From assembly GCA_947478865.1 (NCBI GenBank), contig CANJXF010000018.1:1-64000 (forward strand): a DNA stretch of 64,000 bases. The letters are read 5' to 3'. The notes beneath the pieces were generated by a model, which made no database searches, was not told the DNA's origin, and worked only from the letters and a program-made list of their open reading frames with translations. The translations under genes were made by a program, and so were the position numbers. The stretch's first letter is position 1. The number at the start of each line of letters is the position of its first letter. The stretch is from Verrucomicrobiales bacterium (GTDB lineage Bacteria > Verrucomicrobiota > Verrucomicrobiia > Limisphaerales > CANJXF01). Of this stretch, positions 1-64,000 are shown piece by piece.

Positions 1-130
1 ATTCCTGCCATCGGCAATTCTCGACGTTTCTTAAGTTTCCTGCAAGATGTTGCGCGCAGCTCGGTGTTCTCCGAGCCGCTGCCAACCTCTGCGTCACCTG
101 CCGCATTCTTCCCCCCGACATCATTACCCA

Positions 131-775
131 CTACAAACGTCGAGGAACCCCCAGTTTTACCGCCGGCCCGCCGGAGATTGACTCGTAGGAGAAAGACGAA
201 TTCTCCGTGGCAAAATACTTGTATCCGACACCCAGCGACATGCTCTCGTTTATATCAAAACGCACGCCGGCGAAGAACTGATAAGCGAACACCGCGTCGT
301 CTTCAGGGTCAAAAAGGGTCACCGCCCCATTGGAGATGTTGTCGGTGGCGAAGACCGTCACGGACCCGCCAGCGCCCGCTCCGATGTAGGGCGTGATGAT
401 CGTGCGGGGGATCGGGTATCGGAGAGTCACATTCGCCATCAGGGGCACGTTGTAAAGGAAGGTGTCGTTCACGGTGAAGCCCTGGATGTGGTCAATCTCG
501 TTGCCGATCCAACCTGTTTCCAATTCCGTGGATAACCATGGATTGAACGCATAGCCAGCGGCTCCTTCGAACGCGAAGCCGGTGCGGTAATTGATTTTGT
601 TGCCGGTCGAGAAACCGGTGAATTCTGTAATCTTGCTGTCCTCAGTGAAAGCAGGGCCGCCCCCCACGTGGAGATAAAAGCCGGCGGAATTATCCGGGTA
701 TTGTGCGAGGCAGGGTTGCGGAAAGAGAAGCGCCGCCGTCACCAAGGCCAAGGCGGAAAGAAGGTATGATTTCAT
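131..775 (-). CDS. Outer-membrane beta-barrel protein
   Basis: Small outer-membrane barrel of the opacity/OmpA-like eight-stranded type, 214 aa. The start is placed at the ATG at 775 because it opens a clean signal peptide (MKSYLLSALALVTAALLF, then CLAQ before the likely cleavage); an in-frame ATG 45 bases upstream only adds a polar leader. The mature part alternates amphipathic strands rich in Gly and aromatics (FYLHVGGGPAF, YIGAGAGGS, LGVGYKYF). Odd: it ends in PRRL rather than the usual terminal aromatic strand, and one extra base in the C-run at 148-152 would open a frame continuing LGGSSTFVVG, so the 3' end may be frameshifted. No operon partner is visible. Family call good, specific role unknown. 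Confidence 0.7.
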   Translation of the reverse strand: MKSYLLSALALVTAALLFPQPCLAQYPDNSAGFYLHVGGGPAFTEDSKITEFTGFSTGNKINYRTGFAFEGAAGYAFNPWLSTELETGWIGNEIDHIQGFTVNDTFLYNVPLMANVTLRYPIPRTIITPYIGAGAGGSVTVFATDNISNGAVTLFDPEDDAVFAYQFFAGVRFDINESMSLGVGYKYFATENSSFSYESISGGPAVKLGVPRRL

Positions 776-1323
776 AAGGTTAATCCGATTTAGTTTGGGC
801 AACCCTTTGGCCACGTTCACTTATTCGGAGAGGCCTGGTGGCTGCGTCAAATAAAATGGCACCACTTTGCCCTGGCGTCCAGTCCGCGTCCAAAGTGGCA
901 ATGCGGATGGGCCGATCTCATAATTGTTCTCAGGGGACTGTGAGCTGCTGCGGTGCGGTTCGTCGTTGGTGTTTTTACAGGCTGATTTTATTTCCGCGGA
1001 CTGACCTTCAATAACGCCGCACCGCCGACGTTTTGTCGGCTTAAGGCTTTCGCAATGCCGTGAGGTTCGAGCAAGCGGACACAAACGGCCTGGCGATGGC
1101 CACGGGCAACGTTTCTTTGTGGACGGCCCAACCGATGTGATGCACTGTTTTGTTCATGGGCGCTTGTTTCCTTTTTGAGGTTGTGGATGATTCCTTGTTT
1201 CGACGTCGGGCCTTTCGCCTTCCGGCTCGGCCTGGCTCACGCCCGGCAACCCTCGTTCTACCGGATCCAAACGCCCTCTTAAACCCTTCGTTAAGCCATA
1301 CGGTCTAGGCCGCTTCACACGCC
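776..1323. other. Intergenic region, no gene recognised
   Basis: About 550 bases between divergent genes. A minus-strand open frame at 821-1084 (87 codons) has no recognisable domain or signal and is probably chance. No convincing promoter or hairpin was picked out. Confidence 0.5.
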
Positions 1324-1773
1324 ATGCGTTACTCGATTCCAGCTATTGCACTCGCCACCCTCCTACTCAGCGGCTGCTGTGTTCGCATGGCAGCGAAGGT
1401 GCGGAATGAGACCGGCAGAGACGTCAGGCTTATGGTAGTTCGACATTCGGGACAGACCGACGTGGTTGCCATCAAAGCTGGCTCTTCAGCTCTTGTTGCC
1501 GGGGTCATGCCACACCTCGACTGGTCGCCAGACTTTTGGGTCGTCACAGACGGGCAGGCGCGCTTCACGTTTGGCGACGTTTCCCCCATTGCTTCGATGC
1601 CAGAAGCTTTCATCAGTGGTTCACGCTTCACGAGTGATTTTCCATGCCGACGAGTGACGCAGCATGTGAGGCTTGCTTCAGACATGACCATTCACGCCGT
1701 TCGCGTCATCGGCTACACCGACAAAGAGCCACCGCTGTTTCCGATTCATTACACCAAGAAGGAGGCAGAGTGA
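1324..1773 (+). CDS. Small putative lipoprotein
   Basis: 149 aa protein of unknown function. The N-terminus is a lipoprotein signal: a short basic start, a hydrophobic run and the lipobox LLSGC with Cys18 as the lipidated residue, so it is probably anchored to a membrane facing the periplasm. The rest (RNETGRDVRLMVV onward) looks like a small beta-rich domain with several Cys residues; no named family was recognised. It stands alone between two poorly coding stretches, with no obvious operon partner. Confidence 0.6.
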   Translation: MRYSIPAIALATLLLSGCCVRMAAKVRNETGRDVRLMVVRHSGQTDVVAIKAGSSALVAGVMPHLDWSPDFWVVTDGQARFTFGDVSPIASMPEAFISGSRFTSDFPCRRVTQHVRLASDMTIHAVRVIGYTDKEPPLFPIHYTKKEAE

Positions 1774-2102
1774 TTACGAAGACGTGGCCTAACCTCCAAG
1801 CCCAGCTTTGACCGACTGAGCGGAGCGAAGGAGCATCGAAGCTAGCCGTTGTGGAACAAGCCCGGTGGAACCACCTGAAGTTTTCTCTGCGGTTTTCTTT
1901 TCCGGCCTGACCGGGGCGCTGCATTCGCCGAGATTTGTGTGGTGTGGTTGGTTTTCGCGGGGTTGAGTATTTTGAGCTTTGTGTCGTTGAAGAAGCTGAA
2001 GAGTTTGTCAGATGATACCCATGAAACCTAACCAGTCGGGAGGCTTGCGGGGGGGGAGTTATCTGCGGGTTGAAACCGGAAAAGGGGTTTCCGCCCTCCC
2101 TT
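1774..2102. other. Intergenic region upstream of an IS remnant
   Basis: About 330 bases with no coding frame that resembles a protein. It contains a G-run near 2050. It may be the decayed outer end of the transposable element whose transposase tail lies just to the right; that is inference. Confidence 0.4.
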
Positions 2103-2237
2103 TTAAGCCATTGCTGCGATGGCTTGCGTGAGTTCCGGGAAGCGCACGAGGTTCAATGCTCGTTTCAGGTTGCAGGTCAGCACGGTCAGACTCATCTCCT
2201 CGGCGACTCCTGCCGGTCCTTTGCAGTGCAGGTGGCG
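2103..2237 (-). pseudogene. Transposase C-terminal remnant (IS1182-like)
   Basis: Reading the minus strand from 2237 to the TAA at 2105-2103 gives a 44-codon stretch that starts RHLHCKGP, continues GVAEEMSLTVLTCNLKRALN and ends AIAAMA. This matches the well-conserved tail of DDE transposases of the IS1182 type (R-H-F-x-x-R-G ... V-x-x-E-x-x-L-x-x-x-x-Y-N-L-K-R). A TAG stop lies immediately upstream in the same frame at 2240-2238 and no further transposase sequence follows, so only a fragment survives. It lies directly downstream of the efflux adaptor gene, where a partner ATPase might have been expected. The family match is from memory of the motif, not from a search. Confidence 0.6.
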
Positions 2238-2380
2238 CTATTTCCGGTTCAAAAAACTTTTTTCACTTTTTTTCAAACGCTCGGCTCTTGTCGGTGTCTG
2301 ACTTTCTACAGATGAGCCGCGTAACGTGGATCGGTTTTCCCCAACCACACGTAACACGCCCCAGACCTCGAAATCCCGTT

Positions 2381-2415
2381 AGGCCTTCGACTTTGTCGGA
2401 GGCCTTTTCTTTTTT
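2381..2415 (+). terminator. Rho-independent terminator with no assigned gene
   Basis: An 11 bp stem (2381-2391 pairing with 2395-2405, one G-T pair, loop TTT) is followed by a T-rich tract to 2415. The T-run is on the plus strand, so it should terminate rightward transcription, yet no plus-strand gene lies within 600 bases upstream. It may end an unannotated RNA, or protect the convergent efflux genes. Confidence 0.6.
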
Positions 2416-2431
2416 GATCGGGCGGCGCGAA

Positions 2432-3391
2432 CTAGTTCCGGGGCAGAAAGTCGACTTTTGCGCTCAACTCAGGGGTTAGAAAGATATCCGGCTCGAGGAT
2501 CTGCACTTTGATCTGCAGCGTCCCCTTTTGCCGATTGGCTTCCGGCGCAATTTCCGCGACGTAAGCCGCATACGTCTTTTCCGGATACGCTTCGGGGCTG
2601 ACCCGGCATTTCTGGTTTAGAAATACCTTGGCCAAATCGGCTTCGTTCAGATCGATTTCCACCTGCAAATCTTTCGGGTTGGCGAGGGCGATCAGCGCGG
2701 TGCTCGGGCCGCGGCTGCCGCCAAAACTTTGCGGCACAACCAGCTCGGCCGGATCGACCAATTTCTCGAGGACGACGCCGTCAATGGGCGAACGAATGAC
2801 GGTCCAATCCAGGTAGGTTTGCGCCAGTTGCAGGTTGGCTTGTGCCTCGGTGAGCGAGGCGCGGGTGGAATCCAGGTGCAGCCGCGCGTCGTCTTCGGCC
2901 TGCTTGGATTCGACCTGCGACAGGTTCAAGGTCTGGATGCGCTTGTAGTCCAGCTCGGCTTTGGAAACGGCGACTTGCGCATTGGTGACGCGACCTCGCG
3001 CCTCGGCGACCCGGGCTTTCTGTTCCGCATCATCAAGCAGCACCACGACCTGGCCGTTGGTGACCGGATCGCCTTTTTTCACGCCGATCCAATTGACGAC
3101 GCCGAGGAAACGCGGGCTCAGCTCGATCCGTTCGCGGTTGACGATGTAACCGCTGACCGTGAGCAGAGCGTCGTTGGTTTTTGCCGGAACAGGCGCAGCG
3201 GCCGTGTTCGTGGATGCCGATGAAGCTTTTGAGACGACCAGGCGCCGGGAATCGCTATTTTTCGGCCAGGCGAAATAGACGGCAGCGGCGGTAATTGCGA
3301 CCACGACCAAAATGATCAGCCAAAAGGCCGCTTTTGGCCGCGACTTGGCGCTGCGATCAATTTTGAGCTGGCTGAGTTGGTCCGGATTCAT
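2432..3391 (-). CDS. HlyD-family periplasmic adaptor (membrane fusion protein)
   Basis: 319 aa adaptor subunit of a tripartite or ABC-type efflux or secretion system. One transmembrane segment lies near residues 24-42 (FWLIILVVVAITAAAVYFAW). It is followed by a biotinyl-lipoyl-like half (SGYIVNRERIELSPRFLG, GDPVTNGQVVVLLDD), a coiled-coil hairpin (about 125-190), the second lipoyl half (TVIRSPIDGVVLEKLV) and a beta-barrel domain. The order is typical of the family. It lies 69 bases downstream of an FtsX-type permease on the same strand and probably forms an operon with it. The MacB-like ATPase expected in such sets is not beside it; an IS remnant follows instead. Confidence 0.85.
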   Translation of the reverse strand: MNPDQLSQLKIDRSAKSRPKAAFWLIILVVVAITAAAVYFAWPKNSDSRRLVVSKASSASTNTAAAPVPAKTNDALLTVSGYIVNRERIELSPRFLGVVNWIGVKKGDPVTNGQVVVLLDDAEQKARVAEARGRVTNAQVAVSKAELDYKRIQTLNLSQVESKQAEDDARLHLDSTRASLTEAQANLQLAQTYLDWTVIRSPIDGVVLEKLVDPAELVVPQSFGGSRGPSTALIALANPKDLQVEIDLNEADLAKVFLNQKCRVSPEAYPEKTYAAYVAEIAPEANRQKGTLQIKVQILEPDIFLTPELSAKVDFLPRN

Positions 3392-3460
3392 TTTGCGGTG
3401 CGAAGATGAGGTGATTTGCGCGTTCAGGAAAGCAGAATTGCATGGGTGTCTGGGTGCGGT

Positions 3461-4624
3461 TTAAACGGATTTCAAAGCGGCGATGACGGGCAACCGGGCC
3501 GCGCGCAAGGCCGGCAAAAAACTTCCGATCACCCCGACGAGCACGGAAAAAACCAGCCCCTTGGTCGCGAGCCACGGGGTGATCCGGAACTGGAAAATAA
3601 TTTCGCTAAACGATTCAAAGCTCATCGTTCCCGTCGCGTAACCGTTCATCGGCAACGAGAGCAGGCATCCGATAATTCCGCCGACCAACGCCAGGAATGC
3701 GCCCTCGAAAAGGAACGAAAGCAAGATGGAGCGCCGGCGAAAGCCGAGGACCCGCAGCGTCCCGATCTCGCGGGTTCGAGAGCCCACGCTGGCGTACATC
3801 GTGTTCATCGCGGCGAAAACCGCGCCAATCGACATCGCGGTGGCGAGAAAGTTTCCGAGAATTTTGATCGGCGTCGCCGTCATGGTTTGCGCGCTGTAGT
3901 AGGAGACCTCGGGCATCCCGCGCAACGGCAGGCGCTTGTCCACTTCCATTTTGTTGGTGAGCGAATTCGCGGCGGCATCCGATAACACCCGGACCAGGAC
4001 GCTGGAATAATTGTCGCGATCAAAAACCGACCGCGCTTCGTCCGCATCCATCCAGACCTCGGAATCGAAGGCGCTGTTTTGCCCGTCCATGAAGCCGACC
4101 ACCGTCAATTCCTGCCCCGCGCTTTTGAAACGCTGTCCAATTTCGAAGTTGGCGATGCGATCGGCGAGCCGCCTGGCCACGACCACTTCGCGCTTGCCCG
4201 GGACGAACCAGCGTCCGGTCACGAGCGAAACCTGCGGGCGCAGGTTCATGCCCAAGGGAGAAATGCCGCGCACCAGCACATTGGCCTCACCTTTTTCATC
4301 GCGTCGGATCAAGTTGATCAGCACCAGCACGTCTGCGGAAACCAGCGGGTGGCCGGATTCGTCGCGCGCGATTTCCGGCCAATATTGAATGAGCCGAAGC
4401 TGCTCCCGCGTGACCTGGCTGCTGGATTCGGCGGTGGATCCTTTGCGCACGATCATGACGTTGCGAGGGTCGCCGGTGTTGCGGCTCGATTTTTCCAAAC
4501 CGACGGCGAGTGCCTGGACCAGAACGTAAACGGCCACGACCAGGGCGACGCCGAGGATGGTGGCGAGCGTCGCGCGCCAGCGCACCAGCACGTTGCGAAT
4601 GTTGTAAGTGAGCGGAAGAGCCAT
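3461..4624 (-). CDS. ABC transporter permease, FtsX/MacB-type
   Basis: 387 aa inner-membrane permease. It has an N-terminal transmembrane helix (about residues 18-40), a large periplasmic MacB-like domain (NVMIVRKGST ... VTGRWFVPGKREVVVARRLAD) and three C-terminal helices with the conserved FtsX signature TREIGTLRVLGFRRRSIL. MacB-type proteins that carry an ATPase are usually fused at the N-terminus; this one has none, so it needs a separate ATPase. The adaptor gene follows on the same strand. The start ATG at 4624 leads into MALPLTYNIRNVLVRWRATL, the usual opening of this family. Substrate unknown. Confidence 0.85.
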   Translation of the reverse strand: MALPLTYNIRNVLVRWRATLATILGVALVVAVYVLVQALAVGLEKSSRNTGDPRNVMIVRKGSTAESSSQVTREQLRLIQYWPEIARDESGHPLVSADVLVLINLIRRDEKGEANVLVRGISPLGMNLRPQVSLVTGRWFVPGKREVVVARRLADRIANFEIGQRFKSAGQELTVVGFMDGQNSAFDSEVWMDADEARSVFDRDNYSSVLVRVLSDAAANSLTNKMEVDKRLPLRGMPEVSYYSAQTMTATPIKILGNFLATAMSIGAVFAAMNTMYASVGSRTREIGTLRVLGFRRRSILLSFLFEGAFLALVGGIIGCLLSLPMNGYATGTMSFESFSEIIFQFRITPWLATKGLVFSVLVGVIGSFLPALRAARLPVIAALKSV

Positions 4625-4735
4625 GCTGAAATTAGCTGAGCAAAAAAGCGCGCATCACATCCTTGTTAACTCGCTTCCCGCTTCGTTCAATCCTAAACTT
4701 TGGAACGATTAACAAATTGGCGTGTTTAAATTCAA

Positions 4736-5362
4736 GTGAAGCATTGGAAGATCATCGCATTTCTGCTCGTGTTGAGTGTCGGGGCTTTGCTGGTTTTTAG
4801 AAGCTGCCAGCCGACGAAATACGCGAACCTTCCTCCAAGCGCCAGTGGCGATTGGGTCGCGTTCGGCGACAGCCTCACCTCCGGGTTCGGTGCCGCGCAG
4901 GGCAATGATTACCCGACTTTGCTGAGCCGGAAAATCGGGCGCCCGATCCGCAACGGCGGGGTGCCGGGGCAGACCACGGAGAACGCGTTGCAGCGGCTCG
5001 AGGAAATCGTTCGCCTCCAGCCGCGGGTCGTTTTGCTTTGTCTCGGCGGCAACGACGGACTGCAACATCTGCCAATGGACAGGACCTTTGCCAATCTTTC
5101 CGCGATCATTGACCGGTTGCAGGCAGGCGGAAGCTTTGTGGTGTTGATCGGCGTGAGAAGCGCCTCGATCTCGGATCGTTACGCGAAACCGTTTCAAAAT
5201 CTGGCAAAAGAGAAGCAGGTGTTGCTCGTGCCGAACATTCTCAGCGGCATTCTGGGCACGCCGAATTTGATGTCAGACTACATCCATCCGAATGACGACG
5301 GCTACAAGGCCATTGCCGATCGGCTTGAAGCCATTCTCAACCCGATTCTCCCCAAACTTTGA
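4736..5362 (+). CDS. GDSL-type lipase/arylesterase (TesA-like)
   Basis: 208 aa SGNH-fold serine hydrolase. The catalytic blocks are all visible: block I GDSLTSGFGA with the nucleophile Ser, the Gly of block II (NGGVPGQTT), block III GGNDGLQH with the oxyanion Asn, and block V IHPNDDGY with the Asp-His pair. An N-terminal hydrophobic segment (HWKIIAFLLVLSVGALLVF) points to export or membrane anchoring. The start is a GTG at 4736; no better ATG precedes the signal. It is divergent from the permease gene, 111 bases away, and appears to be monocistronic. It probably cleaves short acyl esters or lysophospholipids; the natural substrate is unknown. Confidence 0.85.
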   Translation: MKHWKIIAFLLVLSVGALLVFRSCQPTKYANLPPSASGDWVAFGDSLTSGFGAAQGNDYPTLLSRKIGRPIRNGGVPGQTTENALQRLEEIVRLQPRVVLLCLGGNDGLQHLPMDRTFANLSAIIDRLQAGGSFVVLIGVRSASISDRYAKPFQNLAKEKQVLLVPNILSGILGTPNLMSDYIHPNDDGYKAIADRLEAILNPILPKL

Positions 5363-5560
5363 CGGGCTTTTCAGAGCGCGCCGCCGGTTGATCCGTTTGA
5401 ACCCGAATTCCGAAGTGTCGGGAGGCATCCGCGCCTTCCGCTTCACCGCCCGGTTTCCAATTTTCATCTCGGAATTCGGGCTGAATTCAGCTTGTTCGAG
5501 CGCGCCAATTGTCTGCTTGTGCATCGTCTCGGTGGCAGGCTAGCGTGGAATCCAGTCAGC

Positions 5561-8458
5561 GTGAAACTTTACCAGACCATCATTCTTGTGATCGCGATGA
5601 GCATGGGCTCTTGCCTGAGCATGTTCGGCTACAACATCGCGATCTGGCCGGGCGAGGACGCCAGCGTTTGGGCCGCGCCCTTGAATCTCACCAATGTCGT
5701 TGCCGTTTCCGGGGGCGACGGCCACGCGATGGCGTTGCGCGCCGACGGCACGGTGGTGAATTGGGCGGGCCCGAATTTCTCTGACATGGGGGTGACGAAT
5801 GCCCTGCAGATCGCCTCGGGCTGGTGCCATGACTTGATTGTCAAATCTGACGGCACGGTTGTGGATCCCGGTTGCACCAGCACCGCGCCGGGGAATACCG
5901 CCATGCCAGCCGGCCTCAGCAGTGTCGTTGCGGCAGCCGGCGGCGCGGAGCACAGCCTGGTGTTGAAATCCGATGGCACCTGCGTTTCGTGGGGATGGAT
6001 GACCGTCAGCTCCGGATACGTGCCCGCGGGATTGAGCAACGTGACTGCGATCGCGGCAGGTTGGGATGTGAGCGCGGCGCTAATGTCCGACGGAACCGTG
6101 GTGAACTGGGGCTATAGCGGTTATGGCGGCACGGGAGGAAATGGGCTGACCGGTATCGCGGCCATTGCCATGGGGCATTCGCACGGGCTGGCCTTGCGCA
6201 CCAATGGAACGGTGGTCACGTGGGGCGGCACAATTTCCGCGCCGCCGGTGACTCTGACGAACGTGGTTAAGATCGGGGCGAAGCAACAGTGGGCCTGCGT
6301 TTTGCAACAGGACGGAACGTTAATCAACTGGGGCTACGACGCCGGGCAGCTCAACGGCCCCGATCAAAAGCTGACCAACGTTCTCCAGCTCGCTCCGATG
6401 AATTGGGCCGGGATGTTGCTCGTCGGCGATGGCGCGCCTCAGCCGCTTTGGATTTTGACCAACCGGGTCGCAGCCGCCGAAAGCACGGTGGCGTTCAAAG
6501 GCGAAGCCGTCGGCACGGAGCCGCTCTTCTATCAATGGTATTTCAACGGAACCAATCTGCCCGGAGCCACCGTGCCGACGCTCACAATCACCAGCGTGCA
6601 ACCCGGTCAGGCAGGGAGCTATTTTGTCGTCGTGAGCAACGCGTTTGGGGTGAGAACGAATGCCGGCGCGCAATTGACCCTTGTCCCGGCCATCATCACG
6701 GCACAACCGACGAACCAAACGGTTTATGGCGGAGACAACGTGACGATCTCTTTTGGTGGGGAGGGGAACAACCTGGCTTATCAATGGCGATTTTTCGGGA
6801 CCAACCTGGACGGCGCCACGAACGCGCAACTCATTCTCCCGACGGTCGCGGCCAATCAAGCCGGGGATTATTCGGTGGTGATCAGCAACAGCTATGGCTC
6901 GGTCGAAAGCTCGAATGCAACGCTGAGCGTGATTCCGCTGGCGATTACTTCCCAGCCAGCGGGGTTAAGCCGTTACGTGGGCGATTCCGCCACCTTCTCC
7001 GTGGCGGCAGTGAAAAACGGCCCGTTCGCTTATCAATGGCGATTTGAGGGGATGGATTTGCCCGGGAAGATGAGCAGCGCTTTGACCCTCAACAACCTGA
7101 CGGCGGGCAACGCCGGGAATTATTCCGTCGTCGTCACCAATCCTTACGGCTCGCTAGGAAGCGCTCCCGCGTTTTTGAATGTCGTGAACAGCAAGCCGGT
7201 CATTACCGCGCAGCCAGCCGGCCGAGGCGCGTATCCCGCCGGAAACACGTCGTTTCAAGTCACGGCCGACGGCTCAAAACCATTGTTCTACCAATGGTTG
7301 TTCAACGGAACCAATATCGCCAACGCCACCGGTTCGACGTTGTCCCTGACCAACCTCAATTCGACCAATGCGGGGAATTATACCGTGTTGGTGAGCAACG
7401 CGGCGGGTTCGACGCTGAGTTCCAACGCGGCCTTGACCTTCCTGGTCGTGGTGACCTGGGGACAGACCAATAATTACGGATTGGCCGCGCTGCCGTTGGA
7501 TTTGACCAATGTTTTGGCGGTTGCCGCCGGGGTTAACCACAGCGTGGCGCTGAAGTCGAACGGGCGGGTCGTGGCGTGGGGATACAATTTTTTTGGGCAG
7601 ACCAACGTGCCGTCGAGCGCGAGCAACGTCGTGGCGATCGCCGCCGCGCAAGACCACACTCTGGCGCTGCGCAGCAACGGAACCGTCGTCGCGTGGGGCA
7701 ATGGAGGAATCGGCGTTCCCGCCGGACTCAGCAATGTCATCGCGGTAGCCGCGGGCGATTACCATGGGCTCGCGCTCAAGACCAACGGCACGGTGGTCAC
7801 TTGGGGCGATAGCAACTTCGCCAACAGCACGTTAACCAATGTCCCGGCCAACGTGACCAACGTGGTGGCGATTGCCGCCGGGGGATCGTTTAGCGCTGCG
7901 TTGCGAGCCAATGGCTCGGTTGTCACCTGGGGATCAAGTCCGCCTTCCACGAACGGAATGACCAACGTGGTGGCGATCGCCGCGAGCGAATTTCCGCTCG
8001 TCGCGCTCAAGGCTGATGGCAAGGTGGTCGCCGTGAACGTGACGGCTGCACCCGCAACTTTGACCAACGGCGTAGCGGTGGCGGCGGGTCGCTATCATGC
8101 GATGGCTTTAAAATCCAATGGCACCGTGACCAATTGGGTGGCTGGCAATCCAGTGACACCGACCAACCTCACCAACGTCGCCGTCTTGGCTTCCGGGCAA
8201 TATCACTGCCTGGCGATCATCGGCAACGGCCCGCAACCCGGCCAGATCGGGTTCAACAACCTGAAGCAGATTTCCAATTCCTTCAGTGGTTCCGTGCCCT
8301 CGCAAATCGGGCACGTTTATTGGCTGGAATACAAAACCAATGTAACCAATGCCGCTTGGATTACGCTGCCGTTGAACGCGGGGAACGACGCTGCTTTAAC
8401 CCTGACCGACAGCGGAGCGACCAATGCGACTCGCTTCTATCGCGTCCGCCAGTGGTGA
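5561..8458 (+). CDS. Secreted RCC1-repeat protein interrupted by Ig-like domains
   Basis: About 965 aa from the GTG at 5561, chosen because it begins a signal peptide (VKLYQTIILVIAMSMGSCLS); the open frame extends 23 codons upstream to a TTG. The first 300 residues are RCC1-type propeller repeats (pattern VVAVSGGDGHAMALRADGTV). About four Ig-like domains follow (YQWRF or YQW[YL]FNGTN ... AGNYSVVVTN), and then a second block of RCC1 repeats resumes (VLAVAAGVNHSVALKSNGRV). The last 50 residues form a separate module ending RFYRVRQW, shared with two other secreted proteins in this window. Probably a cell-surface or extracellular protein; function unknown. Confidence 0.8.
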   Translation: MKLYQTIILVIAMSMGSCLSMFGYNIAIWPGEDASVWAAPLNLTNVVAVSGGDGHAMALRADGTVVNWAGPNFSDMGVTNALQIASGWCHDLIVKSDGTVVDPGCTSTAPGNTAMPAGLSSVVAAAGGAEHSLVLKSDGTCVSWGWMTVSSGYVPAGLSNVTAIAAGWDVSAALMSDGTVVNWGYSGYGGTGGNGLTGIAAIAMGHSHGLALRTNGTVVTWGGTISAPPVTLTNVVKIGAKQQWACVLQQDGTLINWGYDAGQLNGPDQKLTNVLQLAPMNWAGMLLVGDGAPQPLWILTNRVAAAESTVAFKGEAVGTEPLFYQWYFNGTNLPGATVPTLTITSVQPGQAGSYFVVVSNAFGVRTNAGAQLTLVPAIITAQPTNQTVYGGDNVTISFGGEGNNLAYQWRFFGTNLDGATNAQLILPTVAANQAGDYSVVISNSYGSVESSNATLSVIPLAITSQPAGLSRYVGDSATFSVAAVKNGPFAYQWRFEGMDLPGKMSSALTLNNLTAGNAGNYSVVVTNPYGSLGSAPAFLNVVNSKPVITAQPAGRGAYPAGNTSFQVTADGSKPLFYQWLFNGTNIANATGSTLSLTNLNSTNAGNYTVLVSNAAGSTLSSNAALTFLVVVTWGQTNNYGLAALPLDLTNVLAVAAGVNHSVALKSNGRVVAWGYNFFGQTNVPSSASNVVAIAAAQDHTLALRSNGTVVAWGNGGIGVPAGLSNVIAVAAGDYHGLALKTNGTVVTWGDSNFANSTLTNVPANVTNVVAIAAGGSFSAALRANGSVVTWGSSPPSTNGMTNVVAIAASEFPLVALKADGKVVAVNVTAAPATLTNGVAVAAGRYHAMALKSNGTVTNWVAGNPVTPTNLTNVAVLASGQYHCLAIIGNGPQPGQIGFNNLKQISNSFSGSVPSQIGHVYWLEYKTNVTNAAWITLPLNAGNDAALTLTDSGATNATRFYRVRQW

Positions 8459-8627
8459 CCGGTTTTCCACTACCGCGATCGAATTTCGGCGGGGCGATGG
8501 CGGCGCAATTCGCGCGGCGCCGGGCGGCGAGAGCGTTCTTTTTGTTAGAATGCTTGAAACGGATTCTCCACGGTGGCATCGTTAGCTCACCGCAAACGCA
8601 AACCGTTCGCCCGTTGCATTTAAAGAT

Positions 8628-9380
8628 ATGAAATCTCGATTCTCGCGCAGTTCCGCTTTTACCTTGATTGAACTCTTGGTGGTCATTGCAATCATCGCCA
8701 TTCTTGCCGGCTTGCTGCTGCCCGCGTTGGGCAAGGCAAAAGGCAAGGCTTTGGCCATTAAGTGTCTGAGCAACCAGAAGCAAATGGCTTTGGCCTACAC
8801 TTTATACGCGAGCGACCAAAACGACCGGATAGTGACCCTTTATTTGTTTAAGACTGCGCCTCCGGGTGCTTTTTTTCCCGGTGATGTTACTTGGTGGGTG
8901 GACTTGTTTCGGCCCTATTTACCCGCAACCAACATCATCGGCTGCCCCATCGTAAAAACCGGCTATGGAATCGCGCTGAGCCATCCGCAACTTTCAAATT
9001 GGGCAGACGACACCACCAAACAGTCGAAGATAAAAAAACCCTCGGAAACGGTCCCGATTGCCGATTCGGGTTTGATCAGTAATCCCGCTGACCTGAACCC
9101 GGACAACTGGGTTGAGGTTCGGGATTCGGCGTTCCTCTATTGGCGCACTCCGGTGAACGCAGGATATTATGACAGCGACCCACAGCGCCCGGTTGGTCGT
9201 CATAACAAACGTTGTAATTTTGGTTTTGTGGATGGCCATGCAGCCGCTATGAAAGTCAGCGGCATAGGCTTGCAGTTTTATCCAGGCAGCACCGCTGGCT
9301 CCGGGGCGAGACCCGTTGCAACCGGAACATTTGGCGGAAACGGATTATCCGATCCCCGCTGGATGTGGGATCCGGAATAA
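8628..9380 (+). CDS. Type II secretion-like pseudopilin with H-X9-DG C-terminus
   Basis: 250 aa. The N-terminus carries the prepilin cleavage and methylation motif [20 protein letters not shown], with the conserved Glu at +5 after the expected cut. The C-terminal part has [16 protein letters not shown], the H-x9-D-G pattern of pseudopilin-like proteins abundant in Verrucomicrobiota and Planctomycetota. A prepilin peptidase elsewhere should process it. These proteins often occur in tens of copies per genome, and whether each forms fibres is unknown. The next gene is on the same strand 22 bases downstream and has its own good Shine-Dalgarno sequence. Confidence 0.88.
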
Positions 9381-9402
9381 CTTCTTTGAGAGAACCAGGA
9401 GA

Positions 9403-10041
9403 ATGAATAGAAAAATAATTATCGCCTTGTTGCTGATCGTGATTATCGGCACGTCGGTTTGGCTCTTTTACTCGGATCAAGGGCCAAAAGTTAATCTCAA
9501 CCTCTATCAGACGTTGGGAAGTGTGACGGCGGATGAAACGGCTAAACTGCTCGGCGACAAAGGTGAAGTTGTGGTCGTGGGCTGGGATTCCGGCAGCACC
9601 AAGGTGGCCGTGGATGAAGCGAAGATAGACTCCTTCGAACACGCGCTCAAAAAGCACAAGGGGATGCAATTCGCAGGGCGTGAGCGGGTAGTGCGCAACC
9701 CGGCACAGATGATGGCTACAGGAGGCGCCATGCCGCCTGACCAATTGTTGAAAGTCGTCAAAGCGCATCCACAAGCCGGTGCCATCGTTTTGTTTCTCGC
9801 CTTTCCTAATTTGTCGTCGCAGGACGCCGCTGCACTAAGCCAGGGGAAAACGAAGTTTATCGTCGTTTCAGGATGCAACCCGGGCTACAAAAAGCTCCTG
9901 TTGGACCGTGTCATTACCCTTGCGATTATTCCCCAGTTTGATCGCTCGGAGAATACGCAGACGCCCAAAACGACGCGGGAAAACTTCGACCAGAATTTTC
10001 TCGTAGTGGGTTACGATCAGGCGGCGAACTTGCCTTATTAA
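9403..10041 (+). CDS. Membrane-anchored protein of unknown function
   Basis: 212 aa. The start at 9403 is fixed by an AGGAG sequence a few bases upstream and by the transmembrane or signal segment that follows (KIIIALLLIVIIGTSVWLFY). The soluble part alternates predicted strands and helices (EVVVVGWDSGST ... GAIVLFLAFPNL ... KFIVVSGCNPGYKKLLL), loosely like a periplasmic alpha/beta fold, but no named family was recognised. It follows the pseudopilin gene closely and may be cotranscribed with it. Confidence 0.6.
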   Translation: MNRKIIIALLLIVIIGTSVWLFYSDQGPKVNLNLYQTLGSVTADETAKLLGDKGEVVVVGWDSGSTKVAVDEAKIDSFEHALKKHKGMQFAGRERVVRNPAQMMATGGAMPPDQLLKVVKAHPQAGAIVLFLAFPNLSSQDAAALSQGKTKFIVVSGCNPGYKKLLLDRVITLAIIPQFDRSENTQTPKTTRENFDQNFLVVGYDQAANLPY

Positions 10042-10091
10042 GCCGAATCCGCCGCGCCAGATTGCCTGCCGTTAAATCGCTGCCGAAGAGG

Positions 10092-11516
10092 TTAGCCCTT
10101 CAACTTGCGCTCCAGCATCTCTCCAATGAGGTTTGGATTCGCTTTGCCTTTGCTGAGTTTCATGACCTGACCTTTGAGGAAGTTCAGCGCCGCCGGTTTG
10201 CCGGCGCGGAAGTCTTCCGCGCTCTTCGGATTCGCCGCGATCGCTTCGTCGCAGAATTTTTCGATCGCGCCCGTGTCGCTGACCTGCGCCAAGCCCTTCT
10301 GCTCGACAATTTTTCCGGGCGCCTCGCCGCTGGCGAACATTTCCGCGAATACATCCTGCGCAATCTTGCTGCTGATTTTCCCGCTGTCCACGAGGGCGGC
10401 AAGTTCAAGAATTCCTTCGGGACGAAATTTCAAATCGTCGAGTGTCGTGGCGGATTCCGCCAGCTTCGCGCGCAAATTGTTGATCACCCAGTTGGCGATG
10501 GCTTTGGGATTCTTCGATTGTTTGGCGAGGGTTTCAAAATACTTTCCGAGCGGCACGTCGTTGACGAACGTTTCGGCATCGGCGGGCGGCAGCTGGTAGG
10601 CCGTGATGAAGCGTTGTTTTTTGGCCAGCGGCAATTCGACCACGCGCGCGGCGACTTCTTCCAGCCAACCTGCGGTGGGCTCGAACGGCATCAAATCCGG
10701 TTCGGGAAAATAGCGGTAATCGTGCGCCATTTCTTTGCTGCGCATTGTCTCGGTGATGCCGCCCACGTCATCCCAGCGGCGCGTTTCCTGGAAAAGTTGC
10801 CCGCCGCTTTTGAGCACGCCGATCTGGCGCGGGATTTCATATTCCAGCGCGCGCCGCACGCCGCTGAAGCTGTTCATGTTTTTGATCTCGATCTTTTTCC
10901 CGAGCTCCTTCTGGCCGACCGGGCGCACGCTGATGTTGACGTCGCAGCGGACCATTCCTTTTTCCATGTCGCAATCGCTGATGCCGCCATAGATCAAAAT
11001 GTCTTTGAGCGCATTCAAATAATCGCACGCCATGTCGGGGCTCGTGATGTCGGGCTCGGACACAATTTCGAGCAGCGGCACTCCGGCGCGGTTGAAATCG
11101 ACGCCGCTGTTGCGCTCGAAATGAATGTTTTTCCCGACATCCTCCTCGAGGTGAGCGCGGGTAATGCGGACGCGGGTCATGCTGTTTTGAAATTCGAAAT
11201 CGACGTAGCCGCCGGCGGTCGAAGGCTTGTCGTATTGCGTGACCTGATAATTCTTGGCGGCGTCGGGATAGAAATAGTTTTTGCGATCGAACTTGGCGTA
11301 GGGCGGGATGGAGCAGTTCAAGAGGAATCCAGTCAGGACGGTGAGCCGCAGCGCTTCTTCATTGGCGACCGGGAGGACGCCGGGCAGGCCGAGGCAAACC
11401 GGACAGACGTTGGTGTTTGGTTCCGCGCCAAACGCGTTGGCGCAGCCGCACCAGATTTTGGATTTGGTTTTGAGCTGGACGTGTGTTTCCAGGCCAATGA
11501 CTGCTTCGTATTCCAT
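10092..11516 (-). CDS. gatB: Asp-tRNA(Asn)/Glu-tRNA(Gln) amidotransferase subunit B
   Basis: 474 aa. GatB is the kinase and tRNA-binding subunit of the GatCAB amidotransferase, which converts misacylated Glu-tRNA(Gln) or Asp-tRNA(Asn). The start MEYEAVIGLETHVQL at 11516 is the conserved beginning; seven upstream codons are not part of the family. Visible landmarks are KSKIWCGCANAFGAEPNTNVCPVC (split: KIWCGC and CPVCLGLPG, zinc ligands), YPDAAKNYQVTQYD, and the C-terminal YqeY-like tail ending LIGEMLERKLKG. gatA and gatC are not adjacent. A dense antisense open frame over the same interval is a codon-bias shadow. Confidence 0.95.
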   Translation of the reverse strand: MEYEAVIGLETHVQLKTKSKIWCGCANAFGAEPNTNVCPVCLGLPGVLPVANEEALRLTVLTGFLLNCSIPPYAKFDRKNYFYPDAAKNYQVTQYDKPSTAGGYVDFEFQNSMTRVRITRAHLEEDVGKNIHFERNSGVDFNRAGVPLLEIVSEPDITSPDMACDYLNALKDILIYGGISDCDMEKGMVRCDVNISVRPVGQKELGKKIEIKNMNSFSGVRRALEYEIPRQIGVLKSGGQLFQETRRWDDVGGITETMRSKEMAHDYRYFPEPDLMPFEPTAGWLEEVAARVVELPLAKKQRFITAYQLPPADAETFVNDVPLGKYFETLAKQSKNPKAIANWVINNLRAKLAESATTLDDLKFRPEGILELAALVDSGKISSKIAQDVFAEMFASGEAPGKIVEQKGLAQVSDTGAIEKFCDEAIAANPKSAEDFRAGKPAALNFLKGQVMKLSKGKANPNLIGEMLERKLKG

Positions 11517-11533
11517 AAAGTCCCAAACTACTG

Positions 11534-11562
11534 CCACAGATGAACGCCGATGAACACAGATT
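11534..11562. repeat. Short internally repeated sequence (AGATGAAC type)
   Basis: The stretch contains AGATGAAC, then CGATGAAC, then ACAGATT, i.e. two near-copies of an 8-mer beginning at 11539 and 11549. Similar sequences are common dispersed intergenic repeats in this and other phyla. It sits just upstream of gatB in a 137-base gap. Copy number cannot be judged from one window. Confidence 0.35.
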
Positions 11563-11653
11563 TTTCGTCCGGCTGGCGGGATTTTAAGAGGTAGGAATCA
11601 ACCCCGCTGCGGCAGGCACCGCGCCTTCAACCGCGGAGCAGATGTGGGCGGAT

Positions 11654-12847
11654 TCATTTTGCGAGGGGCAGGTCGAGCCAGAATTTACTTCCGCGATGAA
11701 GCTCCGACTCCACCCCAATGCTTCCGTGCATTTTCTCAACCGCCTTCTTTACGATGGCCAGCCCGATTCCGGTTCCCTCATAGCCCGGGCTGCCGTGGGC
11801 GCGTTCAAAAATGTGAAAGATTTTATCCAGATGGGCGGATGGAATTCCGATGCCGTTATCCTGGATGAATAGCCGCACCGAACCGATTTTCTCCTCGGTC
11901 CAAATGCGGATCTTCGCCATTTTTCCCGGAGAAACAAATTTGGCGGCGTTGCCCAGCAGGTTGGAGAGGCATTGGGCCAGCAAGGCTTTATTGCCAGATA
12001 CCGGATGCAAAGGAGTCGCGATTTCAATCGCGGCGAAAGGATGATGGAGATTGGGATAGTCGCTGATGATTTCGCGCAGCAGCTTCTCGGTATCGACGTG
12101 CTCAACTTTGATCTCGGAGCGGACCACGCGGCTGTAGGTCAACACGTCGTGAATCAATTCATCCATCCGCCGGGCCGCATTGGAAATTTTTCGCACATAA
12201 TCCCTGGCATCCTTTTCCATGGTGGAACCGTAATCTTCGTCCAGCATTTCGGCGTAGGCTTCCATGGCGCGAAGCGGGCCGCGCAGATCATGGGCGATGG
12301 TGTAGGAAAAGGTTTCCAGCTCGCAGATCGTTTCCTCGAGCTTGGCGGTGCGTTGCTCGACGAGGCACTCAAGGTGTTCGGCCTGGGCCTGCAGTTTTTC
12401 ATGCGCGGCTTCCAGTTGCTGGGTCCGTTCGGATAGCGCGGACTGTGAGGTGCCGAGCAATTTAAAAACCGTGCCGTACCAGAGTTCGGACAGATAACAC
12501 ATGAAGACGGAGACGCCGGCAAAAATCAAAATGCTGAGCAATCCGCTGATATCGGGAAGGAATTGGAAATGGGGTTCGACCCAAAAGAAGGTCCCGATCA
12601 ACAGGCTAAGGCCGGCGGCAAACAAGCCGGCCTTGAACGCGCCGTGCCACGTGGAAAACATCACGGCTGGAAAAAAGAAAAGCCACGGCATGGAGCGGCC
12701 AAGATAACGATCGAGGGAGAGGCGCAGACCGGCTGCGATCACAACGCAAATGGTAGCCCCGCCAAAGCGTCGCACGATGCTTCGATAGGGAGCTTTGCGT
12801 GCGAGCTGTTCGAGCTGATTGCGCATGGCATCAAGCTGAATGTTCAC
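11654..12847 (-). CDS. Sensor histidine kinase with DUF4118-like membrane domain
   Basis: 397 aa. Residues about 30-120 form a four-helix membrane sensor (WLFFFPAVMFSTWHGAFKAG) like the DUF4118/KdpD type. A coiled coil follows (about 135-175), then a HisKA domain with the phospho-acceptor in TIAHDLRGPLRAM (His186). The HATPase_c domain has an N-box (LGNAAKFV), GIGIP and GTGIGLAIVKK, ending GSKFWLDLPLAK. All catalytic boxes are present. No response regulator lies next to it, so it is an orphan kinase whose partner is elsewhere. The stimulus is unknown. Confidence 0.88.
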   Translation of the reverse strand: MNIQLDAMRNQLEQLARKAPYRSIVRRFGGATICVVIAAGLRLSLDRYLGRSMPWLFFFPAVMFSTWHGAFKAGLFAAGLSLLIGTFFWVEPHFQFLPDISGLLSILIFAGVSVFMCYLSELWYGTVFKLLGTSQSALSERTQQLEAAHEKLQAQAEHLECLVEQRTAKLEETICELETFSYTIAHDLRGPLRAMEAYAEMLDEDYGSTMEKDARDYVRKISNAARRMDELIHDVLTYSRVVRSEIKVEHVDTEKLLREIISDYPNLHHPFAAIEIATPLHPVSGNKALLAQCLSNLLGNAAKFVSPGKMAKIRIWTEEKIGSVRLFIQDNGIGIPSAHLDKIFHIFERAHGSPGYEGTGIGLAIVKKAVEKMHGSIGVESELHRGSKFWLDLPLAK

Positions 12848-12986
12848 CTCCCTTCAAAAGTTTCATCCATCCCGCGGTTTTTCAACTAAGGAATGGGCGA
12901 AACGCATATTTCAGGGATTCCACTAAAATGGTTGGAAAGTAGATCTCGTTTTCAACCGGGCTGGAACCGCGCGAAACAGGATGGCG

Positions 12987-13352
12987 CTACGGTCCGGTAA
13001 ACAACTCGATAATGTGCCCATCCGGGTCGCGCAGGAAAACCTGCCACGCGCCGTCCGGGCGCGCTTTGCGCGGTTGGAAATCGGCGCGCATCGCTTGCAG
13101 GTGCGGTTCCCATTCGTCGAGATTGTCCACGCGAAGGGCGAAGTGATTTCCGCGATGATGCGATTGAACCGGTTCCGTGCGCTCGCCGATGAGATGCAGT
13201 TCCTGGTCGCGTCCAAAACGAAACCAGGCGCCCGGAAAATTGAAAGCGGGGCGCGGCAGTGGATCCAGCCGCAATGTATCGCGATAAAAAGCGCACGATG
13301 CCTGGAGATCGCGGACATGCAACGCCACGTGATTGAGTTCGAGCACTTTCAT
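12987..13352 (-). CDS. VOC-family protein (glyoxalase/dioxygenase-like)
   Basis: 121 aa from the ATG at 13352 (MKVLELNHVALHVRDLQAS); a longer frame upstream adds non-conserved sequence. It shows the two beta-alpha-beta-beta-beta halves of the vicinal oxygen chelate fold, with metal-ligand candidates His in NHVALHV, His in ELHLIGE, His in NHFALRV and Glu in DGHIIELF. The length fits a single-domain member such as lactoylglutathione lyase or a fosfomycin-type thiol transferase; the substrate cannot be told. Convergence with other genes is not seen: it is divergent from the sulfatase. Confidence 0.8.
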   Translation of the reverse strand: MKVLELNHVALHVRDLQASCAFYRDTLRLDPLPRPAFNFPGAWFRFGRDQELHLIGERTEPVQSHHRGNHFALRVDNLDEWEPHLQAMRADFQPRKARPDGAWQVFLRDPDGHIIELFTGP

Positions 13353-13522
13353 GGCTGCGTTGTAAAATTTTCCGGGAAGGATTGCAATAGTGGGCAGGGG
13401 AGAATCTTTTGACCCGGCTGGACCGGATGGCTGGCGCAAGCTTTCTGGCGGTCGGCCCGTCGATTTTTATGGGAAGACATTGGCTGGTGGTTTCGCTAAC
13501 GTTCGCGCAACCAAAATTTTCT

Positions 13523-14965
13523 ATGCGCAAATTGCTTTCTCTGCTGTTCGTGTTCGGTTCGCTCGGCGTCGCTGCGGCGCAAACCAACCGGCCCAACATC
13601 GTGTTCATTCTTGCGGATGACCTCGGCTACACCGACCTCGCTTGTTACGGGAGCAAGTATTACGAAACGCCCAATATCGATCGGCTCGCCCGGCAGGGGA
13701 TCCGCTTCACCGATGGCCACACCTGCGCGCCGAATTGCCAACCTTCCCGCGCCGCGTTAATGAGCGGCCAATACATGCCGCGCACCGGCGTTTACACCGT
13801 CGGCGGCATCGACCGGTTCAATTGGCAGAGCCGCCCGCTGCGCCCGGTCGATAACGTGACGCAACTGCCGTTGGAAAAGATCACCGTGGCGCAAGCGCTG
13901 AAGAAAGCCGGATACGCCACGGCGATGTTTGGCAAATGGCATCTCGGCAACGACAAGGCGCATCATCCTTCGCAACGCGGATTCGACGAGTCGATTGAAA
14001 GTTCCGGGGTTCATTTTAATTTCCGGACCGATCCGCCCACCGATTATCCGAAAGAGGAGTATCTGGCCGATTTTCTCACCGACAAAGCCGTGGACTTTAT
14101 TCGCCGCCACAAGGACGGGCCGTTCTTCCTCTATCTTCCGCATTTCGCCGTGCATCAACCGCTGCAGGCGAAGAAGGAGTTGATTGAAAAATTTGCCGGA
14201 AAACCCGGCGTCGGCGGACACAAGAATCCGACTTATGCCGCGATGATCAAGAGCGTGGACGAAAGCGTTGGCCGTGTTCTCGCCACGTTGGATGAATTGA
14301 AACTGGCGGAAAACACGCTGGTGATTTTTTCCAGCGACAACGGCGGCGTCGGCGGTTACGCGCGGGAAAAAATCAAGGAGTCCAACGCGGTGACCGACAA
14401 CGCGCCGTTGCGGGGCGGAAAGGGAATGCTCTACGAAGGCGGGCATCGCGTGCCTTACATTTTCCGGTGGCCGGGAAAAATCGCCGAGCGGACCACCTGC
14501 GCCGAAACGATCGCTGGCGTGGACCTCTACCCGACGCTGCTGGAGGTGGCCGGGGCGAAACCAGCCGACGGTTACCCGCTCGACGGCGTGAGTTACCTCA
14601 AGCTGTTGACCAGCGGCGGACAGGCGAAATTGAATCGTGATGCGATCTATTGGCATTTCCCGGGCTACCTCGGAGCGTCTGAGAACACCTGGCGCACGAC
14701 TCCGGTCGGCGCGATTCGCTCCGGCGATTGGAAGCTGATGGAATTTTTCGAAGACAACCACGTGGAGCTTTACAACCTGCGCGAGGATCTCAGCGAAAAA
14801 AATGATCTCGCCAAGATAAATTCCGCCAAAGCCCGCGAGCTTCAAGCCAAGCTCGCCGCGTGGCGCAAGGAGTTGAAAGCGCCGATGCCGACGCCCAACA
14901 AATCCATTGGAGCACCTTCCGGAAAAAAGAAGGGCAAAAAGAACAAGGAAAACGGCGACGCGTGA
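13523..14965 (+). CDS. Secreted sulfatase
   Basis: 480 aa arylsulfatase-type enzyme. The ATG at 13523 starts a signal peptide (MRKLLSLLFVFGSLGVAAAQ) followed directly by the family opening RPNIVFILADDLGY, whose Asp pair binds the metal. The formylglycine motif is CQPSRAALMSGQY, with Cys72 the residue converted by a sulfatase-maturing enzyme. GKWHLG and SSDNGG are further active-site blocks. The C-terminus is a low-complexity Lys-rich tail (KKKGKKNK). Likely acts in the periplasm or outside on sulfated glycans, as is common in this phylum; the exact substrate is unknown. No maturase gene is in the window. Confidence 0.93.
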   Translation: MRKLLSLLFVFGSLGVAAAQTNRPNIVFILADDLGYTDLACYGSKYYETPNIDRLARQGIRFTDGHTCAPNCQPSRAALMSGQYMPRTGVYTVGGIDRFNWQSRPLRPVDNVTQLPLEKITVAQALKKAGYATAMFGKWHLGNDKAHHPSQRGFDESIESSGVHFNFRTDPPTDYPKEEYLADFLTDKAVDFIRRHKDGPFFLYLPHFAVHQPLQAKKELIEKFAGKPGVGGHKNPTYAAMIKSVDESVGRVLATLDELKLAENTLVIFSSDNGGVGGYAREKIKESNAVTDNAPLRGGKGMLYEGGHRVPYIFRWPGKIAERTTCAETIAGVDLYPTLLEVAGAKPADGYPLDGVSYLKLLTSGGQAKLNRDAIYWHFPGYLGASENTWRTTPVGAIRSGDWKLMEFFEDNHVELYNLREDLSEKNDLAKINSAKARELQAKLAAWRKELKAPMPTPNKSIGAPSGKKKGKKNKENGDA

Positions 14966-14996
14966 CGCCTCGGCTCTCGCTCCGTTCTGCAGTTTC

Positions 14997-16562
14997 CTAG
15001 TTCACTGCATGGCGTAGCACCATCCCCGGTTTGGCGCCGGTATGTTTGTCATCGTCGATGACGAGTCCGCCGTTGACGAAGACATATTTGAATCCCGTCG
15101 CGTAATGATGCGGGTCGTTGAAGGTTCCATGATCGGTCACCGTGGCGGGATCGAACACCACGATGTCCGCCCAGTTGCCGGTGCGCAGTTCGCCGCGCGC
15201 CTTGATTTGAAAGGTGTTGGCTGGCAGGGATGTCATCTTGCGAATCGCATCTTCCAGGCGCAGGACTTTTTCTTCGCGAACATACCGGCCCAGGACGCGC
15301 GCATTGTTTCCATAGCCGCGAGGGTGGGGGATCCCTTCGTTGAATTGCCGCATTCCGCTGTCCGAGGCGATCATCGTGTTCGGATGCCGCATGAAAGCCT
15401 GTAAATCCGTTTCGCTCATCCCGTGAAAAACCGCCGACGCGCCGCCATTTCGCTCGATGTCCAGGATCATTTCAATCTGGTCGTCCAGCGATGCGCTGTG
15501 GCCGCTTTTCTGGGATGCTTCCACGATGTTCAATCCGTTCAAAGTTTTGTCGTGCTTGTAAAAAGCAATCACGGCATAGGCGTAACTCTCGCTGCCGCGG
15601 CGGCGCAATGAATCCTTCATTTCCGCGATGACCTTCGCCTTCTGCCCGGCGTTATCGAGGCGCTCGATTAATTTTTTCGTCCCGCCATCCTTGGCGCTTT
15701 CCGGCACGAGCTGGCTGATGCCGGTGCTCGAGGCCGTGTAGGCATATTGATCCTGCGTGATATCCAGGCCTTCCCGGCGCGCGTTTTCGATTCTCGCGAG
15801 AACCTGATCCGTCTGGCCCCAGTTGGATTTGCCCGAAAGTTTGATGTGCGAAATTTCCGCCCGGATGCGGGCTTCGCGCGCGATGCGAATGACTTCGTCG
15901 ATCGACTGGAAAATCTCCTCTCCTTCGCTGCGCTGATGCGTGGCGTAAATGCCGTCGTAAGCCGAGGCCACTTTCGCCAGCTCAATGATCTCCTCCGTCT
16001 TCGCAAAAACGCCCGGCAGATAAATCAAGCCCGTCGAAAGGCCCGCCGCGCCCTCTTTCATCGCTTGCTCGACGAGCGATCGCATCTGCTCCAGCTCCGC
16101 CTCAGTCGGCGGCCGCATGAACGAGCCGCCCATCGCCTTGCCGCGAACGGTGCCATGGCCGATCAACGTCGCGACGTTCGGAGACATTTTGACCTCTTCC
16201 AGCTTCTTGAAAAATTCGCCGACCTTCAACACGGAGCCGCCGCAGTTCCCGAGCACCAGCGTGGTGACTCCCATGCGGACGAAATTTTCTCCGCGCGGCT
16301 GCTCGTTGATTTCCTCCGCGTGGGTGTGGACGTCGATAAACCCCGGCGCGACCACCAGGCCGCGCACATCAATTTCTTTTTCGCCGTGGCCGCTGATTTT
16401 TCCAATGGCGGCAATGCGCCCCTTTTTGACGCCGAGATCCGCGAAGAAAGCGGGATTGCCGGTGCCATCGGCGATCCGGCCATGGCGGAGAATCAGATCA
16501 TAATCTTTTGCCTGCAGCGGAAGAAGGAGCGCGGCCAGAGCAAGGGAGAACCAAAGTTTCAT
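14997..16562 (-). CDS. N-acyl-D-amino-acid deacylase-like amidohydrolase, exported
   Basis: 521 aa. Starting at the ATG at 16562 gives a signal peptide (MKLWFSLALAALLLPLQA) before the amidohydrolase body. Landmarks are DVRGLVVAPGFIDVHTHAEE (first metal-binding HxH), TLVLGNCGGS, YATHQRSEGEE, AEISHIKLSG and MIASDSGMRQFNEGIPHPRG split by normal spacing, then NWADIVVFDP near the end. This is the D-aminoacylase/dihydroorotase-like group, which hydrolyses N-acyl-D-amino acids or related imides. It converges with the sulfatase (31-base gap). Export suggests peptidoglycan or peptide scavenging; that is inference. Confidence 0.88.
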   Translation of the reverse strand: MKLWFSLALAALLLPLQAKDYDLILRHGRIADGTGNPAFFADLGVKKGRIAAIGKISGHGEKEIDVRGLVVAPGFIDVHTHAEEINEQPRGENFVRMGVTTLVLGNCGGSVLKVGEFFKKLEEVKMSPNVATLIGHGTVRGKAMGGSFMRPPTEAELEQMRSLVEQAMKEGAAGLSTGLIYLPGVFAKTEEIIELAKVASAYDGIYATHQRSEGEEIFQSIDEVIRIAREARIRAEISHIKLSGKSNWGQTDQVLARIENARREGLDITQDQYAYTASSTGISQLVPESAKDGGTKKLIERLDNAGQKAKVIAEMKDSLRRRGSESYAYAVIAFYKHDKTLNGLNIVEASQKSGHSASLDDQIEMILDIERNGGASAVFHGMSETDLQAFMRHPNTMIASDSGMRQFNEGIPHPRGYGNNARVLGRYVREEKVLRLEDAIRKMTSLPANTFQIKARGELRTGNWADIVVFDPATVTDHGTFNDPHHYATGFKYVFVNGGLVIDDDKHTGAKPGMVLRHAVN

Positions 16563-16669
16563 CGGTCGATTTTGCAAAAGGAAAAAGTTGAAAGCGATGA
16601 ACTTTTTCCCGATCGGCGCCGCCCGTGAGAGATTGACACTTCCGCTCCTTCCGATGAATATCGCCGCGC

Positions 16670-16918
16670 ATGAAATCTGATCCGCTGACGGTTGCATTGA
16701 GGAGTGTTGCCGAGACCAAGCATTTGCTGGAGGCGTTGCTCATTTCCTCGGAGACCTTTGAATATAATAAGGCCAAAAAAACCATCTCGCTTCTGCACAA
16801 GAAGATGAAGGAGCTGGGCCGGCTGCAGGCTGAAATGGAAGCGCAGGTGCAAGTGCGGGAACCCAACGTGCGGGTGGTCAATTTCCGCGCAACGCCCAAG
16901 GAAGCCGCCACGGTTTGA
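16670..16918 (+). CDS. Small helical protein of unknown function
   Basis: 82 aa, MKSDPLTVALRSVAETKHLL onward, strongly helical with heptad-like leucines and many charged residues (residues 5-60), so it is probably a coiled coil. No family recognised. It is divergent from the amidohydrolase (107 bases) and converges on ku with only three bases between the stop codons. The absence of frameshifts and a composition like its neighbours support it as a real gene. Confidence 0.55.
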   Translation: MKSDPLTVALRSVAETKHLLEALLISSETFEYNKAKKTISLLHKKMKELGRLQAEMEAQVQVREPNVRVVNFRATPKEAATV

Positions 16919-16921
16919 TGG

Positions 16922-17761
16922 TCAGGCGGCCTTGCGCTGCTTTTTGGCGGCTGGTTTCGCCGGCCTCTTCGTTTTCCCGGCGCTCCGGGTTTTTTCCAGG
17001 CTCCGTTGCAGAACCGAGATTAGGTCCACGACGTTCGTCGCTTTGCCGGTCGGCCGTTTATGCGTTGGTAATTCTTTTCCGCCCGCCGCCACTTTCTCCT
17101 CGATTACCTTCATCAACCCCTGGCGATATTCGTCTTGGTATTTCGCGGGATTCCACTTGGCGGTCATTCCTTGGATCAGCGATTCCGCCATCGCCAGCTC
17201 CTTTTTCCCTGCTTCAACTTTCCTGGGCAGGTTCAACTCATGCACGTCGGCCAATTCATCGGCGAAGTGCATCAATTCCAGAACGAGCGCCCCGTCCAGC
17301 GGTTTGACCGCGGCCAGGTGTTCGCGGGTCTTGATCGTTACCTTGGCGATCCCGACCTTGCCCGAGCGTTTCAACGCTTCGTGCAACAGCACATATGCCT
17401 TGTCGCCCCCTTTTTCGGGTGCCAGGAAATACGGTTGGTCGAAAAACATGGGATCGATTTCCTCCAGCGCAACGAATTCCTTGATGTCCACGATCTGGTT
17501 GGACTGAATGTTGACCCGCTCGAAATCCTTATCGCTCATCACGACAAATTCGTCCTTCTGATACTCGAACCCTTTCACGATGTTTTCCCACGGGGCTTCC
17601 TGGCCATCCACTTCGGCCACCCTTTTGTATTGCACCGGGCTCAGATCGCTGGCGCGGAGGAGCCGAAACTTCACCTGATTGGCCGCGCGAGTTGCGGAAT
17701 AAAGCCCGACCGGAATGTTCACCAGCCCAAAACTGATTGCTCCCTTCCAAATTGCGCGCAT
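16922..17761 (-). CDS. ku: Non-homologous end-joining protein Ku
   Basis: 279 aa. The family opening is exact: MRAIWKGAISFGLVNIPVGLY. It is followed by FRLLRASDLSPVQYKRV and the ring-forming core (VNIQSNQIVDIKEFVALEEIDP, split in the middle; YFLAPEKGGDKAYVLLHEAL). The C-terminus is a Lys/Ala/Pro tail like mycobacterial and other long Ku proteins, which binds DNA and helps sliding. Bacterial Ku forms homodimers at double-strand break ends and recruits the ligase LigD. No ligD or other ligase gene is adjacent here, which is unusual but not rare. Confidence 0.95.
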   Translation of the reverse strand: MRAIWKGAISFGLVNIPVGLYSATRAANQVKFRLLRASDLSPVQYKRVAEVDGQEAPWENIVKGFEYQKDEFVVMSDKDFERVNIQSNQIVDIKEFVALEEIDPMFFDQPYFLAPEKGGDKAYVLLHEALKRSGKVGIAKVTIKTREHLAAVKPLDGALVLELMHFADELADVHELNLPRKVEAGKKELAMAESLIQGMTAKWNPAKYQDEYRQGLMKVIEEKVAAGGKELPTHKRPTGKATNVVDLISVLQRSLEKTRSAGKTKRPAKPAAKKQRKAA

Positions 17762-18076
17762 GCCACAAAATCGTTTGCGCGCCGCCGGTTGGCATCATGA
17801 AAAACCGGTCAGGCCTTTGCTGATGGAGAGTGTTCCATGAATGGCAGCGCTTCGCTGGCTGAACCCGCGCCGGTAATTAAGTTGGCCTGGGTAGAGGGAG
17901 GTTGCCCGGTTGCGACGCATGTCTGCCAAGGCGATCGGCGGGCGGATCGATTCACCCGAAAAGGAGTTCGGCTTAGAGCTGCCGTTTGCCTGGAAAAACA
18001 CTTGATTAGCCCGCCCTGCGGTGGAAGGATCTCCCGATATTCCAAGATCATCACGAAGTTTAATATTTTCTATATT
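17762..18076. other. Leader region between ku and the Ig-repeat gene
   Basis: About 315 bases. The downstream reading frame is open from 17837, but that upstream part is rich in Arg, Cys and His and lacks any signal, so it is treated as untranslated. An A/T-rich stretch just before the ATG (TTTAATATTTTCTATATT) could hold a -10 element. No riboswitch was identified. Confidence 0.4.
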
Positions 18077-21000
18077 ATGAAATCCTTCCTCAAGCTGCTT
18101 GCCTTCCTTGCCGTCGCTTTTTCCGCCACAGCGACCAATATCGTCCTCCCGGTGACAGAATCATTTGCGCCCGGCCAGACGACCTATGCCAGCGGGGCTT
18201 CCTTGAACGGGCAATCCAATAACTATGCCGCATGGTTTTATGCGGGCAACGGAGGGGCGACGCCCAACATCCCGATGACCATCACCAATGCCAATTTGAG
18301 TTACGCCGGTTTGTCCCAGTCCATTTCGAACGCCGTTCGTTTTGGCGGACAATCCGCCACAGGCGATAGCACCTTTGCAGCAAAATGGAACCTTTATGGC
18401 GCGAACGTGACGAGCGGCAGCCTCTACTATTCTTTGCTGTTGCGGGTTGACGACCTCGGAGCCTTGAGCACTTCAGGGAGTTATAGCATTGGTTTCAATA
18501 ACGCCTCTATCACCGCCGCTTCCACAACCGTCCCGACGGTTCTGGCGTCCCTGATTTACTTAAAGGCAACGGGCAGTGGCCAATACAACATCGGAACAGC
18601 CAAGCGAATTGTCACTCCTGTGTATGATGGAGTTGGGTATAATCCCGGTGATACGGTCCTGATCGTCAGCAAGTACACTTACGGCGCCGCGAGCCAGCTT
18701 TGGATTAATCCGGATCCTACCACATTCGGTGACAATGCCACCGAACCCACCGCCACTCTGACTTCGGTGGATGCATTAACGGAGATTGGCGCAATTCAGA
18801 CTCTCGTGCTGATGCATCGCACCAATTCCACCATGAACCTTCAGCCCAAGAGTATGGTGGCCGACGAGATACGAGTAGGAACGACTTGGGCGGCGGTTAC
18901 TCCGCGCTTTGTTTCGCAGCCAGCGAGCCGGACCAACAGCGCTGGCTCCATTGCGACCTTTTCGACGACGCCCATCTTGGATACGGCGGGCCTGACCTAT
19001 CAGTGGAAGAAGGACGGGGTAGATATCAGCAACGGAACCCAGCCCTCCGGCGCGGTGGCATCGGGAGCGACGACTGACACCTTGACCTTGACAGGCGTGG
19101 TCAAGGGAGACGAGGGAAGTTATAGCGTGGCGGCGACAAATTCCGTCAATCACGGCGTCAGCCTGGGTGCGACTCTAACTGTGATTGATCCGGCGATAAC
19201 GGCGCAGCCGACGGCCAGCCAGACTGTGCTTCCCGGGGTGACGGTGAACTTAAGCGTGGTCGCTGCGGGAACGCCGGCCCTTACCTATCGATGGCAGAAA
19301 GGCGGATTGAATTTGGACGATGGCGGGGTGGTGTCGGGAGCGAATACGGCCAATTTGACTTTAACCGGAGTTTCATCCGGTGATTCGGGAACTTACACCT
19401 GCGCCGTGACGAACGGTCTTGGGGAATCGGTAATCAGTTCCAACGCGGTCGTCAGTGTGGTGGATCCTTCGATTACCTCCCATCCGGCAAGCCTTACCAA
19501 CAATTACGGGACCTCGGCCACCTTTACGGTTGCAGTCGCCGGCACGGCTCCGTTCACCTACCGATGGTTGAAGGACGGAGTTAGCCTCTTCAATGGTGGG
19601 AATATTTCAGGCGCATCGAGCAGTGGTCTAACGGTCAACCCGGTCAGTTATCTGGATGCCGCGGGCTACTCGGTTATCGTCAGCAATGGAATCGGCAACA
19701 GTGTCACGAGTTCGGTCGCACTGTTGACCGTGAATGATCCCATCATGATCACCCAACCCCTCAGCCAGACGAATATCGCGGGCACCACCGCCACGTTTAC
19801 CGTCGTGGCCACTGGCTCGCCGGCGCTAACCTATCAGTGGAAAAAAGGTGCAACGGCCCTCGTCAATGGCGGCGACATTGCCGGAGCCGATGCCGCTACG
19901 TTGCAATTGGCGAACGTCGCTGCCGGAACCGCAGGAAGCTACAGCGTGGTCGTATCCAACGTTGGGGGATCCAATGTGACGAGCGCTGCGGCGGTCTTGA
20001 CCGTGGCTACACCACCCGCGATTATCTTCCCGCCGGCGTCGCGAACGGTGGCGGCAGGTGCCAAAGTTGCCTTCGGTGTCACCGCCACGGGGTTTGCACC
20101 TCTAAGTTATCAATGGAAATCCAATAGCGTGAGCATCGCCGGAGCGACTGGAGCCACTTACACGATTGCCAGCGCGCAATTGTCCGATGCCGGCACTTAC
20201 ACTGTCGTTATCACCAATATGGCTGGCAGCGCCAGCGCCAGCGCTAGTTTGGCGGTGATCAACGGGAGCGTGCGGCTTTACCCGACCAACCTGGTCGTCC
20301 TTCGACAGGGAGATGGCGCGGCAACGCTGACGGCCAACGGCAACAGCGTTTACCTGGATCAATACACGACTTCGGGCACCTACGTTAACACCGTCTCCAT
20401 TCCGGATAGCGGCCCCTCCGCCCTGGTGCAGAACGTCACTTCGACGGACGCAACGTTTGACGCCCTGACCCGCTCACCGGACGGGTGGTTCCTTGCCGTG
20501 GCCGGCTATGCGACGAACCTGAACTTTGGCTCCTCGCTGAATGCCGCAAGCTCGGCCGTGGTTCCTCGCGCTGGCGGCACGATTAATGGCTTGGGGGAAT
20601 TCACCCGCGATGTCACCACCACCACGAAATTTTCCGCGACGGTTGTGCGCAGCTTTGTGACGGACGGAACGAATAATTTCTGGGGCGGCGCGGGCAACAG
20701 TGGGACGCCTTACTTCGGCTTTGATTCTCCCGCGAATGACGTTCAGACCGTTTTGGACAATACCCGGGTTATGAATATTTTTAACGGGGATTTGTATTTC
20801 GTTTTTGCGAATGCCACTCCGGGACTTTATCATTTCGGCGGCTTGCCGAAAACAGCGGCTGCTCCCACACGTATCATCACGCGCGCTTCGACGGATGACT
20901 CGATTGGAAACCCTCCGGCGGGAAGCCTCAACGGGATTCAAGACTTTGCCGTCTGCCCGACCTGCCCAGTGGATGGAGGCGTGATCTATATTGCCGATGA

Positions 21001-21514
21001 CCGAACGATTGCTGCGGCGGCTGGTGGAATCGAGAAGTGGACCTACGACGATGCTCAGGGAGTTTACGTGTTCTCCTACCGCCTGAACGCGGGGCTGGCC
21101 CGTGGGCTGCGGTCGATCGCGGTAAACTGGAGCGGCGTCAATCCGGTGATCTATGCGGTCACGACCGCGGCATCGAGCACCAACAGCCTTGTCAAAGTGA
21201 CTGATTCCGGGGCCAGTTCGCCGTTCACGACCCTGGCGGTTTCCAGTCCGAACCAGTTGTTTCGCGGAGTAGAGTTCGGTCCCAATTCGCCTTCCATGAA
21301 CCTGGCGATTAGCAGCAGCAGCCCCACGCAGGTGGCGCTGGATTTCTACGGTGTTCCCGGCAAGTCGTATGTGCTGCAGCAGTCGTGCGTCAGCCTGCCC
21401 AATTGGCAGGACATGGTCACCAACGCCGCGCCAGCGGGCACGGGAACGATTCAATTTATCGTCACGCCGAGCAATCTCTGCAACCCGGCGTTTTATCGGA
21501 CTCGCGAAGAATAA
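18077..21514 (+). CDS. Large secreted Ig-like repeat protein
   Basis: 1145 aa from the ATG at 18077, which begins a signal peptide (MKSFLKLLAFLAVAFSATAT). The first 260 residues form a beta-rich, possibly lectin-like domain. At least five consecutive Ig-like domains follow, each about 90 residues, with repeated landmarks LTYQWKKDG or TYRWLKDG and GSYSVVVSN. A C-terminal region of about 400 residues has propeller-like blades. The final 55 residues resemble the tail of the RCC1/Ig protein at 5.6-8.5 kb (VPGKSYVLQQSC ... NPAFYRTREE). Probably a cell-surface or extracellular adhesive protein; function unknown. Confidence 0.8.
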   Translation: MKSFLKLLAFLAVAFSATATNIVLPVTESFAPGQTTYASGASLNGQSNNYAAWFYAGNGGATPNIPMTITNANLSYAGLSQSISNAVRFGGQSATGDSTFAAKWNLYGANVTSGSLYYSLLLRVDDLGALSTSGSYSIGFNNASITAASTTVPTVLASLIYLKATGSGQYNIGTAKRIVTPVYDGVGYNPGDTVLIVSKYTYGAASQLWINPDPTTFGDNATEPTATLTSVDALTEIGAIQTLVLMHRTNSTMNLQPKSMVADEIRVGTTWAAVTPRFVSQPASRTNSAGSIATFSTTPILDTAGLTYQWKKDGVDISNGTQPSGAVASGATTDTLTLTGVVKGDEGSYSVAATNSVNHGVSLGATLTVIDPAITAQPTASQTVLPGVTVNLSVVAAGTPALTYRWQKGGLNLDDGGVVSGANTANLTLTGVSSGDSGTYTCAVTNGLGESVISSNAVVSVVDPSITSHPASLTNNYGTSATFTVAVAGTAPFTYRWLKDGVSLFNGGNISGASSSGLTVNPVSYLDAAGYSVIVSNGIGNSVTSSVALLTVNDPIMITQPLSQTNIAGTTATFTVVATGSPALTYQWKKGATALVNGGDIAGADAATLQLANVAAGTAGSYSVVVSNVGGSNVTSAAAVLTVATPPAIIFPPASRTVAAGAKVAFGVTATGFAPLSYQWKSNSVSIAGATGATYTIASAQLSDAGTYTVVITNMAGSASASASLAVINGSVRLYPTNLVVLRQGDGAATLTANGNSVYLDQYTTSGTYVNTVSIPDSGPSALVQNVTSTDATFDALTRSPDGWFLAVAGYATNLNFGSSLNAASSAVVPRAGGTINGLGEFTRDVTTTTKFSATVVRSFVTDGTNNFWGGAGNSGTPYFGFDSPANDVQTVLDNTRVMNIFNGDLYFVFANATPGLYHFGGLPKTAAAPTRIITRASTDDSIGNPPAGSLNGIQDFAVCPTCPVDGGVIYIADDRTIAAAAGGIEKWTYDDAQGVYVFSYRLNAGLARGLRSIAVNWSGVNPVIYAVTTAASSTNSLVKVTDSGASSPFTTLAVSSPNQLFRGVEFGPNSPSMNLAISSSSPTQVALDFYGVPGKSYVLQQSCVSLPNWQDMVTNAAPAGTGTIQFIVTPSNLCNPAFYRTREE

Positions 21515-21644
21515 TATCCCGGTGGCCTGAGCACCTTCCAGCGGCGCGCGGCTAGGGGTTCACTTGGGTGACCTCCGGGTGGTTGATCGCCATTGAACCC
21601 GCGGGCACTGCTGCCTGATGAACACCGAGCAAATCGCTTGGCGC

Positions 21645-22883
21645 TTATTTGGCCGTGCCGTTTGCGCCACGGAGATAACGCTGTAAAACTTCCGGCCCGA
21701 GAATTTTTTCCAAGGACTTTTGTTGCTCGGCCTGGGCTGAGGCGATCGCGTCCACTTTTTCCTCATCCGATAAGGTGGGGTCGTTCCGGATGCGCTGGCG
21801 TTCTGCTTCGGTAAGCTGGTTGATCTGGTAAATCGGCAGGACCAATTCGGCGGGTGCGTTCATCTGCTCGGCGGTGGCTCGTGCCTGTTGGAAAATGGGG
21901 TCCTGGTAGAGCTTGTAAGTGGCGTAGTGCTCCTTGCCCAGGGCCAGCTCCACAGCGGCGTCGCGTTGAGCTTCCAATTCTTTCTTGCGCCGCAGTTTTA
22001 TCGGGTCGTTACCGCTGTATTGAATTTCCGACAGTTGATCGATTGGATCGCGCGCGCGGAAGAAGTTGCGGAATTCGTCGGGCGTGAGTTCCAGCCCGAG
22101 CAGCTCGCTTCGCATCTGGTAGGCGGTTGATGAATAGCGCAGAAGGAATTCCTCCATCTGGGTCGGGTTCAAGACTTTGGCGAGTTCCGCGCGCGATTCC
22201 TGTCGTAAGCGGGTCAGTTCCGCCGGGTCGACCGCCTTGCCGGCCTGGCGCTGCGCCTCCTGATAAGCTTCGATTTTCAACTGGGTTTGCGCGGCGATGT
22301 CATAAACCGCTTGTTTGGTTTCTGGAGCGAGATCGCCAAGGATCGGTCCAGTCAGGCTGATGCCGGTGCGGGTGGGCGGCGGGAGCGGGTTGCTCGTGGC
22401 TTCCCAGCCCGGGCCAAGCAGGCGCGTGAGCAAAGCCCGGCGCTCCGTATCGAGGGTCTTCAGCTTTTCCGCCGCGGCTTGGATCGCTGAGAGGTCCGGC
22501 TCCGACTTCCACCACTGATGGTCGGCGGAGACGACTTCGGAAGCGCGACGGTGTTCATAAAGCTCATTCACATCGGCCACGATGATGTCGCGGATGGTTG
22601 CGTCCGGGCAGCCGATCTCGCGCAGGTTTTTGATGTAGGTCGCATAGTCGTTGGACTCGACTTCCTGCCAGGTAAAATTTTGGTGGCGAACGAGGACCTT
22701 GGTTTGGATACGCGGAATGCGAGAGGTTGAATCAATGTCGGCGACGGCGGCCGAATTTCCAGGAACCGATAAATTGCGAAGGCCAAAAAACCACGTGGCA
22801 GCGAAAACTAAATTCAGCCCCAATGAAATGAGGAGCAATAATCTCGCAGACATACGCCAATATTTCCCGAACCGGCCGTTCAT
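21645..22883 (-). CDS. Membrane-anchored helical protein of unknown function
   Basis: About 412 aa if started at the ATG at 22883 (MNGRFGKYWRMSARLLLLIS) or 402 aa from the second ATG at 22853; neither has a clear Shine-Dalgarno sequence. The open frame continues far upstream, but that part is the antisense of the DUF192 gene and is not credible. One transmembrane segment (LLLLISLGLNLVFAATWFFG) is followed by long charged helices with many Glu, Gln and Arg residues (ADEVN-type turns, YQINQLTEAERQRIRNDP near the end). No family recognised. Divergent from the DUF192 lipoprotein. Confidence 0.6.
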   Translation of the reverse strand: MNGRFGKYWRMSARLLLLISLGLNLVFAATWFFGLRNLSVPGNSAAVADIDSTSRIPRIQTKVLVRHQNFTWQEVESNDYATYIKNLREIGCPDATIRDIIVADVNELYEHRRASEVVSADHQWWKSEPDLSAIQAAAEKLKTLDTERRALLTRLLGPGWEATSNPLPPPTRTGISLTGPILGDLAPETKQAVYDIAAQTQLKIEAYQEAQRQAGKAVDPAELTRLRQESRAELAKVLNPTQMEEFLLRYSSTAYQMRSELLGLELTPDEFRNFFRARDPIDQLSEIQYSGNDPIKLRRKKELEAQRDAAVELALGKEHYATYKLYQDPIFQQARATAEQMNAPAELVLPIYQINQLTEAERQRIRNDPTLSDEEKVDAIASAQAEQQKSLEKILGPEVLQRYLRGANGTAK

Positions 22884-22961
22884 GCAAATGCAAATCGGCT
22901 GCGGGATTCCCGCGGCCAAGTTGGGATTGAATTCGATCCAGCCACCGAGCACTCTATCTGG

Positions 22962-23459
22962 ATGAAATTGAGTGGTGTTTTTCTTGCCGTTGTCATGGGA
23001 GCGCTGCTGGCGGGTTGCCAGAAGCCGGTCACGATTTCCGCGCCCTCGCTGCCCGGCGCAGCCCAGCCGAAATTGTCGACAATCAAACTTTGGATCGGCG
23101 CGGAAGAGCTGGTCACCGAGATGGCGCTGAATGGACCCCAGCAGCAAACCGGAATGATGTTCCGCACGAATGTCGCCGAGAACGAGGCGATGATTTTTGT
23201 GATGCCATTTCCTCATCGCGCTTCGTTCTGGATGAAAAACACTTCCGTTCCGCTCTCGGTCGCCTACATCGATCCCCGGGGCGTGATCCTGGAAATTCAC
23301 GATCTGCAACCGCACAACACCAATTCCGTCGTCGCCGCTTCCGACAACGTGCAATACGCCCTGGAAACGAGCCAGGGCTGGTTCGAGCGACACAAGATCC
23401 AGCCGGGAACCTTGATCCGGACCGAAGCCGGCAGTCTCCAGCAAACCTTCCGAAAATAG
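22962..23459 (+). CDS. DUF192-family lipoprotein
   Basis: 165 aa. Lipoprotein signal with lipobox LLAGC at the N-terminus. The body matches the DUF192 fold: WIGAEELVTEMAL, QQQTGMMFRTNVAENEAMIFV (shown in two parts in the family as GLM-R and M-F), FWMKNTSVPLSVAYID, and YALETSQGWFERHKI. These are small beta proteins found attached to membranes across bacteria, with no settled function. The nadE gene starts four bases after its stop, so the two are probably cotranscribed. Confidence 0.85.
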   Translation: MKLSGVFLAVVMGALLAGCQKPVTISAPSLPGAAQPKLSTIKLWIGAEELVTEMALNGPQQQTGMMFRTNVAENEAMIFVMPFPHRASFWMKNTSVPLSVAYIDPRGVILEIHDLQPHNTNSVVAASDNVQYALETSQGWFERHKIQPGTLIRTEAGSLQQTFRK

Positions 23460-23463
23460 CGCG

Positions 23464-25119
23464 ATGAAAATCGCCTTGGCACAAATCAACACCACGGTCG
23501 GCGACCTCGCGGGCAACGAAACGAAAATCCTTTCCGCCTATCATCATGGGGCAGAAGCGGGTGCGGATATTGTGGTGATGCCCGAGTTGACCACCACTGG
23601 CTACCCGCCGCGCGATCTGTTGCTGAAAAAAGAATTCGTCGCGCAGAACCTCGCCCTGGTGGAGCGCCTCGCCGCCGCCACTGGCAAAACCGCGCTCCTG
23701 ATCGGCTATGTTGGAATCAATCACTCGCGTCCGGGCCGCTCGCTGACCAACGAGGTGGCCCTCCTGCAAAATGGAAAAATCGTCGTCAGCCGAATCAAAA
23801 CACTTTTGCCGACCTACGACGTGTTTGATGAAGACCGTTATTTTCAGCCCGCGACGGGCAATCTGCCGGTGACGTTCAACGGCCAGACCGTTGGCCTGAC
23901 CATCTGCGAGGATATTTGGAACGACGAAGATTTTTGGCCGGAACGACTTTATCGCAACAATCCGCCGATGGAATTAATCGCGGGAGGCGCGAAGATCGTC
24001 TTCAATGTTTCCGCCTCTCCCTGGTCTCTCGGCAAAGACAAGGTCCGTCACGAAATGCTGTTGAGCCTGGCCCGGAAATCGCAAACCCCCATCGTGTTCT
24101 GCAACCTGATCGGCGGGAATGACGAATTGATCTTCGACGGCGGCAGCATGGTTTTCAATTCGGCGGGAGAACTGGTCGCGCGCGGAAAGTCGTTCGAAGA
24201 AGATTTCCTCGTCGTGGATTTGGAGTCCGCGAAACCGGTTGCGCCTGACTCTATTCCTGACATTGGCAAGATCGACCAGGCCTTGGTGCTCGGCTTGCGC
24301 GACTATTTCCAGAAATGCGGGTTTAAGTCCGCCGTACTGGGTTTGAGCGGCGGAATTGATTCGGCCGTGGTCGCCTGCCTGGCTGCTGCTGCGCTCGGAA
24401 GTGAAAACGTGCGCGGCGTGTCGCTCCCTTCGGAATTTTCTTCGCAACACAGCCTGGACGATGCCCGCATTTTGGCCGAGCGGCTGGGAATCAAGTATGA
24501 CGTCATCCCGATCCAAAATGTATTCGCCGCGACCAAGCAGGAACTGAAGCCGCTCTTTGCCGGACGCCCTGAAGATACGACCGAGGAAAATATCCAGGCG
24601 CGGCTGCGCGGGGTTTTGCTCATGGCGCTCTCCAATAAATTCGGCTCTCTTCTGCTCACGACCGGCAACAAGAGCGAGCTGGGCGTTGGCTATTGCACGC
24701 TTTACGGCGACATGTGCGGCGGTCTCGCCGTGATCAGTGATGTGCCGAAAACGATGGTTTATGATCTGGCAAGATGGATCAATCGCGAGAAGGAGATCAT
24801 CCCGATTTCCTCGATCACGAAGCCGCCCTCGGCCGAACTGCGACCCGATCAATGCGACCAGGATTCGCTCCCGTCCTACGAGATTCTCGACGCCATCCTG
24901 GACCAATACGTCGTGCAGTCCCGTTCGCTGGGCGAGATTGTGGCGGCTGGTTTTGAGGAAGCCGTCGTGAGGAAAGTCATTCGCTTGATTGATCTCAGCG
25001 AATACAAGCGTCGCCAGGCTGCGCCCGGATTAAAGGTGACCAGCAAAGCATTTGGCGTTGGTCGAAGATTTCCGGTCGCGCAGAAATATAAAGGGGATCA
25101 GCCACCAATCGCTCGTTGA
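23464..25119 (+). CDS. nadE: Glutamine-dependent NAD+ synthetase
   Basis: 551 aa, the full two-domain length. The N-terminal nitrilase-like glutaminase has the Glu-Lys-Cys triad in VVMPELTTTGYPP, KTLLPTYDVFDE and TICEDIWNDEDF (Cys148). The C-terminal ATP-pyrophosphatase domain has the P-loop LGLSGGIDSAV (Ser295), NKSELGVGYCTLYGD and TKPPSAELRPDQ. It makes the last step of NAD synthesis, amidating nicotinic acid adenine dinucleotide with ammonia channelled from glutamine. It lies in a probable two-gene unit with the upstream DUF192 gene. Confidence 0.96.
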   Translation: MKIALAQINTTVGDLAGNETKILSAYHHGAEAGADIVVMPELTTTGYPPRDLLLKKEFVAQNLALVERLAAATGKTALLIGYVGINHSRPGRSLTNEVALLQNGKIVVSRIKTLLPTYDVFDEDRYFQPATGNLPVTFNGQTVGLTICEDIWNDEDFWPERLYRNNPPMELIAGGAKIVFNVSASPWSLGKDKVRHEMLLSLARKSQTPIVFCNLIGGNDELIFDGGSMVFNSAGELVARGKSFEEDFLVVDLESAKPVAPDSIPDIGKIDQALVLGLRDYFQKCGFKSAVLGLSGGIDSAVVACLAAAALGSENVRGVSLPSEFSSQHSLDDARILAERLGIKYDVIPIQNVFAATKQELKPLFAGRPEDTTEENIQARLRGVLLMALSNKFGSLLLTTGNKSELGVGYCTLYGDMCGGLAVISDVPKTMVYDLARWINREKEIIPISSITKPPSAELRPDQCDQDSLPSYEILDAILDQYVVQSRSLGEIVAAGFEEAVVRKVIRLIDLSEYKRRQAAPGLKVTSKAFGVGRRFPVAQKYKGDQPPIAR

Positions 25120-25149
25120 CATCATTTGGTCATCCAGCATGCTTTGGGC

Positions 25150-26988
25150 ATGAGGGTCACCTGGGGTTTAATCGTTTTTCTGTTTTGTTTCACCGGCCAA
25201 GCTTATACCAATCTTAACAGCGCTTATTCGGCAGTTGGATTTGATCCCAACGCTCCCGGAAACCGTGTGGTCGTGCTGTTCAGCGACGCGCATTTGAACC
25301 TCGAACCAGGCGAAGTCATCGTCACCAACCTGCACAGCGAATTGGTGAACGTCATCAATCAGATGAATCCGCCACCGGCAAAGGTGATTGTTTCGGGTGA
25401 CATCAGCACTTCGTTGGCGAATGTCCCCGGAGTCGTCTTCGGCGACTACTACGTGCACTACGGAACCAACGAGCTCTTGCTTTGGAAATCGGCGATCCTG
25501 GCGATCACAAATTTGCATCAGACCAACATCGTTTGGATTCCCGGCAATCACGATCAAGTTCCATTGGAAACTGAAGCGGATATTTTTAGAAGCATTTTCA
25601 CAAACATGCCGGCCTACCAGACATTCGACCTGGGGGGCGTCCGGTTCTTTCTGGTTAATTCCGGCAACTATGGCGATCCCGGTGCCGTGCAGACGGAGTG
25701 GTTTCGACAACAGGTCGCTGCCACTTCGCCCACCCAGCAGGTGGCTGTGGTGACCCACCAACCTCCTTTCCACGGCACGGTCGTCCATCGCGGCGTGATG
25801 TTGCTCTTGAGAGAACTTTTCAGCAGTTGGCAGTCCCGTTGGTGGATCTTAGCCGGTCACGAGCACGGCCACGCTGAAGAGATTTATGACATTGGCCGGA
25901 GCAATGTTGCCGCGGTTGTTGTAGGCACTGCGAATACAAACGTGTTTTCCGGAAAAACCCACTCCGCCGGTTGTATGTTCTTATGCTTGAGCAACGGAAT
26001 TGCCAGTCGAATTTATTATCACTACGACACCGCAGACTTCTCCATCATCCCCGAGCCGCAGTGGGAAAACCCGCAACATTATAGCGGGGCCTTTGAGAAC
26101 CTGCAGGGACTCCTTTGGCGCAGAATAAAAACCACCAACCTCGCACCCGAGATGGTTTTGACTAACTCCGTTGATTCCCGAAACTGGTGGGCTTATCCAT
26201 CCGAGCTGCGCTGGAGGCTTCGACTCGGTATACATGGCAATTTGGCGACTCATTTTTTGCTGCTCTGTGGTGATCTCTATGGACAAATCCAAATGAGTTT
26301 TAGCACTGATCAAACCAATTGGGTTATTGTTCCTACACCGCTTCGAACAAATTACATATGTGCCGTCCCGATTCCGGCGACGATTGCCAATGCTGAGACC
26401 GCCTATTTCCGTTTTCAGTCATTTGCAGGAGGTGACAACTTCATTGGCGGCTGGGGTTTGTCGACGACGGGAGCCTTCGTGCAACCGACCTTTCCCCGTT
26501 TTTCCGCTCTGCCCGAACAACAAGCCGTTGGCGGCAAAACCTTCACGATCACCAATGCCGCCGCCGATTCCTATGCTCCTCCGGACTTGCTGAAATACGA
26601 GTTGGTTGACGGTCCAGCCGGAGCGTCGGTTAATTCCACTTCCGCCGTTTTCGCTTGGCGACCTCTTGTGAGTCCGTCTCCCACGAACGTTCTCGTCACC
26701 ATGAAAGTCACCGATTCCGGGATTCCAAAGATTTCCGATACGCAACAATTCTGGATCGTCGTCCGTCCGCCGGCGACCCCGAATCTTTCTGTTCCGGGAA
26801 AAACAAACGGCCGCTCGCTGCTGAAAATCGCGGGCGATGCCCAGCAGGACTACACCATTTTCGCTTCCACCAACCTCGTGGACTGGAGTTCGGTTCTCAG
26901 CACAAATCCGTTCGTGATGCCCTTTGAATTTCAAGATCCGTCCACGAATTTAAGTCGCCGTTTCTACCGCATCCGCGTTGGCCCCTGA
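25150..26988 (+). CDS. Secreted metallophosphoesterase with FYR-type C-terminal module
   Basis: 612 aa from the ATG at 25150, which begins a signal peptide ([20 protein letters not shown]); an upstream TTG adds only eight codons. The calcineurin-like active site is complete: LFSDAHL (Asp and His), [23 protein letters not shown] and GHEHGH. Beyond about residue 300 come beta-rich accessory domains and an Ig-like or cadherin-like stretch ([14 protein letters not shown]). The last 50 residues ([12 protein letters not shown] ... [10 protein letters not shown]) match the tail module of two other secreted proteins here. Likely an extracellular phosphatase or nucleotidase; substrate unknown. Confidence 0.85.
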
Positions 26989-27032
26989 TTCTTCGCTGGA
27001 CACTTCGCCCGCAACATCGACAATTATTGGCC

Positions 27033-28322
27033 ATGTTGTCGCATGCCAAATCCGAACAGCTTTTCGCCGAAGCGCTCAAATACATTCCCGGCGGGGTTAA
27101 TTCTCCCGTGCGCGCCTTTCGCGCGGTCGGCGGCCAGCCGTTCTTCGTCAACCGGGCGAAAGGCGCGCATGTCTTCGACGTCGACGGCAATGAATACATC
27201 GATTACGTCGGAACATGGGGGCCTGCAATTCTCGGCCATGCGCACCCCAGAATCATTTCTGCCGTCCAACAAGCGGCGGAGCAGGGGACCAGCTTCGGCA
27301 TTCCCAATCCGCTCGAAGTCACGATGGCGAAGAGGGTCTGCGACGCCGTGCCGGGCGTGCAAAAAGTTCGCATGTGCAACTCCGGCACCGAAGCCTGCAT
27401 GTCGGCCATTCGGCTCGCGCGCGGATTCACGAAGCGCGACAAGATTATCAAGTTCGACGGCTGCTATCATGGCCACGCCGATTCGCTGCTCGTCAAAGCC
27501 GGCTCCGGCGCGCTCACTTTTGGAAATCCCGACAGCGCCGGAGTTCCTGCTGCCTTCACCCAGCACACCATTGTTCTCCCGTTCAATGATGTCGAAGCCG
27601 TCCGCGCTGCGTTCGCCGCGAATAAAGATCAAATCGCCGGCATCATCGTCGAACCGGTTCCGGGCAACGCCGGCTTGTATCTGCCCAAGCCGGGCTATCT
27701 CGAATTCCTCCGCGAAATAACCGCCGCGCACGAATCGCTTTTGATCTTCGACGAAGTGATGACCGGCTTTCGCCTCTCCTTCGGTGGCGCGCAAAAACTC
27801 TTCGGCATCACGCCCGACCTGAGTTGCTTTGGAAAAATCATCGGGGGCGGTTTGCCCGTGGGCGCCTTTGGCGGGCGCGCGGAAATCATGGATTACCTTG
27901 CGCCGCTCGGCCCGGTTTACCAGGCGGGAACCCTTAGCGGCAATCCGCTCGCGATGGCGGCGGGCATCGCCAATCTCGAAGAACTCCAGTCCAGCGGCGC
28001 CTATTGCAAACTGGAAGAACTCGCCGAGCAACTCTCCGCCGGAATGCGCGACGCCGCAAAGTCAGCCAACATCCCGGTTCAATTCAACAACATCGGTTCG
28101 ATGTTCTGCGGCTACTTCACGGACCAGCCGGTTCACAATCTCGCCGACGCCATGCACAGCGACCGCGAGCGGTTCAAAAAATATTTTCACGGCATGTTGG
28201 AGGAAGGCGTTTACTTCGCTCCGTCGCAATTCGAGGCGGGCTTCATTTCTGCCGCCCACACCCCGGCGGACATCGACCACACCGTGCGCGCGGCGGCCAA
28301 GGTGATGAAGACGCTCCACTGA
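27033..28322 (+). CDS. hemL: Glutamate-1-semialdehyde 2,1-aminomutase
   Basis: 429 aa PLP enzyme that converts glutamate-1-semialdehyde to 5-aminolevulinate in the C5 route to tetrapyrroles. The ATG at 27033 ([20 protein letters not shown]) is preferred over a TTG two codons upstream. Landmarks are [30 protein letters not shown] (split), [25 protein letters not shown] and the PLP lysine in [17 protein letters not shown] (Lys268). Length and all active-site segments are normal. It converges with the TIGR04222 gene, 48 bases between stops. Confidence 0.96.
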
Positions 28323-28370
28323 GGTGGAGATACGGCGAACGCCTGGTACAAAATCCGGTCTTCAGCGTGG

Positions 28371-29819
28371 CTAGTCTCCGCCGCAGCCACCACAACCTCC
28401 GCCGCAGCCGCCGCCACAGCCACCTCCGCACGAGCTGCCGCAACCTCCCGAGCTGCCGTTGGCCGAAGCCGGTGGCTGCAACGTTTTCTGCAAGTCCGCC
28501 ATCGCGGTGCCCGCCAGGGTTCCCATCCCGAACAATCCTACCGCCATCGCGATGTGAACCGGATCCAGCGAGCTCGATTTGTTCTGAAGACTTTCGAGTT
28601 GCCAATTCTTCTGGCGCAACTGTTTCAAAACCAGATCGCCGCGCCGGCTGCGATGCGGCCGCCGCGCGAATGCCACCAAGGCAATCACCGTTGTGGCGAT
28701 GCATGCGAAAATCAGGAGCTCCACCGGTTTGCCACGGCTGATGCCCACGCCGATCTTGCCGATGCCGGCCAGCACCGGCAGCAGTGCAATCAGCGACGCC
28801 GTCCAGCGCACCTTGGCCGCCCGAGCGTCGCTGACCAGCAACCCATGCTCCTGTAGTTGCTCCATCATTGCCGTGATAATTGGTTTGGCCGCAAGCCGGA
28901 CGTTCGCGATCGTTTCGCCGAATCCCTCGTAGGCCACCGTCGCGTGAATTTTTTTCTCGAGCGGATGCGCCTCCGCTGGAACTTCACCGTCGGCGAAGAG
29001 TTTCTTTTGCGCGGCATCGGCCCGAAGCAGTTTCCTGTCAACTAAACTCGTGATCGCGCTGTTGACCGCCAGCACTTTCCCCTGGTTCAGGAATGCCATC
29101 GAGTAGGCGTCCATGTCCGAGAGCTCGTTGACGGGAGGCGTTCCCGGTTCGCGCCATCTCCAGCGCAACCCGCCCGCCACGGTGAAGCAGGCCGCCGTCA
29201 GCCAGAAATACCATTTCAGGAACTCCGGCCCGCGCAGGTCCAAGGGGCTGGAAATATCCGAGACGATCGCCTGGCAGCCGGCTGCGAAGACCAGCGCCAG
29301 ACCCGCGAGCGCCAGGCTCCTGCGCAACCTTGGCAACCGGAGCTTGGGGATGACCCAATTCTTTTCCTGGTCCACGCGCACGAAATGGTTCTTCTCCGCC
29401 GCCTTTTGCATGGGGCTGGGCCAGATGTCCTCGGGCGGTTCGCCAAAGAACAGCCGGTAGCTCTGCAAGGTGCGCCCATACCAATCCTCGAACTTTCCGC
29501 GTTCGGCGGAACCACCCTTGGTTGGCTGGTGGTGGAGCGGGGTTTGCAACACCTCCGGGCAAAACACTTTCCAATAACTTTCCGTATAGGTCAGGTGCAG
29601 ATGCCAGGCCTGGTCCACCGCTTCCGGGGGCGATGCCGGATATCCGGCGGCGACCGCCAGAAAGGCGAATCGTTTGTATTCTTCGATGACACGTTGGGCA
29701 TACGCGAGGGGCCAGCCATTCTCCCTGGCCAATCGGGATGAGAACGGGAACGAGGCATCGGCTGAATCGAGGGAGAACTTTTCCAGCCGTTGCAGTATTT
29801 CGGCATGTTTAGTTTTCAT
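28371..29819 (-). CDS. TIGR04222-type membrane protein with Gly/Cys-rich tail
   Basis: 482 aa from the ATG at 29819 (MKTKHAEILQRLEKF). The N-terminal 140 residues carry a conserved helical block seen with this family (YPASPPEAVDQAWHLHLTYT, DWYGRTLQSYRLFFGEPP). Two transmembrane regions follow (about 170-240), then the TIGR04222 domain (DAYSMAFLNQGKVLAVNSAI, ADGEVPAEAHPLEKKIHATV), another membrane pair (VRWTASLIALLPVLAGIG) and a terminal run of Gly and Cys (GGCGGGCGGGCGGCGGD) beginning near residue 455. Such Cys/Gly tails are seen in relatives. The function is unknown. Confidence 0.8.
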   Translation of the reverse strand: MKTKHAEILQRLEKFSLDSADASFPFSSRLARENGWPLAYAQRVIEEYKRFAFLAVAAGYPASPPEAVDQAWHLHLTYTESYWKVFCPEVLQTPLHHQPTKGGSAERGKFEDWYGRTLQSYRLFFGEPPEDIWPSPMQKAAEKNHFVRVDQEKNWVIPKLRLPRLRRSLALAGLALVFAAGCQAIVSDISSPLDLRGPEFLKWYFWLTAACFTVAGGLRWRWREPGTPPVNELSDMDAYSMAFLNQGKVLAVNSAITSLVDRKLLRADAAQKKLFADGEVPAEAHPLEKKIHATVAYEGFGETIANVRLAAKPIITAMMEQLQEHGLLVSDARAAKVRWTASLIALLPVLAGIGKIGVGISRGKPVELLIFACIATTVIALVAFARRPHRSRRGDLVLKQLRQKNWQLESLQNKSSSLDPVHIAMAVGLFGMGTLAGTAMADLQKTLQPPASANGSSGGCGSSCGGGCGGGCGGGCGGCGGD

Positions 29820-29980
29820 AAGTGGACCTTTGCTCGCGCCCAGCGTCTCCCGATTTTTCCGAATAAGCCAACGAAATTCCGGCCACAACTGTGTGACAAT
29901 TAGGTGACGACAGGAACGCAAACGCCCACCTCGTGCAAAACTGAACTTCCATTCGACCCTTTCCTGTGCGAGACAAGACT

Positions 29981-31279
29981 ATGTCCATAGTCCTGGAGCG
30001 CTTCCGCAGGTTCGAACGGCTTGCCGCATTGCTGCTGCCCTGGTGGCTCGCGGTGGAAATGCAGGCGGCGGACTGGCCGCAGTTCCGCGGGCCTAACCGC
30101 GACAACGTCTGGACCGAAACCGGCATACTGCAAACTCTCCCGACCAATGGCTTGAAGGTGTGCTGGCGCGTGCCGGTGGGCCCGGGCTGGTCGTGCCCAG
30201 TGGTAGCCGATGGACGTGTTTATCTCACGGACATGCGGCTGGACAAACCCAGGGCCTGGGAGCGCATCCAATGCTTTCAGGAATTGACCGGCAAACGGGT
30301 CTGGAGCCATGAGTTCGAGCTGGTTTACCCGGAATGGGCTTTCATCCCCGAGCACGGCGGCGGGCCGGCCGGCACACCGATCGTCGAGGACGGAAAGATT
30401 TATTCGCTGGGCCGAAACGGGCAGGTGGAATGTCGCGACGCCCGGAACGGCAAAGCCATTTGGGAAGTGGCCTTGGGTAAGAAATACGTGATCCTCGAAC
30501 TGGTTTGTCGCGCGTCGCCGCTGATCGAAGGGAATCTCTTGATCCTGTTCACCGGCGGAAAACCGGGCGCGTGCGTCATCGCTTTGGACAAGAGGACCGG
30601 CCAGGAAGTTTGGAAGGCGCTGGATGACTCGCCCTCCAACAGTTCACCGCTCGTCATTGTCGCCGGGGGCAAGCGGCAGGTGATTGTCTGGACCGCGAAT
30701 GCTGTGAATTCCTTGAACCCGGCGACCGGCGAGACTTACTGGCGCGAAGCCATGATCACGAGCAACAACGACTCCATCCCCGCTCCGGTCTTCCAGAACC
30801 ATCGCCTGCTCATCAGCGGATTGATGTTTGAATTAAATTCCAACCAGCCGACCGCGAAGGTCCTTTGGCCGGACTCGCTTGCCCCATCAAAACGGCTTTT
30901 GAGCAACACCTCGTCGCCCATGTTGCGAGGCAACTACATCTACTCGGCGCGATCCAGCGGCGAACTGGTCTGCCTGGAGGCGGGCACTGGCAAAGAGGTT
31001 TGGGGAACCACCCGCGTGACCGGGTTGAAATTCGGCGCCAGCATCCAGCTCACTCCCAATGGGGACGTCACCTTTCTTTTCACGGATGAAGGGAACCTGA
31101 TCGTGGCGCGGCTCGCCCCCGATGGTTACCACGAGATCAGCCGGGTGCATCTGCTCGAACCAACCTCCGTTCTATCGACCAGAAGATTTACGTGGGTTCC
31201 GCCGGTTTATGCGAACCGCTGTATCTTTGCCCGCAACGACGTGGAATTGATCTGCGCCTCCCTCGCCGCCAAGCCTTGA
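29981..31279 (+). CDS. PQQ-like beta-propeller protein
   Basis: 432 aa from the ATG at 29981; a GTG five codons upstream is possible. The N-terminal basic-hydrophobic stretch (RLAALLLPWWLAVEMQAA) looks like a signal peptide, followed by DWPQFRGPNRDNVW, the typical entry of these propellers. About seven blades follow with A-x-D-x-x-T-G-x-x-x-W-type motifs (KRTGQEVWKAL, AGTGKEVWGTTRV). It is a periplasmic or exported eight-blade type propeller; whether it binds PQQ or only uses the fold as a scaffold cannot be told. No dehydrogenase partners are beside it. Confidence 0.82.
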   Translation: MSIVLERFRRFERLAALLLPWWLAVEMQAADWPQFRGPNRDNVWTETGILQTLPTNGLKVCWRVPVGPGWSCPVVADGRVYLTDMRLDKPRAWERIQCFQELTGKRVWSHEFELVYPEWAFIPEHGGGPAGTPIVEDGKIYSLGRNGQVECRDARNGKAIWEVALGKKYVILELVCRASPLIEGNLLILFTGGKPGACVIALDKRTGQEVWKALDDSPSNSSPLVIVAGGKRQVIVWTANAVNSLNPATGETYWREAMITSNNDSIPAPVFQNHRLLISGLMFELNSNQPTAKVLWPDSLAPSKRLLSNTSSPMLRGNYIYSARSSGELVCLEAGTGKEVWGTTRVTGLKFGASIQLTPNGDVTFLFTDEGNLIVARLAPDGYHEISRVHLLEPTSVLSTRRFTWVPPVYANRCIFARNDVELICASLAAKP

Positions 31280-31380
31280 GCCGGCCGCCGGGACTGTCCC
31301 GCCATTCAAGGCCATCAGCGACGCGTTGTGCCAGAGCAACCTCTCCCTTCTCCCGCCTCCGATGGGGAGGATCATAACCA

Positions 31381-32160
31381 TCACCTTAATGCCAGCGTCT
31401 CCAGCCCGCGTTCGCCAAGCCAAGACTTCGGCTTGCGGATGGATGGCTTCAGGCCGAAGGGCTTGATGGCTTTCTCCAGGAGAAAGTTGACCGCCTCATC
31501 CACCGAGTCGGTCACGTGGAAGAGCTGCAGGTCCTTGGTCGAGATTGTGCCGGCCTCCGCCATCTTCTGAATCATCGCCACCTGGTCGCGCCAGTAGTCC
31601 GCCCCCATGAGAATGACGGGAAAGTCCTTTAGTTTTCCGGTCTGGATCAGCGTCAACGCCTCAAACATCTCGTCCAAGGTGCCAAAGCCGCCGGGCATCA
31701 CCACGAAGGCATAGCTATACTTCGCCAGCATCGTCTTGCGGACGAAGAAATACCGCAGGGTGACAAAGCGGTCCAGGTAGGGGTTGGCCGCCTGTTCGTG
31801 GGGAAGCTCGATGTTGCAGGCGACGGAGCGTCCGCCCACGTCCTTGGCGCCGCGATTGGCCGCCTCCATGATGCCGGGGCCGCCGCCGGTCATGACCGTG
31901 AAGCCCAGTTGCGCGATGGCCGCGCCCATTTGCCGGGCGAGCTGGTAGTGCGGATCCGTCTCTTTGGTCCGCGCCGACCCGAACACGGTCACGCACGGGC
32001 CGACGAAATGCAGGGCGCGGAAGCCGCGGAAGAAATCCCACGCGACATGCAGCAGCGTCCGCGCCTCCGCGGTTCGGGAGCGCGGTCCGCCCAGCAAGAC
32101 CCGGTCGGCCACCGCCGGGATAAAGAGTTTTCCATGATCCTGGGAATCGTTCATAGGCAT
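31381..32160 (-). CDS. LOG-family protein (TIGR00730-like)
   Basis: 259 aa from the ATG at 32160; a second ATG lies two codons inside. The Rossmann-like core has the family signatures VTVFGSARTKETDP, TGGGPGIMEAANRGA and PGGFGTLDEMFEALTLIQTG, the PGGxGTxxE motif of cytokinin-activating LOG enzymes and related nucleotide 5'-monophosphate phosphoribohydrolases. In bacteria the physiological substrate is usually nucleotide monophosphates. The start codon overlaps the stop of a short upstream frame (TGATG), which hints at translational coupling. Confidence 0.88.
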   Translation of the reverse strand: MPMNDSQDHGKLFIPAVADRVLLGGPRSRTAEARTLLHVAWDFFRGFRALHFVGPCVTVFGSARTKETDPHYQLARQMGAAIAQLGFTVMTGGGPGIMEAANRGAKDVGGRSVACNIELPHEQAANPYLDRFVTLRYFFVRKTMLAKYSYAFVVMPGGFGTLDEMFEALTLIQTGKLKDFPVILMGADYWRDQVAMIQKMAEAGTISTKDLQLFHVTDSVDEAVNFLLEKAIKPFGLKPSIRKPKSWLGERGLETLALR

Positions 32161-32264
32161 CAATCATACCCCGTTGTGGGTTCGGCGACGAGGGCGAAGA
32201 TGAGGGTCGCGGCGGCTGCGCGGGAGGCGGCGGGCAGCGTTTGTGATGCATCCACCAAAGCCAT
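32160..32264 (-). CDS. Possible 34-codon upstream peptide coupled to the LOG gene
   Basis: A minus-strand frame from the ATG at 32264 reads MALVDASQTLPAASRAAAAT and ends with TGYD and a TGA that overlaps the LOG start codon. A very similar peptide (ESRAAAATLIFSLVSE) ends 13 bases before the neighbouring DUF3024 gene, encoded by a 46-base near-identical repeat. Whether either is translated is unknown: the match may simply be a dispersed DNA repeat. Confidence 0.25.
   Translation of the reverse strand: MALVDASQTLPAASRAAAATLIFALVAEPTTGYD
32180..32225. repeat. Dispersed 46-base repeat, copy 1
   Basis: 42 of 46 bases are identical to 32707-32752 in the same orientation. The core AAGATGAGGGTCGCGGCGG is shared without change. 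The copy lies immediately upstream of the LOG gene. Confidence 0.7.
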
Positions 32265-32329
32265 CAGGCATGTTACTTGGACTATGATCCGGCGTTGTTC
32301 GGCCGGGTTTGATTCGGCATGGTGAAAGG

Positions 32330-32680
32330 TCAGCCGAAGAAGCAGCCATTGGCATCTTCATCGATCACGCGGAGAGCTTCGGCCAACGAAGGTGCCTCCG
32401 CGCAGGGTTTGTATCCATGCCACTTGCCGTCGGCCCGCTTCCAGAAGATGCGCCACACTCCCTGGCTGCGGACATACTCCACCTTGGCGATCGGTTGCTC
32501 GATGTGCTCGCCAGGACGATTGAACGCCGGGCGCGCGATGAAAAGCTCAATGGCCTGGTCCGTGAACCGCTGGCCCTCGCGGACCATGTCGCGCAGGTGC
32601 AGGGGCGGACGCCGTCGGGTCCAGAATGAGTCCTCCAGCACCTTCAGGTGCTCGGCGATTTCGATGTCGGTAAATGGCAT
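32330..32680 (-). CDS. DUF3024-family protein
   Basis: 116 aa small soluble protein. The segments LEDSFWTRRRPPLHLRDMVR, IAKVEYVRSQGVWRIFWKRA and DGKWHGYKP match the DUF3024 pattern, in which a Trp-rich strand pair ends in KWHxYxP. No function is known for the family. The gene lies between two copies of a 46-base repeat and is on the same strand as the LOG gene, 170 bases upstream of it. Confidence 0.75.
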   Translation of the reverse strand: MPFTDIEIAEHLKVLEDSFWTRRRPPLHLRDMVREGQRFTDQAIELFIARPAFNRPGEHIEQPIAKVEYVRSQGVWRIFWKRADGKWHGYKPCAEAPSLAEALRVIDEDANGCFFG

Positions 32681-32706
32681 GGCGGAAAAAGATTATGCGG
32701 CCGTAA

Positions 32707-32752
32707 GTTCGGAGACGAGAGAGAAGATGAGGGTCGCGGCGGCCGCGCGGGA
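32707..32752. repeat. Dispersed 46-base repeat, copy 2
   Basis: Partner of 32180-32225 (42/46 identical). It encodes, on the minus strand, the end of an open frame (ESRAAAATLIFSLVSELTAA) whose stop lies 12 bases before the DUF3024 start codon. Confidence 0.7.
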
Positions 32753-32897
32753 TTCAGCCGTTCCAGCGCCGAGCTCCGCGCACAGCCCGATGGTTTTCAA
32801 TGCCGACGCGCTGGACCATTTCCGGCGCGGGCTTGGCGGGCGCGAGCGGCGGTGACGCCACCAGGGCAAATTCCGAGCGGGGAGCGTGAAAGTGATT

Positions 32898-34151
32898 TTA
32901 CCGCCGGGCCTGATTGCCCGCTTTTCCAATGCAGTAGAGGAACTCCTGTCGGGTCTCGCCGCGTTTGGCCACGCGCAGGTAAATGTGGCCATCGCAAATC
33001 ACCGGGGACGCGTAAGACTCATCGCCGAGTTGATTCTGGGCGACAAGTTTAAAGCTCTTGGGAGTGGCTTCGAACACAAACGTTTTGCCGCCCACGTTCG
33101 AGGCGTAAATCCGGTCGTCCACCATCACCGGCGAAGCGAAGAAATCGCCGCCCAGCCGCTCTTTCCATAACTCCTCTCCCGTATCCGACTTCCAGCAGAC
33201 GGCCATTCCAGCATCCAGCACCGCGTAGAGATGGCCGGCCTTCACGATCATGGAAGGCACGTAAACGCGCGCGTTGTTTTGCCAGGCGACTTTGCCCGAT
33301 CCATCGGCCTCGACGGCCACGGTGTGATTCTTCGGATAACCGCCGCCCGCAAACACCCGCACCCCGTCCGTCACCACTGAGCCCACGCATTCCTCCGTCG
33401 AGCCGTTCACCTCCCAGAGTTTCTGGCCTGTCAAAGGATCGAGGCTGGTGAGCAGATTGCAGCCGGCCAATACCATTTGCATGCGCCCGCCTGCCTTCAC
33501 AATGGCGGGCGACGTGTAGTTTGGAATTTTCGGGCGCGGCTGGCTCCAGACCACCTGGCCGGTCTTGCGGTCAAGCCCGGCGACAACTCCGCCGCCCCGG
33601 TGATCCGCCGAAACCAGGACCAATGATTTGTGAATGACCGGCGATGAAGCGAATCCCTGATGAACGACGAAGTCACAGATTTTTCGCTGCCAAAGGATTT
33701 TGCCATCGAGGTTCAGCGCCGTGGTCTGGACCGCGCCGCCGTTCAGGAAGTTGATGAACAGTCGCTCGCCATCGCACGCGATGGTGGAGGAAGCGGCTGA
33801 CGAATTGGAATGTTTGCCGGGATCGCCCTGCTCGCCGTGAACCTCCGTCTGCCAGACAACTTTGCCACTCTGCCGTTCCAGGCACAGCAATGATTGCGTC
33901 TGCTTCACTTGATCCGCAGCGGCGAGATAGATGCGGTTGCCCACCACCGTCGGTGAGCTGTGCCCGCGACCCGGGATGGCAACCTTCCACACGATGCCTT
34001 CGGTCTCGCTCCATTCGATGGGCGGGTTCTGTCCGGGCGCTGCCATGCCGTCGCCCGTCGGCCCGCGCCACGAGGGCCAGTCCAAAGCCGGGGCAGCGGC
34101 AGCCAACATCGTGCTCAAGAAAACCACGAGGCTGATTCCAGCGCCAAGCAT
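32898..34151 (-). CDS. Secreted PQQ-like beta-propeller protein
   Basis: 417 aa from the ATG at 34151, chosen because it starts a signal peptide (MLGAGISLVVFLSTMLAAAA) that runs into ALDWPSWRGPTGDG. Seven to eight propeller blades follow, with blade ends of the form LDRKTGQVVWSQPRP and SDTGEELWKERLGG. It resembles the product at 29981-31279 in length and entry motif but is clearly divergent. Probably periplasmic. Function unknown; relatives are often annotated as serine/threonine kinase-like or outer-membrane assembly propellers only because of the fold. Confidence 0.83.
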   Translation of the reverse strand: MLGAGISLVVFLSTMLAAAAPALDWPSWRGPTGDGMAAPGQNPPIEWSETEGIVWKVAIPGRGHSSPTVVGNRIYLAAADQVKQTQSLLCLERQSGKVVWQTEVHGEQGDPGKHSNSSAASSTIACDGERLFINFLNGGAVQTTALNLDGKILWQRKICDFVVHQGFASSPVIHKSLVLVSADHRGGGVVAGLDRKTGQVVWSQPRPKIPNYTSPAIVKAGGRMQMVLAGCNLLTSLDPLTGQKLWEVNGSTEECVGSVVTDGVRVFAGGGYPKNHTVAVEADGSGKVAWQNNARVYVPSMIVKAGHLYAVLDAGMAVCWKSDTGEELWKERLGGDFFASPVMVDDRIYASNVGGKTFVFEATPKSFKLVAQNQLGDESYASPVICDGHIYLRVAKRGETRQEFLYCIGKAGNQARR

Positions 34152-34286
34152 GGCGGTAAAACGGCGCAAGAGAATGGCACCGCCTGAGGCCAGGCGGCTT
34201 GAGTTTGAAAACTTTTCGGGAGTCACATTCGAAATTTGCGGTTCGCTCTTTTCGCTGTCGAGCAACTATTTCCCCGCTTTGCGGCC

Positions 34287-34344
34287 ATGCCCCAGCTTGC
34301 GCGCGGCGAGCATCGAGGCGAGGGCGTTGTTCGCGCCGAGGAAC
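34287..34344. repeat. Duplicated hsdR fragment
   Basis: 54 of 58 bases match 38583-38640 inside the hsdR remains. On the minus strand it encodes NNALASMLAARKLGHGR, next to an aligned NNAIASMLAARKLGHGR in hsdR. No other hsdR sequence is joined to it, so it is a displaced or second-copy fragment. Confidence 0.75.
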
Positions 34345-34453
34345 CCGCCATCGCGTGGCCAATCAATCACCCGGTCGCCCAGCGTCTCTGGTCCACCTCT
34401 GCCACCCGATGTTGGTGGGGCGGCGTTGCTGCGTGCGCCGCCGGGAACATCGG

Positions 34454-34473
34454 GGCGGAGCGGCAGCTCCGCC
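34454..34473. repeat. Perfect 8 bp hairpin (GGCGGAGC stem)
   Basis: GGCGGAGC (34454-34461), loop GGCA, GCTCCGCC (34466-34473). It lies 20 bases beyond the hsdR stop codon and could act as a weak terminator, but there is no T-run. It looks more like a REP-type palindrome. Confidence 0.6.
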
Positions 34474-34493
34474 TTGCCTTTCGGTCGAGTGAG

Positions 34494-35983
34494 TTACCCC
34501 GCCTCGGCATAAACACCCGCATCGCGCTCGGGGTAGCTCTCGAAGACGTGCTCGAAGAGGGCGGAGCACTTCTGCTCGTAAAGGGGTTTGTCGTAGGCGC
34601 GGGGAAGGCCAGTGTCGAGGGTGTCCTCGATGGCGAGCTTGAGTTGGGAACGCGCGGTGGATTTCTGCCGCCAGTTGAGGACAAGCAGTTGCTTGAGCCG
34701 GGTCAGGAGTTCGCGGGCGACTTTCTTCACCTCGGCGCGCTCGGGCTCGCTCAACTCAGGTGCCGGGCGCGTGAGGATGTCGAAGATGACCAACTGTTCC
34801 TCGGTCATGTTTTCGCGGACGTGGCGTTGCTGCTCTTCGCTCAGGTTGCGGCTCAATTTCACCAACTCCTCGAACAGCTCTTCGATGTTCCGGCTGCCGG
34901 CGTTGTAGCTCTCAATCAACTCCTCGAACTTCTCGGCGAAGTCGGCGCGGGTTTTGTTCAGGTGAATCAGCTTTTCCAGTTGGGCGCGGATGGCGGCTTT
35001 CAGGACTTCGAGGTCGGTGTTCTTGTGCTTGGACTCTTTGAACTTTGCCGCGAGCGCGCCGAAATCAATCTTCGAGAGGTCCATCACCGGGGCGGGCTTG
35101 GCAGGCATGTCCACGCCTGTGATGGAGGCATCGAGCAGCTTGCTGATGTCGCCCATGACCGCCGTGATGTCCGCCGGATTGGGATTGAGCTTGGCGCGGA
35201 TGGCGTCGGCGATGGCGGTAAGCGTGGCGACACGACCAGAAAACTCCAACGCCGCCGGGTCGGGCTTCACTGCGCTGTAGAGCGTGTTGACGATGCGCTC
35301 GTGGCCTATGAACTCGCGGCGCAACGGGTCGGGTGAGATGAGCGCGTCCACGGCGTCGGCGAGTTTCTGCAAGCGTTGCATACTCCCAACGGCAAGTTGC
35401 TCGATGGCTGGGAGAATCACCTGGCGCGTGGCGCAGAAGGTCGTCGCCGCGTCCACGGCCTTCCGTAAATCCGCGACGAGCTTCTGCTTGTCCTTCACCG
35501 GGTTCTTGCCGTCCTTGCCTGCGCCGTAGATGGCCAGTGCCTTTTCCAGCGAGGCGAACACGTTCGCGTAATCCACGATCATGCCGCTGTGCTTGCCGGG
35601 GAACACGCGATTCGCCCGGGCGATGGTCTGCATCAGGGTGTGATTCCGCATCGGCTTGTCCAGATACACCGTAGAACAACTCGGCGCGTCGAAGCCCGTC
35701 AGCCACATGGCGCACAGGAACACGATTCGTAACGGGTCGTCTGAATCCTTAAACTTCTCGTCCAGCGCCTCTTCATTCATCCGCTTGCGATGCGGCACGA
35801 TGTCGAGGCCGTGCTTCTTCATTTGCTCGATCTCGTTCTGGCCGGGCGACACGATCAGCGCCATGTCGGTTGTCGTGAGCACATCCAGACGTGCGGACAA
35901 TTCAGCTTTCTTTTCCGCCGTGAGGTCGTAGCGCCCCATTTGCTTCTTGGCCACCGCAATTTCCATCGCCCCGACGCGGCGTT
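34494..35983 (-). pseudogene. hsdR: hsdR 3' part (type I restriction subunit R)
   Basis: C-terminal half of a type I restriction ATPase. Starting near 35966 the sequence MEIAVAKKQMGRYDLTAEKK leads into DMALIVSPGQNEIEQMKKHG, then the second helicase domain: LRIVFLCAMWLTGFDAPSCS (motif V region) and MQTIARANRVFPGK (motif VI). A long helical C-terminal region runs to the natural-looking end at 34494. Frames upstream of about 35983 are not homologous. It is separated from the middle of the gene by a plus-strand gene of 1.7 kb, and about 25-30 residues of the family are missing at the break, so it cannot make a complete HsdR. Confidence 0.88.
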
Positions 35984-36030
35984 GAGGAGCGGCTTGACAT
36001 GAAGCTGGATTGTTGCAAAGAGAACGTGCA

Positions 36031-37671
36031 ATGAATTCAGTTCGCTCCATGATTGTGTTCGTCGCCTTGGCCGGCTTCGTAGCGTGCCGGTCTTCTGCGG
36101 AAGCAAGCCCGCAACCCCCGCTCCAACTCGTGCTTCCGGTCGGCGACCGACCCGCCCGTCGCCTCATTGAATCCACGTTTGGCAATTATCTCGACCGCTT
36201 CTACAATGTGAAGCCCACCATTGTCGGCAGTGCCATTAAAGCGGGCAGCTACGTCGTGCTGGGAACTCCTGAAACGAATCCCTTGCTGAAGCAGCTAATC
36301 CGGGATGGCCTCAAGCTCACTTCGAAACAAATCGGCGACGAAGGTTTTCAAATCATCACTCACGAAAGCGGGCCATACCGATACGTGATCATTTACGGGA
36401 AGACCCCGCGCGCCTTGAAACACGGTTGCCAGGAACTGATCTTTTATCATTTGCGGGCGACACGGGAGGGCCTCACGGTGGACTGGCCGCTGGACTTGGT
36501 GAAGATTCCCGAGTTTCCGTACCGTGGAATTTACATGCTTCCGTGCTGGTCGGCCCATGATTCCATCGAATCATGGGAGCGGGTCCTGCGGTTTAATTCC
36601 GAGCTGACGTTGAATCGTAATTGGTTCTGGCTGGATGGTTTTCCCGTCGCCGGCCATACGGGTGAATACACCAACACCCCGCTCGCCGACGAAAAGCGCG
36701 TGCAACGCCTGATTGATCTGGTGAATGACGAGGCCATGAAGTTTTACATCGGCGGCGGTTGGATGACCTGGCATCACAAGAAGGCGGTGGGCCACGACAT
36801 CAAAAAGGGCACGGACTACTACCTGGGCTATTTGAAGACGTTCAAGCGCGTCGGCGGTTTCTACTTCGAGCCAACTGGCGAACCGTGGAACGACGGGCGC
36901 GGGGACGAGAGCAAGGCGTGGCTGGCCGAGGTCGAAGGCTTTCAAAACCTGATCCGAACCCTCCTCAAAAAAGATCCCGACCTCGAAATCGCCCTCGCGA
37001 TTGGAAGCTGGAACAACCCCGAGTATCTCCAGCGCATGGCGACCCTGGATTCCAAACACGTCTTTTGGTGGTGGTGCTGGGGCGACCCGATTCGGAACCA
37101 GGCGCTGGATCGTTTTCCAAACGTCCTGCGCTGGCACAATCAGTTCAAGCAGTCGCCGACGCCCGACGAAACGCACGGCTCGCGCGAGCCGCCCATGCCC
37201 GCCGAACGTAAACTCACCGGTCTGGCGACCAGCTATGATCCAGCGGGCGGCTTTGGCAGCCCGTGGCACAATGCTTCGCACCCGAAGTTTCTGGCCGCTG
37301 ACCTGATTTTTGGCGGCACGACCAAGCCGGAGAATTTTGATCCCCACACGCTCCCTTACTTCTACCTGCAGTACTTTTTCCGGGAACGTTGCTGGAATCT
37401 GAACCTCACGACCGGGGAATTCGAGGCACGCCTGCAACGCCGCCTATTCGACGCCGACGCACCCGCCGACGCCGGCAAACACTATGCAAATCTTTCCCGC
37501 CTCGTCCTCTGGCGTTACGACGACATGAAGCCGAAGCTAAAACCCGGCGCTGAAGAACTGGCGACCCTTCGAGCCTTCATGGATTCCACAAGCCAGCGAC
37601 CTTGGACTTCCCGAATGATGGACACCTTGCGGCACATGGAGGATGCGTTGGCGCGCTTGGAAGGAAAGTGA
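36031..37671 (+). CDS. Secreted glycoside-hydrolase-like protein inserted in hsdR
   Basis: 546 aa from the ATG at 36031. The N-terminus (MIVFVALAGFVACRSSAEA) is a signal peptide, possibly of lipoprotein type. Residues 30-145 look like the N-terminal alpha/beta domain often placed before glycosidase barrels (GH20b/GH67N-like: GSYVVLGTPETNPLLKQLI ... YGKTPRALKHGCQELIFYHL). A probable TIM-barrel follows (FPYRGIYMLPCW, LNRNWFWLDGF, GGFYFEPTGEPWNDGRGDES, FWWWCWGDP). The Glu-Pro-Trp and Asp residues are candidate active-site positions, but the family was not identified. It runs opposite to all surrounding restriction genes and has intact coding, so it seems functional. Confidence 0.7.
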   Translation: MNSVRSMIVFVALAGFVACRSSAEASPQPPLQLVLPVGDRPARRLIESTFGNYLDRFYNVKPTIVGSAIKAGSYVVLGTPETNPLLKQLIRDGLKLTSKQIGDEGFQIITHESGPYRYVIIYGKTPRALKHGCQELIFYHLRATREGLTVDWPLDLVKIPEFPYRGIYMLPCWSAHDSIESWERVLRFNSELTLNRNWFWLDGFPVAGHTGEYTNTPLADEKRVQRLIDLVNDEAMKFYIGGGWMTWHHKKAVGHDIKKGTDYYLGYLKTFKRVGGFYFEPTGEPWNDGRGDESKAWLAEVEGFQNLIRTLLKKDPDLEIALAIGSWNNPEYLQRMATLDSKHVFWWWCWGDPIRNQALDRFPNVLRWHNQFKQSPTPDETHGSREPPMPAERKLTGLATSYDPAGGFGSPWHNASHPKFLAADLIFGGTTKPENFDPHTLPYFYLQYFFRERCWNLNLTTGEFEARLQRRLFDADAPADAGKHYANLSRLVLWRYDDMKPKLKPGAEELATLRAFMDSTSQRPWTSRMMDTLRHMEDALARLEGK

Positions 37672-38191
37672 GACGGCAGGGGATTCTGCCGGGGCGGCGT
37701 TTCACACGTGGGACGCCGGGTGGGGTTCGCCTTGCCGACGAAGCCGCGCCCGAGGAAATGCCGCACGATGTCCTGCGCCACCGTTTCCAGCCGGTCGTCG
37801 CGCGTGAGGATGTGGTATTGCCGGCTCAACTCCCGTTCGAGCTTCGCTTCCTGTTCGGGGTCAAGTTCCGCCGCCTCGATGAGGTTGTAGATGTCCTCGT
37901 TCAGGTCCGGGTTCACGAGCTGCAACTCCGGCGTGCGGTTCTCGTAGAACAGCGGCACGGTCGCGCCGTCCTCGACCGATTGCTGGAAGTCGTAGATGGA
38001 GACGTAATCGCCGAACACGTCCTTGGTCCGCTCCTCGCCGGCGATGAGCGGTGTGCCGGTGAAGGCGAGGAACAGCGCCTTGGGCAACGCCGCGCGCATG
38101 TTCAGCGCCAGCGTATCGTATTGGCTGCGGTGCGCCTCGTCCGTGAGCACGATCACGTCGGGCCGGTCGCATAACACGGGCATCACGCCTT

Positions 38192-38306
38192 CGGCCGGAG
38201 CGCGGCCTTCAGGCCGCTTCACCGTGGAATCGTGCGTGGCGTTCGATAGATCAGAGACGGTCGTGCTGGCGGACATTGAAGCGGGCTGAAGCCCGCGCTC
38301 CGGCTG
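38192..38306. repeat. REPIN-like palindromic pair inside hsdR
   Basis: Two inverted arms, 38192-38220 and 38278-38306, match at 26 of 29 positions. Each arm contains its own hairpin (GCGGCCTTCAGGCCGC in the left, GCGGGCTGAAGCCCGC in the right). It interrupts HsdR between HKFQ and MPVLCDRPD; the inserted roughly 40 residues keep the frame open. This is the architecture of REPINs mobilised in trans by RAYT transposases; no RAYT is in the window. Confidence 0.8.
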
Positions 38307-38805
38307 GAACTTGTGGATCAGCGTGAACACGTAGCGATGATTCCCGCGCAGCAACTCCCGCAGATGCGCGCCGCTCTCGGCATGGCACTGTTCGCCCTCG
38401 GCTTCACTCACCGCGCCGGTGGCCTTGAAGGTCTTGGCGATCTGGTCGTCCAGCTCCACGCGGTCGGTCACGACCACGAACGTCCAGTTGCCCGCCACCT
38501 TGCGCAGCACCTTCTGCGCGAAGAACACCATCGAGAAACTCTTGCCGCTGCCCTGCGTCTGCCAGAACACACCGCCGCGACCGTGCCCCAGCTTGCGCGC
38601 GGCGAGCATTGAGGCGATGGCGTTGTTCACGCCGAGGAACTGGTGATTCTGCCCGATGATTTTCACCAGCCCGGCCTTGTGCTCCGAGAACAGCGTGAAA
38701 TTCTCCACCAGGTCGAGCAGCCGCGTCCGGTCGCACGTGCCGCGCAGCATCACCTCCAGCGCCACCCGGCGCGGCTCGTCCTCGCGCTCGATGCATTGAA
38801 CGCCA

Positions 38806-38818
38806 GTCCGGCTCGGAC
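38806..38818. repeat. Small palindrome at an hsdR frameshift
   Basis: GTCCG, GCT, CGGAC. The HsdR reading changes frame exactly here: WERFFE is in one frame and IEREDEPRR, which should follow almost at once, is in another. Confidence 0.6.
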
Positions 38819-38998
38819 CTCGAAGAACCGCTCCCAATCCGCCGTGAGCGAGCCGACGCGGCTGTCCGTGCCGTTCGAGGCGATGAGCAGCGCGTTGAAC
38901 CAAAAGAGCTGCGGAATCTCCGCCTTGTAGTGCGTCAGGTTCTCGTCGAACGCCGCGCGCGCGGGCACGCCGGGCTTCTTCAACTCGATCACCACCAG

Positions 38999-39016
38999 CC
39001 CCGACAGCAGTCGGGG
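38999..39016. repeat. 18 bp palindrome at an hsdR frameshift
   Basis: CCCCGAC AGCA GTCGGGG, a perfect 7 bp stem. It separates RPDLVGFVN from LVVIELKK, which are normally joined by about three residues, and moves the second into another frame. Confidence 0.7.
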
Positions 39017-39052
39017 TTGACGAAGCCGACCAAATCCGGCCGGCAGGGGTTC

Positions 39053-39327
39053 GGAGTCTGATTGAAAACTGCGAGTGGTTCTGTTTTCGGGGAAAAGGCC
39101 GGATGGCGAGGCGCGACGAAGAAACATACCCGCAACGGTCTGTGACCGAGGAGCAGCGAAGCCAGACGGTCTTTTGCGCGAAAACCCTCCGGGCAGCGGG
39201 TCTTTTGCCTTGGGCCGGCGTTGGCTCGGTCGGCACAGCCCGCTGCGGGGATGCTCCGGCCAAGCCGCCTTGTCCCCAGCCAAAATCCCTCGCCGCAGAA
39301 CCCCTCGCAGCTTTTCAATCAGACTCC
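39053..39327. mobile_element. 275 bp MITE-like element in hsdR
   Basis: Terminal inverted repeats: left GGAGTCTGATTGAAAA then CTGCGAG (39053-39075), right the reverse complement at 39304-39327 with one extra base. 23 of 24 positions pair. The interior has no homology to HsdR and codes for nothing recognisable. It splits SQFSVTGAL from CRPDLVGFVN, two pieces of one conserved HsdR block. No clear target duplication was found by eye. Confidence 0.8.
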
Positions 39328-39424
39328 CAAGCGCGCCGGTGACGCTGAACTGGCTGACCAGCAGGAAATCATTGTTCGCCGGCTGCTCCCAATCAATCAC
39401 CTGCACCCGGACAGTGGTCTGTCC

Positions 39425-39523
39425 TCCCTTGGTAGGGCGTGCTGTCCCCAGCGCGCCGCGATTGCCCGTGCGGCTCGCACCCTCTCCGCCTCGACCGGGG
39501 AGAGGGCCGGGGTGAGGTGTCGA
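39425..39523. repeat. 99 bp in-frame palindromic insert in hsdR
   Basis: Adds 33 codons (TPHPGPLPGRGGEG ...) between MERD and GQTTVRVQVIDWE. It contains a hairpin with 8 bp stem CCCTCTCC/GGAGAGGG (plus strand about 39480-39507) of the common CTCACCCCGGCCCTCTCCC type, followed by a GTAGGGCGTGCTGTCC block that looks like a dispersed repeat. Confidence 0.65.
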
Positions 39524-39738
39524 ATCTCTCTCCATCACGGAAACGGGAATCCCTTCTTTCAACAACCGATACACCTCGCGGTTCGCCGCTTCCAGGCTCA
39601 TAGCCGAACGGTCGCGGGTCAATTCATCCACGGCGGCGGTGATGGCCTCGGGCGGCAGGGCGGGATTCGACCGCTCCAACGCCGTAGCCGCAGACCGGGC
39701 AAAGTTGATGCGCGTGAGAATCGCGCCCCTCTCGGTCC

Positions 39739-42268
<2,530 letters not shown>

Positions 42269-42276
<8 letters not shown>

Positions 42277-43852
42277 CGTCAGAGCTTTCACTGAGGTCCA
42301 TCGGGCGGATCACGGCTTCTACGTAATCGATCTCTTCTTTTGTCAGCCCGTATTTCGTGTAAAGGTCTTTATCCGTCCACACCCGATCCCACGTCTGAAC
42401 TGGAACCCACTTGTAAGTGGAGCGGATAGCGTCTTGGGTGATCTTACGAAGGGAGACAAGAAATCGAAGGAACTTAGTGGTGTAGTAGGATTGAATGCTC
42501 CGTGCCTTCGTTTTAGAGCCTACATGAAAGAACATGAAGGAACCGGTGCAAACAGAGGGCGATGGTGCAACCCAAGGTTTGCCAAGCACCATGTCCGGCA
42601 CCATCCCGCCACCGGATCCAGCCTTAGGGACAAATACCTTCCAAGTTTCGATCAAGTGATGGTTTCTCTGAACCTGTTTAGCGGTAACGTAGCCAATGCC
42701 GCGTTTACCACGCTGCGCGTAATAAACTGGTATGTCGCCGGACCTCTGCTGTTCGCGGAAGTCTGCGAAGTTAGAAGCCCACTTGAATGGCTCAACTCCT
42801 GTGAGGATTTCGATGACTGATGCCTCTTTCTTTGAGAGAACCTTGTGAAGAATCTTTACGGCACGAAGATCACGGACGAAAACATCGAACTCGTCCAGTG
42901 TGCGAAGAGCATCCGTAGATACTCCCGCACGCGTTGTTGTCACCTTAGTCTCACCCTTATGAGCAGAGTCCCAAAGGAAATAAGATATACCGCCTTTCAC
43001 CTCGACACCGGGAAACACCTCGCTAGACACGGGAAAATCCACGAGCTCGCGCAACTTGGCATCTGCGAACATTCGCGCACGATATTCATCTAAACCGTGC
43101 CCACCAGCAAGCCAGCGGGACGGCGTTACCATGCAGACATATCGCGGTTCCAGGCGTAATGCCTGCTCTACGAATAGGTGGTAGATTGATGAGTCAAATC
43201 CACCACCACCTCCAGTCATCTGATACGGGGGATTCCCAAGAATTACGTCGAATTGCATATTTTCTCCGAATATCTCGGTCAGCCGAGTCTTGATGTTGTG
43301 CGTGTGAATGAACGCGTAAGCGTGGTTCTCAAGTCCTGCCTCACGGTCGAAGATTGCTTTTGGCGCTCCACAGAACTCACAGTTCGTGTCGCCCCATGTG
43401 TGCTCCATGCGCTGGAACCAGATATTTCCATCGTCGCTGGCGAAGCCTTTGGCAATCGAGTGTTCACCTTGGGCGTGCTTAGAGCAATAGACGCTGCGCC
43501 GTGCCAGTAGGCTAGTAAGGTGCGTGATGGCGATACCGAACACCTGCTTGGTGAGAATGTGGTTCACGCGCTTTTCCAAGTTCGGAATTTCCTTTTCCAA
43601 TCCATTGGTTAGTCGGGTGGTGATTTCGCGCAGGAACACGCCGGACTTAGTAAAGGGGTCCAGGAACTTCACCGACTTGTCCGCCCAGATGTTTGCGCCC
43701 TTGTGGTTTGCCGCCCAAGCCTCGGCCAGCGTGTCCAGCATCCGGTTGGCGAACTCCGGCGGGGTGAACACCTCGTCGTTCGAGAGGTTCGCGATGCAGG
43801 TCAGCACGTCCGGGTTGCGACCGCGCAAGGTGAAGTTGGCTTGAGTGGTCAT
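42269..43852 (-). CDS. Eco57I-like adenine-N6 DNA methyltransferase
   Basis: 527 aa. The AdoMet-binding part has EVFTPPEFANRMLDTL and motif I LDPFTKSGVFL (64-74). The catalytic motif IV is FDVILGNPPYQMTGGGGG (NPPY at 207-210), the signature of gamma/Eco57I-type N6-adenine methylases. Cys pairs (NCEFCGAP) suggest a zinc ribbon between them. The C-terminal half is likely the target-recognition domain (ASNFADFREQQRSGDIPVYY). Its ATG overlaps the TGA of the upstream small methylase by four bases and its stop overlaps the helicase start, so the three genes form one operon. Confidence 0.88.
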
Positions 43853-44493
43853 ACGATAGTCTCCGGCGCATGGGCTGCGATTTCACTCACGGTCATGGGC
43901 GGGTAATCAGGTTTGGTGGGTGTGAAAATCTCGTGCTTGCCGCAGCGTGCGAAAAGCGGGTCCGCACTGTAGGCCGCCGATTGGGTGAGGTCGTCCAACC
44001 GAAAGTCGCGGCGCTGGAACCTGCCTTTTCCCAAAGGGCCCCACTCGGCAAAGGTAATCGGCCGGTCATCATGGGTGCGCATGGTGCGGGCGTCTCCATG
44101 AACGAGGTTTTGCGACAACACATAGAACGCGGCGCGATACAAGTCGTCCGCAGGAGTGAGCTGCAAATACTCGGCGAAGATTTCCAGCAGATTGGCGCGG
44201 CAGTCGTCGATGTTGTCGGCCAGCAGTTCGATGCCGTAAATGCACATCAGCGCGAGAAGCGCGTAATACCGTCGCTCGAAATCGGACTTCCCATATTTGA
44301 GTTCCACGGCGGCGAGCTTGCGCCGGAGAATCTGCACGAGGAAGTTGCCGTCCCCGCACGCCGTCTCCAGAAAGCGCGAATCAATACGCTCGGTCTCGCC
44401 CTTCACGAGGTCGAGCATGGCCTCGACCATCCACGCGGGAGTGAAAACCTCCCCGTGGTCGGCGACTCGTTGTTTGGATTTTACGAGGCTCAT
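43849..44493 (-). CDS. Small AdoMet-binding DNA methylase subunit
   Basis: 214 aa from the ATG at 44493 (MSLVKSKQRVADHGEVFTPA). It has the N6-methylase entry HGEVFTPAWMVEAMLDLV and motif I ETACGDGNFLVQIL, then helices and a C-terminal segment rich in Asp and Arg. No NPPY or other motif IV is present, so it lacks the catalytic pocket. It may be a second AdoMet-binding subunit or an accessory to the next methylase, with whose start it overlaps by four bases. The open frame upstream of 44493 belongs to the truncated hsdM. Confidence 0.78.
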   Translation of the reverse strand: MSLVKSKQRVADHGEVFTPAWMVEAMLDLVKGETERIDSRFLETACGDGNFLVQILRRKLAAVELKYGKSDFERRYYALLALMCIYGIELLADNIDDCRANLLEIFAEYLQLTPADDLYRAAFYVLSQNLVHGDARTMRTHDDRPITFAEWGPLGKGRFQRRDFRLDDLTQSAAYSADPLFARCGKHEIFTPTKPDYPPMTVSEIAAHAPETIV

Positions 44494-44564
44494 AAGGAAA
44501 CTCGGTCGGAGCACAGTCCATCGCCGCGCGCGCGGAAGCGAAGAACGCGAATTGCAGTGTCCAG
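44494..44564. other. Junction between truncated hsdM and the methylase-helicase module
   Basis: 71 bases that resemble neither hsdM nor the module. The outer ends carry loosely inverted sequences (GGAGCACAGTCC at 44509-44520, GCAGTGTCC near 44554-44562). It may be a small repeat that served as the recombination point, and it must hold the module promoter. Confidence 0.35.
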
Positions 44565-44631
44565 GGCGTTGACGTTGAACGGCGGGTTGGCGAGGACGAA
44601 GTCGAAGCGGCCCGTGGCGTCGTGCGGGTCT

Positions 44632-45135
44632 GGGCAATGTCGAATGACGAATTTCGAGTGGCGAACTTGGGGAAGTCCGAAACGCAAATTGCGAATGGGG
44701 AAGGAATCAGTCATTTCCACCTCTCGCGGTTTTCTTGGACGCAACGGTGATTGCCACGAGTTGGTCTGCCTCGTCCTCAAGCCGGTCCAGTTCGCGCAAG
44801 CACTGCGGTTCAAATTTCACGGTGCCAAGTCGCGAAATATCCCGGAGCATTTCGAGCCAGAAACCGGATTCGTCCGCTTCCTCTTCAACCGTGCCGAGTT
44901 TCGAGATGAAGTCGGCCTTCGATTTCGCGCGGCAGGCGGACCGGTAGTTTGCCGCCGTGGAACTCGACGACCGGATGACTTGGCCGATGGCATGGCGCGT
45001 TTCGAGTGTTTGCGGCAGCCCGGAGCAGAGCTTGATTACGTCGAGCGCAAACTTCTTCGTTCGCTTCTTCAGTTCTTCACTCATGGAGACTCCATTCGTC
45101 ATTCGCACTTCGCAGTTCGCAGTTCGCAATTGCCC
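44632..45135 (-). mobile_element. Four-helix-bundle (23S-IVS type) element inserted in hsdM
   Basis: 504 bp. It begins GGGCAAT at 44632 and ends ATTGCCC at 45135, and both ends share an inverted GAATGACGAAT (44642-44652; 45094-45104 on the other strand). The ends are built of seven-base units of the form CGAANTG: CGAACTG, CGAACTG, CGAAGTG, CGAATGA on one side and CGAATGA, CGAATTT, CGAGTGG, CGAACTT on the other. The single gene inside encodes a four-helix-bundle protein. HsdM homology flanks it on both sides, so the insertion limits are well defined. No transposase is encoded. Confidence 0.75.
44707..45084 (-). CDS. Four helix bundle protein (23S rRNA IVS family)
   Basis: 125 aa from the ATG at 45084, which has GGAG five bases upstream; an upstream in-frame ATG lies within the heptad repeats of the element. 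The sequence KRTKKFALDVIKLCSGLPQT, IRSSSSTAANYRSACRAKSK and ADFISKLGTVEEEADESGFW matches the four-helix bundle family first seen in intervening sequences of 23S rRNA genes and related to the Avd protein of diversity-generating retroelements. It probably forms a pentameric basic ring that binds nucleic acid. It is the only gene of the element in hsdM, and no reverse transcriptase is nearby. Confidence 0.85.
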   Translation of the reverse strand: MSEELKKRTKKFALDVIKLCSGLPQTLETRHAIGQVIRSSSSTAANYRSACRAKSKADFISKLGTVEEEADESGFWLEMLRDISRLGTVKFEPQCLRELDRLEDEADQLVAITVASKKTARGGND

Positions 45136-45254
45136 GCGCCGCCGTGTTTGATTTCGCCTTCGAGGCCGTGGACGGCGAGGTTCAGGCGGCAGAGGCGGCC
45201 GGTTTCGTCGGTTTTCTCGACGCCGTGGATGGACAACTCGCGAGTTGGGTCACC

Positions 45255-45310
45255 GGAATAGTCCTTCGGCCTATTCCCCCCGGCAGATTGGCCAGCGGCA
45301 GCTTGCCGCT
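45255..45310. repeat. Double-hairpin insert in hsdM
   Basis: Two hairpins in tandem: GGAATAG (45255-45261) with CTATTCC (45271-45277), and AGCGGCA (45294-45300) with TGCCGCT (45304-45310). They fall in an extra stretch of about 23 residues (QAAAGQSAGG ... YSGDPTR) absent from other HsdM proteins at this point; the frame is kept. Confidence 0.65.
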
Positions 45311-46223
45311 TGTGCTCGGAGACGAAGCGCGCGGAGGAGACGAACATGCCGCCGGAACCGCACGCAGGGTCGAGGATGCGCCCGTGGTAGGGCTCGATGA
45401 CTTCGGTGAGGAGGCGGACGATGCTGCTGGGGGTGTAGAACTCGCCGCCGCCCTGGCCCTCGCTCATGGCGAACTCGCCGAGGAAGTATTCGTAGATGCG
45501 CCCGAAGGCGTCGTAGTCCAGCGAGGCAGGAATCTCGGAGACTTTCTTGAGCAGTTCCTTGAGGAGGGTGCTGGTGAAGAGGTTGTAGGTCTTGGGCAAG
45601 ACGCCGGCGAGTTGCGGGTTGTGCTTCTCGATGTCGCGCATGGCGGCATTGACCTTCGCGCCGATGTTCTCGGCTTCGGGGCGGTTGAGCAGGTAATCGA
45701 ACCGCGCCTCGGCGGGCAGATACAGGATGCCCTCCGCGTGGTAGGCTTTCGGGTCTTCCACGCGGGACTCGCGCCGGGACGATGCACCGGCTTTTTCCAG
45801 CATCGCGCGCTGGGCGGCGAAGCGGACTTCGGCGAAGCGCAGGAAGATGAGGCCGAGGACGGGCGCGGAATATTCCTGGGACTTGAGGCCCGAGTTGGCG
45901 CGGAACTGGTCAGCGGCGTCCCAGAGACGCTTTTCCAGCGCGGCGTTGTCGTGGTCTTTTTCCGATGGGGCAATCCAGATCATGATGTTGCGCCGGACTG
46001 TAGGGAAACCCTGATATTGAGCAACTGAAAAGGTTTTTCTCGGGCGGGGTCACGCGATTTCACGGCTGGGCGGCCTTCGGGGCGCGGCGGCGATGGCGTT
46101 CTGGCCGCGGTTTGGAAGAGCGCTGGTTTGATCGCGGCTTCCTGGCTGGCGCCGGAAACCAAACGCGTTGGGCCATGTTTACAAAACTTGTTTGCGCGTT
46201 TGTTTGAGATTAGGTTTTCCGCC

Positions 46224-46454
46224 ATGAACGCAGAACTGCTCAAGCGAATCACGATTGAACCGGGCCAATGTGGCGGGCGCCCCTGCATTCGCGGAATGCG
46301 AATGCGCGTGACGGATGTGTTGCAGCTTCTCAGTGCAGGCGCTTCCTACGAGGAAATACTCGAAGATTATCCCGACCTGCAACGCGATGATATTCTGGCC
46401 GCCCTGGAATACGCCGCACACCAAACCGACCATGTCGTTCTCCAAACGACGTGA
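46224..46454 (+). CDS. DUF433 antitoxin-like protein
   Basis: 76 aa from the ATG at 46224 (MNAELLKRITIEPGQCGGRP). The DUF433 pattern is clear: a short N-terminal strand, GGRPCIRGMRMRVTDVLQLL and YEEILEDYPDLQRDDILAAL, a winged-helix-like DNA-binding fold. It is followed with a four-base overlap (GTGA) by a DUF5615 gene; the pair is a recognised toxin-antitoxin-like arrangement in which this is the antitoxin and probable autorepressor. The upstream 240 bases separate it from the divergent hsdM. Confidence 0.88.
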   Translation: MNAELLKRITIEPGQCGGRPCIRGMRMRVTDVLQLLSAGASYEEILEDYPDLQRDDILAALEYAAHQTDHVVLQTT

Positions 46455-46780
46455 AGTTCCTGGTAGATCAACAATTGCCGCCCGCGCTCGCTCGCTATCT
46501 CCAGAGCGAAGGACACGATGCGTCTCATGTCCGTGAACTGGGATTAAACGAAGCCGAAGACCAGGTGATCTGGCGTCTGGCCCTTGCCAACCAGCAAGTT
46601 GTAATCAGCAAAGACGAAGATTTTTGGTACAGGGCGATTGCTCCTGGAAGCACGGGCAGATTGGTCTGGGTGCGGATTGGAAATTGTCGCAGACAGAATT
46701 TGATTGAAGCATTCAGGAATAGACTTGCGTCCATAGTGGCCGCATTTGAAACCGGCAGCCGAATTGTAGAACTTCGTTAA
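46451..46780 (+). CDS. DUF5615 PIN-like toxin
   Basis: 109 aa, GTG start at 46451 overlapping the DUF433 stop. The PIN-like acidic residues are visible: MKFLVDQQLPPALARYL (first Asp), the Glu pair in GLNEAEDQVIW and SKDEDFW (Asp-Glu-Asp). The fold belongs to the PIN/Mut7-C-like nucleases, so it is a presumed RNase toxin neutralised by the upstream protein. ruvX starts nine bases downstream and could share the transcript. Confidence 0.85.
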   Translation: MKFLVDQQLPPALARYLQSEGHDASHVRELGLNEAEDQVIWRLALANQQVVISKDEDFWYRAIAPGSTGRLVWVRIGNCRRQNLIEAFRNRLASIVAAFETGSRIVELR

Positions 46781-46789
46781 TTTTCACCC

Positions 46790-47203
46790 ATGCGCATTCT
46801 AGCCCTTGACCACGGAACCAAACGCGTCGGCGTCGCCATCAGCGATGAGATGCAGATGATCGCTCTGCCCCTGGAATATATTCTGGCCGAGCCGTTCGCC
46901 GATTTTCTGGTGCGGCTCAAACAAATCATCCAGGAGAAGCAGGTGGATCAAATCCTCATCGGCCTGCCGCGCAACATGGACGGCAGCTACGGCCCGGCCG
47001 CGCTGAAAGTGCAGGAGTTCGTCGCGGTGCTGAAAGAAACCATCGCGGTGCCGATCAAGCTCTGGGACGAGCGCTTGACCTCGGCGCAGGCGAACCGCTT
47101 TTTGATCCAGGCCGATGTGCGGCGCGACAAGCGCAAAGAGAGGGTGGACAAGACCGCGGCGGCGATTCTGCTCCAAAGTTACCTGGACAGCTTTGCCCCA
47201 TGA
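46790..47203 (+). CDS. ruvX: Putative pre-16S rRNA nuclease / Holliday junction resolvase YqgF
   Basis: 137 aa. RNase H-like fold with the first acidic residue in LALDHGTKRVGVAISD, LIGLPRNMDGSYGPAA in the middle, and VKLWDERLTSAQAN-type motif (LWDERLTSAQANRFL) with Glu, then DKTAAAILLQSYLD at the end. The family processes the 5' end of 16S rRNA and was first described as a resolvase homologue. It starts a short run of translation-related genes (truA, trmL) on the same strand. Confidence 0.92.
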   Translation: MRILALDHGTKRVGVAISDEMQMIALPLEYILAEPFADFLVRLKQIIQEKQVDQILIGLPRNMDGSYGPAALKVQEFVAVLKETIAVPIKLWDERLTSAQANRFLIQADVRRDKRKERVDKTAAAILLQSYLDSFAP

Positions 47204-47222
47204 ACTTCGTCCGAGTTAATTC

Positions 47223-48056
47223 GTGGTTAAGCGTTCCGTGAAATTCAAGCTCACCATTGCCTACGACGGGACGAACTATTCCGGCTGGCAGTTGCAGAAG
47301 ATCGGGCTGGGCGTCCAGCAGCGCGTGGAGGAAGCGCTCGCGAAAATCTTTCCCAGCGTCCAGCGGATTCACAGCTCCAGCCGCACCGACACCGGCGTCC
47401 ATGCGCTCGGGATGGTGGCGCACGTGGAGATTGCCAGGAGCGAATTCAAGATGGCCCCGAGCAAATTGTCGCTCGCCATCAACGCCCATTTGCCGGCGGA
47501 CATTCGCGTGATGTCGGCGGTGCGCTGCGCGGAGAAATTCCACGCGCGCTTCGATGCGACCGGCAAACAATATCGCTACGTGATCTGGAACCATTTCGCG
47601 ATGAACCCGCTCCTGCAGAATCGCGCGTGGCACGTGGGACTGCCGCTCGACGTGAAGGCGATGCGGGCCGCGGCGAAATTCTTTGTCGGCCGGCACGATT
47701 TCAAATCGCTGGCCGGAACGCGCAGTTACGAAATGGAAACCACCGTGCGCACGCTGACCCGCTGCGACATCAGGCGAAGTGGCGCGACGCTGACAGTGAT
47801 CATCGAGGGCGACGGATTTCTCTACAAAATGTGCCGGGGGATTGCCGGAACGCTGGTGCAGGTGGGGCAGGGGAAGATTGGCGCGGACGAGATCCCAAAA
47901 ATTTTAGCGACCAAAGATCGGCGCGTCGCCGGGATGACGGCACCCGCGCACGGCCTGGTCTTGTGGAAGGTTTTTTACGGAGGCAAACCGCGAGGGCGTC
48001 GGGACGCGGCGGAAGGCGGCAAGAGCAACTCCACTTTTTCCCACGCCTCCGGGTAA
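47223..48056 (+). CDS. truA: tRNA pseudouridine(38-40) synthase
   Basis: 277 aa from a GTG at 47223; a second GTG five codons inside (before KFKLTIAYDGTNYSGW) is equally plausible. The catalytic Asp is in SSRTDTGVHALGMVAHV, and FHARFDATGKQYRYVIWN, HDFKSLAGTRSYEMETT and FLYKMCRGIAGTLVQVG are further family blocks. It modifies uridines 38-40 in the anticodon arm. The C-terminal 20 residues are a variable tail. It lies 19 bases after ruvX and 3 bases before trmL. Confidence 0.94.
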   Translation: MVKRSVKFKLTIAYDGTNYSGWQLQKIGLGVQQRVEEALAKIFPSVQRIHSSSRTDTGVHALGMVAHVEIARSEFKMAPSKLSLAINAHLPADIRVMSAVRCAEKFHARFDATGKQYRYVIWNHFAMNPLLQNRAWHVGLPLDVKAMRAAAKFFVGRHDFKSLAGTRSYEMETTVRTLTRCDIRRSGATLTVIIEGDGFLYKMCRGIAGTLVQVGQGKIGADEIPKILATKDRRVAGMTAPAHGLVLWKVFYGGKPRGRRDAAEGGKSNSTFSHASG

Positions 48057-48059
48057 CGT

Positions 48060-48524
48060 ATGAACATCGTTTTGGTCGAACCGGAAATCCCGCCGAACAC
48101 CGGCAACGTCGCGCGGCTGTGCGCGGCCACGAAAACGCGGCTGCACCTGATCGAGCCGTTCGGCTTCAAGCTCGACGACAAACAACTCAAGCGCGCCGGC
48201 ATGGATTATTGGGAGCAGCTGGAATGGCATCGCTGGCCGAGATGGGACGAATTCGTGAAGCAGCTCCCGCCATCCGCGCGGCTGTGGTTCATCGAATCCG
48301 AGGGCCAGAAGAGCTACGCGGAAGTGAACTATTTGCCCGACGACTACCTGGTTTTCGGGAGGGAGACGGCTGGCTTGCCCAAAACTTTATTGGAACAGCA
48401 TCGCGAGAGTTGGCTGCGCATCCCGATGTTCAACCCGGAGTCGCGCTCGCTGAACTTATCGAACTGCGCCGCGCTGGTTTTGTATGAAGCGCTGCGGCAA
48501 CAGGGTTTTCCGGGCGAGGTTTGA
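48060..48524 (+). CDS. trmL: tRNA (cytidine/uridine-34 2'-O)-methyltransferase
   Basis: 154 aa SPOUT methylase that 2'-O-methylates the wobble nucleotide of certain leucine tRNAs. All three motifs are visible: VEPEIPPNTGNVARLC (motif 1), YLVFGRETAGLP (motif 2) and PMFNPESRSLNLSNCAALVL (motif 3, forming the knot). Length is standard. It follows truA by three bases, so ruvX-truA-trmL probably form one operon. Confidence 0.95.
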   Translation: MNIVLVEPEIPPNTGNVARLCAATKTRLHLIEPFGFKLDDKQLKRAGMDYWEQLEWHRWPRWDEFVKQLPPSARLWFIESEGQKSYAEVNYLPDDYLVFGRETAGLPKTLLEQHRESWLRIPMFNPESRSLNLSNCAALVLYEALRQQGFPGEV

Positions 48525-48994
48525 TTGGCCGCGGTGCGATTGCCAATGGTTGCGCCAATGGGCTGAGCTTTTTGCGGTTGGGAGAGGTCTTTGAACCGCT
48601 GATCAAAACCTTATCGGAATCCGACCAAGCCGAGAGCCTGCGACAGGTTGAGCGCGTTCCCGAAAGACTGGGTGATCCATAGGTCATCTCCTGCTGAATG
48701 AGCCCGGTTTGACACTGAATGTTTTCCGGCTCCCGGCCAAATGGGATGAGGGCGACGTGGCCGCCGAATCGACGTGGATAAAAGCCGTTGAAAACACCCT
48801 TGTCATGCGGCTTCGGAGTCAGATACTGGGCAGGAAATGAACACGGCACAAAAGCAATTCTCCCCTGAACTATGGAGCGCCCAAAGCAAATGACTGTCCG
48901 TCTCCGGTTGATCGGCTGTGGCTCGGATTCTTGCCAGCGAGGTGAGAATCCATCGCGCACCGCACCTGGAGAGCGGGTCAACAGGGGGTGGGCC
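48525..48994. other. Intergenic region upstream of the GH28-like gene
   Basis: About 470 bases. A plus-strand frame ending at 48840 (LNVFRLPAKWDEGDVAAEST) and a long minus-strand frame cross it, but neither has a credible start and known domain, so both were left out. The promoter of the beta-helix gene is presumably here. A G-rich Shine-Dalgarno-like AGGGGGTGG lies just before 48995. Confidence 0.4.
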
Positions 48995-50551
48995 GTGAAC
49001 AGGGTTGCGGTCTTGTGTCTGTTCGTCACATGTTTCTCCCTCTACGCCCAACCCGCCACGAAAGCTATCCTCCCGGCCGCAAACCAGAGCGCCAAGTCCA
49101 TGAGGATCTATCAGCTGCCTCAGGGTGAGGTTGCCGCTCCTATCGCCATCACCGCAGGCGGGCTGCCGCTGCCGGTCTCGCTGTGCTATGTCTCCGCGTA
49201 TCCCTATAACCGGCGCTGGCCCGGGCATCAGCGCACGACCGACCAGCGCGAGGTCGCGTATTTTGCACGTCTGGAGGGGAAGGGCCCGGTTACCTTTCGA
49301 TACACCCCCGCCCACGCCTTTTCGGTCTGCACCGTCCGTCCCCTATCGGCAAAGGTCACTCCGACGGTGAAGGACGGCACCATCACGTTCACCCTTCCTC
49401 GGGCCGGCGGCTACTCGGTCGAGCTTGATGGTCTCCACAACGCGCTGCATCTCTTTCTCGACCCGCCCATGAACTACCGCGTCTCGCCCGACGCAAAAGG
49501 AGTCCACTATTTTGGCGCAGGCGTTCATCGCATTGGCATCCTGCATCTGAAGGACGATGAGACTGTTTATATTGATGAGGGCGCCGTCGTCTATGGCTGC
49601 ATTCACGGGAACGGCGTCAACCGGGTTCGGATTCTCGGTCGCGGGATCCTCGACAACAGCGAAAACGTCGAGGAGATCCTCCGCAAAGTTGACAAGCTTG
49701 GAGACGGTTCCGTCGATGTCGGCAATAGCCGGCGCGAGCACACCATTCAGCTCGTTAATTCCAGCAACATTGAAATCGAGGGCATCACGATCCGCGACTC
49801 GTTGCTCTACAACATCGCCTGCTTCGGCTGCAGCAAACTTTCGGTCAAGAACTGCAAGACCATCGGCTGCTGGCGTTACAACTCCGATGGGATCGACCTG
49901 CACAACTGCCGCAACGCCCGCGTCGCTGACTGCTTCGTGCGCACTTACGACGATTCGCTCTGCGCGAAGGGCCACCCCGGCTATCGCTACGACACCTGCG
50001 AGGACATTGTATTTGAGAACTGCGTCGTCTGGAATGACTGGGGGAAAGCGCTCGAGATCGGCGCCGAAACCAGCGCCAAACACCTGCGCCGGATTGTTTT
50101 CCGCAACTGCGATGTCATCCATGCCACCCATCCCGCGATTGACATCATGAATGTGGATTACGGCCGGGTGCACGACGTCCTCTTCGAGAACATCCGCATC
50201 GAATATGATTCCGTCATCCAACGTCCCGCCATGCAGAAGAACGACGAGACCCCGTTTGTGGTGGACCCGAACAGCACCTACATGCCCGAGGCCGTCTGTT
50301 TCAACATCCAAAAGCACCCGGAATACTCGGGCGGACTCGACCGCCGCGGCTATGTCTATGACATCAAGCTGCGCAACATCCGCATCTACGCCGACCGGAT
50401 GCCCCCCTCTTCCCTCTACGGCTACGACGAGGAGCATCCTGTCTCCGACATCACCGTGGATGGTTTCTTCCACAACGACCGGCGGATCACCCAACTTGAA
50501 GCGGCACGATTCAAACTCGGCAAGCACACCCGCAACGTCCAGCTCCGATGA
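48995..50551 (+). CDS. Secreted GH28-like right-handed beta-helix protein
   Basis: 518 aa from the GTG at 48995, supported by a strong AGGGGGTGG upstream and a signal peptide (VLCLFVTCFSLYAQ). Residues 20-180 are a beta-sandwich domain; the rest is a parallel beta-helix. The glycoside hydrolase family 28 core is visible as YNSDGIDLHNCRNARVADCF and TYDDSLCAKG, giving the Asp residues expected in polygalacturonase-type inverting enzymes. It probably acts on pectic or other uronate-containing polysaccharides. The next gene is another beta-helix protein 218 bases downstream. Confidence 0.82.
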   Translation: MNRVAVLCLFVTCFSLYAQPATKAILPAANQSAKSMRIYQLPQGEVAAPIAITAGGLPLPVSLCYVSAYPYNRRWPGHQRTTDQREVAYFARLEGKGPVTFRYTPAHAFSVCTVRPLSAKVTPTVKDGTITFTLPRAGGYSVELDGLHNALHLFLDPPMNYRVSPDAKGVHYFGAGVHRIGILHLKDDETVYIDEGAVVYGCIHGNGVNRVRILGRGILDNSENVEEILRKVDKLGDGSVDVGNSRREHTIQLVNSSNIEIEGITIRDSLLYNIACFGCSKLSVKNCKTIGCWRYNSDGIDLHNCRNARVADCFVRTYDDSLCAKGHPGYRYDTCEDIVFENCVVWNDWGKALEIGAETSAKHLRRIVFRNCDVIHATHPAIDIMNVDYGRVHDVLFENIRIEYDSVIQRPAMQKNDETPFVVDPNSTYMPEAVCFNIQKHPEYSGGLDRRGYVYDIKLRNIRIYADRMPPSSLYGYDEEHPVSDITVDGFFHNDRRITQLEAARFKLGKHTRNVQLR

Positions 50552-50769
50552 TTCCACGCGTCGAATCCTCGGGGGCAACTTCTTGACGGATTCGGGCCTT
50601 TCTGTCCGGCCTCCGCTGCCGAAGGGTTATCAAGGTAAGAGATGAAATGGTGCCGGCAGGAGCCTGTTAGAGACTGGCTGAAACAAATAAGTAGCGAATG
50701 AAAGGAAAACAAATGAAACAGGCAATGAAACGTTTGAAGAATGTGTTGGGCGGCGAAAAAGGAGATGGT

Positions 50770-51861
50770 ATGCGGAAGACAATGGTTTTGCTTGCGATAG
50801 GTGGCTGGCTTTTTTCGGGCGCTGCCGTCGCGGTTGATGGAGGTGAGAAAATGAACTCAAGTGCTGGCACCGTGGAATCACGGGTGTTCAATGTTCTCAA
50901 ATATGGAGCGGTGGGCGACGACAAGACCGACAACACCGAGGCGTTTTCGGCATGCCTGAAGGCGGTGACCGATGCCGGAGGCGGGCGGATGTATCTGCCG
51001 GCTGGCGTGTATCGGGGCGGAATATTGATCCCCGCGGTATCGAAACCAATGCCGAGTTGGATCACGGTGGAAATCGTGGGTGAAACCGAACCCACACCCG
51101 TATTTGGGACGATTGGCTCATTCCCATTGCTGAATCACGGAACGATCGTCAAGAGCCTGTCCAAGTCAGGCCCTGCGGTCATTTCAGCCAGCCGTTCGCC
51201 CGGCTCGCTATACGGAGGATTCTCGGCGGTCCATGTGGTCATCAGGAATCTGGATGTCCGGAGTTATGACGATCCGGGCATTGGTGGCATCGACCTGCAC
51301 TTCGCCATGCAATGCAGGTTGGAGAACGTGTTCATCAACACCGGCGTCTACAACGTGCAAGCCTCCAAACCAACCCATGACACCAGGGGCCTGATCACTC
51401 CGGCCTGCAATAACGCCGCATTGACCATCCTGCGGAATGTGGTCGTGACCGGATATCATACCGGTATCCAAGTCAACGAGCATACCGATGGGGACAACAT
51501 CGTGGTGGCATCCAACAGCAACGGCTTGGAATTTGTTTTCGCCCATCATGCCTCCCGCTTTGGCCGGGTAGGCACCTATCGCAACACCCATCACATCTCC
51601 GTCTCGGGTAGGCACGGGTTTTCGATCGAACAGATGAACACGGAGCAACCGGGGCCTGGACAAACGGATGCCCAGAACGCCTGGCAGGCGCTCGTCAGTG
51701 ATATTGACGACCCGAAGAATTTAGGCATTGCCGACATTAACTACTGGGTTGTCGAGGGGAATGTGGGTGCGGTCGGGAAGTTTACTTGCAATGGCGGCGC
51801 ATCGATCCAGGCCCGGCGGATCGGCTCCGCTCCAGGCGGAAACAAGAAGCCGGCAGAATAG
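50770..51861 (+). CDS. Pectate-lyase-superfamily beta-helix protein, secreted
   Basis: 363 aa from the ATG at 50770, preferred because of AAGGAG at ideal distance and the signal peptide MRKTMVLLAIGGWLFSGAAV; 24 codons of upstream open frame lack these. The entry VFNVLKYGAVGDDKTDNTEA is the hallmark of the pectate lyase 3/endopolygalacturonase-like family, followed by beta-helix turns (VVIRNLDVRSYDDPGIGG, TILRNVVVTGYHTGIQVN). Active-site residues are not assignable with confidence. It is adjacent to a GH28-like gene and upstream of a uronate-isomerase-like gene, which suggests uronan degradation. Confidence 0.78.
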   Translation: MRKTMVLLAIGGWLFSGAAVAVDGGEKMNSSAGTVESRVFNVLKYGAVGDDKTDNTEAFSACLKAVTDAGGGRMYLPAGVYRGGILIPAVSKPMPSWITVEIVGETEPTPVFGTIGSFPLLNHGTIVKSLSKSGPAVISASRSPGSLYGGFSAVHVVIRNLDVRSYDDPGIGGIDLHFAMQCRLENVFINTGVYNVQASKPTHDTRGLITPACNNAALTILRNVVVTGYHTGIQVNEHTDGDNIVVASNSNGLEFVFAHHASRFGRVGTYRNTHHISVSGRHGFSIEQMNTEQPGPGQTDAQNAWQALVSDIDDPKNLGIADINYWVVEGNVGAVGKFTCNGGASIQARRIGSAPGGNKKPAE

Positions 51862-51874
51862 CAATGATCCGTGG

Positions 51875-52259
51875 CCCGACCTCCATTCGACAAAAGACGG
51901 CGGGTCTCCCGGATCGGGCACCGTATTTAAACTGAATACGGATGGCTCCGGTTTTGCCACGGTTTATAGCTTCTCTGCACTGGTAAGCAGCACCAACAGC
52001 GACGGGGCCAATCCGCAGGGCGGACTGGTTTTATCCGGCGCCACTCTCTATGGCACGACGACAAAAGGCGGCAGCTCGGGCGATGGCACGGTCTTCGCGG
52101 TGAGCACCATTGGAACGGGGTTTACCAACCTGCACAGTTTGCTGGGGGGCCGCCGATGGAATAGATCCGCGGGCCGCTCTGGCTTTGGCCGGCAGCGCCC
52201 TGTTTGGAACAGCGCGCGCCGGCGGCACTTCAGACAACGGCAGAGAACATCTGTTTTGA
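51875..52259 (+). pseudogene. GloVer-repeat propeller fragment
   Basis: The segment SGTVFKLNTDGSGFATVYSF, GANPQGGLVLSGATLYGTT and SSGDGTVFAVSTIGTGFTNL is the repeat of the choice-of-anchor GloVer-containing proteins (beta-propeller-like blades). After LHSLLGG the frame breaks; the next frame continues DGIDPRAALALAGSALFGTA and stops at 52259. There is no start codon or signal peptide. It is a decayed fragment of a larger secreted protein lying between the pectate-lyase-like gene and tRNA-Val. Confidence 0.75.
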
Positions 52260-52385
52260 GACTTTTGCGAATCAACTTGCCGCCGACTCGTATTCGTGAG
52301 AAATAAACGACCGATGGAACGGTGCGGATCAGATTTGCATTAGCTGCCTTTTGCCAGTCACAACCGCTTTTTTCATCCGTAAGTT

Positions 52386-52460
52386 GGGCGATTGGCGCAG
52401 TGGTAGCGCAACTGCTTTACACGCAGTGGGTCGGGGGTTCGAATCCCTCATCGCCCACCA
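52386..52460 (+). tRNA. tRNA-Val (anticodon TAC)
   Basis: 75 bases including an encoded CCA. The acceptor stem GGGCGAT pairs with ATCGCCC, the anticodon arm is ACTGC-TTTACAC-GCAGT with anticodon TAC, and the T-loop is TTCGAAT. The discriminator is A, as usual for valine tRNA. Confidence 0.97.
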
Positions 52461-52539
52461 ACTTCCTTGGCTTTGCGATTTTCCCCGAGAAAAAATTCAT
52501 CGCAGGCCTTCGTCCCTTTTTGGTAGCGTCGCTTTCGAA

Positions 52540-53790
52540 ATGAAACCTTCCTCTGCGAAAAAGAAACAAATCACGGCCCAGGTGCAGGCGATCGTCGAAT
52601 CCACTCCGATCACCGACATCCACACGCATCTTTACGATCCCGCGTTTGGCAAGCTCCTGCTTTGGGGGATTGATGATCTGCTCGTTTACCATTACCTGGT
52701 GGCGGAATCGTTTCGCCAGATGGATATGCCGTTCCAGGATTTCTGGGGCCTCTCCAAGACCGACCAGGCGAGCATGATCTGGGACGCGCTGTTCATTCAA
52801 CATTCGCCCATCTCCGAAGCCTGCCGCGGCGTGCTCACGACCTTGCACGCCCTTGATCTGGACGTGAAAAAGCGCGACCTGCGGGCGCTGCGAAAATGGT
52901 TCGCCGGGCAGAAGCCGAACGCCTACATCACCAAATGCATGAAGCTGGCGAACGTGAAATCCATCTGCATGACCAACTCGCCGTTCGACGATCTGGAACG
53001 GCCCGTTTGGGAGGAAGGCTTCAACCGCGACCCGCGTTTCATGGCGGCCTTGCGGATTGACCCGCTGCTCTTGTCGTGGAAAGAAACCGCGCCGCAGCTG
53101 GCTCAGTGGGGCTACGAGGTCACCCCGGCCCTTTCGCAGAAAACGATTTCTGAGGTGCGAAAGTTTCTGGCGCATTGGACTCTCAAACTACAGGCGCGCT
53201 ACCTGATGGTTTCGCTGCCGCCTGATTTTAATTTCCCGGCGGACAACGACTGCAACCGGCTCATTGAACACGCCATCCTCCCGCATTGCCGGGAGTATAA
53301 TCTGCCGTTCGCCTTGATGCCGGGCGTGCGGCGCGCCGTGAATCCGCAGCTGAAACTGGCGGGCGACGGCGTGGGCTTGAGCAACTTGAATTCGCTTTCG
53401 AATCTTTGCTCCACCTTTCCCGAGAATAAATTCCTCGCCACCGTGCTGGCGCGGGAGAATCAGCATGAGCTCTGCATTCTCGCCCGCAAATTCCGCAACC
53501 TGCACATCTTCGGCTGCTGGTGGTTTATGAACGTGCCGGAGCTGATCGACGAAACCACGCGCCTGCGGCTGGAGCTGCTTGGCCTGAGCATGACGCCGCA
53601 ACATTCCGACGCCCGCGTGCTCGACCAGATCATTTACAAATGGCGTCACAGCAAGAAGATCATCGGGAACGTGCTCGCGGAAAAATACGGCGACCTGCTC
53701 GATACCGGCTGGCAAGTCTCGCGCGCGGAGATTCAGCGCGATGTGAACGATCTTTTTGGCGGAGCCTTTGAACGATTTTGCAGCCGGTAA
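52540..53790 (+). CDS. Uronate isomerase-family protein
   Basis: 416 aa from the ATG at 52540 (MKPSSAKKKQITAQVQAIVE); the open frame overlapping the tRNA is not credible. Family features of glucuronate/uronate isomerase (UxaC, amidohydrolase superfamily): PITDIHTHLYDPAFG with the metal-binding HxH, VYHYLVAESFR, SICMTNSPFDD, FGCWWFMN and LLGLSMTPQHSDARVLDQII. It would interconvert glucuronate or galacturonate with fructuronate or tagaturonate. It fits the two beta-helix polysaccharide enzymes upstream, but several relatives of this type have unproven substrates. Confidence 0.85.
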   Translation: MKPSSAKKKQITAQVQAIVESTPITDIHTHLYDPAFGKLLLWGIDDLLVYHYLVAESFRQMDMPFQDFWGLSKTDQASMIWDALFIQHSPISEACRGVLTTLHALDLDVKKRDLRALRKWFAGQKPNAYITKCMKLANVKSICMTNSPFDDLERPVWEEGFNRDPRFMAALRIDPLLLSWKETAPQLAQWGYEVTPALSQKTISEVRKFLAHWTLKLQARYLMVSLPPDFNFPADNDCNRLIEHAILPHCREYNLPFALMPGVRRAVNPQLKLAGDGVGLSNLNSLSNLCSTFPENKFLATVLARENQHELCILARKFRNLHIFGCWWFMNVPELIDETTRLRLELLGLSMTPQHSDARVLDQIIYKWRHSKKIIGNVLAEKYGDLLDTGWQVSRAEIQRDVNDLFGGAFERFCSR

Positions 53791-53884
53791 GACGACGGGA
53801 GATTATTCCATTTCACGGATCGCGAGTTAATTGCTTTGCATAAACGGGCCATGCGCATATAAAGCCGCATCACAAACACCTAAT

Positions 53885-56089
53885 ATGACTTCGAGTGCTA
53901 AGGTCGGGTTCGCAAGGGGTTGGCTGGCCCAAAGTTGTCTGGCACGGTTCCTTGTTATTTTTGTCGCCGCATTTGGCTTTGCCCACTTCGTCCCGGCCGC
54001 GTTGCAGTTCGATGTCTTCCTCGGTTACGACGGCGTTGTGCCCGAGGCCAGCTGGTTTCCGATCACGTGCGAAGTTCGCAACGACGGGCCTTCGTTTAAC
54101 GCCTATTTTGAAATTTCCTCCGGCCAGTTCAACGACAGCCAGATTCGCCGCGTGCCGATCGAGTTGCCGACCAATACCCGCAAGCGGGTGGTGGTTCCCG
54201 TCTTTTCCAGCTCGCGACATGCCAGTTGGAATTTTCGTTTGGTGGACGACCGGAGGAGGGTAGTCGCAGAGCAGCTCAATACCCGTCCGCGCCGGCAAAC
54301 CGCCTGGGATATCCCGATGGTTGGCGCGCTCTCCCGCTCGGTCGGTGGCGTGCCCACGATTTCGCCCATTCAATCGAAGCAGCCGGAATTACAAACCCAG
54401 CCCGCCCGGTTGCAGGCCGCGATGTTCCCCGACAACCCGATTGCGCTGGAAGGGCTCGACCTCTTGTATCTCAATTCCGAGGCGGCGCTGGAATTGAAGG
54501 TGCCGCAGCGCGACGCCTTGCTCGCATGGCTCAACGGCGGCGGCCATCTGGTCGTCAGCATTGAACAGATATCCGATCTGTCGGCGAGCGCGTGGCTGGC
54601 CGATCTGCTGCCCTGCCAGCTGACGGCGAGTCGCACCATGAAAACCGAATCGGCTTTTCACCAGTGGATGCAGCAGGGCAAAGTCAAGGTGCCGCAAAAC
54701 GAACTGGTCACCCCTCCCGTTAATAAGCCATCCAAGAAAACCGTCTCGCAGGCCAAGTCGGTCCTGGGCCCCGATCCTTACTCCGAATTGGTGGCGGATG
54801 AGAAATTTGCCCAGCAGGAGATGCTGGTTTTCACCGGCGCGCGGCGCGACGGAATCGTGCGCGTGGCCGAGCAGGGGACGCCGCTCGTCATCGAGGCGGT
54901 TCGCGGGCGCGGCCGTTTGACGCTGCTTAATTTCAGCGCGGAACGGGAGCCGTTCATTTCCTGGAAAAATCGGCCCTGGTTCTGGGCAAAACTCGCGCAG
55001 GTTCCGATCAAGCTTTATCAAACATCGGACTACAACAACTACGGCGGCTTGAGCATCGACGGCGTATTCGGCGCGATGATCGACAGCAAGCAAGTTCGCA
55101 AACTGCCGCTGACCTGGCTGCTGTTTCTGCTCGTGATTTACCTGCTCGTGATCGGGCCGCTCGACCGTTACTGGCTCAAGAAAATCAACCGGCAGATGCT
55201 GACCTGGATCACCTTTCCCGTTTACGTCTTGTTTTTCTCCGGGCTGATTTATTTCATCGGCTTTCAACTGCGCGCCGGCGATTCGGAATTCAACGAGCTC
55301 CAGGTCGTCGATGTCTTTCCCCGCGGCGACCGGGCCGTGCTGCGCGGCCGTGGTTACGCCTCGATTTATTCCCCATCGAACAAGCGCTATTCGCTCGCCG
55401 GCGAGCAGCCCTTTGCCACGCTGCGCGGCGAGTTCAACTACAGCTACGGCGGGGCCGAAGAGAACAGCCGCGCGAACATTGTCTATCGCGCCAACAATTT
55501 TATCGCGGAAGTTTCGGTGCCGGTCTGGACCAGCCAGCTTTATGTGAGCGACTGGCTTGAGCCGGCGGATTTGCCCGTGAAACTTTCCGTGGTCCGCGAG
55601 GGCAAGGATTGGCAGATCAAGGCGGAAAATCGTCTCAACCGGAAGCTGACCGAAGTGCGCGTGGTCATTGCAAAACAGATTTATGGCTTGGGCGATCTTC
55701 CCGCGAAACAGATCACCCAGGTCAAACGCGGCCCGAGCCAGGGCATGGCGCTGGCGGAATTCGTTCGGCAGCAAGGCGGGCAATTTATCCAGGCAGCGCA
55801 ATCGCGCCGCCAAACCTTCGGCAACAGTCCAATCATGTTTAACCTGCCGCTCTCCACCATGGCCGCTTCCTTCAGCGCGCAGTTGAACGAGGCGCAAGGT
55901 GGTCAAAACCTCATCTCGCCCCCCGGCCTTGATCTTTCCTCGCTGGCGGAGCAGGGGGATACAATTCTGCTGGCGTGGGACGAAGGCCATTTGTTGACCA
56001 AACCATTGAATCGCTTTACTCCGCTCAGAAGTCGTCAGGACACGTTGCTCCGCCTGGTTGTTCCAAAAGAAAACAAGCCTGCTCTTTAA
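53885..56089 (+). CDS. Membrane-anchored protein of the ABC-2 operon
   Basis: 734 aa from the ATG at 53885; a signal or membrane segment follows (FLVIFVAAFGFAHFVPAAL). Residues 30-380 are exported and include a beta-sandwich and a Rossmann-like region (LEGLDLLYLNSEAALELKVP). Two transmembrane helices near 415-475 (WLLFLLVIYLLVIGPLDRYW; FPVYVLFFSGLIYFIGF) precede a second beta-rich exported domain. It resembles proteins found before ABC-2 transport genes in Verrucomicrobiota, but no named family was recognised. The ATPase gene starts 18 bases after its stop, so it heads the operon. Confidence 0.72.
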   Translation: MTSSAKVGFARGWLAQSCLARFLVIFVAAFGFAHFVPAALQFDVFLGYDGVVPEASWFPITCEVRNDGPSFNAYFEISSGQFNDSQIRRVPIELPTNTRKRVVVPVFSSSRHASWNFRLVDDRRRVVAEQLNTRPRRQTAWDIPMVGALSRSVGGVPTISPIQSKQPELQTQPARLQAAMFPDNPIALEGLDLLYLNSEAALELKVPQRDALLAWLNGGGHLVVSIEQISDLSASAWLADLLPCQLTASRTMKTESAFHQWMQQGKVKVPQNELVTPPVNKPSKKTVSQAKSVLGPDPYSELVADEKFAQQEMLVFTGARRDGIVRVAEQGTPLVIEAVRGRGRLTLLNFSAEREPFISWKNRPWFWAKLAQVPIKLYQTSDYNNYGGLSIDGVFGAMIDSKQVRKLPLTWLLFLLVIYLLVIGPLDRYWLKKINRQMLTWITFPVYVLFFSGLIYFIGFQLRAGDSEFNELQVVDVFPRGDRAVLRGRGYASIYSPSNKRYSLAGEQPFATLRGEFNYSYGGAEENSRANIVYRANNFIAEVSVPVWTSQLYVSDWLEPADLPVKLSVVREGKDWQIKAENRLNRKLTEVRVVIAKQIYGLGDLPAKQITQVKRGPSQGMALAEFVRQQGGQFIQAAQSRRQTFGNSPIMFNLPLSTMAASFSAQLNEAQGGQNLISPPGLDLSSLAEQGDTILLAWDEGHLLTKPLNRFTPLRSRQDTLLRLVVPKENKPAL

Positions 56090-56107
56090 CTCTCAGCCCC
56101 ATAAAAT

Positions 56108-57058
56108 ATGTCTGCCATCCCTCCCATACCGGCTGTCCAAACCTTCGGGCTCACCCGCACCTACGGCGCCATGACCGCGCTCAATGCGCTCGACCTTACC
56201 ATCAACAAAGGCGACCTGTTCGGGTTTATTGGCTCCAACGGCGCGGGCAAAACCACGACCTTGCGGATCCTCGCCACTTTCCTGTCTCCCTCCGCTGGCC
56301 GCGCCGAGGTGCTCGGATACGACGTCGTCAAACAAGCCGATGCCGTCCGCCATGTCATTGGCTACATGCCCGATTTTTTCGGCGTCTACAAAGACATGGA
56401 GGTCACGGAGTATCTCGATTTCTTCGGCGCCTGTTACAAAATTCCCACGCTCAAACGCGAGAAAACCGTCAGCGACGTTCTGGAACTGGTCGGCTTGAGC
56501 GAAAAAAAAGGAGCGCTCATCGGCGCGCTCAGCCGCGGCATGCAGCAACGTCTCGGCCTCGCCCGCGTCTTGATTCACGATCCGCAATTGCTCTTGCTCG
56601 ACGAACCGGCCAGCGGACTCGACCCGCGCGCGCGCATCGAGATGATGGCGATTTTGCAGGAGCTGCAGCGCCTCGGCAAAACGATCATCATTTCCTCCCA
56701 CATCCTTAGCGAACTGCAAACCCTCTGCAACCGCGTCGCCATCATCGAGAAAGGCAAATTGATCTACAGCGGCCCCGTGCAAGGTGTCCGCGACCAGATG
56801 GCGTCGGGATTGATCTACTGGGTCACGATTCCCGGCGATACTTCAAAGGCGATTGAGCTGTTGAAGGCCCACCCCGAAATTTCCGAAGCGGTCGCCGTCG
56901 ATGGCCAGGTTAAAGTCACGTTCAAATCGCACGACGTTGATCCCGGTTTTCTGCCCGAAACATTGGTGCTTGGCGGCGTGAAATTCACCGGGCTCTGGGA
57001 AGACGAGCTCGGCCTCGAAGAAGTTTTCCTCCGCGTCACCCGAGGCGAAACGCAATAG
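56108..57058 (+). CDS. ABC transporter ATP-binding protein (ABC-2 type)
   Basis: 316 aa ATPase of the CcmA/NodI group. Walker A FIGSNGAGKTTTLR, the Q-loop region GYMPDFFGVYKDMEVTEYLD, the ABC signature LSRGMQQRLGLARVLI, Walker B LLLLDEPASGLDP and the H-loop SSHILSEL are all intact. The C-terminal 80 residues form the usual accessory domain. Its partner permeases lie downstream on the same strand. Its final 25 bases reappear at 57913-57937, on the other side of an inserted HEAT-like gene. Confidence 0.95.
   Translation: MSAIPPIPAVQTFGLTRTYGAMTALNALDLTINKGDLFGFIGSNGAGKTTTLRILATFLSPSAGRAEVLGYDVVKQADAVRHVIGYMPDFFGVYKDMEVTEYLDFFGACYKIPTLKREKTVSDVLELVGLSEKKGALIGALSRGMQQRLGLARVLIHDPQLLLLDEPASGLDPRARIEMMAILQELQRLGKTIIISSHILSELQTLCNRVAIIEKGKLIYSGPVQGVRDQMASGLIYWVTIPGDTSKAIELLKAHPEISEAVAVDGQVKVTFKSHDVDPGFLPETLVLGGVKFTGLWEDELGLEEVFLRVTRGETQ
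57030..57054. repeat. 25 bp direct repeat, left copy (ATPase 3' end)
   Basis: Identical to 57913-57937 at all 25 positions. This copy encodes the end of the ATPase (RVTRGETQ) in frame. Confidence 0.9.
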
Positions 57059-57066
57059 CATCAAAC

Positions 57067-57951
57067 GTGAAACACAAAACCGCATCCGCAATTCTGGGAG
57101 CAGTTGCGATTGCTGCTGGAATTGTCGTCTGGCAAAGCCAAGTGACGCGGGAACCGGTGATTCGCGGCGAAGATCTTTCCTGGTGGCTTGAACCTAACCG
57201 CTCGGGGACAGCAGATTTCAAACTCGCCCTGGAAGAAATGGATGCTCGCTGTGTCCGTTATCTAATTGGCGAATTGGATTGGAAGCCAGCGCCCGCCCCT
57301 GGAAAAATTCAAAGGTTTTTGCCCACCTCTGTTAGCCGTTTTTTTATTCGGCAGCAGCGTGAGGATCATCGACGAGAAGCTGCATCGATTTTAGGAAAAT
57401 TGGGGCCGCTTTCGAAACCAGCAATTCCTGCTCTTCGCAATCTCGCGCACTACTCGGCCAATAATCAAACTTCGAGCGAACTGTCGGCGCAAGGTGAGGC
57501 AACAGGCGCGCTCGTTTTGCTCGGAGATGAATCACTGGACTCCTGCATCGATAAGCTTCTTGATCCAAAGAATCAGGATTGGAAAAGCGCTTGGTGGGCG
57601 ATTGTCGCCCTCAGGACCAACGCCGCTTCAGCGGTTCCACGCATAGGCCAAGCATTTCACGCTTCAAACGATCAGAAATTTCGAGGGCGAATTGCTTTCC
57701 CGCTTCGATTTATCCGAAGCTATCCGGAACTAAGCGTCCCCATTCTAAGATCGCTTCTCAGCCATGAAGACAAATCTGTTCGCTTTCAGGCAATCGCCGG
57801 TCTACTGAACTTTGGCGTGGATGCTGAGCCGGCTTTGCCTGATCTGACAAATCTTCTGCAAACTGATCCAAGCAATCGTCAAATCCTGACGCTCGCTATT
57901 ACCCAAATCGAATCCGCGTCACCCGAGGCGAAACGCAGTGAGCCAAAATGA
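57067..57951 (+). CDS. HEAT-like repeat protein inserted in the ABC operon
   Basis: 294 aa from a GTG at 57067. An N-terminal membrane or signal segment (ILGAVAIAAGIVVWQ) is followed by alpha-helical HEAT/ARM-like pairs (REAASILGKLGPLSKPAIPALRN, SVPILRSLLSHEDKSVRFQAIAGLLNFG, shown in parts). Its composition is visibly more AT-rich than the neighbouring genes. The last nine residues (PEAKRSEPK region) are read from a second copy of the ATPase 3' end in a different frame. The stop overlaps the next permease start (ATGA). It looks like a later arrival between ATPase and permease; partner or substrate unknown. Confidence 0.75.
   Translation: MKHKTASAILGAVAIAAGIVVWQSQVTREPVIRGEDLSWWLEPNRSGTADFKLALEEMDARCVRYLIGELDWKPAPAPGKIQRFLPTSVSRFFIRQQREDHRREAASILGKLGPLSKPAIPALRNLAHYSANNQTSSELSAQGEATGALVLLGDESLDSCIDKLLDPKNQDWKSAWWAIVALRTNAASAVPRIGQAFHASNDQKFRGRIAFPLRFIRSYPELSVPILRSLLSHEDKSVRFQAIAGLLNFGVDAEPALPDLTNLLQTDPSNRQILTLAITQIESASPEAKRSEPK
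57913..57937. repeat. 25 bp direct repeat, right copy
   Basis: Matches 57030-57054 exactly. After it the sequence CAGTGA, then GCCAAA before the permease ATG, looks like the original ATPase stop and the original junction to the permease. Confidence 0.9.
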
Positions 57952-59402
57952 ACGTGCTCCCGATCATCGTCCGAGAGCTGCGCGCCGAGGCACGGCGCCC
58001 GGTCAACTATCGCCTGCGCATGTTCAGTGCCGTCGTTGCTCTCGTGGTGCTCGGATTTTTTGTCTGGGCGGATGCCGATGCCCGATCCGGCAGTCGCGCC
58101 TTCAGCTCGCTAACCTTCGGGATCTTCTGCGCCATCTGGGTGGGTGTTCCCGCGCTCGCCGCCGATTGCATCAGCCGCGAAAATCGAGAAGGAACGCTGG
58201 GGCTGCTCATTCTGACTTCGCTCAAGCCGCTTGAAATTGTTTTGGGCAAAGGCGCCATTCACGCCATCCGCTCGCTCACCCTGGTTGTCTCCGCCTTGCC
58301 GATTATCACCATTCCTTTTATGCTCGGCGGAATCACCGCGACCGATGTTCTCCGGACTTTTTTGTTTAACCTGTCTGCGCTCATCCTATCGCTCGCCGCC
58401 GGATTGCTCGCTTCCAGCCTTTGCCGGCAATGGACCCGCGCCATTATTTTAGCGGAAATTTTCGCTGGCGGTTTGGCGTTCGCCTTTGTTACGGCACTCA
58501 GCCTTTTCGTTGGTGGAACGGTCGGCGCAGCAACCCGCGCCTCGGAACGGCTCGTCGTCGTCGCCCAGCTTTTTTTTGATAGCTCGAGTTCACCCCTTCC
58601 TGCAACCACGGCTGGCCCGCCTAATATCACCGCGTTCTTGTTTCTGGCCGTGATGGGCTCGGGGGCCATTCTTGCGCTCGGGACAATCCTATCCGCCTAT
58701 CGTCTGAAAACGAGCTGGCAGGACAACCCGCCATCCAACAGGCATCGTTGGATGCAAGATGTGTTTTTCAAACCCAGGATCGCGCTGGGATTGCTCCGCA
58801 AGCAAAACCGATCACGCCTGACGACAAACCCCGTGGGCTGGCTTCAGCAATATTCATGGACGGCGCGCTCCAGCAAATGGGCGTGGTGCTTCATCGTTAT
58901 CCTCGGCGTCTCATGGCTCATGGCTGAAGAGGTGCGGCTGGTTCATCTCGGTTGGCCCTGGCTGGCCACGGGCTTGTTTCTCAGCATGGCATTCAGCGCC
59001 GTGGCGAGTTTTCAAAGGGAAAAACAGAACGGCGCTTTGGAACTGCTCCTGGTGACGTCCCTGGGCGAAAGGCAGATTATCTTCGGACGGCTCCGGGGCA
59101 TCTGGGGCCAATTTCTTCCGGCGTTTTTAATTCTTCTGCTGACCGCCGTCCTCTTTCGTCTGGGAAATATTTTTAATTCAACGCTTCATTTTCTTTTCGT
59201 GCCCGTGGTCGGACTCTACTTCGCCATGCATCTGAAAAACTTCGTGGTGGCCTGGCTGCTCACAGCGGGCCTGACCTTGTTTATCCCGTCATTCTACTTC
59301 GGTTTTTCGCAGTCGCTCTTGCTGGCTTTCGTGACGAGCCTCGCCGCCGTCCTCCTGTATTTTGAAATGAAAGATCGAACCTTCGCTTTGGTGCGAGTCT
59401 GA
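57948..59402 (+). CDS. ABC-2 type permease 1
   Basis: 484 aa inner-membrane protein. The opening MNVLPIIVRELRAEARRPVN is almost identical to the next gene. Two blocks of about six helices each are separated by a cytoplasmic stretch with NPVGWLQQYSWTARSSKW. The conserved REGTLGLLILTSLKPLEIVLGK and FQREKQNGALELLLVT loops are typical of this ABC-2 group, in which the loop contacts the ATPase. Likely exports an unknown substrate together with the ATPase at 56108. Confidence 0.88.
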   Translation: MNVLPIIVRELRAEARRPVNYRLRMFSAVVALVVLGFFVWADADARSGSRAFSSLTFGIFCAIWVGVPALAADCISRENREGTLGLLILTSLKPLEIVLGKGAIHAIRSLTLVVSALPIITIPFMLGGITATDVLRTFLFNLSALILSLAAGLLASSLCRQWTRAIILAEIFAGGLAFAFVTALSLFVGGTVGAATRASERLVVVAQLFFDSSSSPLPATTAGPPNITAFLFLAVMGSGAILALGTILSAYRLKTSWQDNPPSNRHRWMQDVFFKPRIALGLLRKQNRSRLTTNPVGWLQQYSWTARSSKWAWCFIVILGVSWLMAEEVRLVHLGWPWLATGLFLSMAFSAVASFQREKQNGALELLLVTSLGERQIIFGRLRGIWGQFLPAFLILLLTAVLFRLGNIFNSTLHFLFVPVVGLYFAMHLKNFVVAWLLTAGLTLFIPSFYFGFSQSLLLAFVTSLAAVLLYFEMKDRTFALVRV

Positions 59403-59406
59403 AAAC

Positions 59407-60975
59407 ATGAACGTTCTTCCCATCATCGTCCGAGAGCTGCGCGCGGAGGCGCGGCGCCCGGTGAATTATTGGTTGCGAACCTTCGGCGCGGCGCTCCTGA
59501 CGGTTTTTTTCGGCCTCCTTCTGGCCAACCAGTCCAACCTCAAGTCCGGGAAGGAATCGTTTGCCGTTCTCAGCTTTGTCGTTTTTATCGGCATTTGGAT
59601 TGTCGTCCCCGTGCTCACCGCCGATTGCATCAGCCGCGAAAAACGAGAGGGAACTCTCGGCCTCCTCTTTTTAACCCCGCTCAGAGCAATCGAAATCATC
59701 CTCGGCAAAGGCTGCATTCACGCCATGCGCTCGCTGACACTGATCATTGCGGTGCTGCCGGTGATGGCGATTCCTTTCGTCCTTGGCGGAATCACCCGGG
59801 CCGATGTGATCTGCAGCCTGCTCTTGGACCTGACTGCGCTTTCGCTGGCCCTCGCCGCGGGATTGCTCGCGTCCTCACTCGCCCGCCAATGGTCGCGCGC
59901 GCTTATTTTAGCGGAGATTTTTGCCGCCGCCTTTGCTTTCGTTTTTTTGAAACTGCTCTTGTTTCTCGTGATGGGAATCCGCCAAGGAAACATCCTTGAA
60001 GACATTGGCTCCGTGTGGCAGGCGTTTTTTTTCTCGGCTCCCTTCAGCCTGCGACTCGGCTTCAGCTCACTTCTAGGCACAACGGCGAGTTCTATTCCCC
60101 TGAACGTCATTGCCCTCTTTTCCACGTCGCTGCTGGTCTTCCTCTTGGTCATCTTCTTTGCCGCATTCCGTTTGAAAAAAAGCTGGCAGGAGAGTGCCCC
60201 ATCGCCTCGACAGCTCTGGCTGCAAAAGACCTTCTGCACCCCGCGCTTTTGGCTCAACACCTTCCAGCGCCGCAATCAGGGACGGCTCTCGCGCAATCCC
60301 GTCGGCTGGCTCCAACAATATTCCTGGAGTTCGCGCCTGAGCAAATGGGGCTGGTGCTTCGTCATCATTGCCTTCATATCCTGGTTGATCGGGAGCAATT
60401 TCACCCTGCTGCACCAGGGCTGCACGGTGCTGAACTACGGCCTGCTCGCCAGCATGGCTTTCAGCGCGGTTGGGAGTTTCCAGCGGGAGAAGCAGAATGG
60501 CGCGCTCGAGCTGCTGCTGGTGACACCGCTGCGTGAGAACCAGATCATCTGGGGCCGTTTGTGGGGAATCTGGGGACAGTTTCTTCCCGCGTTTTTCATT
60601 CTCATCCTCAGCGTGGTCGCGGCTCCCAATCACTATTACGCAAACTACATCGGCCTGAACCGGACGGACTTCGAAATCTTCCCCGCCGTCCGCGACTTCA
60701 TCATTGTTCCCGTCGTCGGACTCTATCTTGCCTTGAGAATTAAGAGCTTTTTGGCCGCATGGTTCCTGACCTGTGTGCTGACTCTTATCTTTCCCGCATT
60801 CCTCCTTCCGGCAATTTTTGCCTGGTTTGGTATCGGAGGCCCGAACTTCAATGCGGCCACGGAGGATTCAATTCGCCTTCTCCAGACTCTTTTGCTTGTG
60901 CCACTGGCAGCGTGGATGGCGTTCAAGTTGTTCGAGCGATTGAGAAACCGAAGCTTCATCTTCGTGAACGGCTGA
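59407..60975 (+). CDS. ABC-2 type permease 2
   Basis: 522 aa paralogue of the preceding gene: same start MNVLPIIVRELRAEARRPVN, same loops (KREGTLGLLFLTPLRAIEIILGK, FQREKQNGALELLLVTPL) and same central NPVGWLQQYSWSSRLSKWGW, but different helices elsewhere. Starts four bases after the previous stop. The tandem copies probably arose by duplication and may form a heterodimeric channel. Confidence 0.88.
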   Translation: MNVLPIIVRELRAEARRPVNYWLRTFGAALLTVFFGLLLANQSNLKSGKESFAVLSFVVFIGIWIVVPVLTADCISREKREGTLGLLFLTPLRAIEIILGKGCIHAMRSLTLIIAVLPVMAIPFVLGGITRADVICSLLLDLTALSLALAAGLLASSLARQWSRALILAEIFAAAFAFVFLKLLLFLVMGIRQGNILEDIGSVWQAFFFSAPFSLRLGFSSLLGTTASSIPLNVIALFSTSLLVFLLVIFFAAFRLKKSWQESAPSPRQLWLQKTFCTPRFWLNTFQRRNQGRLSRNPVGWLQQYSWSSRLSKWGWCFVIIAFISWLIGSNFTLLHQGCTVLNYGLLASMAFSAVGSFQREKQNGALELLLVTPLRENQIIWGRLWGIWGQFLPAFFILILSVVAAPNHYYANYIGLNRTDFEIFPAVRDFIIVPVVGLYLALRIKSFLAAWFLTCVLTLIFPAFLLPAIFAWFGIGGPNFNAATEDSIRLLQTLLLVPLAAWMAFKLFERLRNRSFIFVNG

Positions 60976-60985
60976 CCGAATCACC

Positions 60986-62632
60986 ATGACGCTACTGCCC
61001 ATCGTCGAACGAGAACTCCGCGTGGCGGCGCGGAGCAAGATCACCCACCGCATCCGCATCTACGCGCCGATGGTTGGGATCATCGTCACGGGCTTGTTTC
61101 TCACGTTCGAATCCCGGGCGGGCACCGGTTTCAGCGTCGGCACCTATCTGTTCATGGCCTTGGGTTGGCTAAGCTTCATTTTCGTTTCGTTCGCGGGAGT
61201 GGTTCTGACTTCGGATTCCGTCAGCGAAGAACGGCGCGAAGGAACCTTGGGGCTGCTCTTCCTCACCGACTTGCGCGGCTACGACATCATTCTCGGCAAG
61301 CTCATGTCCAGTTCCCTGCAATCGTTTTATGGGTTGCTCGCCATCTTTCCGGTCCTCGCGTTGCCGTTGCTGATGGGCGGCGTGACGGGCACCGAGTTCT
61401 GGCGCATGCAACTGGTCCTGGTCAACGGCCTGTTTTTCTCGCTCGCCTTGGGAATGTTTGTTTCGTCGGTCAATCACGATTCACAACGCACGCTTCAGAC
61501 CACATTCTTGCTGATGGCGGTCGTGCTGCTCGGTTTTCCGTTGCTCGACCCGTTCTACCATTGGACTTCCATCGACCATCTGTTTCTCGCGGCGGCCAGT
61601 CCGGGAACAACTTTCGCCATGGTGCTCACCAAAAAGTACCACCAGTTTTGGAGCTGCCTGGCGATCTCTCACGCGCTCGGCTGGACCTTTCTCGTTCTTG
61701 CCAGTTATTACACGCCGCGTCTTTGGCAGCAGAAATCAGCGGAAGAAAAAACCGAAACTCGCTCCTCCAATTTAAGATTCGGTTCGCCTCAAAGCCGCCA
61801 GCGCGTTCGCGCCCGGCTTATGGCAATCAGCCCCGTTTGCTGGTTGATTGCGAGGCGGCCGCGGCAGGGTTTCGTTTTTCGAGTTCTCATCTGGATTGCC
61901 TTCGGGCTTTTTATTGTGGCCTACGCAATGGGGTCGGTGTCCCAGAGTTTTCAAGCCCTGCTTCAGGGCGGTCGGGCATTTCTCGGATTCGCGCTGCTCG
62001 TCTGGATGGCATCGCAGGCGAGCCGTTTCTTTGTGGAAGGCCATGGCAACGGCGCTTTGGAACTTCTTCTCTGCACGCCGTTGACGGTGAACGAAATGAT
62101 TCAAGGCCAATGGCACGCGCTCAAGCGCCTTTTCTTTTGGCCGGTTGTTTTGATGCTCGTGGTGACCGCTCTCGGAAGCATTCTCCAGATGAAAGGCATG
62201 GGGGCTCCTTCAATAAATTTAATGCCGTTTCACATTTTCACCCTGGTGACAGGCTTGATCAATCTCATCCTCGGGCTCATCACCTATGGCTGGGTGGCGA
62301 TGTGGCTGGGCCTCGTCACGCGAAAGGCCAACATCGCCCTGATTAAAACATTTCTTTTCGTCATGATCCTCCCGTGGTTTGCGACCATTCTCTTGCAGCT
62401 CTTCCAGGTTTTTGCACCGGGCTTTTGGGGGCAAAGCTGGTTTGGACTTCCGGCCATGAGTTACATCACCACCGCAGCCTGGATGGCCAAAGACGTTGCG
62501 TTCATTCTTTGGGCGAGAAAAAATCTTTACAGCCGCCTGCGCGAAATCGCTTCCGGCGGAGCCATCGCGAGGCGGCCTGAGAATAGTCTTCCGCCAGCCG
62601 GTGCGCCTCCTGTAATTGTGAGCCCGGCATAA
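60986..62632 (+). CDS. ABC-2 type permease 3
   Basis: 548 aa, opening MTLLPIVERELRVAARSKIT, a second sub-type shared with the next gene rather than with the previous two. Key loops: RREGTLGLLFLTDLRGYDIILGK and EGHGNGALELLLCTPLTVNE. Twelve or so helices predicted. The C-terminal tail is Pro/Ala-rich. Starts 10 bases after the previous stop. Confidence 0.88.
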   Translation: MTLLPIVERELRVAARSKITHRIRIYAPMVGIIVTGLFLTFESRAGTGFSVGTYLFMALGWLSFIFVSFAGVVLTSDSVSEERREGTLGLLFLTDLRGYDIILGKLMSSSLQSFYGLLAIFPVLALPLLMGGVTGTEFWRMQLVLVNGLFFSLALGMFVSSVNHDSQRTLQTTFLLMAVVLLGFPLLDPFYHWTSIDHLFLAAASPGTTFAMVLTKKYHQFWSCLAISHALGWTFLVLASYYTPRLWQQKSAEEKTETRSSNLRFGSPQSRQRVRARLMAISPVCWLIARRPRQGFVFRVLIWIAFGLFIVAYAMGSVSQSFQALLQGGRAFLGFALLVWMASQASRFFVEGHGNGALELLLCTPLTVNEMIQGQWHALKRLFFWPVVLMLVVTALGSILQMKGMGAPSINLMPFHIFTLVTGLINLILGLITYGWVAMWLGLVTRKANIALIKTFLFVMILPWFATILLQLFQVFAPGFWGQSWFGLPAMSYITTAAWMAKDVAFILWARKNLYSRLREIASGGAIARRPENSLPPAGAPPVIVSPA

Positions 62633-62633
62633 A

Positions 62634-64000
62634 ATGACTTTTCTCCCCATCGTTGAACGAGAACTGCGCGTGGCATCACGCCGGCGCGGAACCTACCTGG
62701 TCCGCGTCGCCGGCGCGCTGGTTGCGCTGGCCATTGCGGGATGGATCATGCTTGTCGCCAGCAACGATCCCTTTGATCGACTGGGCCAGACGCTCTTTTT
62801 TCCGCTCTCAACAATTCTGTTTCTTTACAGCCTGATCGCCGGAACGAAGGTGACGGCGGATTGTTTGAGCGAAGAAAAACGGGACGGAACGCTCGGGCTT
62901 TTGTTTCTGACCGATTTGAAGGGATACGACATCGTCGCGGGCAAGCTGGCGGCCAATTCGCTCAATACCTTTTACGGATTGCTCGCGGCGTTTCCCGTTC
63001 TGGCCATCTCGCTGCTCATGGGCGGAGTCACCTCGGGTGAATTCTGGCGAGTCGCCCTCGTTTCCGCCAACCTCCTGTTCCTCTCGTTGACCATCGGGAT
63101 GTTTGCGTCCGCCGTGTGCCGGGACGAACGGCGCTCGATGTCGCTCGCCTTTCTCGTTTTGCTGCTGGTCCTGGCCGGGGCGCCCGCAGTGGAACTGAGC
63201 TTCCACATTGCCGACAACCAGCGCGCGACGACGACGGCGTGGCTGGTCTTCAGCCCGGCGTTTTCGTGCTTCTCGGCCTTCGGCCAGCGCATTGGATTCG
63301 TTGCAAAAGATTTTTGGGTTCCAGTCGTTTTGACCCAGGTTTACGGCTGGCTGTTCCTCGCCCTCGCCAGCGTCATTGTTCCTCGCGCATGGCAAGACCG
63401 CGCCGCGTCGCCGCTCAAATTTCGCGCGTTCTGGAGAATTTTGCTCTCGGGCAATGCCAGGAAGGAAACGGCCCGTCGGACCGAATTGCTGAACACGAAC
63501 GCGTTCCTGTGGCTGGCAGCGCGAGAGCCGTTCAAGATCAAGTTTCTTTGGGGAGTTTTCCTGTTCTTCGGAATCCTGTGGCTCTGGGCGTGGGCCACGT
63601 GGCCGAAAGAATGGGCGAGCCTCCCCGTCTATATTTGCACCGCGCTGCTCTTCCACACGTTGCTTAAATTCTGGATCGCTTCCGAAGCCTGCCATCGATT
63701 TGTGCAGGATCGGAAAAGCGGCGCGCTCGAACTCCTTCTCTCCACCCCGATCAGCGTGGAGGAAATCTTGCACGGTCAGAAACTTGCGCTGATTCGGCAA
63801 TTCGCCGGGCCAGCCATTTTCATTCTCATTATCGACACGGTTTTCCTGTTCGCGGGACTCGGAAGCCGGGAATTAGGCATGGATGGCCCATCGATTTGGG
63901 TTATGGTCTGGCTCGCTGGAATGATCGTGTTTGTCATGGACCTTTTTGCCCTGAGCTGGACGAGCATGTGGTGCGGAATGAGCAGCGCGAAAGTGAACCG
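62634..64000 (+). CDS. ABC-2 type permease 4 (cut by window end)
   Basis: At least 455 residues are present; the 3' end lies outside the window. It opens MTFLPIVERELRVASRRRGT, closely like permease 3. It has loops KRDGTLGLLFLTDLKGYDIVAGK and DRKSGALELLLSTPISVEEI. It starts one base after the stop of permease 3. Whether more permeases follow cannot be seen. Confidence 0.88.
   Translation, partial: MTFLPIVERELRVASRRRGTYLVRVAGALVALAIAGWIMLVASNDPFDRLGQTLFFPLSTILFLYSLIAGTKVTADCLSEEKRDGTLGLLFLTDLKGYDIVAGKLAANSLNTFYGLLAAFPVLAISLLMGGVTSGEFWRVALVSANLLFLSLTIGMFASAVCRDERRSMSLAFLVLLLVLAGAPAVELSFHIADNQRATTTAWLVFSPAFSCFSAFGQRIGFVAKDFWVPVVLTQVYGWLFLALASVIVPRAWQDRAASPLKFRAFWRILLSGNARKETARRTELLNTNAFLWLAAREPFKIKFLWGVFLFFGILWLWAWATWPKEWASLPVYICTALLFHTLLKFWIASEACHRFVQDRKSGALELLLSTPISVEEILHGQKLALIRQFAGPAIFILIIDTVFLFAGLGSRELGMDGPSIWVMVWLAGMIVFVMDLFALSWTSMWCGMSSAKVN

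What the first reader, a model, noticed from the sequence alone, without database searches (positions are those of the whole stretch)
34494..45983. A type I R-M locus whose middle was replaced by a different R-M-like module
On the minus strand hsdM is cut off after its NPPF motif (44565) and hsdR is recognisable from just behind the helicase stop (39739) onward. Between them, exactly where the rest of hsdM, all of hsdS and the start of hsdR should be, lies a complete three-gene operon of another type (two methylase proteins plus GIY-YIG helicase) with overlapping genes. The hsd remains are broken while the inserted module is intact, which suggests a takeover of one restriction locus by another, possibly by recombination at similar sequences.
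Basis: partly seen in the sequence, partly recalled or inferred. Interest (0 to 1): 0.85.

Follow-up and report, generated by a model that had tools for sequence, protein, structure and literature searches.

The report
Restriction system spliced into another's locus
In this bacterium a complete DNA-cutting defence system of one kind sits inside the broken remains of a different one, and a few other genomes show similar takeovers, so such loci look like repeated landing sites for defence genes.

Summary
Confirmed. A type I R-M locus has lost HsdM after residue ~292 of 535, all of HsdS, and HsdR residues 1 to ~53. In the gap, on the same strand, lies an intact overlapping three-gene operon. The lost parts are not elsewhere in the held genome at high identity. 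In seven genomes of the order, HsdM and HsdR relatives (76-92%) share one contig, so the pieces come from one ancestral kind of locus. The insert is a DrdVI-type split R-M system (M1, M2, GIY-YIG/SF2 protein): a known kind, mobile across phyla. Its recognition region differs from DrdVI's, so its target is unknown. Takeover recurs: in G384 a Bpu10I-type R-M system fills the middle of the same hsd lineage, and in a planctomycete MAG a DrdVI-type module lies between hsdR and hsdM pieces. Intact relatives carry defence genes between hsdS and hsdR, and 8 of 14 loci keep extra hsdR 5' stubs. I infer cargo capture anchored in hsdR with an illegitimate left join that here reached hsdM. That mechanism is not shown; stepwise decay fits too. 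New variant of a known kind.

The parts
45138..45983 (-). hsdM 5' part, HsdM residues 1-265
   Evidence: PF12161 and PF02384; 74-79% to intact HsdM of L117
44631..45137 (-). element with a four-helix-bundle ORF (PF05635) inside hsdM
   Evidence: absent at this point in relatives; 12-bp perfect inverted match between its end regions
44558..44630 (-). hsdM piece with NPPFNVNA, last hsdM sequence
   Evidence: 78-97% nt to seven listed relatives, all ending at 44558
44494..44557 (-). left junction; first 13 bases match a small insertion in G312 hsdM at 12 of 13
43849..44493 (-). M1, methyltransferase subunit, 214 aa, motif I, no NPPY
   Evidence: 67% to the pDrdVI homologue; family alignment
42269..43852 (-). 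M2, Eco57I-type methyltransferase subunit with NPPY and variable recognition region, 527 aa
   Evidence: PF07669
39739..42276 (-). R protein: T5orf172 GIY-YIG domain plus SF2 helicase, 845 aa
   Evidence: PF10544, PF04851; 78% to the pDrdVI homologue
39684..39738 (-). right junction; hsdR homology begins between 39704 and 39684
39329..39684 (-). hsdR residues ~57-160
   Evidence: HSDR_N
38298..39050 (-). hsdR residues ~163-403 with frame changes
37727..38171 (-). hsdR residues ~405-554
35972..37726 (+). 1.75-kb insert in hsdR with an opposite-strand 553-aa ORF (36010-37671)
   Evidence: no other copy in the held genome
34497..35971 (-). hsdR residues ~600-1077
   Evidence: T1RH-like_C and T1R_D3-like; up to 89% to relatives
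34281..34344 (-). stray hsdR piece, residues ~288-311

Best explanation
A resident type I R-M locus was taken over by a mobile DrdVI-type split R-M operon. Shown: order, strand and breakpoints; that relatives of both hsd pieces occur together in loci that in several genomes are complete hsdM-hsdS-cargo-hsdR; that the insert is a full set of M1, M2 and R genes of a horizontally mobile family. Inferred: M1 and M2 form one N6-adenine methyltransferase whose M2 reads the target; the R protein uses its SF2 motor and GIY-YIG nuclease on unmethylated DNA; the module is the working system and the type I enzyme is dead. Inferred mechanism: in this order the hsdS-hsdR interval collects defence genes by recombination anchored in hsdR on the right with a non-homologous left join, often leaving an hsdR 5' stub. 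Here the left join, or a later deletion, reached hsdM and removed HsdM 3', HsdS and the hsdR start, leaving the operon behind the 5' end of hsdM.
For: Sharp breakpoints against intact relatives. Complete loci in the order. HsdM and HsdR relatives on one contig in seven genomes. Missing parts not elsewhere in the held genome. The three genes match pDrdVI genes in order and length. Bpu10I-type system in the middle of the same hsd lineage in G384. DrdVI-type module between hsdR and hsdM pieces in L219. Defence cargo, hsdR 5' stubs in 8 of 14 loci against 2 of 62 internal-segment tests, 24 of 29 hsdR starts within 50 bp of an upstream ORF stop. hsdR C-terminal remnant has dN/dS like intact copies, so the loss looks recent.
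Against: No donor-like locus with a DrdVI-type module next to an intact hsdR was seen in 95 downstream flanks or in the hsd loci searched with the module. The window has no hsdR 5' stub and its hsdR start is missing, so the homologous right join is not visible. Most modules are not in hsd genes: few of 77 upstream and 95 downstream flanks match. No same-family genome shows the site before the event. R-M activity is untested.
Confidence: 0.75

Rival explanations
1. Stepwise decay: the operon first inserted as ordinary cargo beside or between hsd genes of an intact locus; separate deletions later trimmed hsdM 3', hsdS and the hsdR start up to the operon's edges while the operon was kept by selection.
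For: Defence cargo normally sits between hsdS and hsdR in relatives. L128 and L147 show deletions joining hsdM and hsdR sequence with no long cargo between. hsdR carries several other lesions.
Against: Both losses stop within about 65 bp of the operon; G384 and L219 show similar tight joins, which separate deletions explain less simply.
Confidence: 0.35
2. Assembly or binning artefact: reads of two loci were joined in a metagenome-type assembly.
For: The genome is in 114 contigs; coverage could not be inspected.
Against: The lost hsd parts are not elsewhere in the held genome; both flanks are one hsd lineage in the right order and strand; similar arrangements occur in other genomes.
Confidence: 0.05
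3. The hsd pieces still work together with the module as one hybrid system.
For: Same strand and tight spacing; the hsdR C-terminal piece still shows low dN/dS.
Against: hsdR has no start, frame changes and a 1.75-kb insert; hsdM lacks its C-terminal 45% and is interrupted by an element; module relatives occur without hsd genes.
Confidence: 0.03

Closest known systems
DrdVI split R-M system of Deinococcus wulumuqiensis plasmid pDrdVI (PMC6430315, whole text read)
   Same: Three genes in the same order; identity 67% M1, 55% M2, 78% R
   Different: M2 recognition region only 25-33% identical in its two most variable 100-column blocks, so the target is probably not GCAGCC; plasmid-borne, not in hsd remains
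Defence genes embedded between hsdS and hsdR, e.g. DarTG2 in E. coli (PMC12255303, passages read)
   Same: Cargo in the same interval; that paper calls the site a potential recombination hotspot
   Different: There the type I system stays complete; here it is destroyed
Insertion with long target duplication of R-M genes in Helicobacter (Nobusato 2000; seen as a reference and as described in PMC1643837, passages)
   Same: hsdR 5' stubs in relatives are duplicated target ends
   Different: The window itself shows loss of target, not duplication
Btr190I-type replacement of hsdS and neighbouring ORFs in Bibersteinia (PMC4996451, passages read)
   Same: Middle of a type I locus exchanged between conserved M and R
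   Different: There another hsdS came in and the system methylates; here an unrelated R-M operon

Membership tests
DrdVI-type split R-M system | Adjacent M1, M2 and R genes in this order | tested here: met
DrdVI-type split R-M system | M1 with motif I but no NPPY; M2 with NPPY and variable recognition region | tested here: met
   24 M1 and 18 M2 aligned; one M2 (L155) has NPPD; NPPY absence in M1 read by eye
DrdVI-type split R-M system | R protein with GIY-YIG and SF2 motor domains | tested here: met
   PF10544 E 1.6e-7, PF04851 E 1.7e-6
DrdVI-type split R-M system | Adenine methylation by M1 plus M2, and restriction | not testable with these tools
   needs expression
DrdVI-type split R-M system | Same target GCAGCC | tested here: inconclusive
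   recognition region too different to predict
Functional type I R-M system | Complete hsdM, hsdS and hsdR | tested here: not met
Insertion with long target duplication | Duplicated target sequence on both sides of the insert | tested here: not met
   no hsd duplicate flanks the module in the window; met for hsdR stubs in 8 of 14 relatives' loci
Transposon-like unit | Terminal repeats | tested here: not met
   no shared repeat over 9 bp between the 300-bp end regions
Transposon-like unit | Linked recombinase moving with the unit | not tested
   none seen between hsdM and hsdR pieces in the ORF list; no systematic search across loci

The most novel reading that the evidence does not exclude
Type I loci of this order act as growing capture arrays. 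Incoming defence or R-M genes arrive linked to an hsdR start, recombine in hsdR on one side and join illegitimately on the other, leaving a ladder of hsdR 5' stubs that records each capture. When the illegitimate end overshoots into hsdM, the newcomer, at times itself a type II R-M system (DrdVI-type here, Bpu10I-type in G384), replaces its host system and inherits its promoter end. The window encodes Ku (16922-17761), which could supply the end-joining.
Probability: 0.4. Interest if true: 0.75.

Novelty: new variant of a known kind. Interest (0 to 1): 0.6.

Why it matters
It gives a case, with base-level breakpoints, of one restriction system replacing another, plus further examples and a readable trail (hsdR stubs) of how defence genes pile up inside type I loci. 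If the capture model holds, the order of defence acquisitions could be read from stub arrays, and embedded defence genes could be found by looking for hsdR starts.

Tried and rejected
Dropped ideas. (1) That L120 and L123 share the window's hsdM breakpoint: my first impression, noted as a hypothesis, was wrong; full-length HsdM puts their ends at residues 434 and 396. (2) That M1 is a truncated gene: the short form without NPPY is the family norm in 24 sequences. (3) Carrying over the DrdVI target: the recognition region is too different. (4) Structure models were of middling confidence (mean pLDDT 73 for M1, 67 for M2). M1 had no PDB match at E 0.001 or better. M2 matched adenine methyltransferases such as BrxX, CamA and M.TaqI. 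(5) MhoVII (PMC12898733, passages) is an unrelated two-methylase system. (6) A paper search on four-helix-bundle insertions gave nothing useful in its listing. (7) Furuta et al. 2010 is not held. (8) Weaker HsdM-like pieces before M1 in L228 and L211 (E 4.2 and 10) were not counted.

Samples and dropped rows. hsdR stubs: of 21 loci with a testable hsdR start I counted the 14 chosen by HsdR C-terminal or HsdM similarity and left out 7 fetched because of their N-terminal hits; over all 21 the figure is 12. Controls: 2 of 62 internal-segment tests matched, both in L122. Cargo proteins were picked by me from the ORF lists (10 per call, 9 in common), so they are not a random sample; L120's cargo is not defence-like. 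A2 holds 18 of the 25 M2 sequences first listed: L164 has a stop; L034 and L035 are plasmid records; L049, L156, L193 and L219 were left out without being checked. A3 leaves out L034, L049 and L050 of the 24 in A1.
Full report
What is there. On the minus strand hsdM starts at 45983 and reads to about 45138 (HsdM_N and N6_Mtase). A 507-bp element coding for a four-helix-bundle protein (PF05635, TIGR02436) interrupts it. hsdM continues for 73 bp through its NPPF motif and stops matching relatives at 44558. Then come M1 (44493-43849), M2 (43852-42269) and a GIY-YIG/SF2 protein (42276-39739), overlapping by 4 and 8 bp. hsdR returns at 39704-39684, residue 51-57 of 1078, and runs to 34497. It is broken by a 278-bp and a 126-bp insert, frame changes and a 1.75-kb insert with an opposite-strand gene.

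The pieces belong together. Of 245 genomes of the order, 64 match the HsdR C-terminal region at E 1e-30 or better and 32 match the HsdM N-terminal region at E 1e-60 or better. In seven genomes (G111, G289, G345, G363, G384, G412, G421) both lie on one contig, at 79-92% for HsdM and 76-89% for HsdR. Of 40 sequences compared with the HsdM, HsdS and HsdR of L117 (window included), 14 carry hsdM and hsdR sequence on one contig: 9 also match HsdS and 5 do not (window, L120, L123, L128, L147). Loci with all three genes covered include L117, L116, L122, L130 and L141. In L117 the stretch that corresponds to the window's gap is about 6.2 kb; here 4.9 kb stands in its place. Other HsdM copies in the window's genome are only 28-40% identical; other HsdR matches are distant or very short. 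The hsdR C-terminal remnant has dN/dS of 0.07-0.17 against nine relatives' copies, like those copies among themselves (0.06-0.17), which I read as a recent loss.

What the insert is. The pDrdVI plasmid of Deinococcus wulumuqiensis has the same three genes in the same order, at 67% (M1), 55% (M2) and 78% (R) identity. Its methylome paper lists M1-2.DrdVI as an m6A, type IIG entry for GCAGCC with genes cloned in E. coli (PMC6430315, whole text). DrdVI is called a fused translocase and nuclease in PMC4996451, where its relative has a GIY-YIG domain (passages), and the family is called split methylase/RM genes in PMC10113651 (passage). The 24 aligned M1 proteins share motif I and show no NPPY by eye. 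The 18 aligned M2 proteins share GNPP and a KSG in place of the usual GSG (the usual motif is recalled). The two most variable 100-column blocks of M2 are 25% and 33% identical to DrdVI, so the target is unknown. Activity was not tested.

How mobile it is. The R protein was found in 20 of 286 genomes of the class and in 79 plasmid records, the best eight at 71-84%. In the 76 of 98 loci with an M2 alignment over 400 columns, the median identity to the window is 86% for R and 54% for M2, so recognition changes faster than restriction. By eye there is no common flank, and the 300-bp end regions share no repeat over 9 bp.

Takeover is recurrent. In G384 (L123) the hsd lineage shows HsdM 1-396, then an HNH-domain protein, a DNA methylase and a Bpu10I-type endonuclease (PF09549, E 1.8e-68), then HsdR from residue 145, tightly abutting. 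In G412 (L120) a GH25/M23 protein, not a defence gene by its families, lies between HsdM 1-434 and HsdR from residue 52. In a planctomycete MAG (L219) a DrdVI-type module lies 106 bp after an HsdR match (E 9e-4) and 7 bp before HsdM 236-520 (E 7e-16), all on one strand. Of 77 upstream flanks, a short HsdM start is significant in L198 (E 4e-4); in L187 and L160 it is visible by eye but not significant (E 3.7 and 13). Of 95 downstream flanks, L152 has a weak HsdR match (E 0.065). Flanks 5 kb away (53 and 63) gave nothing better than E 3 apart from the window's own hsdR. So most modules are not in hsd genes; the association is a minority.

How such loci grow. Among cargo proteins that I picked from the hsdS-hsdR intervals (10 per scan, 9 in common) are GajA and GajB (E 3e-234, 2e-229), Mrr and PD-(D/E)XK nucleases, Fic, SLFN/AlbA, an AbiEii-type protein and AAA ATPases; one had no Pfam match and two no PADLOC match. 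Extra hsdR 5' pieces lie between such genes: in 8 of 14 loci, against 2 of 62 internal-segment tests (Fisher p 6e-6; loci and segments are not fully independent). Of 29 hsdR starts, full or stub, 24 lie within 50 bp of an upstream ORF stop, median gap 10 bp. For the DrdVI-type R gene, 5' stubs occur in 6 of 79 loci and in none of three control segments. I infer that cargo comes linked to an R-gene start, joined by homology there and illegitimately at the other end. This resembles insertion with long target duplication, described as frequent with R-M genes in Helicobacter (PMC1643837, passages); the hsdS-hsdR interval has been called a potential recombination hotspot (PMC12255303, passages). 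The window would be a case where the left join reached hsdM. A Ku protein in the window (PF02735) could supply end-joining; that is only a suggestion.

Against. No donor with a module beside an intact hsdR was seen. The window has no stub, its hsdR start is missing, no same-family genome is held, and stepwise decay fits nearly as well. The takeover itself I hold with high confidence; the one-step mechanism at even odds or less.

Verdict. Real and more general than first thought. The module type, defence cargo in type I loci and target-duplicating insertion are each known. In the listings and passages I saw I met no description of a type I locus whose middle was replaced by a DrdVI-type or Bpu10I-type system, nor of hsdR 5' stub ladders. 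That library lacks most subscription papers. New variant of a known kind.

Noticed in passing
window 44631-45137: Four-helix-bundle (PF05635) element inside hsdM with a 12-bp perfect inverted match between its end regions; the held genome has one other PF05635 gene (C47).
   Followed up: partly
window 35972-37726: Opposite-strand 553-aa ORF inside hsdR with no Pfam or NCBIfam match; single copy in the held genome.
   Followed up: partly
window 38172-38297; L118, L122, L131 near HsdR residue 400: Inserts at a similar point of hsdR in several genomes, some in frame so that the long ORF stays open; possibly palindromic repeat elements.
   Followed up: no
window 44545-44557 and L147 (G312) hsdM: 12 of 13 bases after the hsdM break match a small insertion at the same site in another genome, a possible shared element or hotspot.
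   Followed up: partly
L039, L159, L160, L177, L189, L218: 5' stubs of the DrdVI-type R gene 0.9-2.7 kb upstream of the full gene.
   Followed up: partly
loci L152-L231: DrdVI-type R protein is 83-92% identical across records named for many phyla, unusually high for a restriction subunit.
   Followed up: partly
window 46128-46780: DUF433 and DUF5615 gene pair next to the hsdM start, overlapping at 46451-46454; toxin-antitoxin-like by recall.
   Followed up: partly
window 16922-17761: Ku gene (PF02735).
   Followed up: partly
window 34281-34344: Stray 64-bp piece of hsdR past its end, evidence of an earlier rearrangement.
   Followed up: no

Follow-up and report, generated by a model that had tools for sequence, protein, structure and literature searches.

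A fossil MITE-like element in a decayed hsdR gene carries a conserved double-hairpin core that outlasts its terminal repeats

Judged by sequence comparison, the insert in the hsdR gene of this Verrucomicrobiales bacterium is very probably a fossil MITE that has a conserved core and was mobilised in trans by an IS5/IS1031-like transposase, a judgement that does not extend to any RNA role of the core. It is a MITE-like element that is ordinary in its movement and unusual in its conservation, in that the core outlasts the ends. The usual view is that a MITE is a deleted insertion sequence (IS) with an irrelevant interior. Here, conservation lies in the interior, and the putative transposase-binding ends are what can be replaced, so that the benefit of a core to a gene-less element becomes testable.

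An earlier note on the window (the whole 64-kb stretch of DNA that was analysed) placed the element at 39053-39327 (275 bp). The element is real, and its limits need a trim of one base on each side. Comparison with copies in the genome of a relative, G130, that bear intact TNA target duplications sets the limits at GAG...CTC, and the true element therefore spans 39054..39326 (273 bp, GAGTCTG...CAGACTC; GAGTCTGATTGAAAACT...TCAATCAGACTC). The longer stretch starts with GGAGTCTGATTGAAAACTGCGAG and finishes with the complement of GGAGTCTGATTGAAAACTGCGAG plus one extra base. The near-perfect 24 bp inverted ends described in the note are borne out, with identity at 16/16 of the outermost positions and at 23/24 overall, with one inserted base. 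These ends form the sole inverted 16-mer pair spaced 200-400 bp in the window, and no such pair occurs in 20 shuffled windows. From the TNA found in relatives, we read the left flank TCG (39051..39053, plus strand) as a decayed target duplication that was probably TCA originally, and the right flank CCA (39327..39329, plus strand) as a putative decayed copy of the same duplication. With these decayed TCG/CCA flanks and a diverged core, the window copy is a fossil.

Between the flanks lie a left terminal arm (39054..39090, plus strand), whose outer ~16 bp are similar to the ends of IS5/IS1031-like insertion sequences; hairpin 1 (39091..39177, plus strand), with the GA strand on top (90.2 bits with our structure model R1, and covariation); a 22-nt linker (39178..39199) with a small CCC-TCC-GGG hairpin; hairpin 2 (39200..39288, minus strand), an inverted relative of hairpin 1 with its GA strand at the bottom (R1, 42.7 bits); and a right terminal arm (39289..39326, minus strand), the inverted repeat of the left arm. 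The linker spacing is near-constant among double-hairpin elements, as is the whole geometry (about 38+88+22+88+38), and the arrangement is palindromic from end to end.

The earlier reading as a non-autonomous MITE is supported by the distribution of copies, and the element is neither single nor alone in its ends. Its own genome holds 2 copies, the further one 84% identical to the window element, and matches occur in 114/320 genomes of the order, where full-length copies are typically 272-276 bp long and 72-84% identical. Moreover, G130 contains at least 105 near-identical copies, counted as left ends that match a 49-base pattern with no more than 2 mismatches (most are exact); the reversed pattern gave no match in the same genome. 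In the 20 G130 copies examined the flanks are entirely different from copy to copy, and identical 3-bp TNA duplications border 19 of them (TTA 9, TAA 9, TGA 1), usually in a C-TNA-G context. The copies are relatively depleted from genes, since a 300-nt open frame is missing at 6/20 empty sites, compared with 8% of control positions within the same flanks. In G130 the element is a recently active MITE, and its mobility is well supported. We also observed other core elements in G130 (L093 1278-1472, L090 1039-1125) that lie no more than a few hundred bases from burst copies, at least one of them with a different end class.

At 273 bp the element is well below 500 bp, lacks a transposase gene, has terminal inverted repeats and exists in multiple dispersed copies; the target duplication is seen in its relatives (TNA in 19/20 G130 copies), its own having decayed. 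In these respects it resembles the bacterial MITEs NEMIS, RUP, ERIC, Nezha, Chunjie and QMITE, which are gene-less, shorter than 300 bp and bounded by terminal inverted repeats, and which also share target duplication, strong folding and mobilisation in trans by an IS (PMC10969869, PMC3733652). Unlike them, the window family has a covarying double-hairpin core that is conserved across classes and phyla, is joined to about a dozen terminal repeats and, as far as tested, is not IS-derived. Searches with the element and the core consensus gave no match in plasmid and phage collections, nor did an exact 28-base pattern in IMG/VR.

The mobilising transposase, unknown in the earlier note, can be named to the IS5 family, probably the IS1031-like subgroup, through shared 15-17 bp ends and the TNA duplication; the family is assigned by domain and the subgroup by ends and target rather than by phylogeny. 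The note proposed looking for a full-length element with like ends and a transposase, and IS5-family, IS1031-like elements are indeed found across the order. The sole intact DUF4096 + DDE_Tnp_1 transposase of this kind found in G130 (PF13340+PF01609) lies within a 949-bp element with the ends GAGCCTGTCCGAAAA and is flanked by TNA, as TGA on the left and TAA on the right; the MITE copies of this genome end in GAGCGTGTCCGAAAATT. Related transposases were found in 115/320 genomes of the order. About two thirds of the best 30 loci order-wide are elements of 904-966 bp with GAGCCTGTCTGAAAA-like (GAG..TGTCTGAAAA-type) ends and TNA flanks, and several loci have identical left and right flanks, e.g. 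TTA/TTA and TAA/TAA. Thus, the same terminal type and 3-bp TNA duplication are present in the MITE and the autonomous IS. TNA targets, 3-bp repeats and 17-bp ends such as GAACCTGTCTAGTATCT characterise the IS1031 subgroup within the IS5 family (PMC12016507). Members such as ISLrh (PMC12016507) share with our family GARCCTGTCT-type ends and the 3-bp TNA duplication, and the matching autonomous elements encode the DUF4096+DDE_Tnp_1 transposase. Unlike them, the window element carries neither a transposase nor IS-internal sequence and has only the outer ~16 bp in common.

We therefore propose, from the shared ends and target, that an IS5-family, IS1031-like DDE transposase mobilised the MITE in trans. 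The enzyme would have recognised the ~16-bp GAG(C/T)CTG(T/A)(C/T)TGAAAA ends, and insertion at a TNA site would have duplicated 3 bp, a reaction that we infer from comparison of the copies. In the element's own genome the related IS (L098) contains a stop and has lost its frame, and so does not count as a live mobiliser. G130 offers at least 105 fresh copies together with an intact candidate mobiliser.

The interior of the element consists of two ~88-nt hairpins in opposite orientation, 22 nt apart. In a first set of 36 sequences, 94.5% of cells in the proposed stem are paired, and both sides have changed in 156 cells (double-change cells), compared with 39.6 in shuffled data. A second set of 49 hairpins comes from loci that had no part in building the model and that lie mostly in further orders of the class, in further classes of the phylum or in a different phylum. 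Here, in an alignment that is fitted to the model and so leans towards the proposed stem, 92.1% of cells are paired, compared with 30-43% when the partner is slid, and 374 double-change cells are found against 113 shuffled. Three successive internal loops of the stem are tandem GA opposite GA (G.A/A.G mismatches), present in 92-100% of the first set and in 37, 39 and 29 of the 49 hairpins of the second. In the single or double base pairs between these loops both partners change together, from C-G to G-C and from G-C to A-T. Without selection for the fold, such a combination of fixed mismatches and covarying pairs would be difficult to account for. The core thus supplies an unusual nucleic-acid motif that covaries very strongly in nature: three tandem G.A steps alternating with one or two Watson-Crick pairs.

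No Rfam family scored above chance in 38800-39600, and among open-licence papers we found no publication on MITEs in Verrucomicrobia or on tandem G.A hairpins in bacterial repeats that describes this core. REP/REPIN sequences with their RAYT transposases are likewise multicopy hairpins, often in inverted pairs (PMC3733652, PMC3116915). They are marked by a GTAG-type tag and a hairpin of 20-40 nt, whereas the hairpins here are of 88 nt, the core consensus lacks the tag and the family has IS-type ends with a TNA duplication. In some elements of the order and class (L131, L139, L142, L149) both hairpins score almost equally with the model, which suggests descent from an inverted pair that was nearly symmetric.

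The core extends well beyond the order. Hits to R1 were obtained in at least 84/384 genomes of the class (a lower bound, as 11 candidates were scored per genome), in 19/289 genomes drawn across the phylum, including other classes, and in 2/7 genomes from the phylum of the MAG Gemmatimonadetes bacterium DeMMO4_6. The same core is found with about a dozen different terminal repeats, at a similar distance from the ends, and total length is nearly constant across the end classes, at 270-280 bp or, with a single hairpin, about 160 bp. The end classes are GAGCCTGTCTGAAAA (TNA), GGGTCCGTGCAAAAATAAATTCC (TNA), CTAG-TGTCGTGT (4-bp CTAG), TA-GACCGATTGCC, GAACCCATCACATAAATAGG, GTGTGCTGTCATCCAAATAGC, GGAGCCGCGCAAAAATTA, TA-GAACCTATCCC and others. 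A single genome, G245 (L099-L108), combines this core with at least four end classes, among them a variant in which the loop of the second hairpin has diverged. Among the PF01609 loci of G245, G270, G319 and G130 we found no mobiliser for ends of other classes (GGGTC.., TAGACC.., CTAG-TGTCG..).

Cores are on average 0.81 identical within the GAG class and 0.79-0.87 identical from one class to another, and the corresponding values for the arms are 0.87 within GAG and 0.36-0.63 between classes; the loci were picked by core similarity, so the high core identity is partly a sampling effect, and the divergence of the ends is not. Modular exchange of ends is a likely reading: the core, with its two inverted hairpins and their periodic tandem G.A mismatches, would have persisted through changes of terminal repeat that presumably matched the element to different transposases. 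The competing account is that of an ordinary MITE left by internal deletion of an IS, the remaining interior sequence having no meaning. The size, TIRs and TSD of the element are right and a matching IS exists in the same order. However, no trace of the R1 hairpin was found in 32 related IS loci (0/32), such that the MITE shares only ~16 terminal bases with its presumed mobiliser. Moreover, cores from different end classes resemble each other as closely as cores of one class do, which is not so for the ends, and the core shows strong compensatory change. Origin by internal deletion of an IS, usual for MITEs and not strictly required of them, is thus not what is seen here; this account is largely refuted and we consider it very unlikely. 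With the core as the defining part, we see an evenly balanced chance that the elements form a large, ancient superfamily of gene-less mobile elements, in which a conserved fold whose tandem G.A pairs recur periodically, and which some factor specifically recognises, has repeatedly gained new terminal repeats and been passed between transposase lineages across the phylum and beyond.

Pairing bias in the stem bears on what the core may do. Among the non-Watson-Crick cells on the GA strand of the second set G.U exceeds A.C (43 vs 18 outside one G.U-dominated pair, p = 0.002), in hits whose selection and alignment relied on a structure model that may itself favour G.U; in the first set the excess is small (22 vs 16). 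The excess speaks for a fold of the GA strand itself, whether in RNA or in one strand of DNA, rather than for a symmetric cruciform, which is disfavoured as the selected form. Each strand of a double-hairpin element, read 5' to 3', meets its own GA hairpin first, and a transcript from either side would therefore begin with a GA hairpin. Transcription from either side might in this way provide an orientation-independent binding or processing site for a host factor, although the single-hairpin elements, which lack the two-sided symmetry, count against such a role. We tentatively suggest that the core acts through a strand-specific fold on the GA strand, probably as RNA, that is bound or cut by a host factor.

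Help in transposition at the level of DNA ranks close behind. Under this somewhat less probable reading, hairpins or cruciforms in single-stranded or supercoiled DNA would aid transposition, replication or end pairing. The near-constant geometry and end-to-end palindromy would suit such a device, as would the DNA fold of 39053-39327, which is more stable than that of shuffled sequences (z-score -6.7). The preference for G.U over A.C on the GA strand would not be expected if both strands of a cruciform mattered equally, but lagging-strand ssDNA would still be compatible with it. A third proposal, that a structured RNA gene (riboswitch-like or a small RNA) was captured as transposon cargo, could draw on the covarying stem, the conserved unpaired GA positions and the one-strand G.U preference. 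We regard it as improbable, given that the inverted pair puts one GA hairpin on each strand, that there is no Rfam match, that the elements are multicopy and scattered, and that the window copy is decaying inside a pseudogene.

The element sits within the HSDR_N domain of the type I restriction subunit hsdR, on the minus strand. The ORF that spans it (38750..39679, minus strand) carries the interrupted HSDR_N of the decayed hsdR and runs through the element without a stop, and the HsdR frame is lost. HSDR_N is matched in two stretches of this ORF, best downstream of the element, in agreement with the earlier claim that the interior is unrelated to HsdR. That the two HsdR blocks are otherwise contiguous, as was also claimed, is roughly true, except that the joined flanks show compensating frameshifts, with RPDLVGFVN in a different frame from VTGAL and VVIELKKPG. 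hsdR therefore decayed independently of the element. Passage of an ORF through the insert might recall the palindromic elements of Rickettsia (RPE), which are palindromic inserts inside ORFs; such an insert would here be in frame and translated within HsdR. The window element is, unlike an RPE, out of frame with the host gene and has terminal repeats and a target duplication, and the gene has other frameshifts. Such a reading is hardly credible and is refuted for the window copy; a coding function of the element is likewise rejected, as the frame is not kept.

hsdR is also split downstream, into a helicase part (37515-39263) and a C-terminal part (34494-36185). These parts of the minus-strand gene are separated by a plus-strand ORF of 553 aa (36010-37671) that is unrelated to hsdR, has no Pfam match and marks a second split site. 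Upstream of the element, the HsdR frame holds an apparent further in-frame insert at 39445-39530 (peptide TPHPGPLPGRGGEG), and the DNA GGGGAGAGGGCCGGGGTGAGG of this candidate insert occurs once in the window against 0.01 expected. Lastly, at 39739-43852 (minus strand) a T5orf172/ResIII protein adjoins an Eco57I-type methylase, forming a split type IIG-like restriction pair to which PADLOC gave type IIG/II matches, and relatives of the methylase are found in many phyla.
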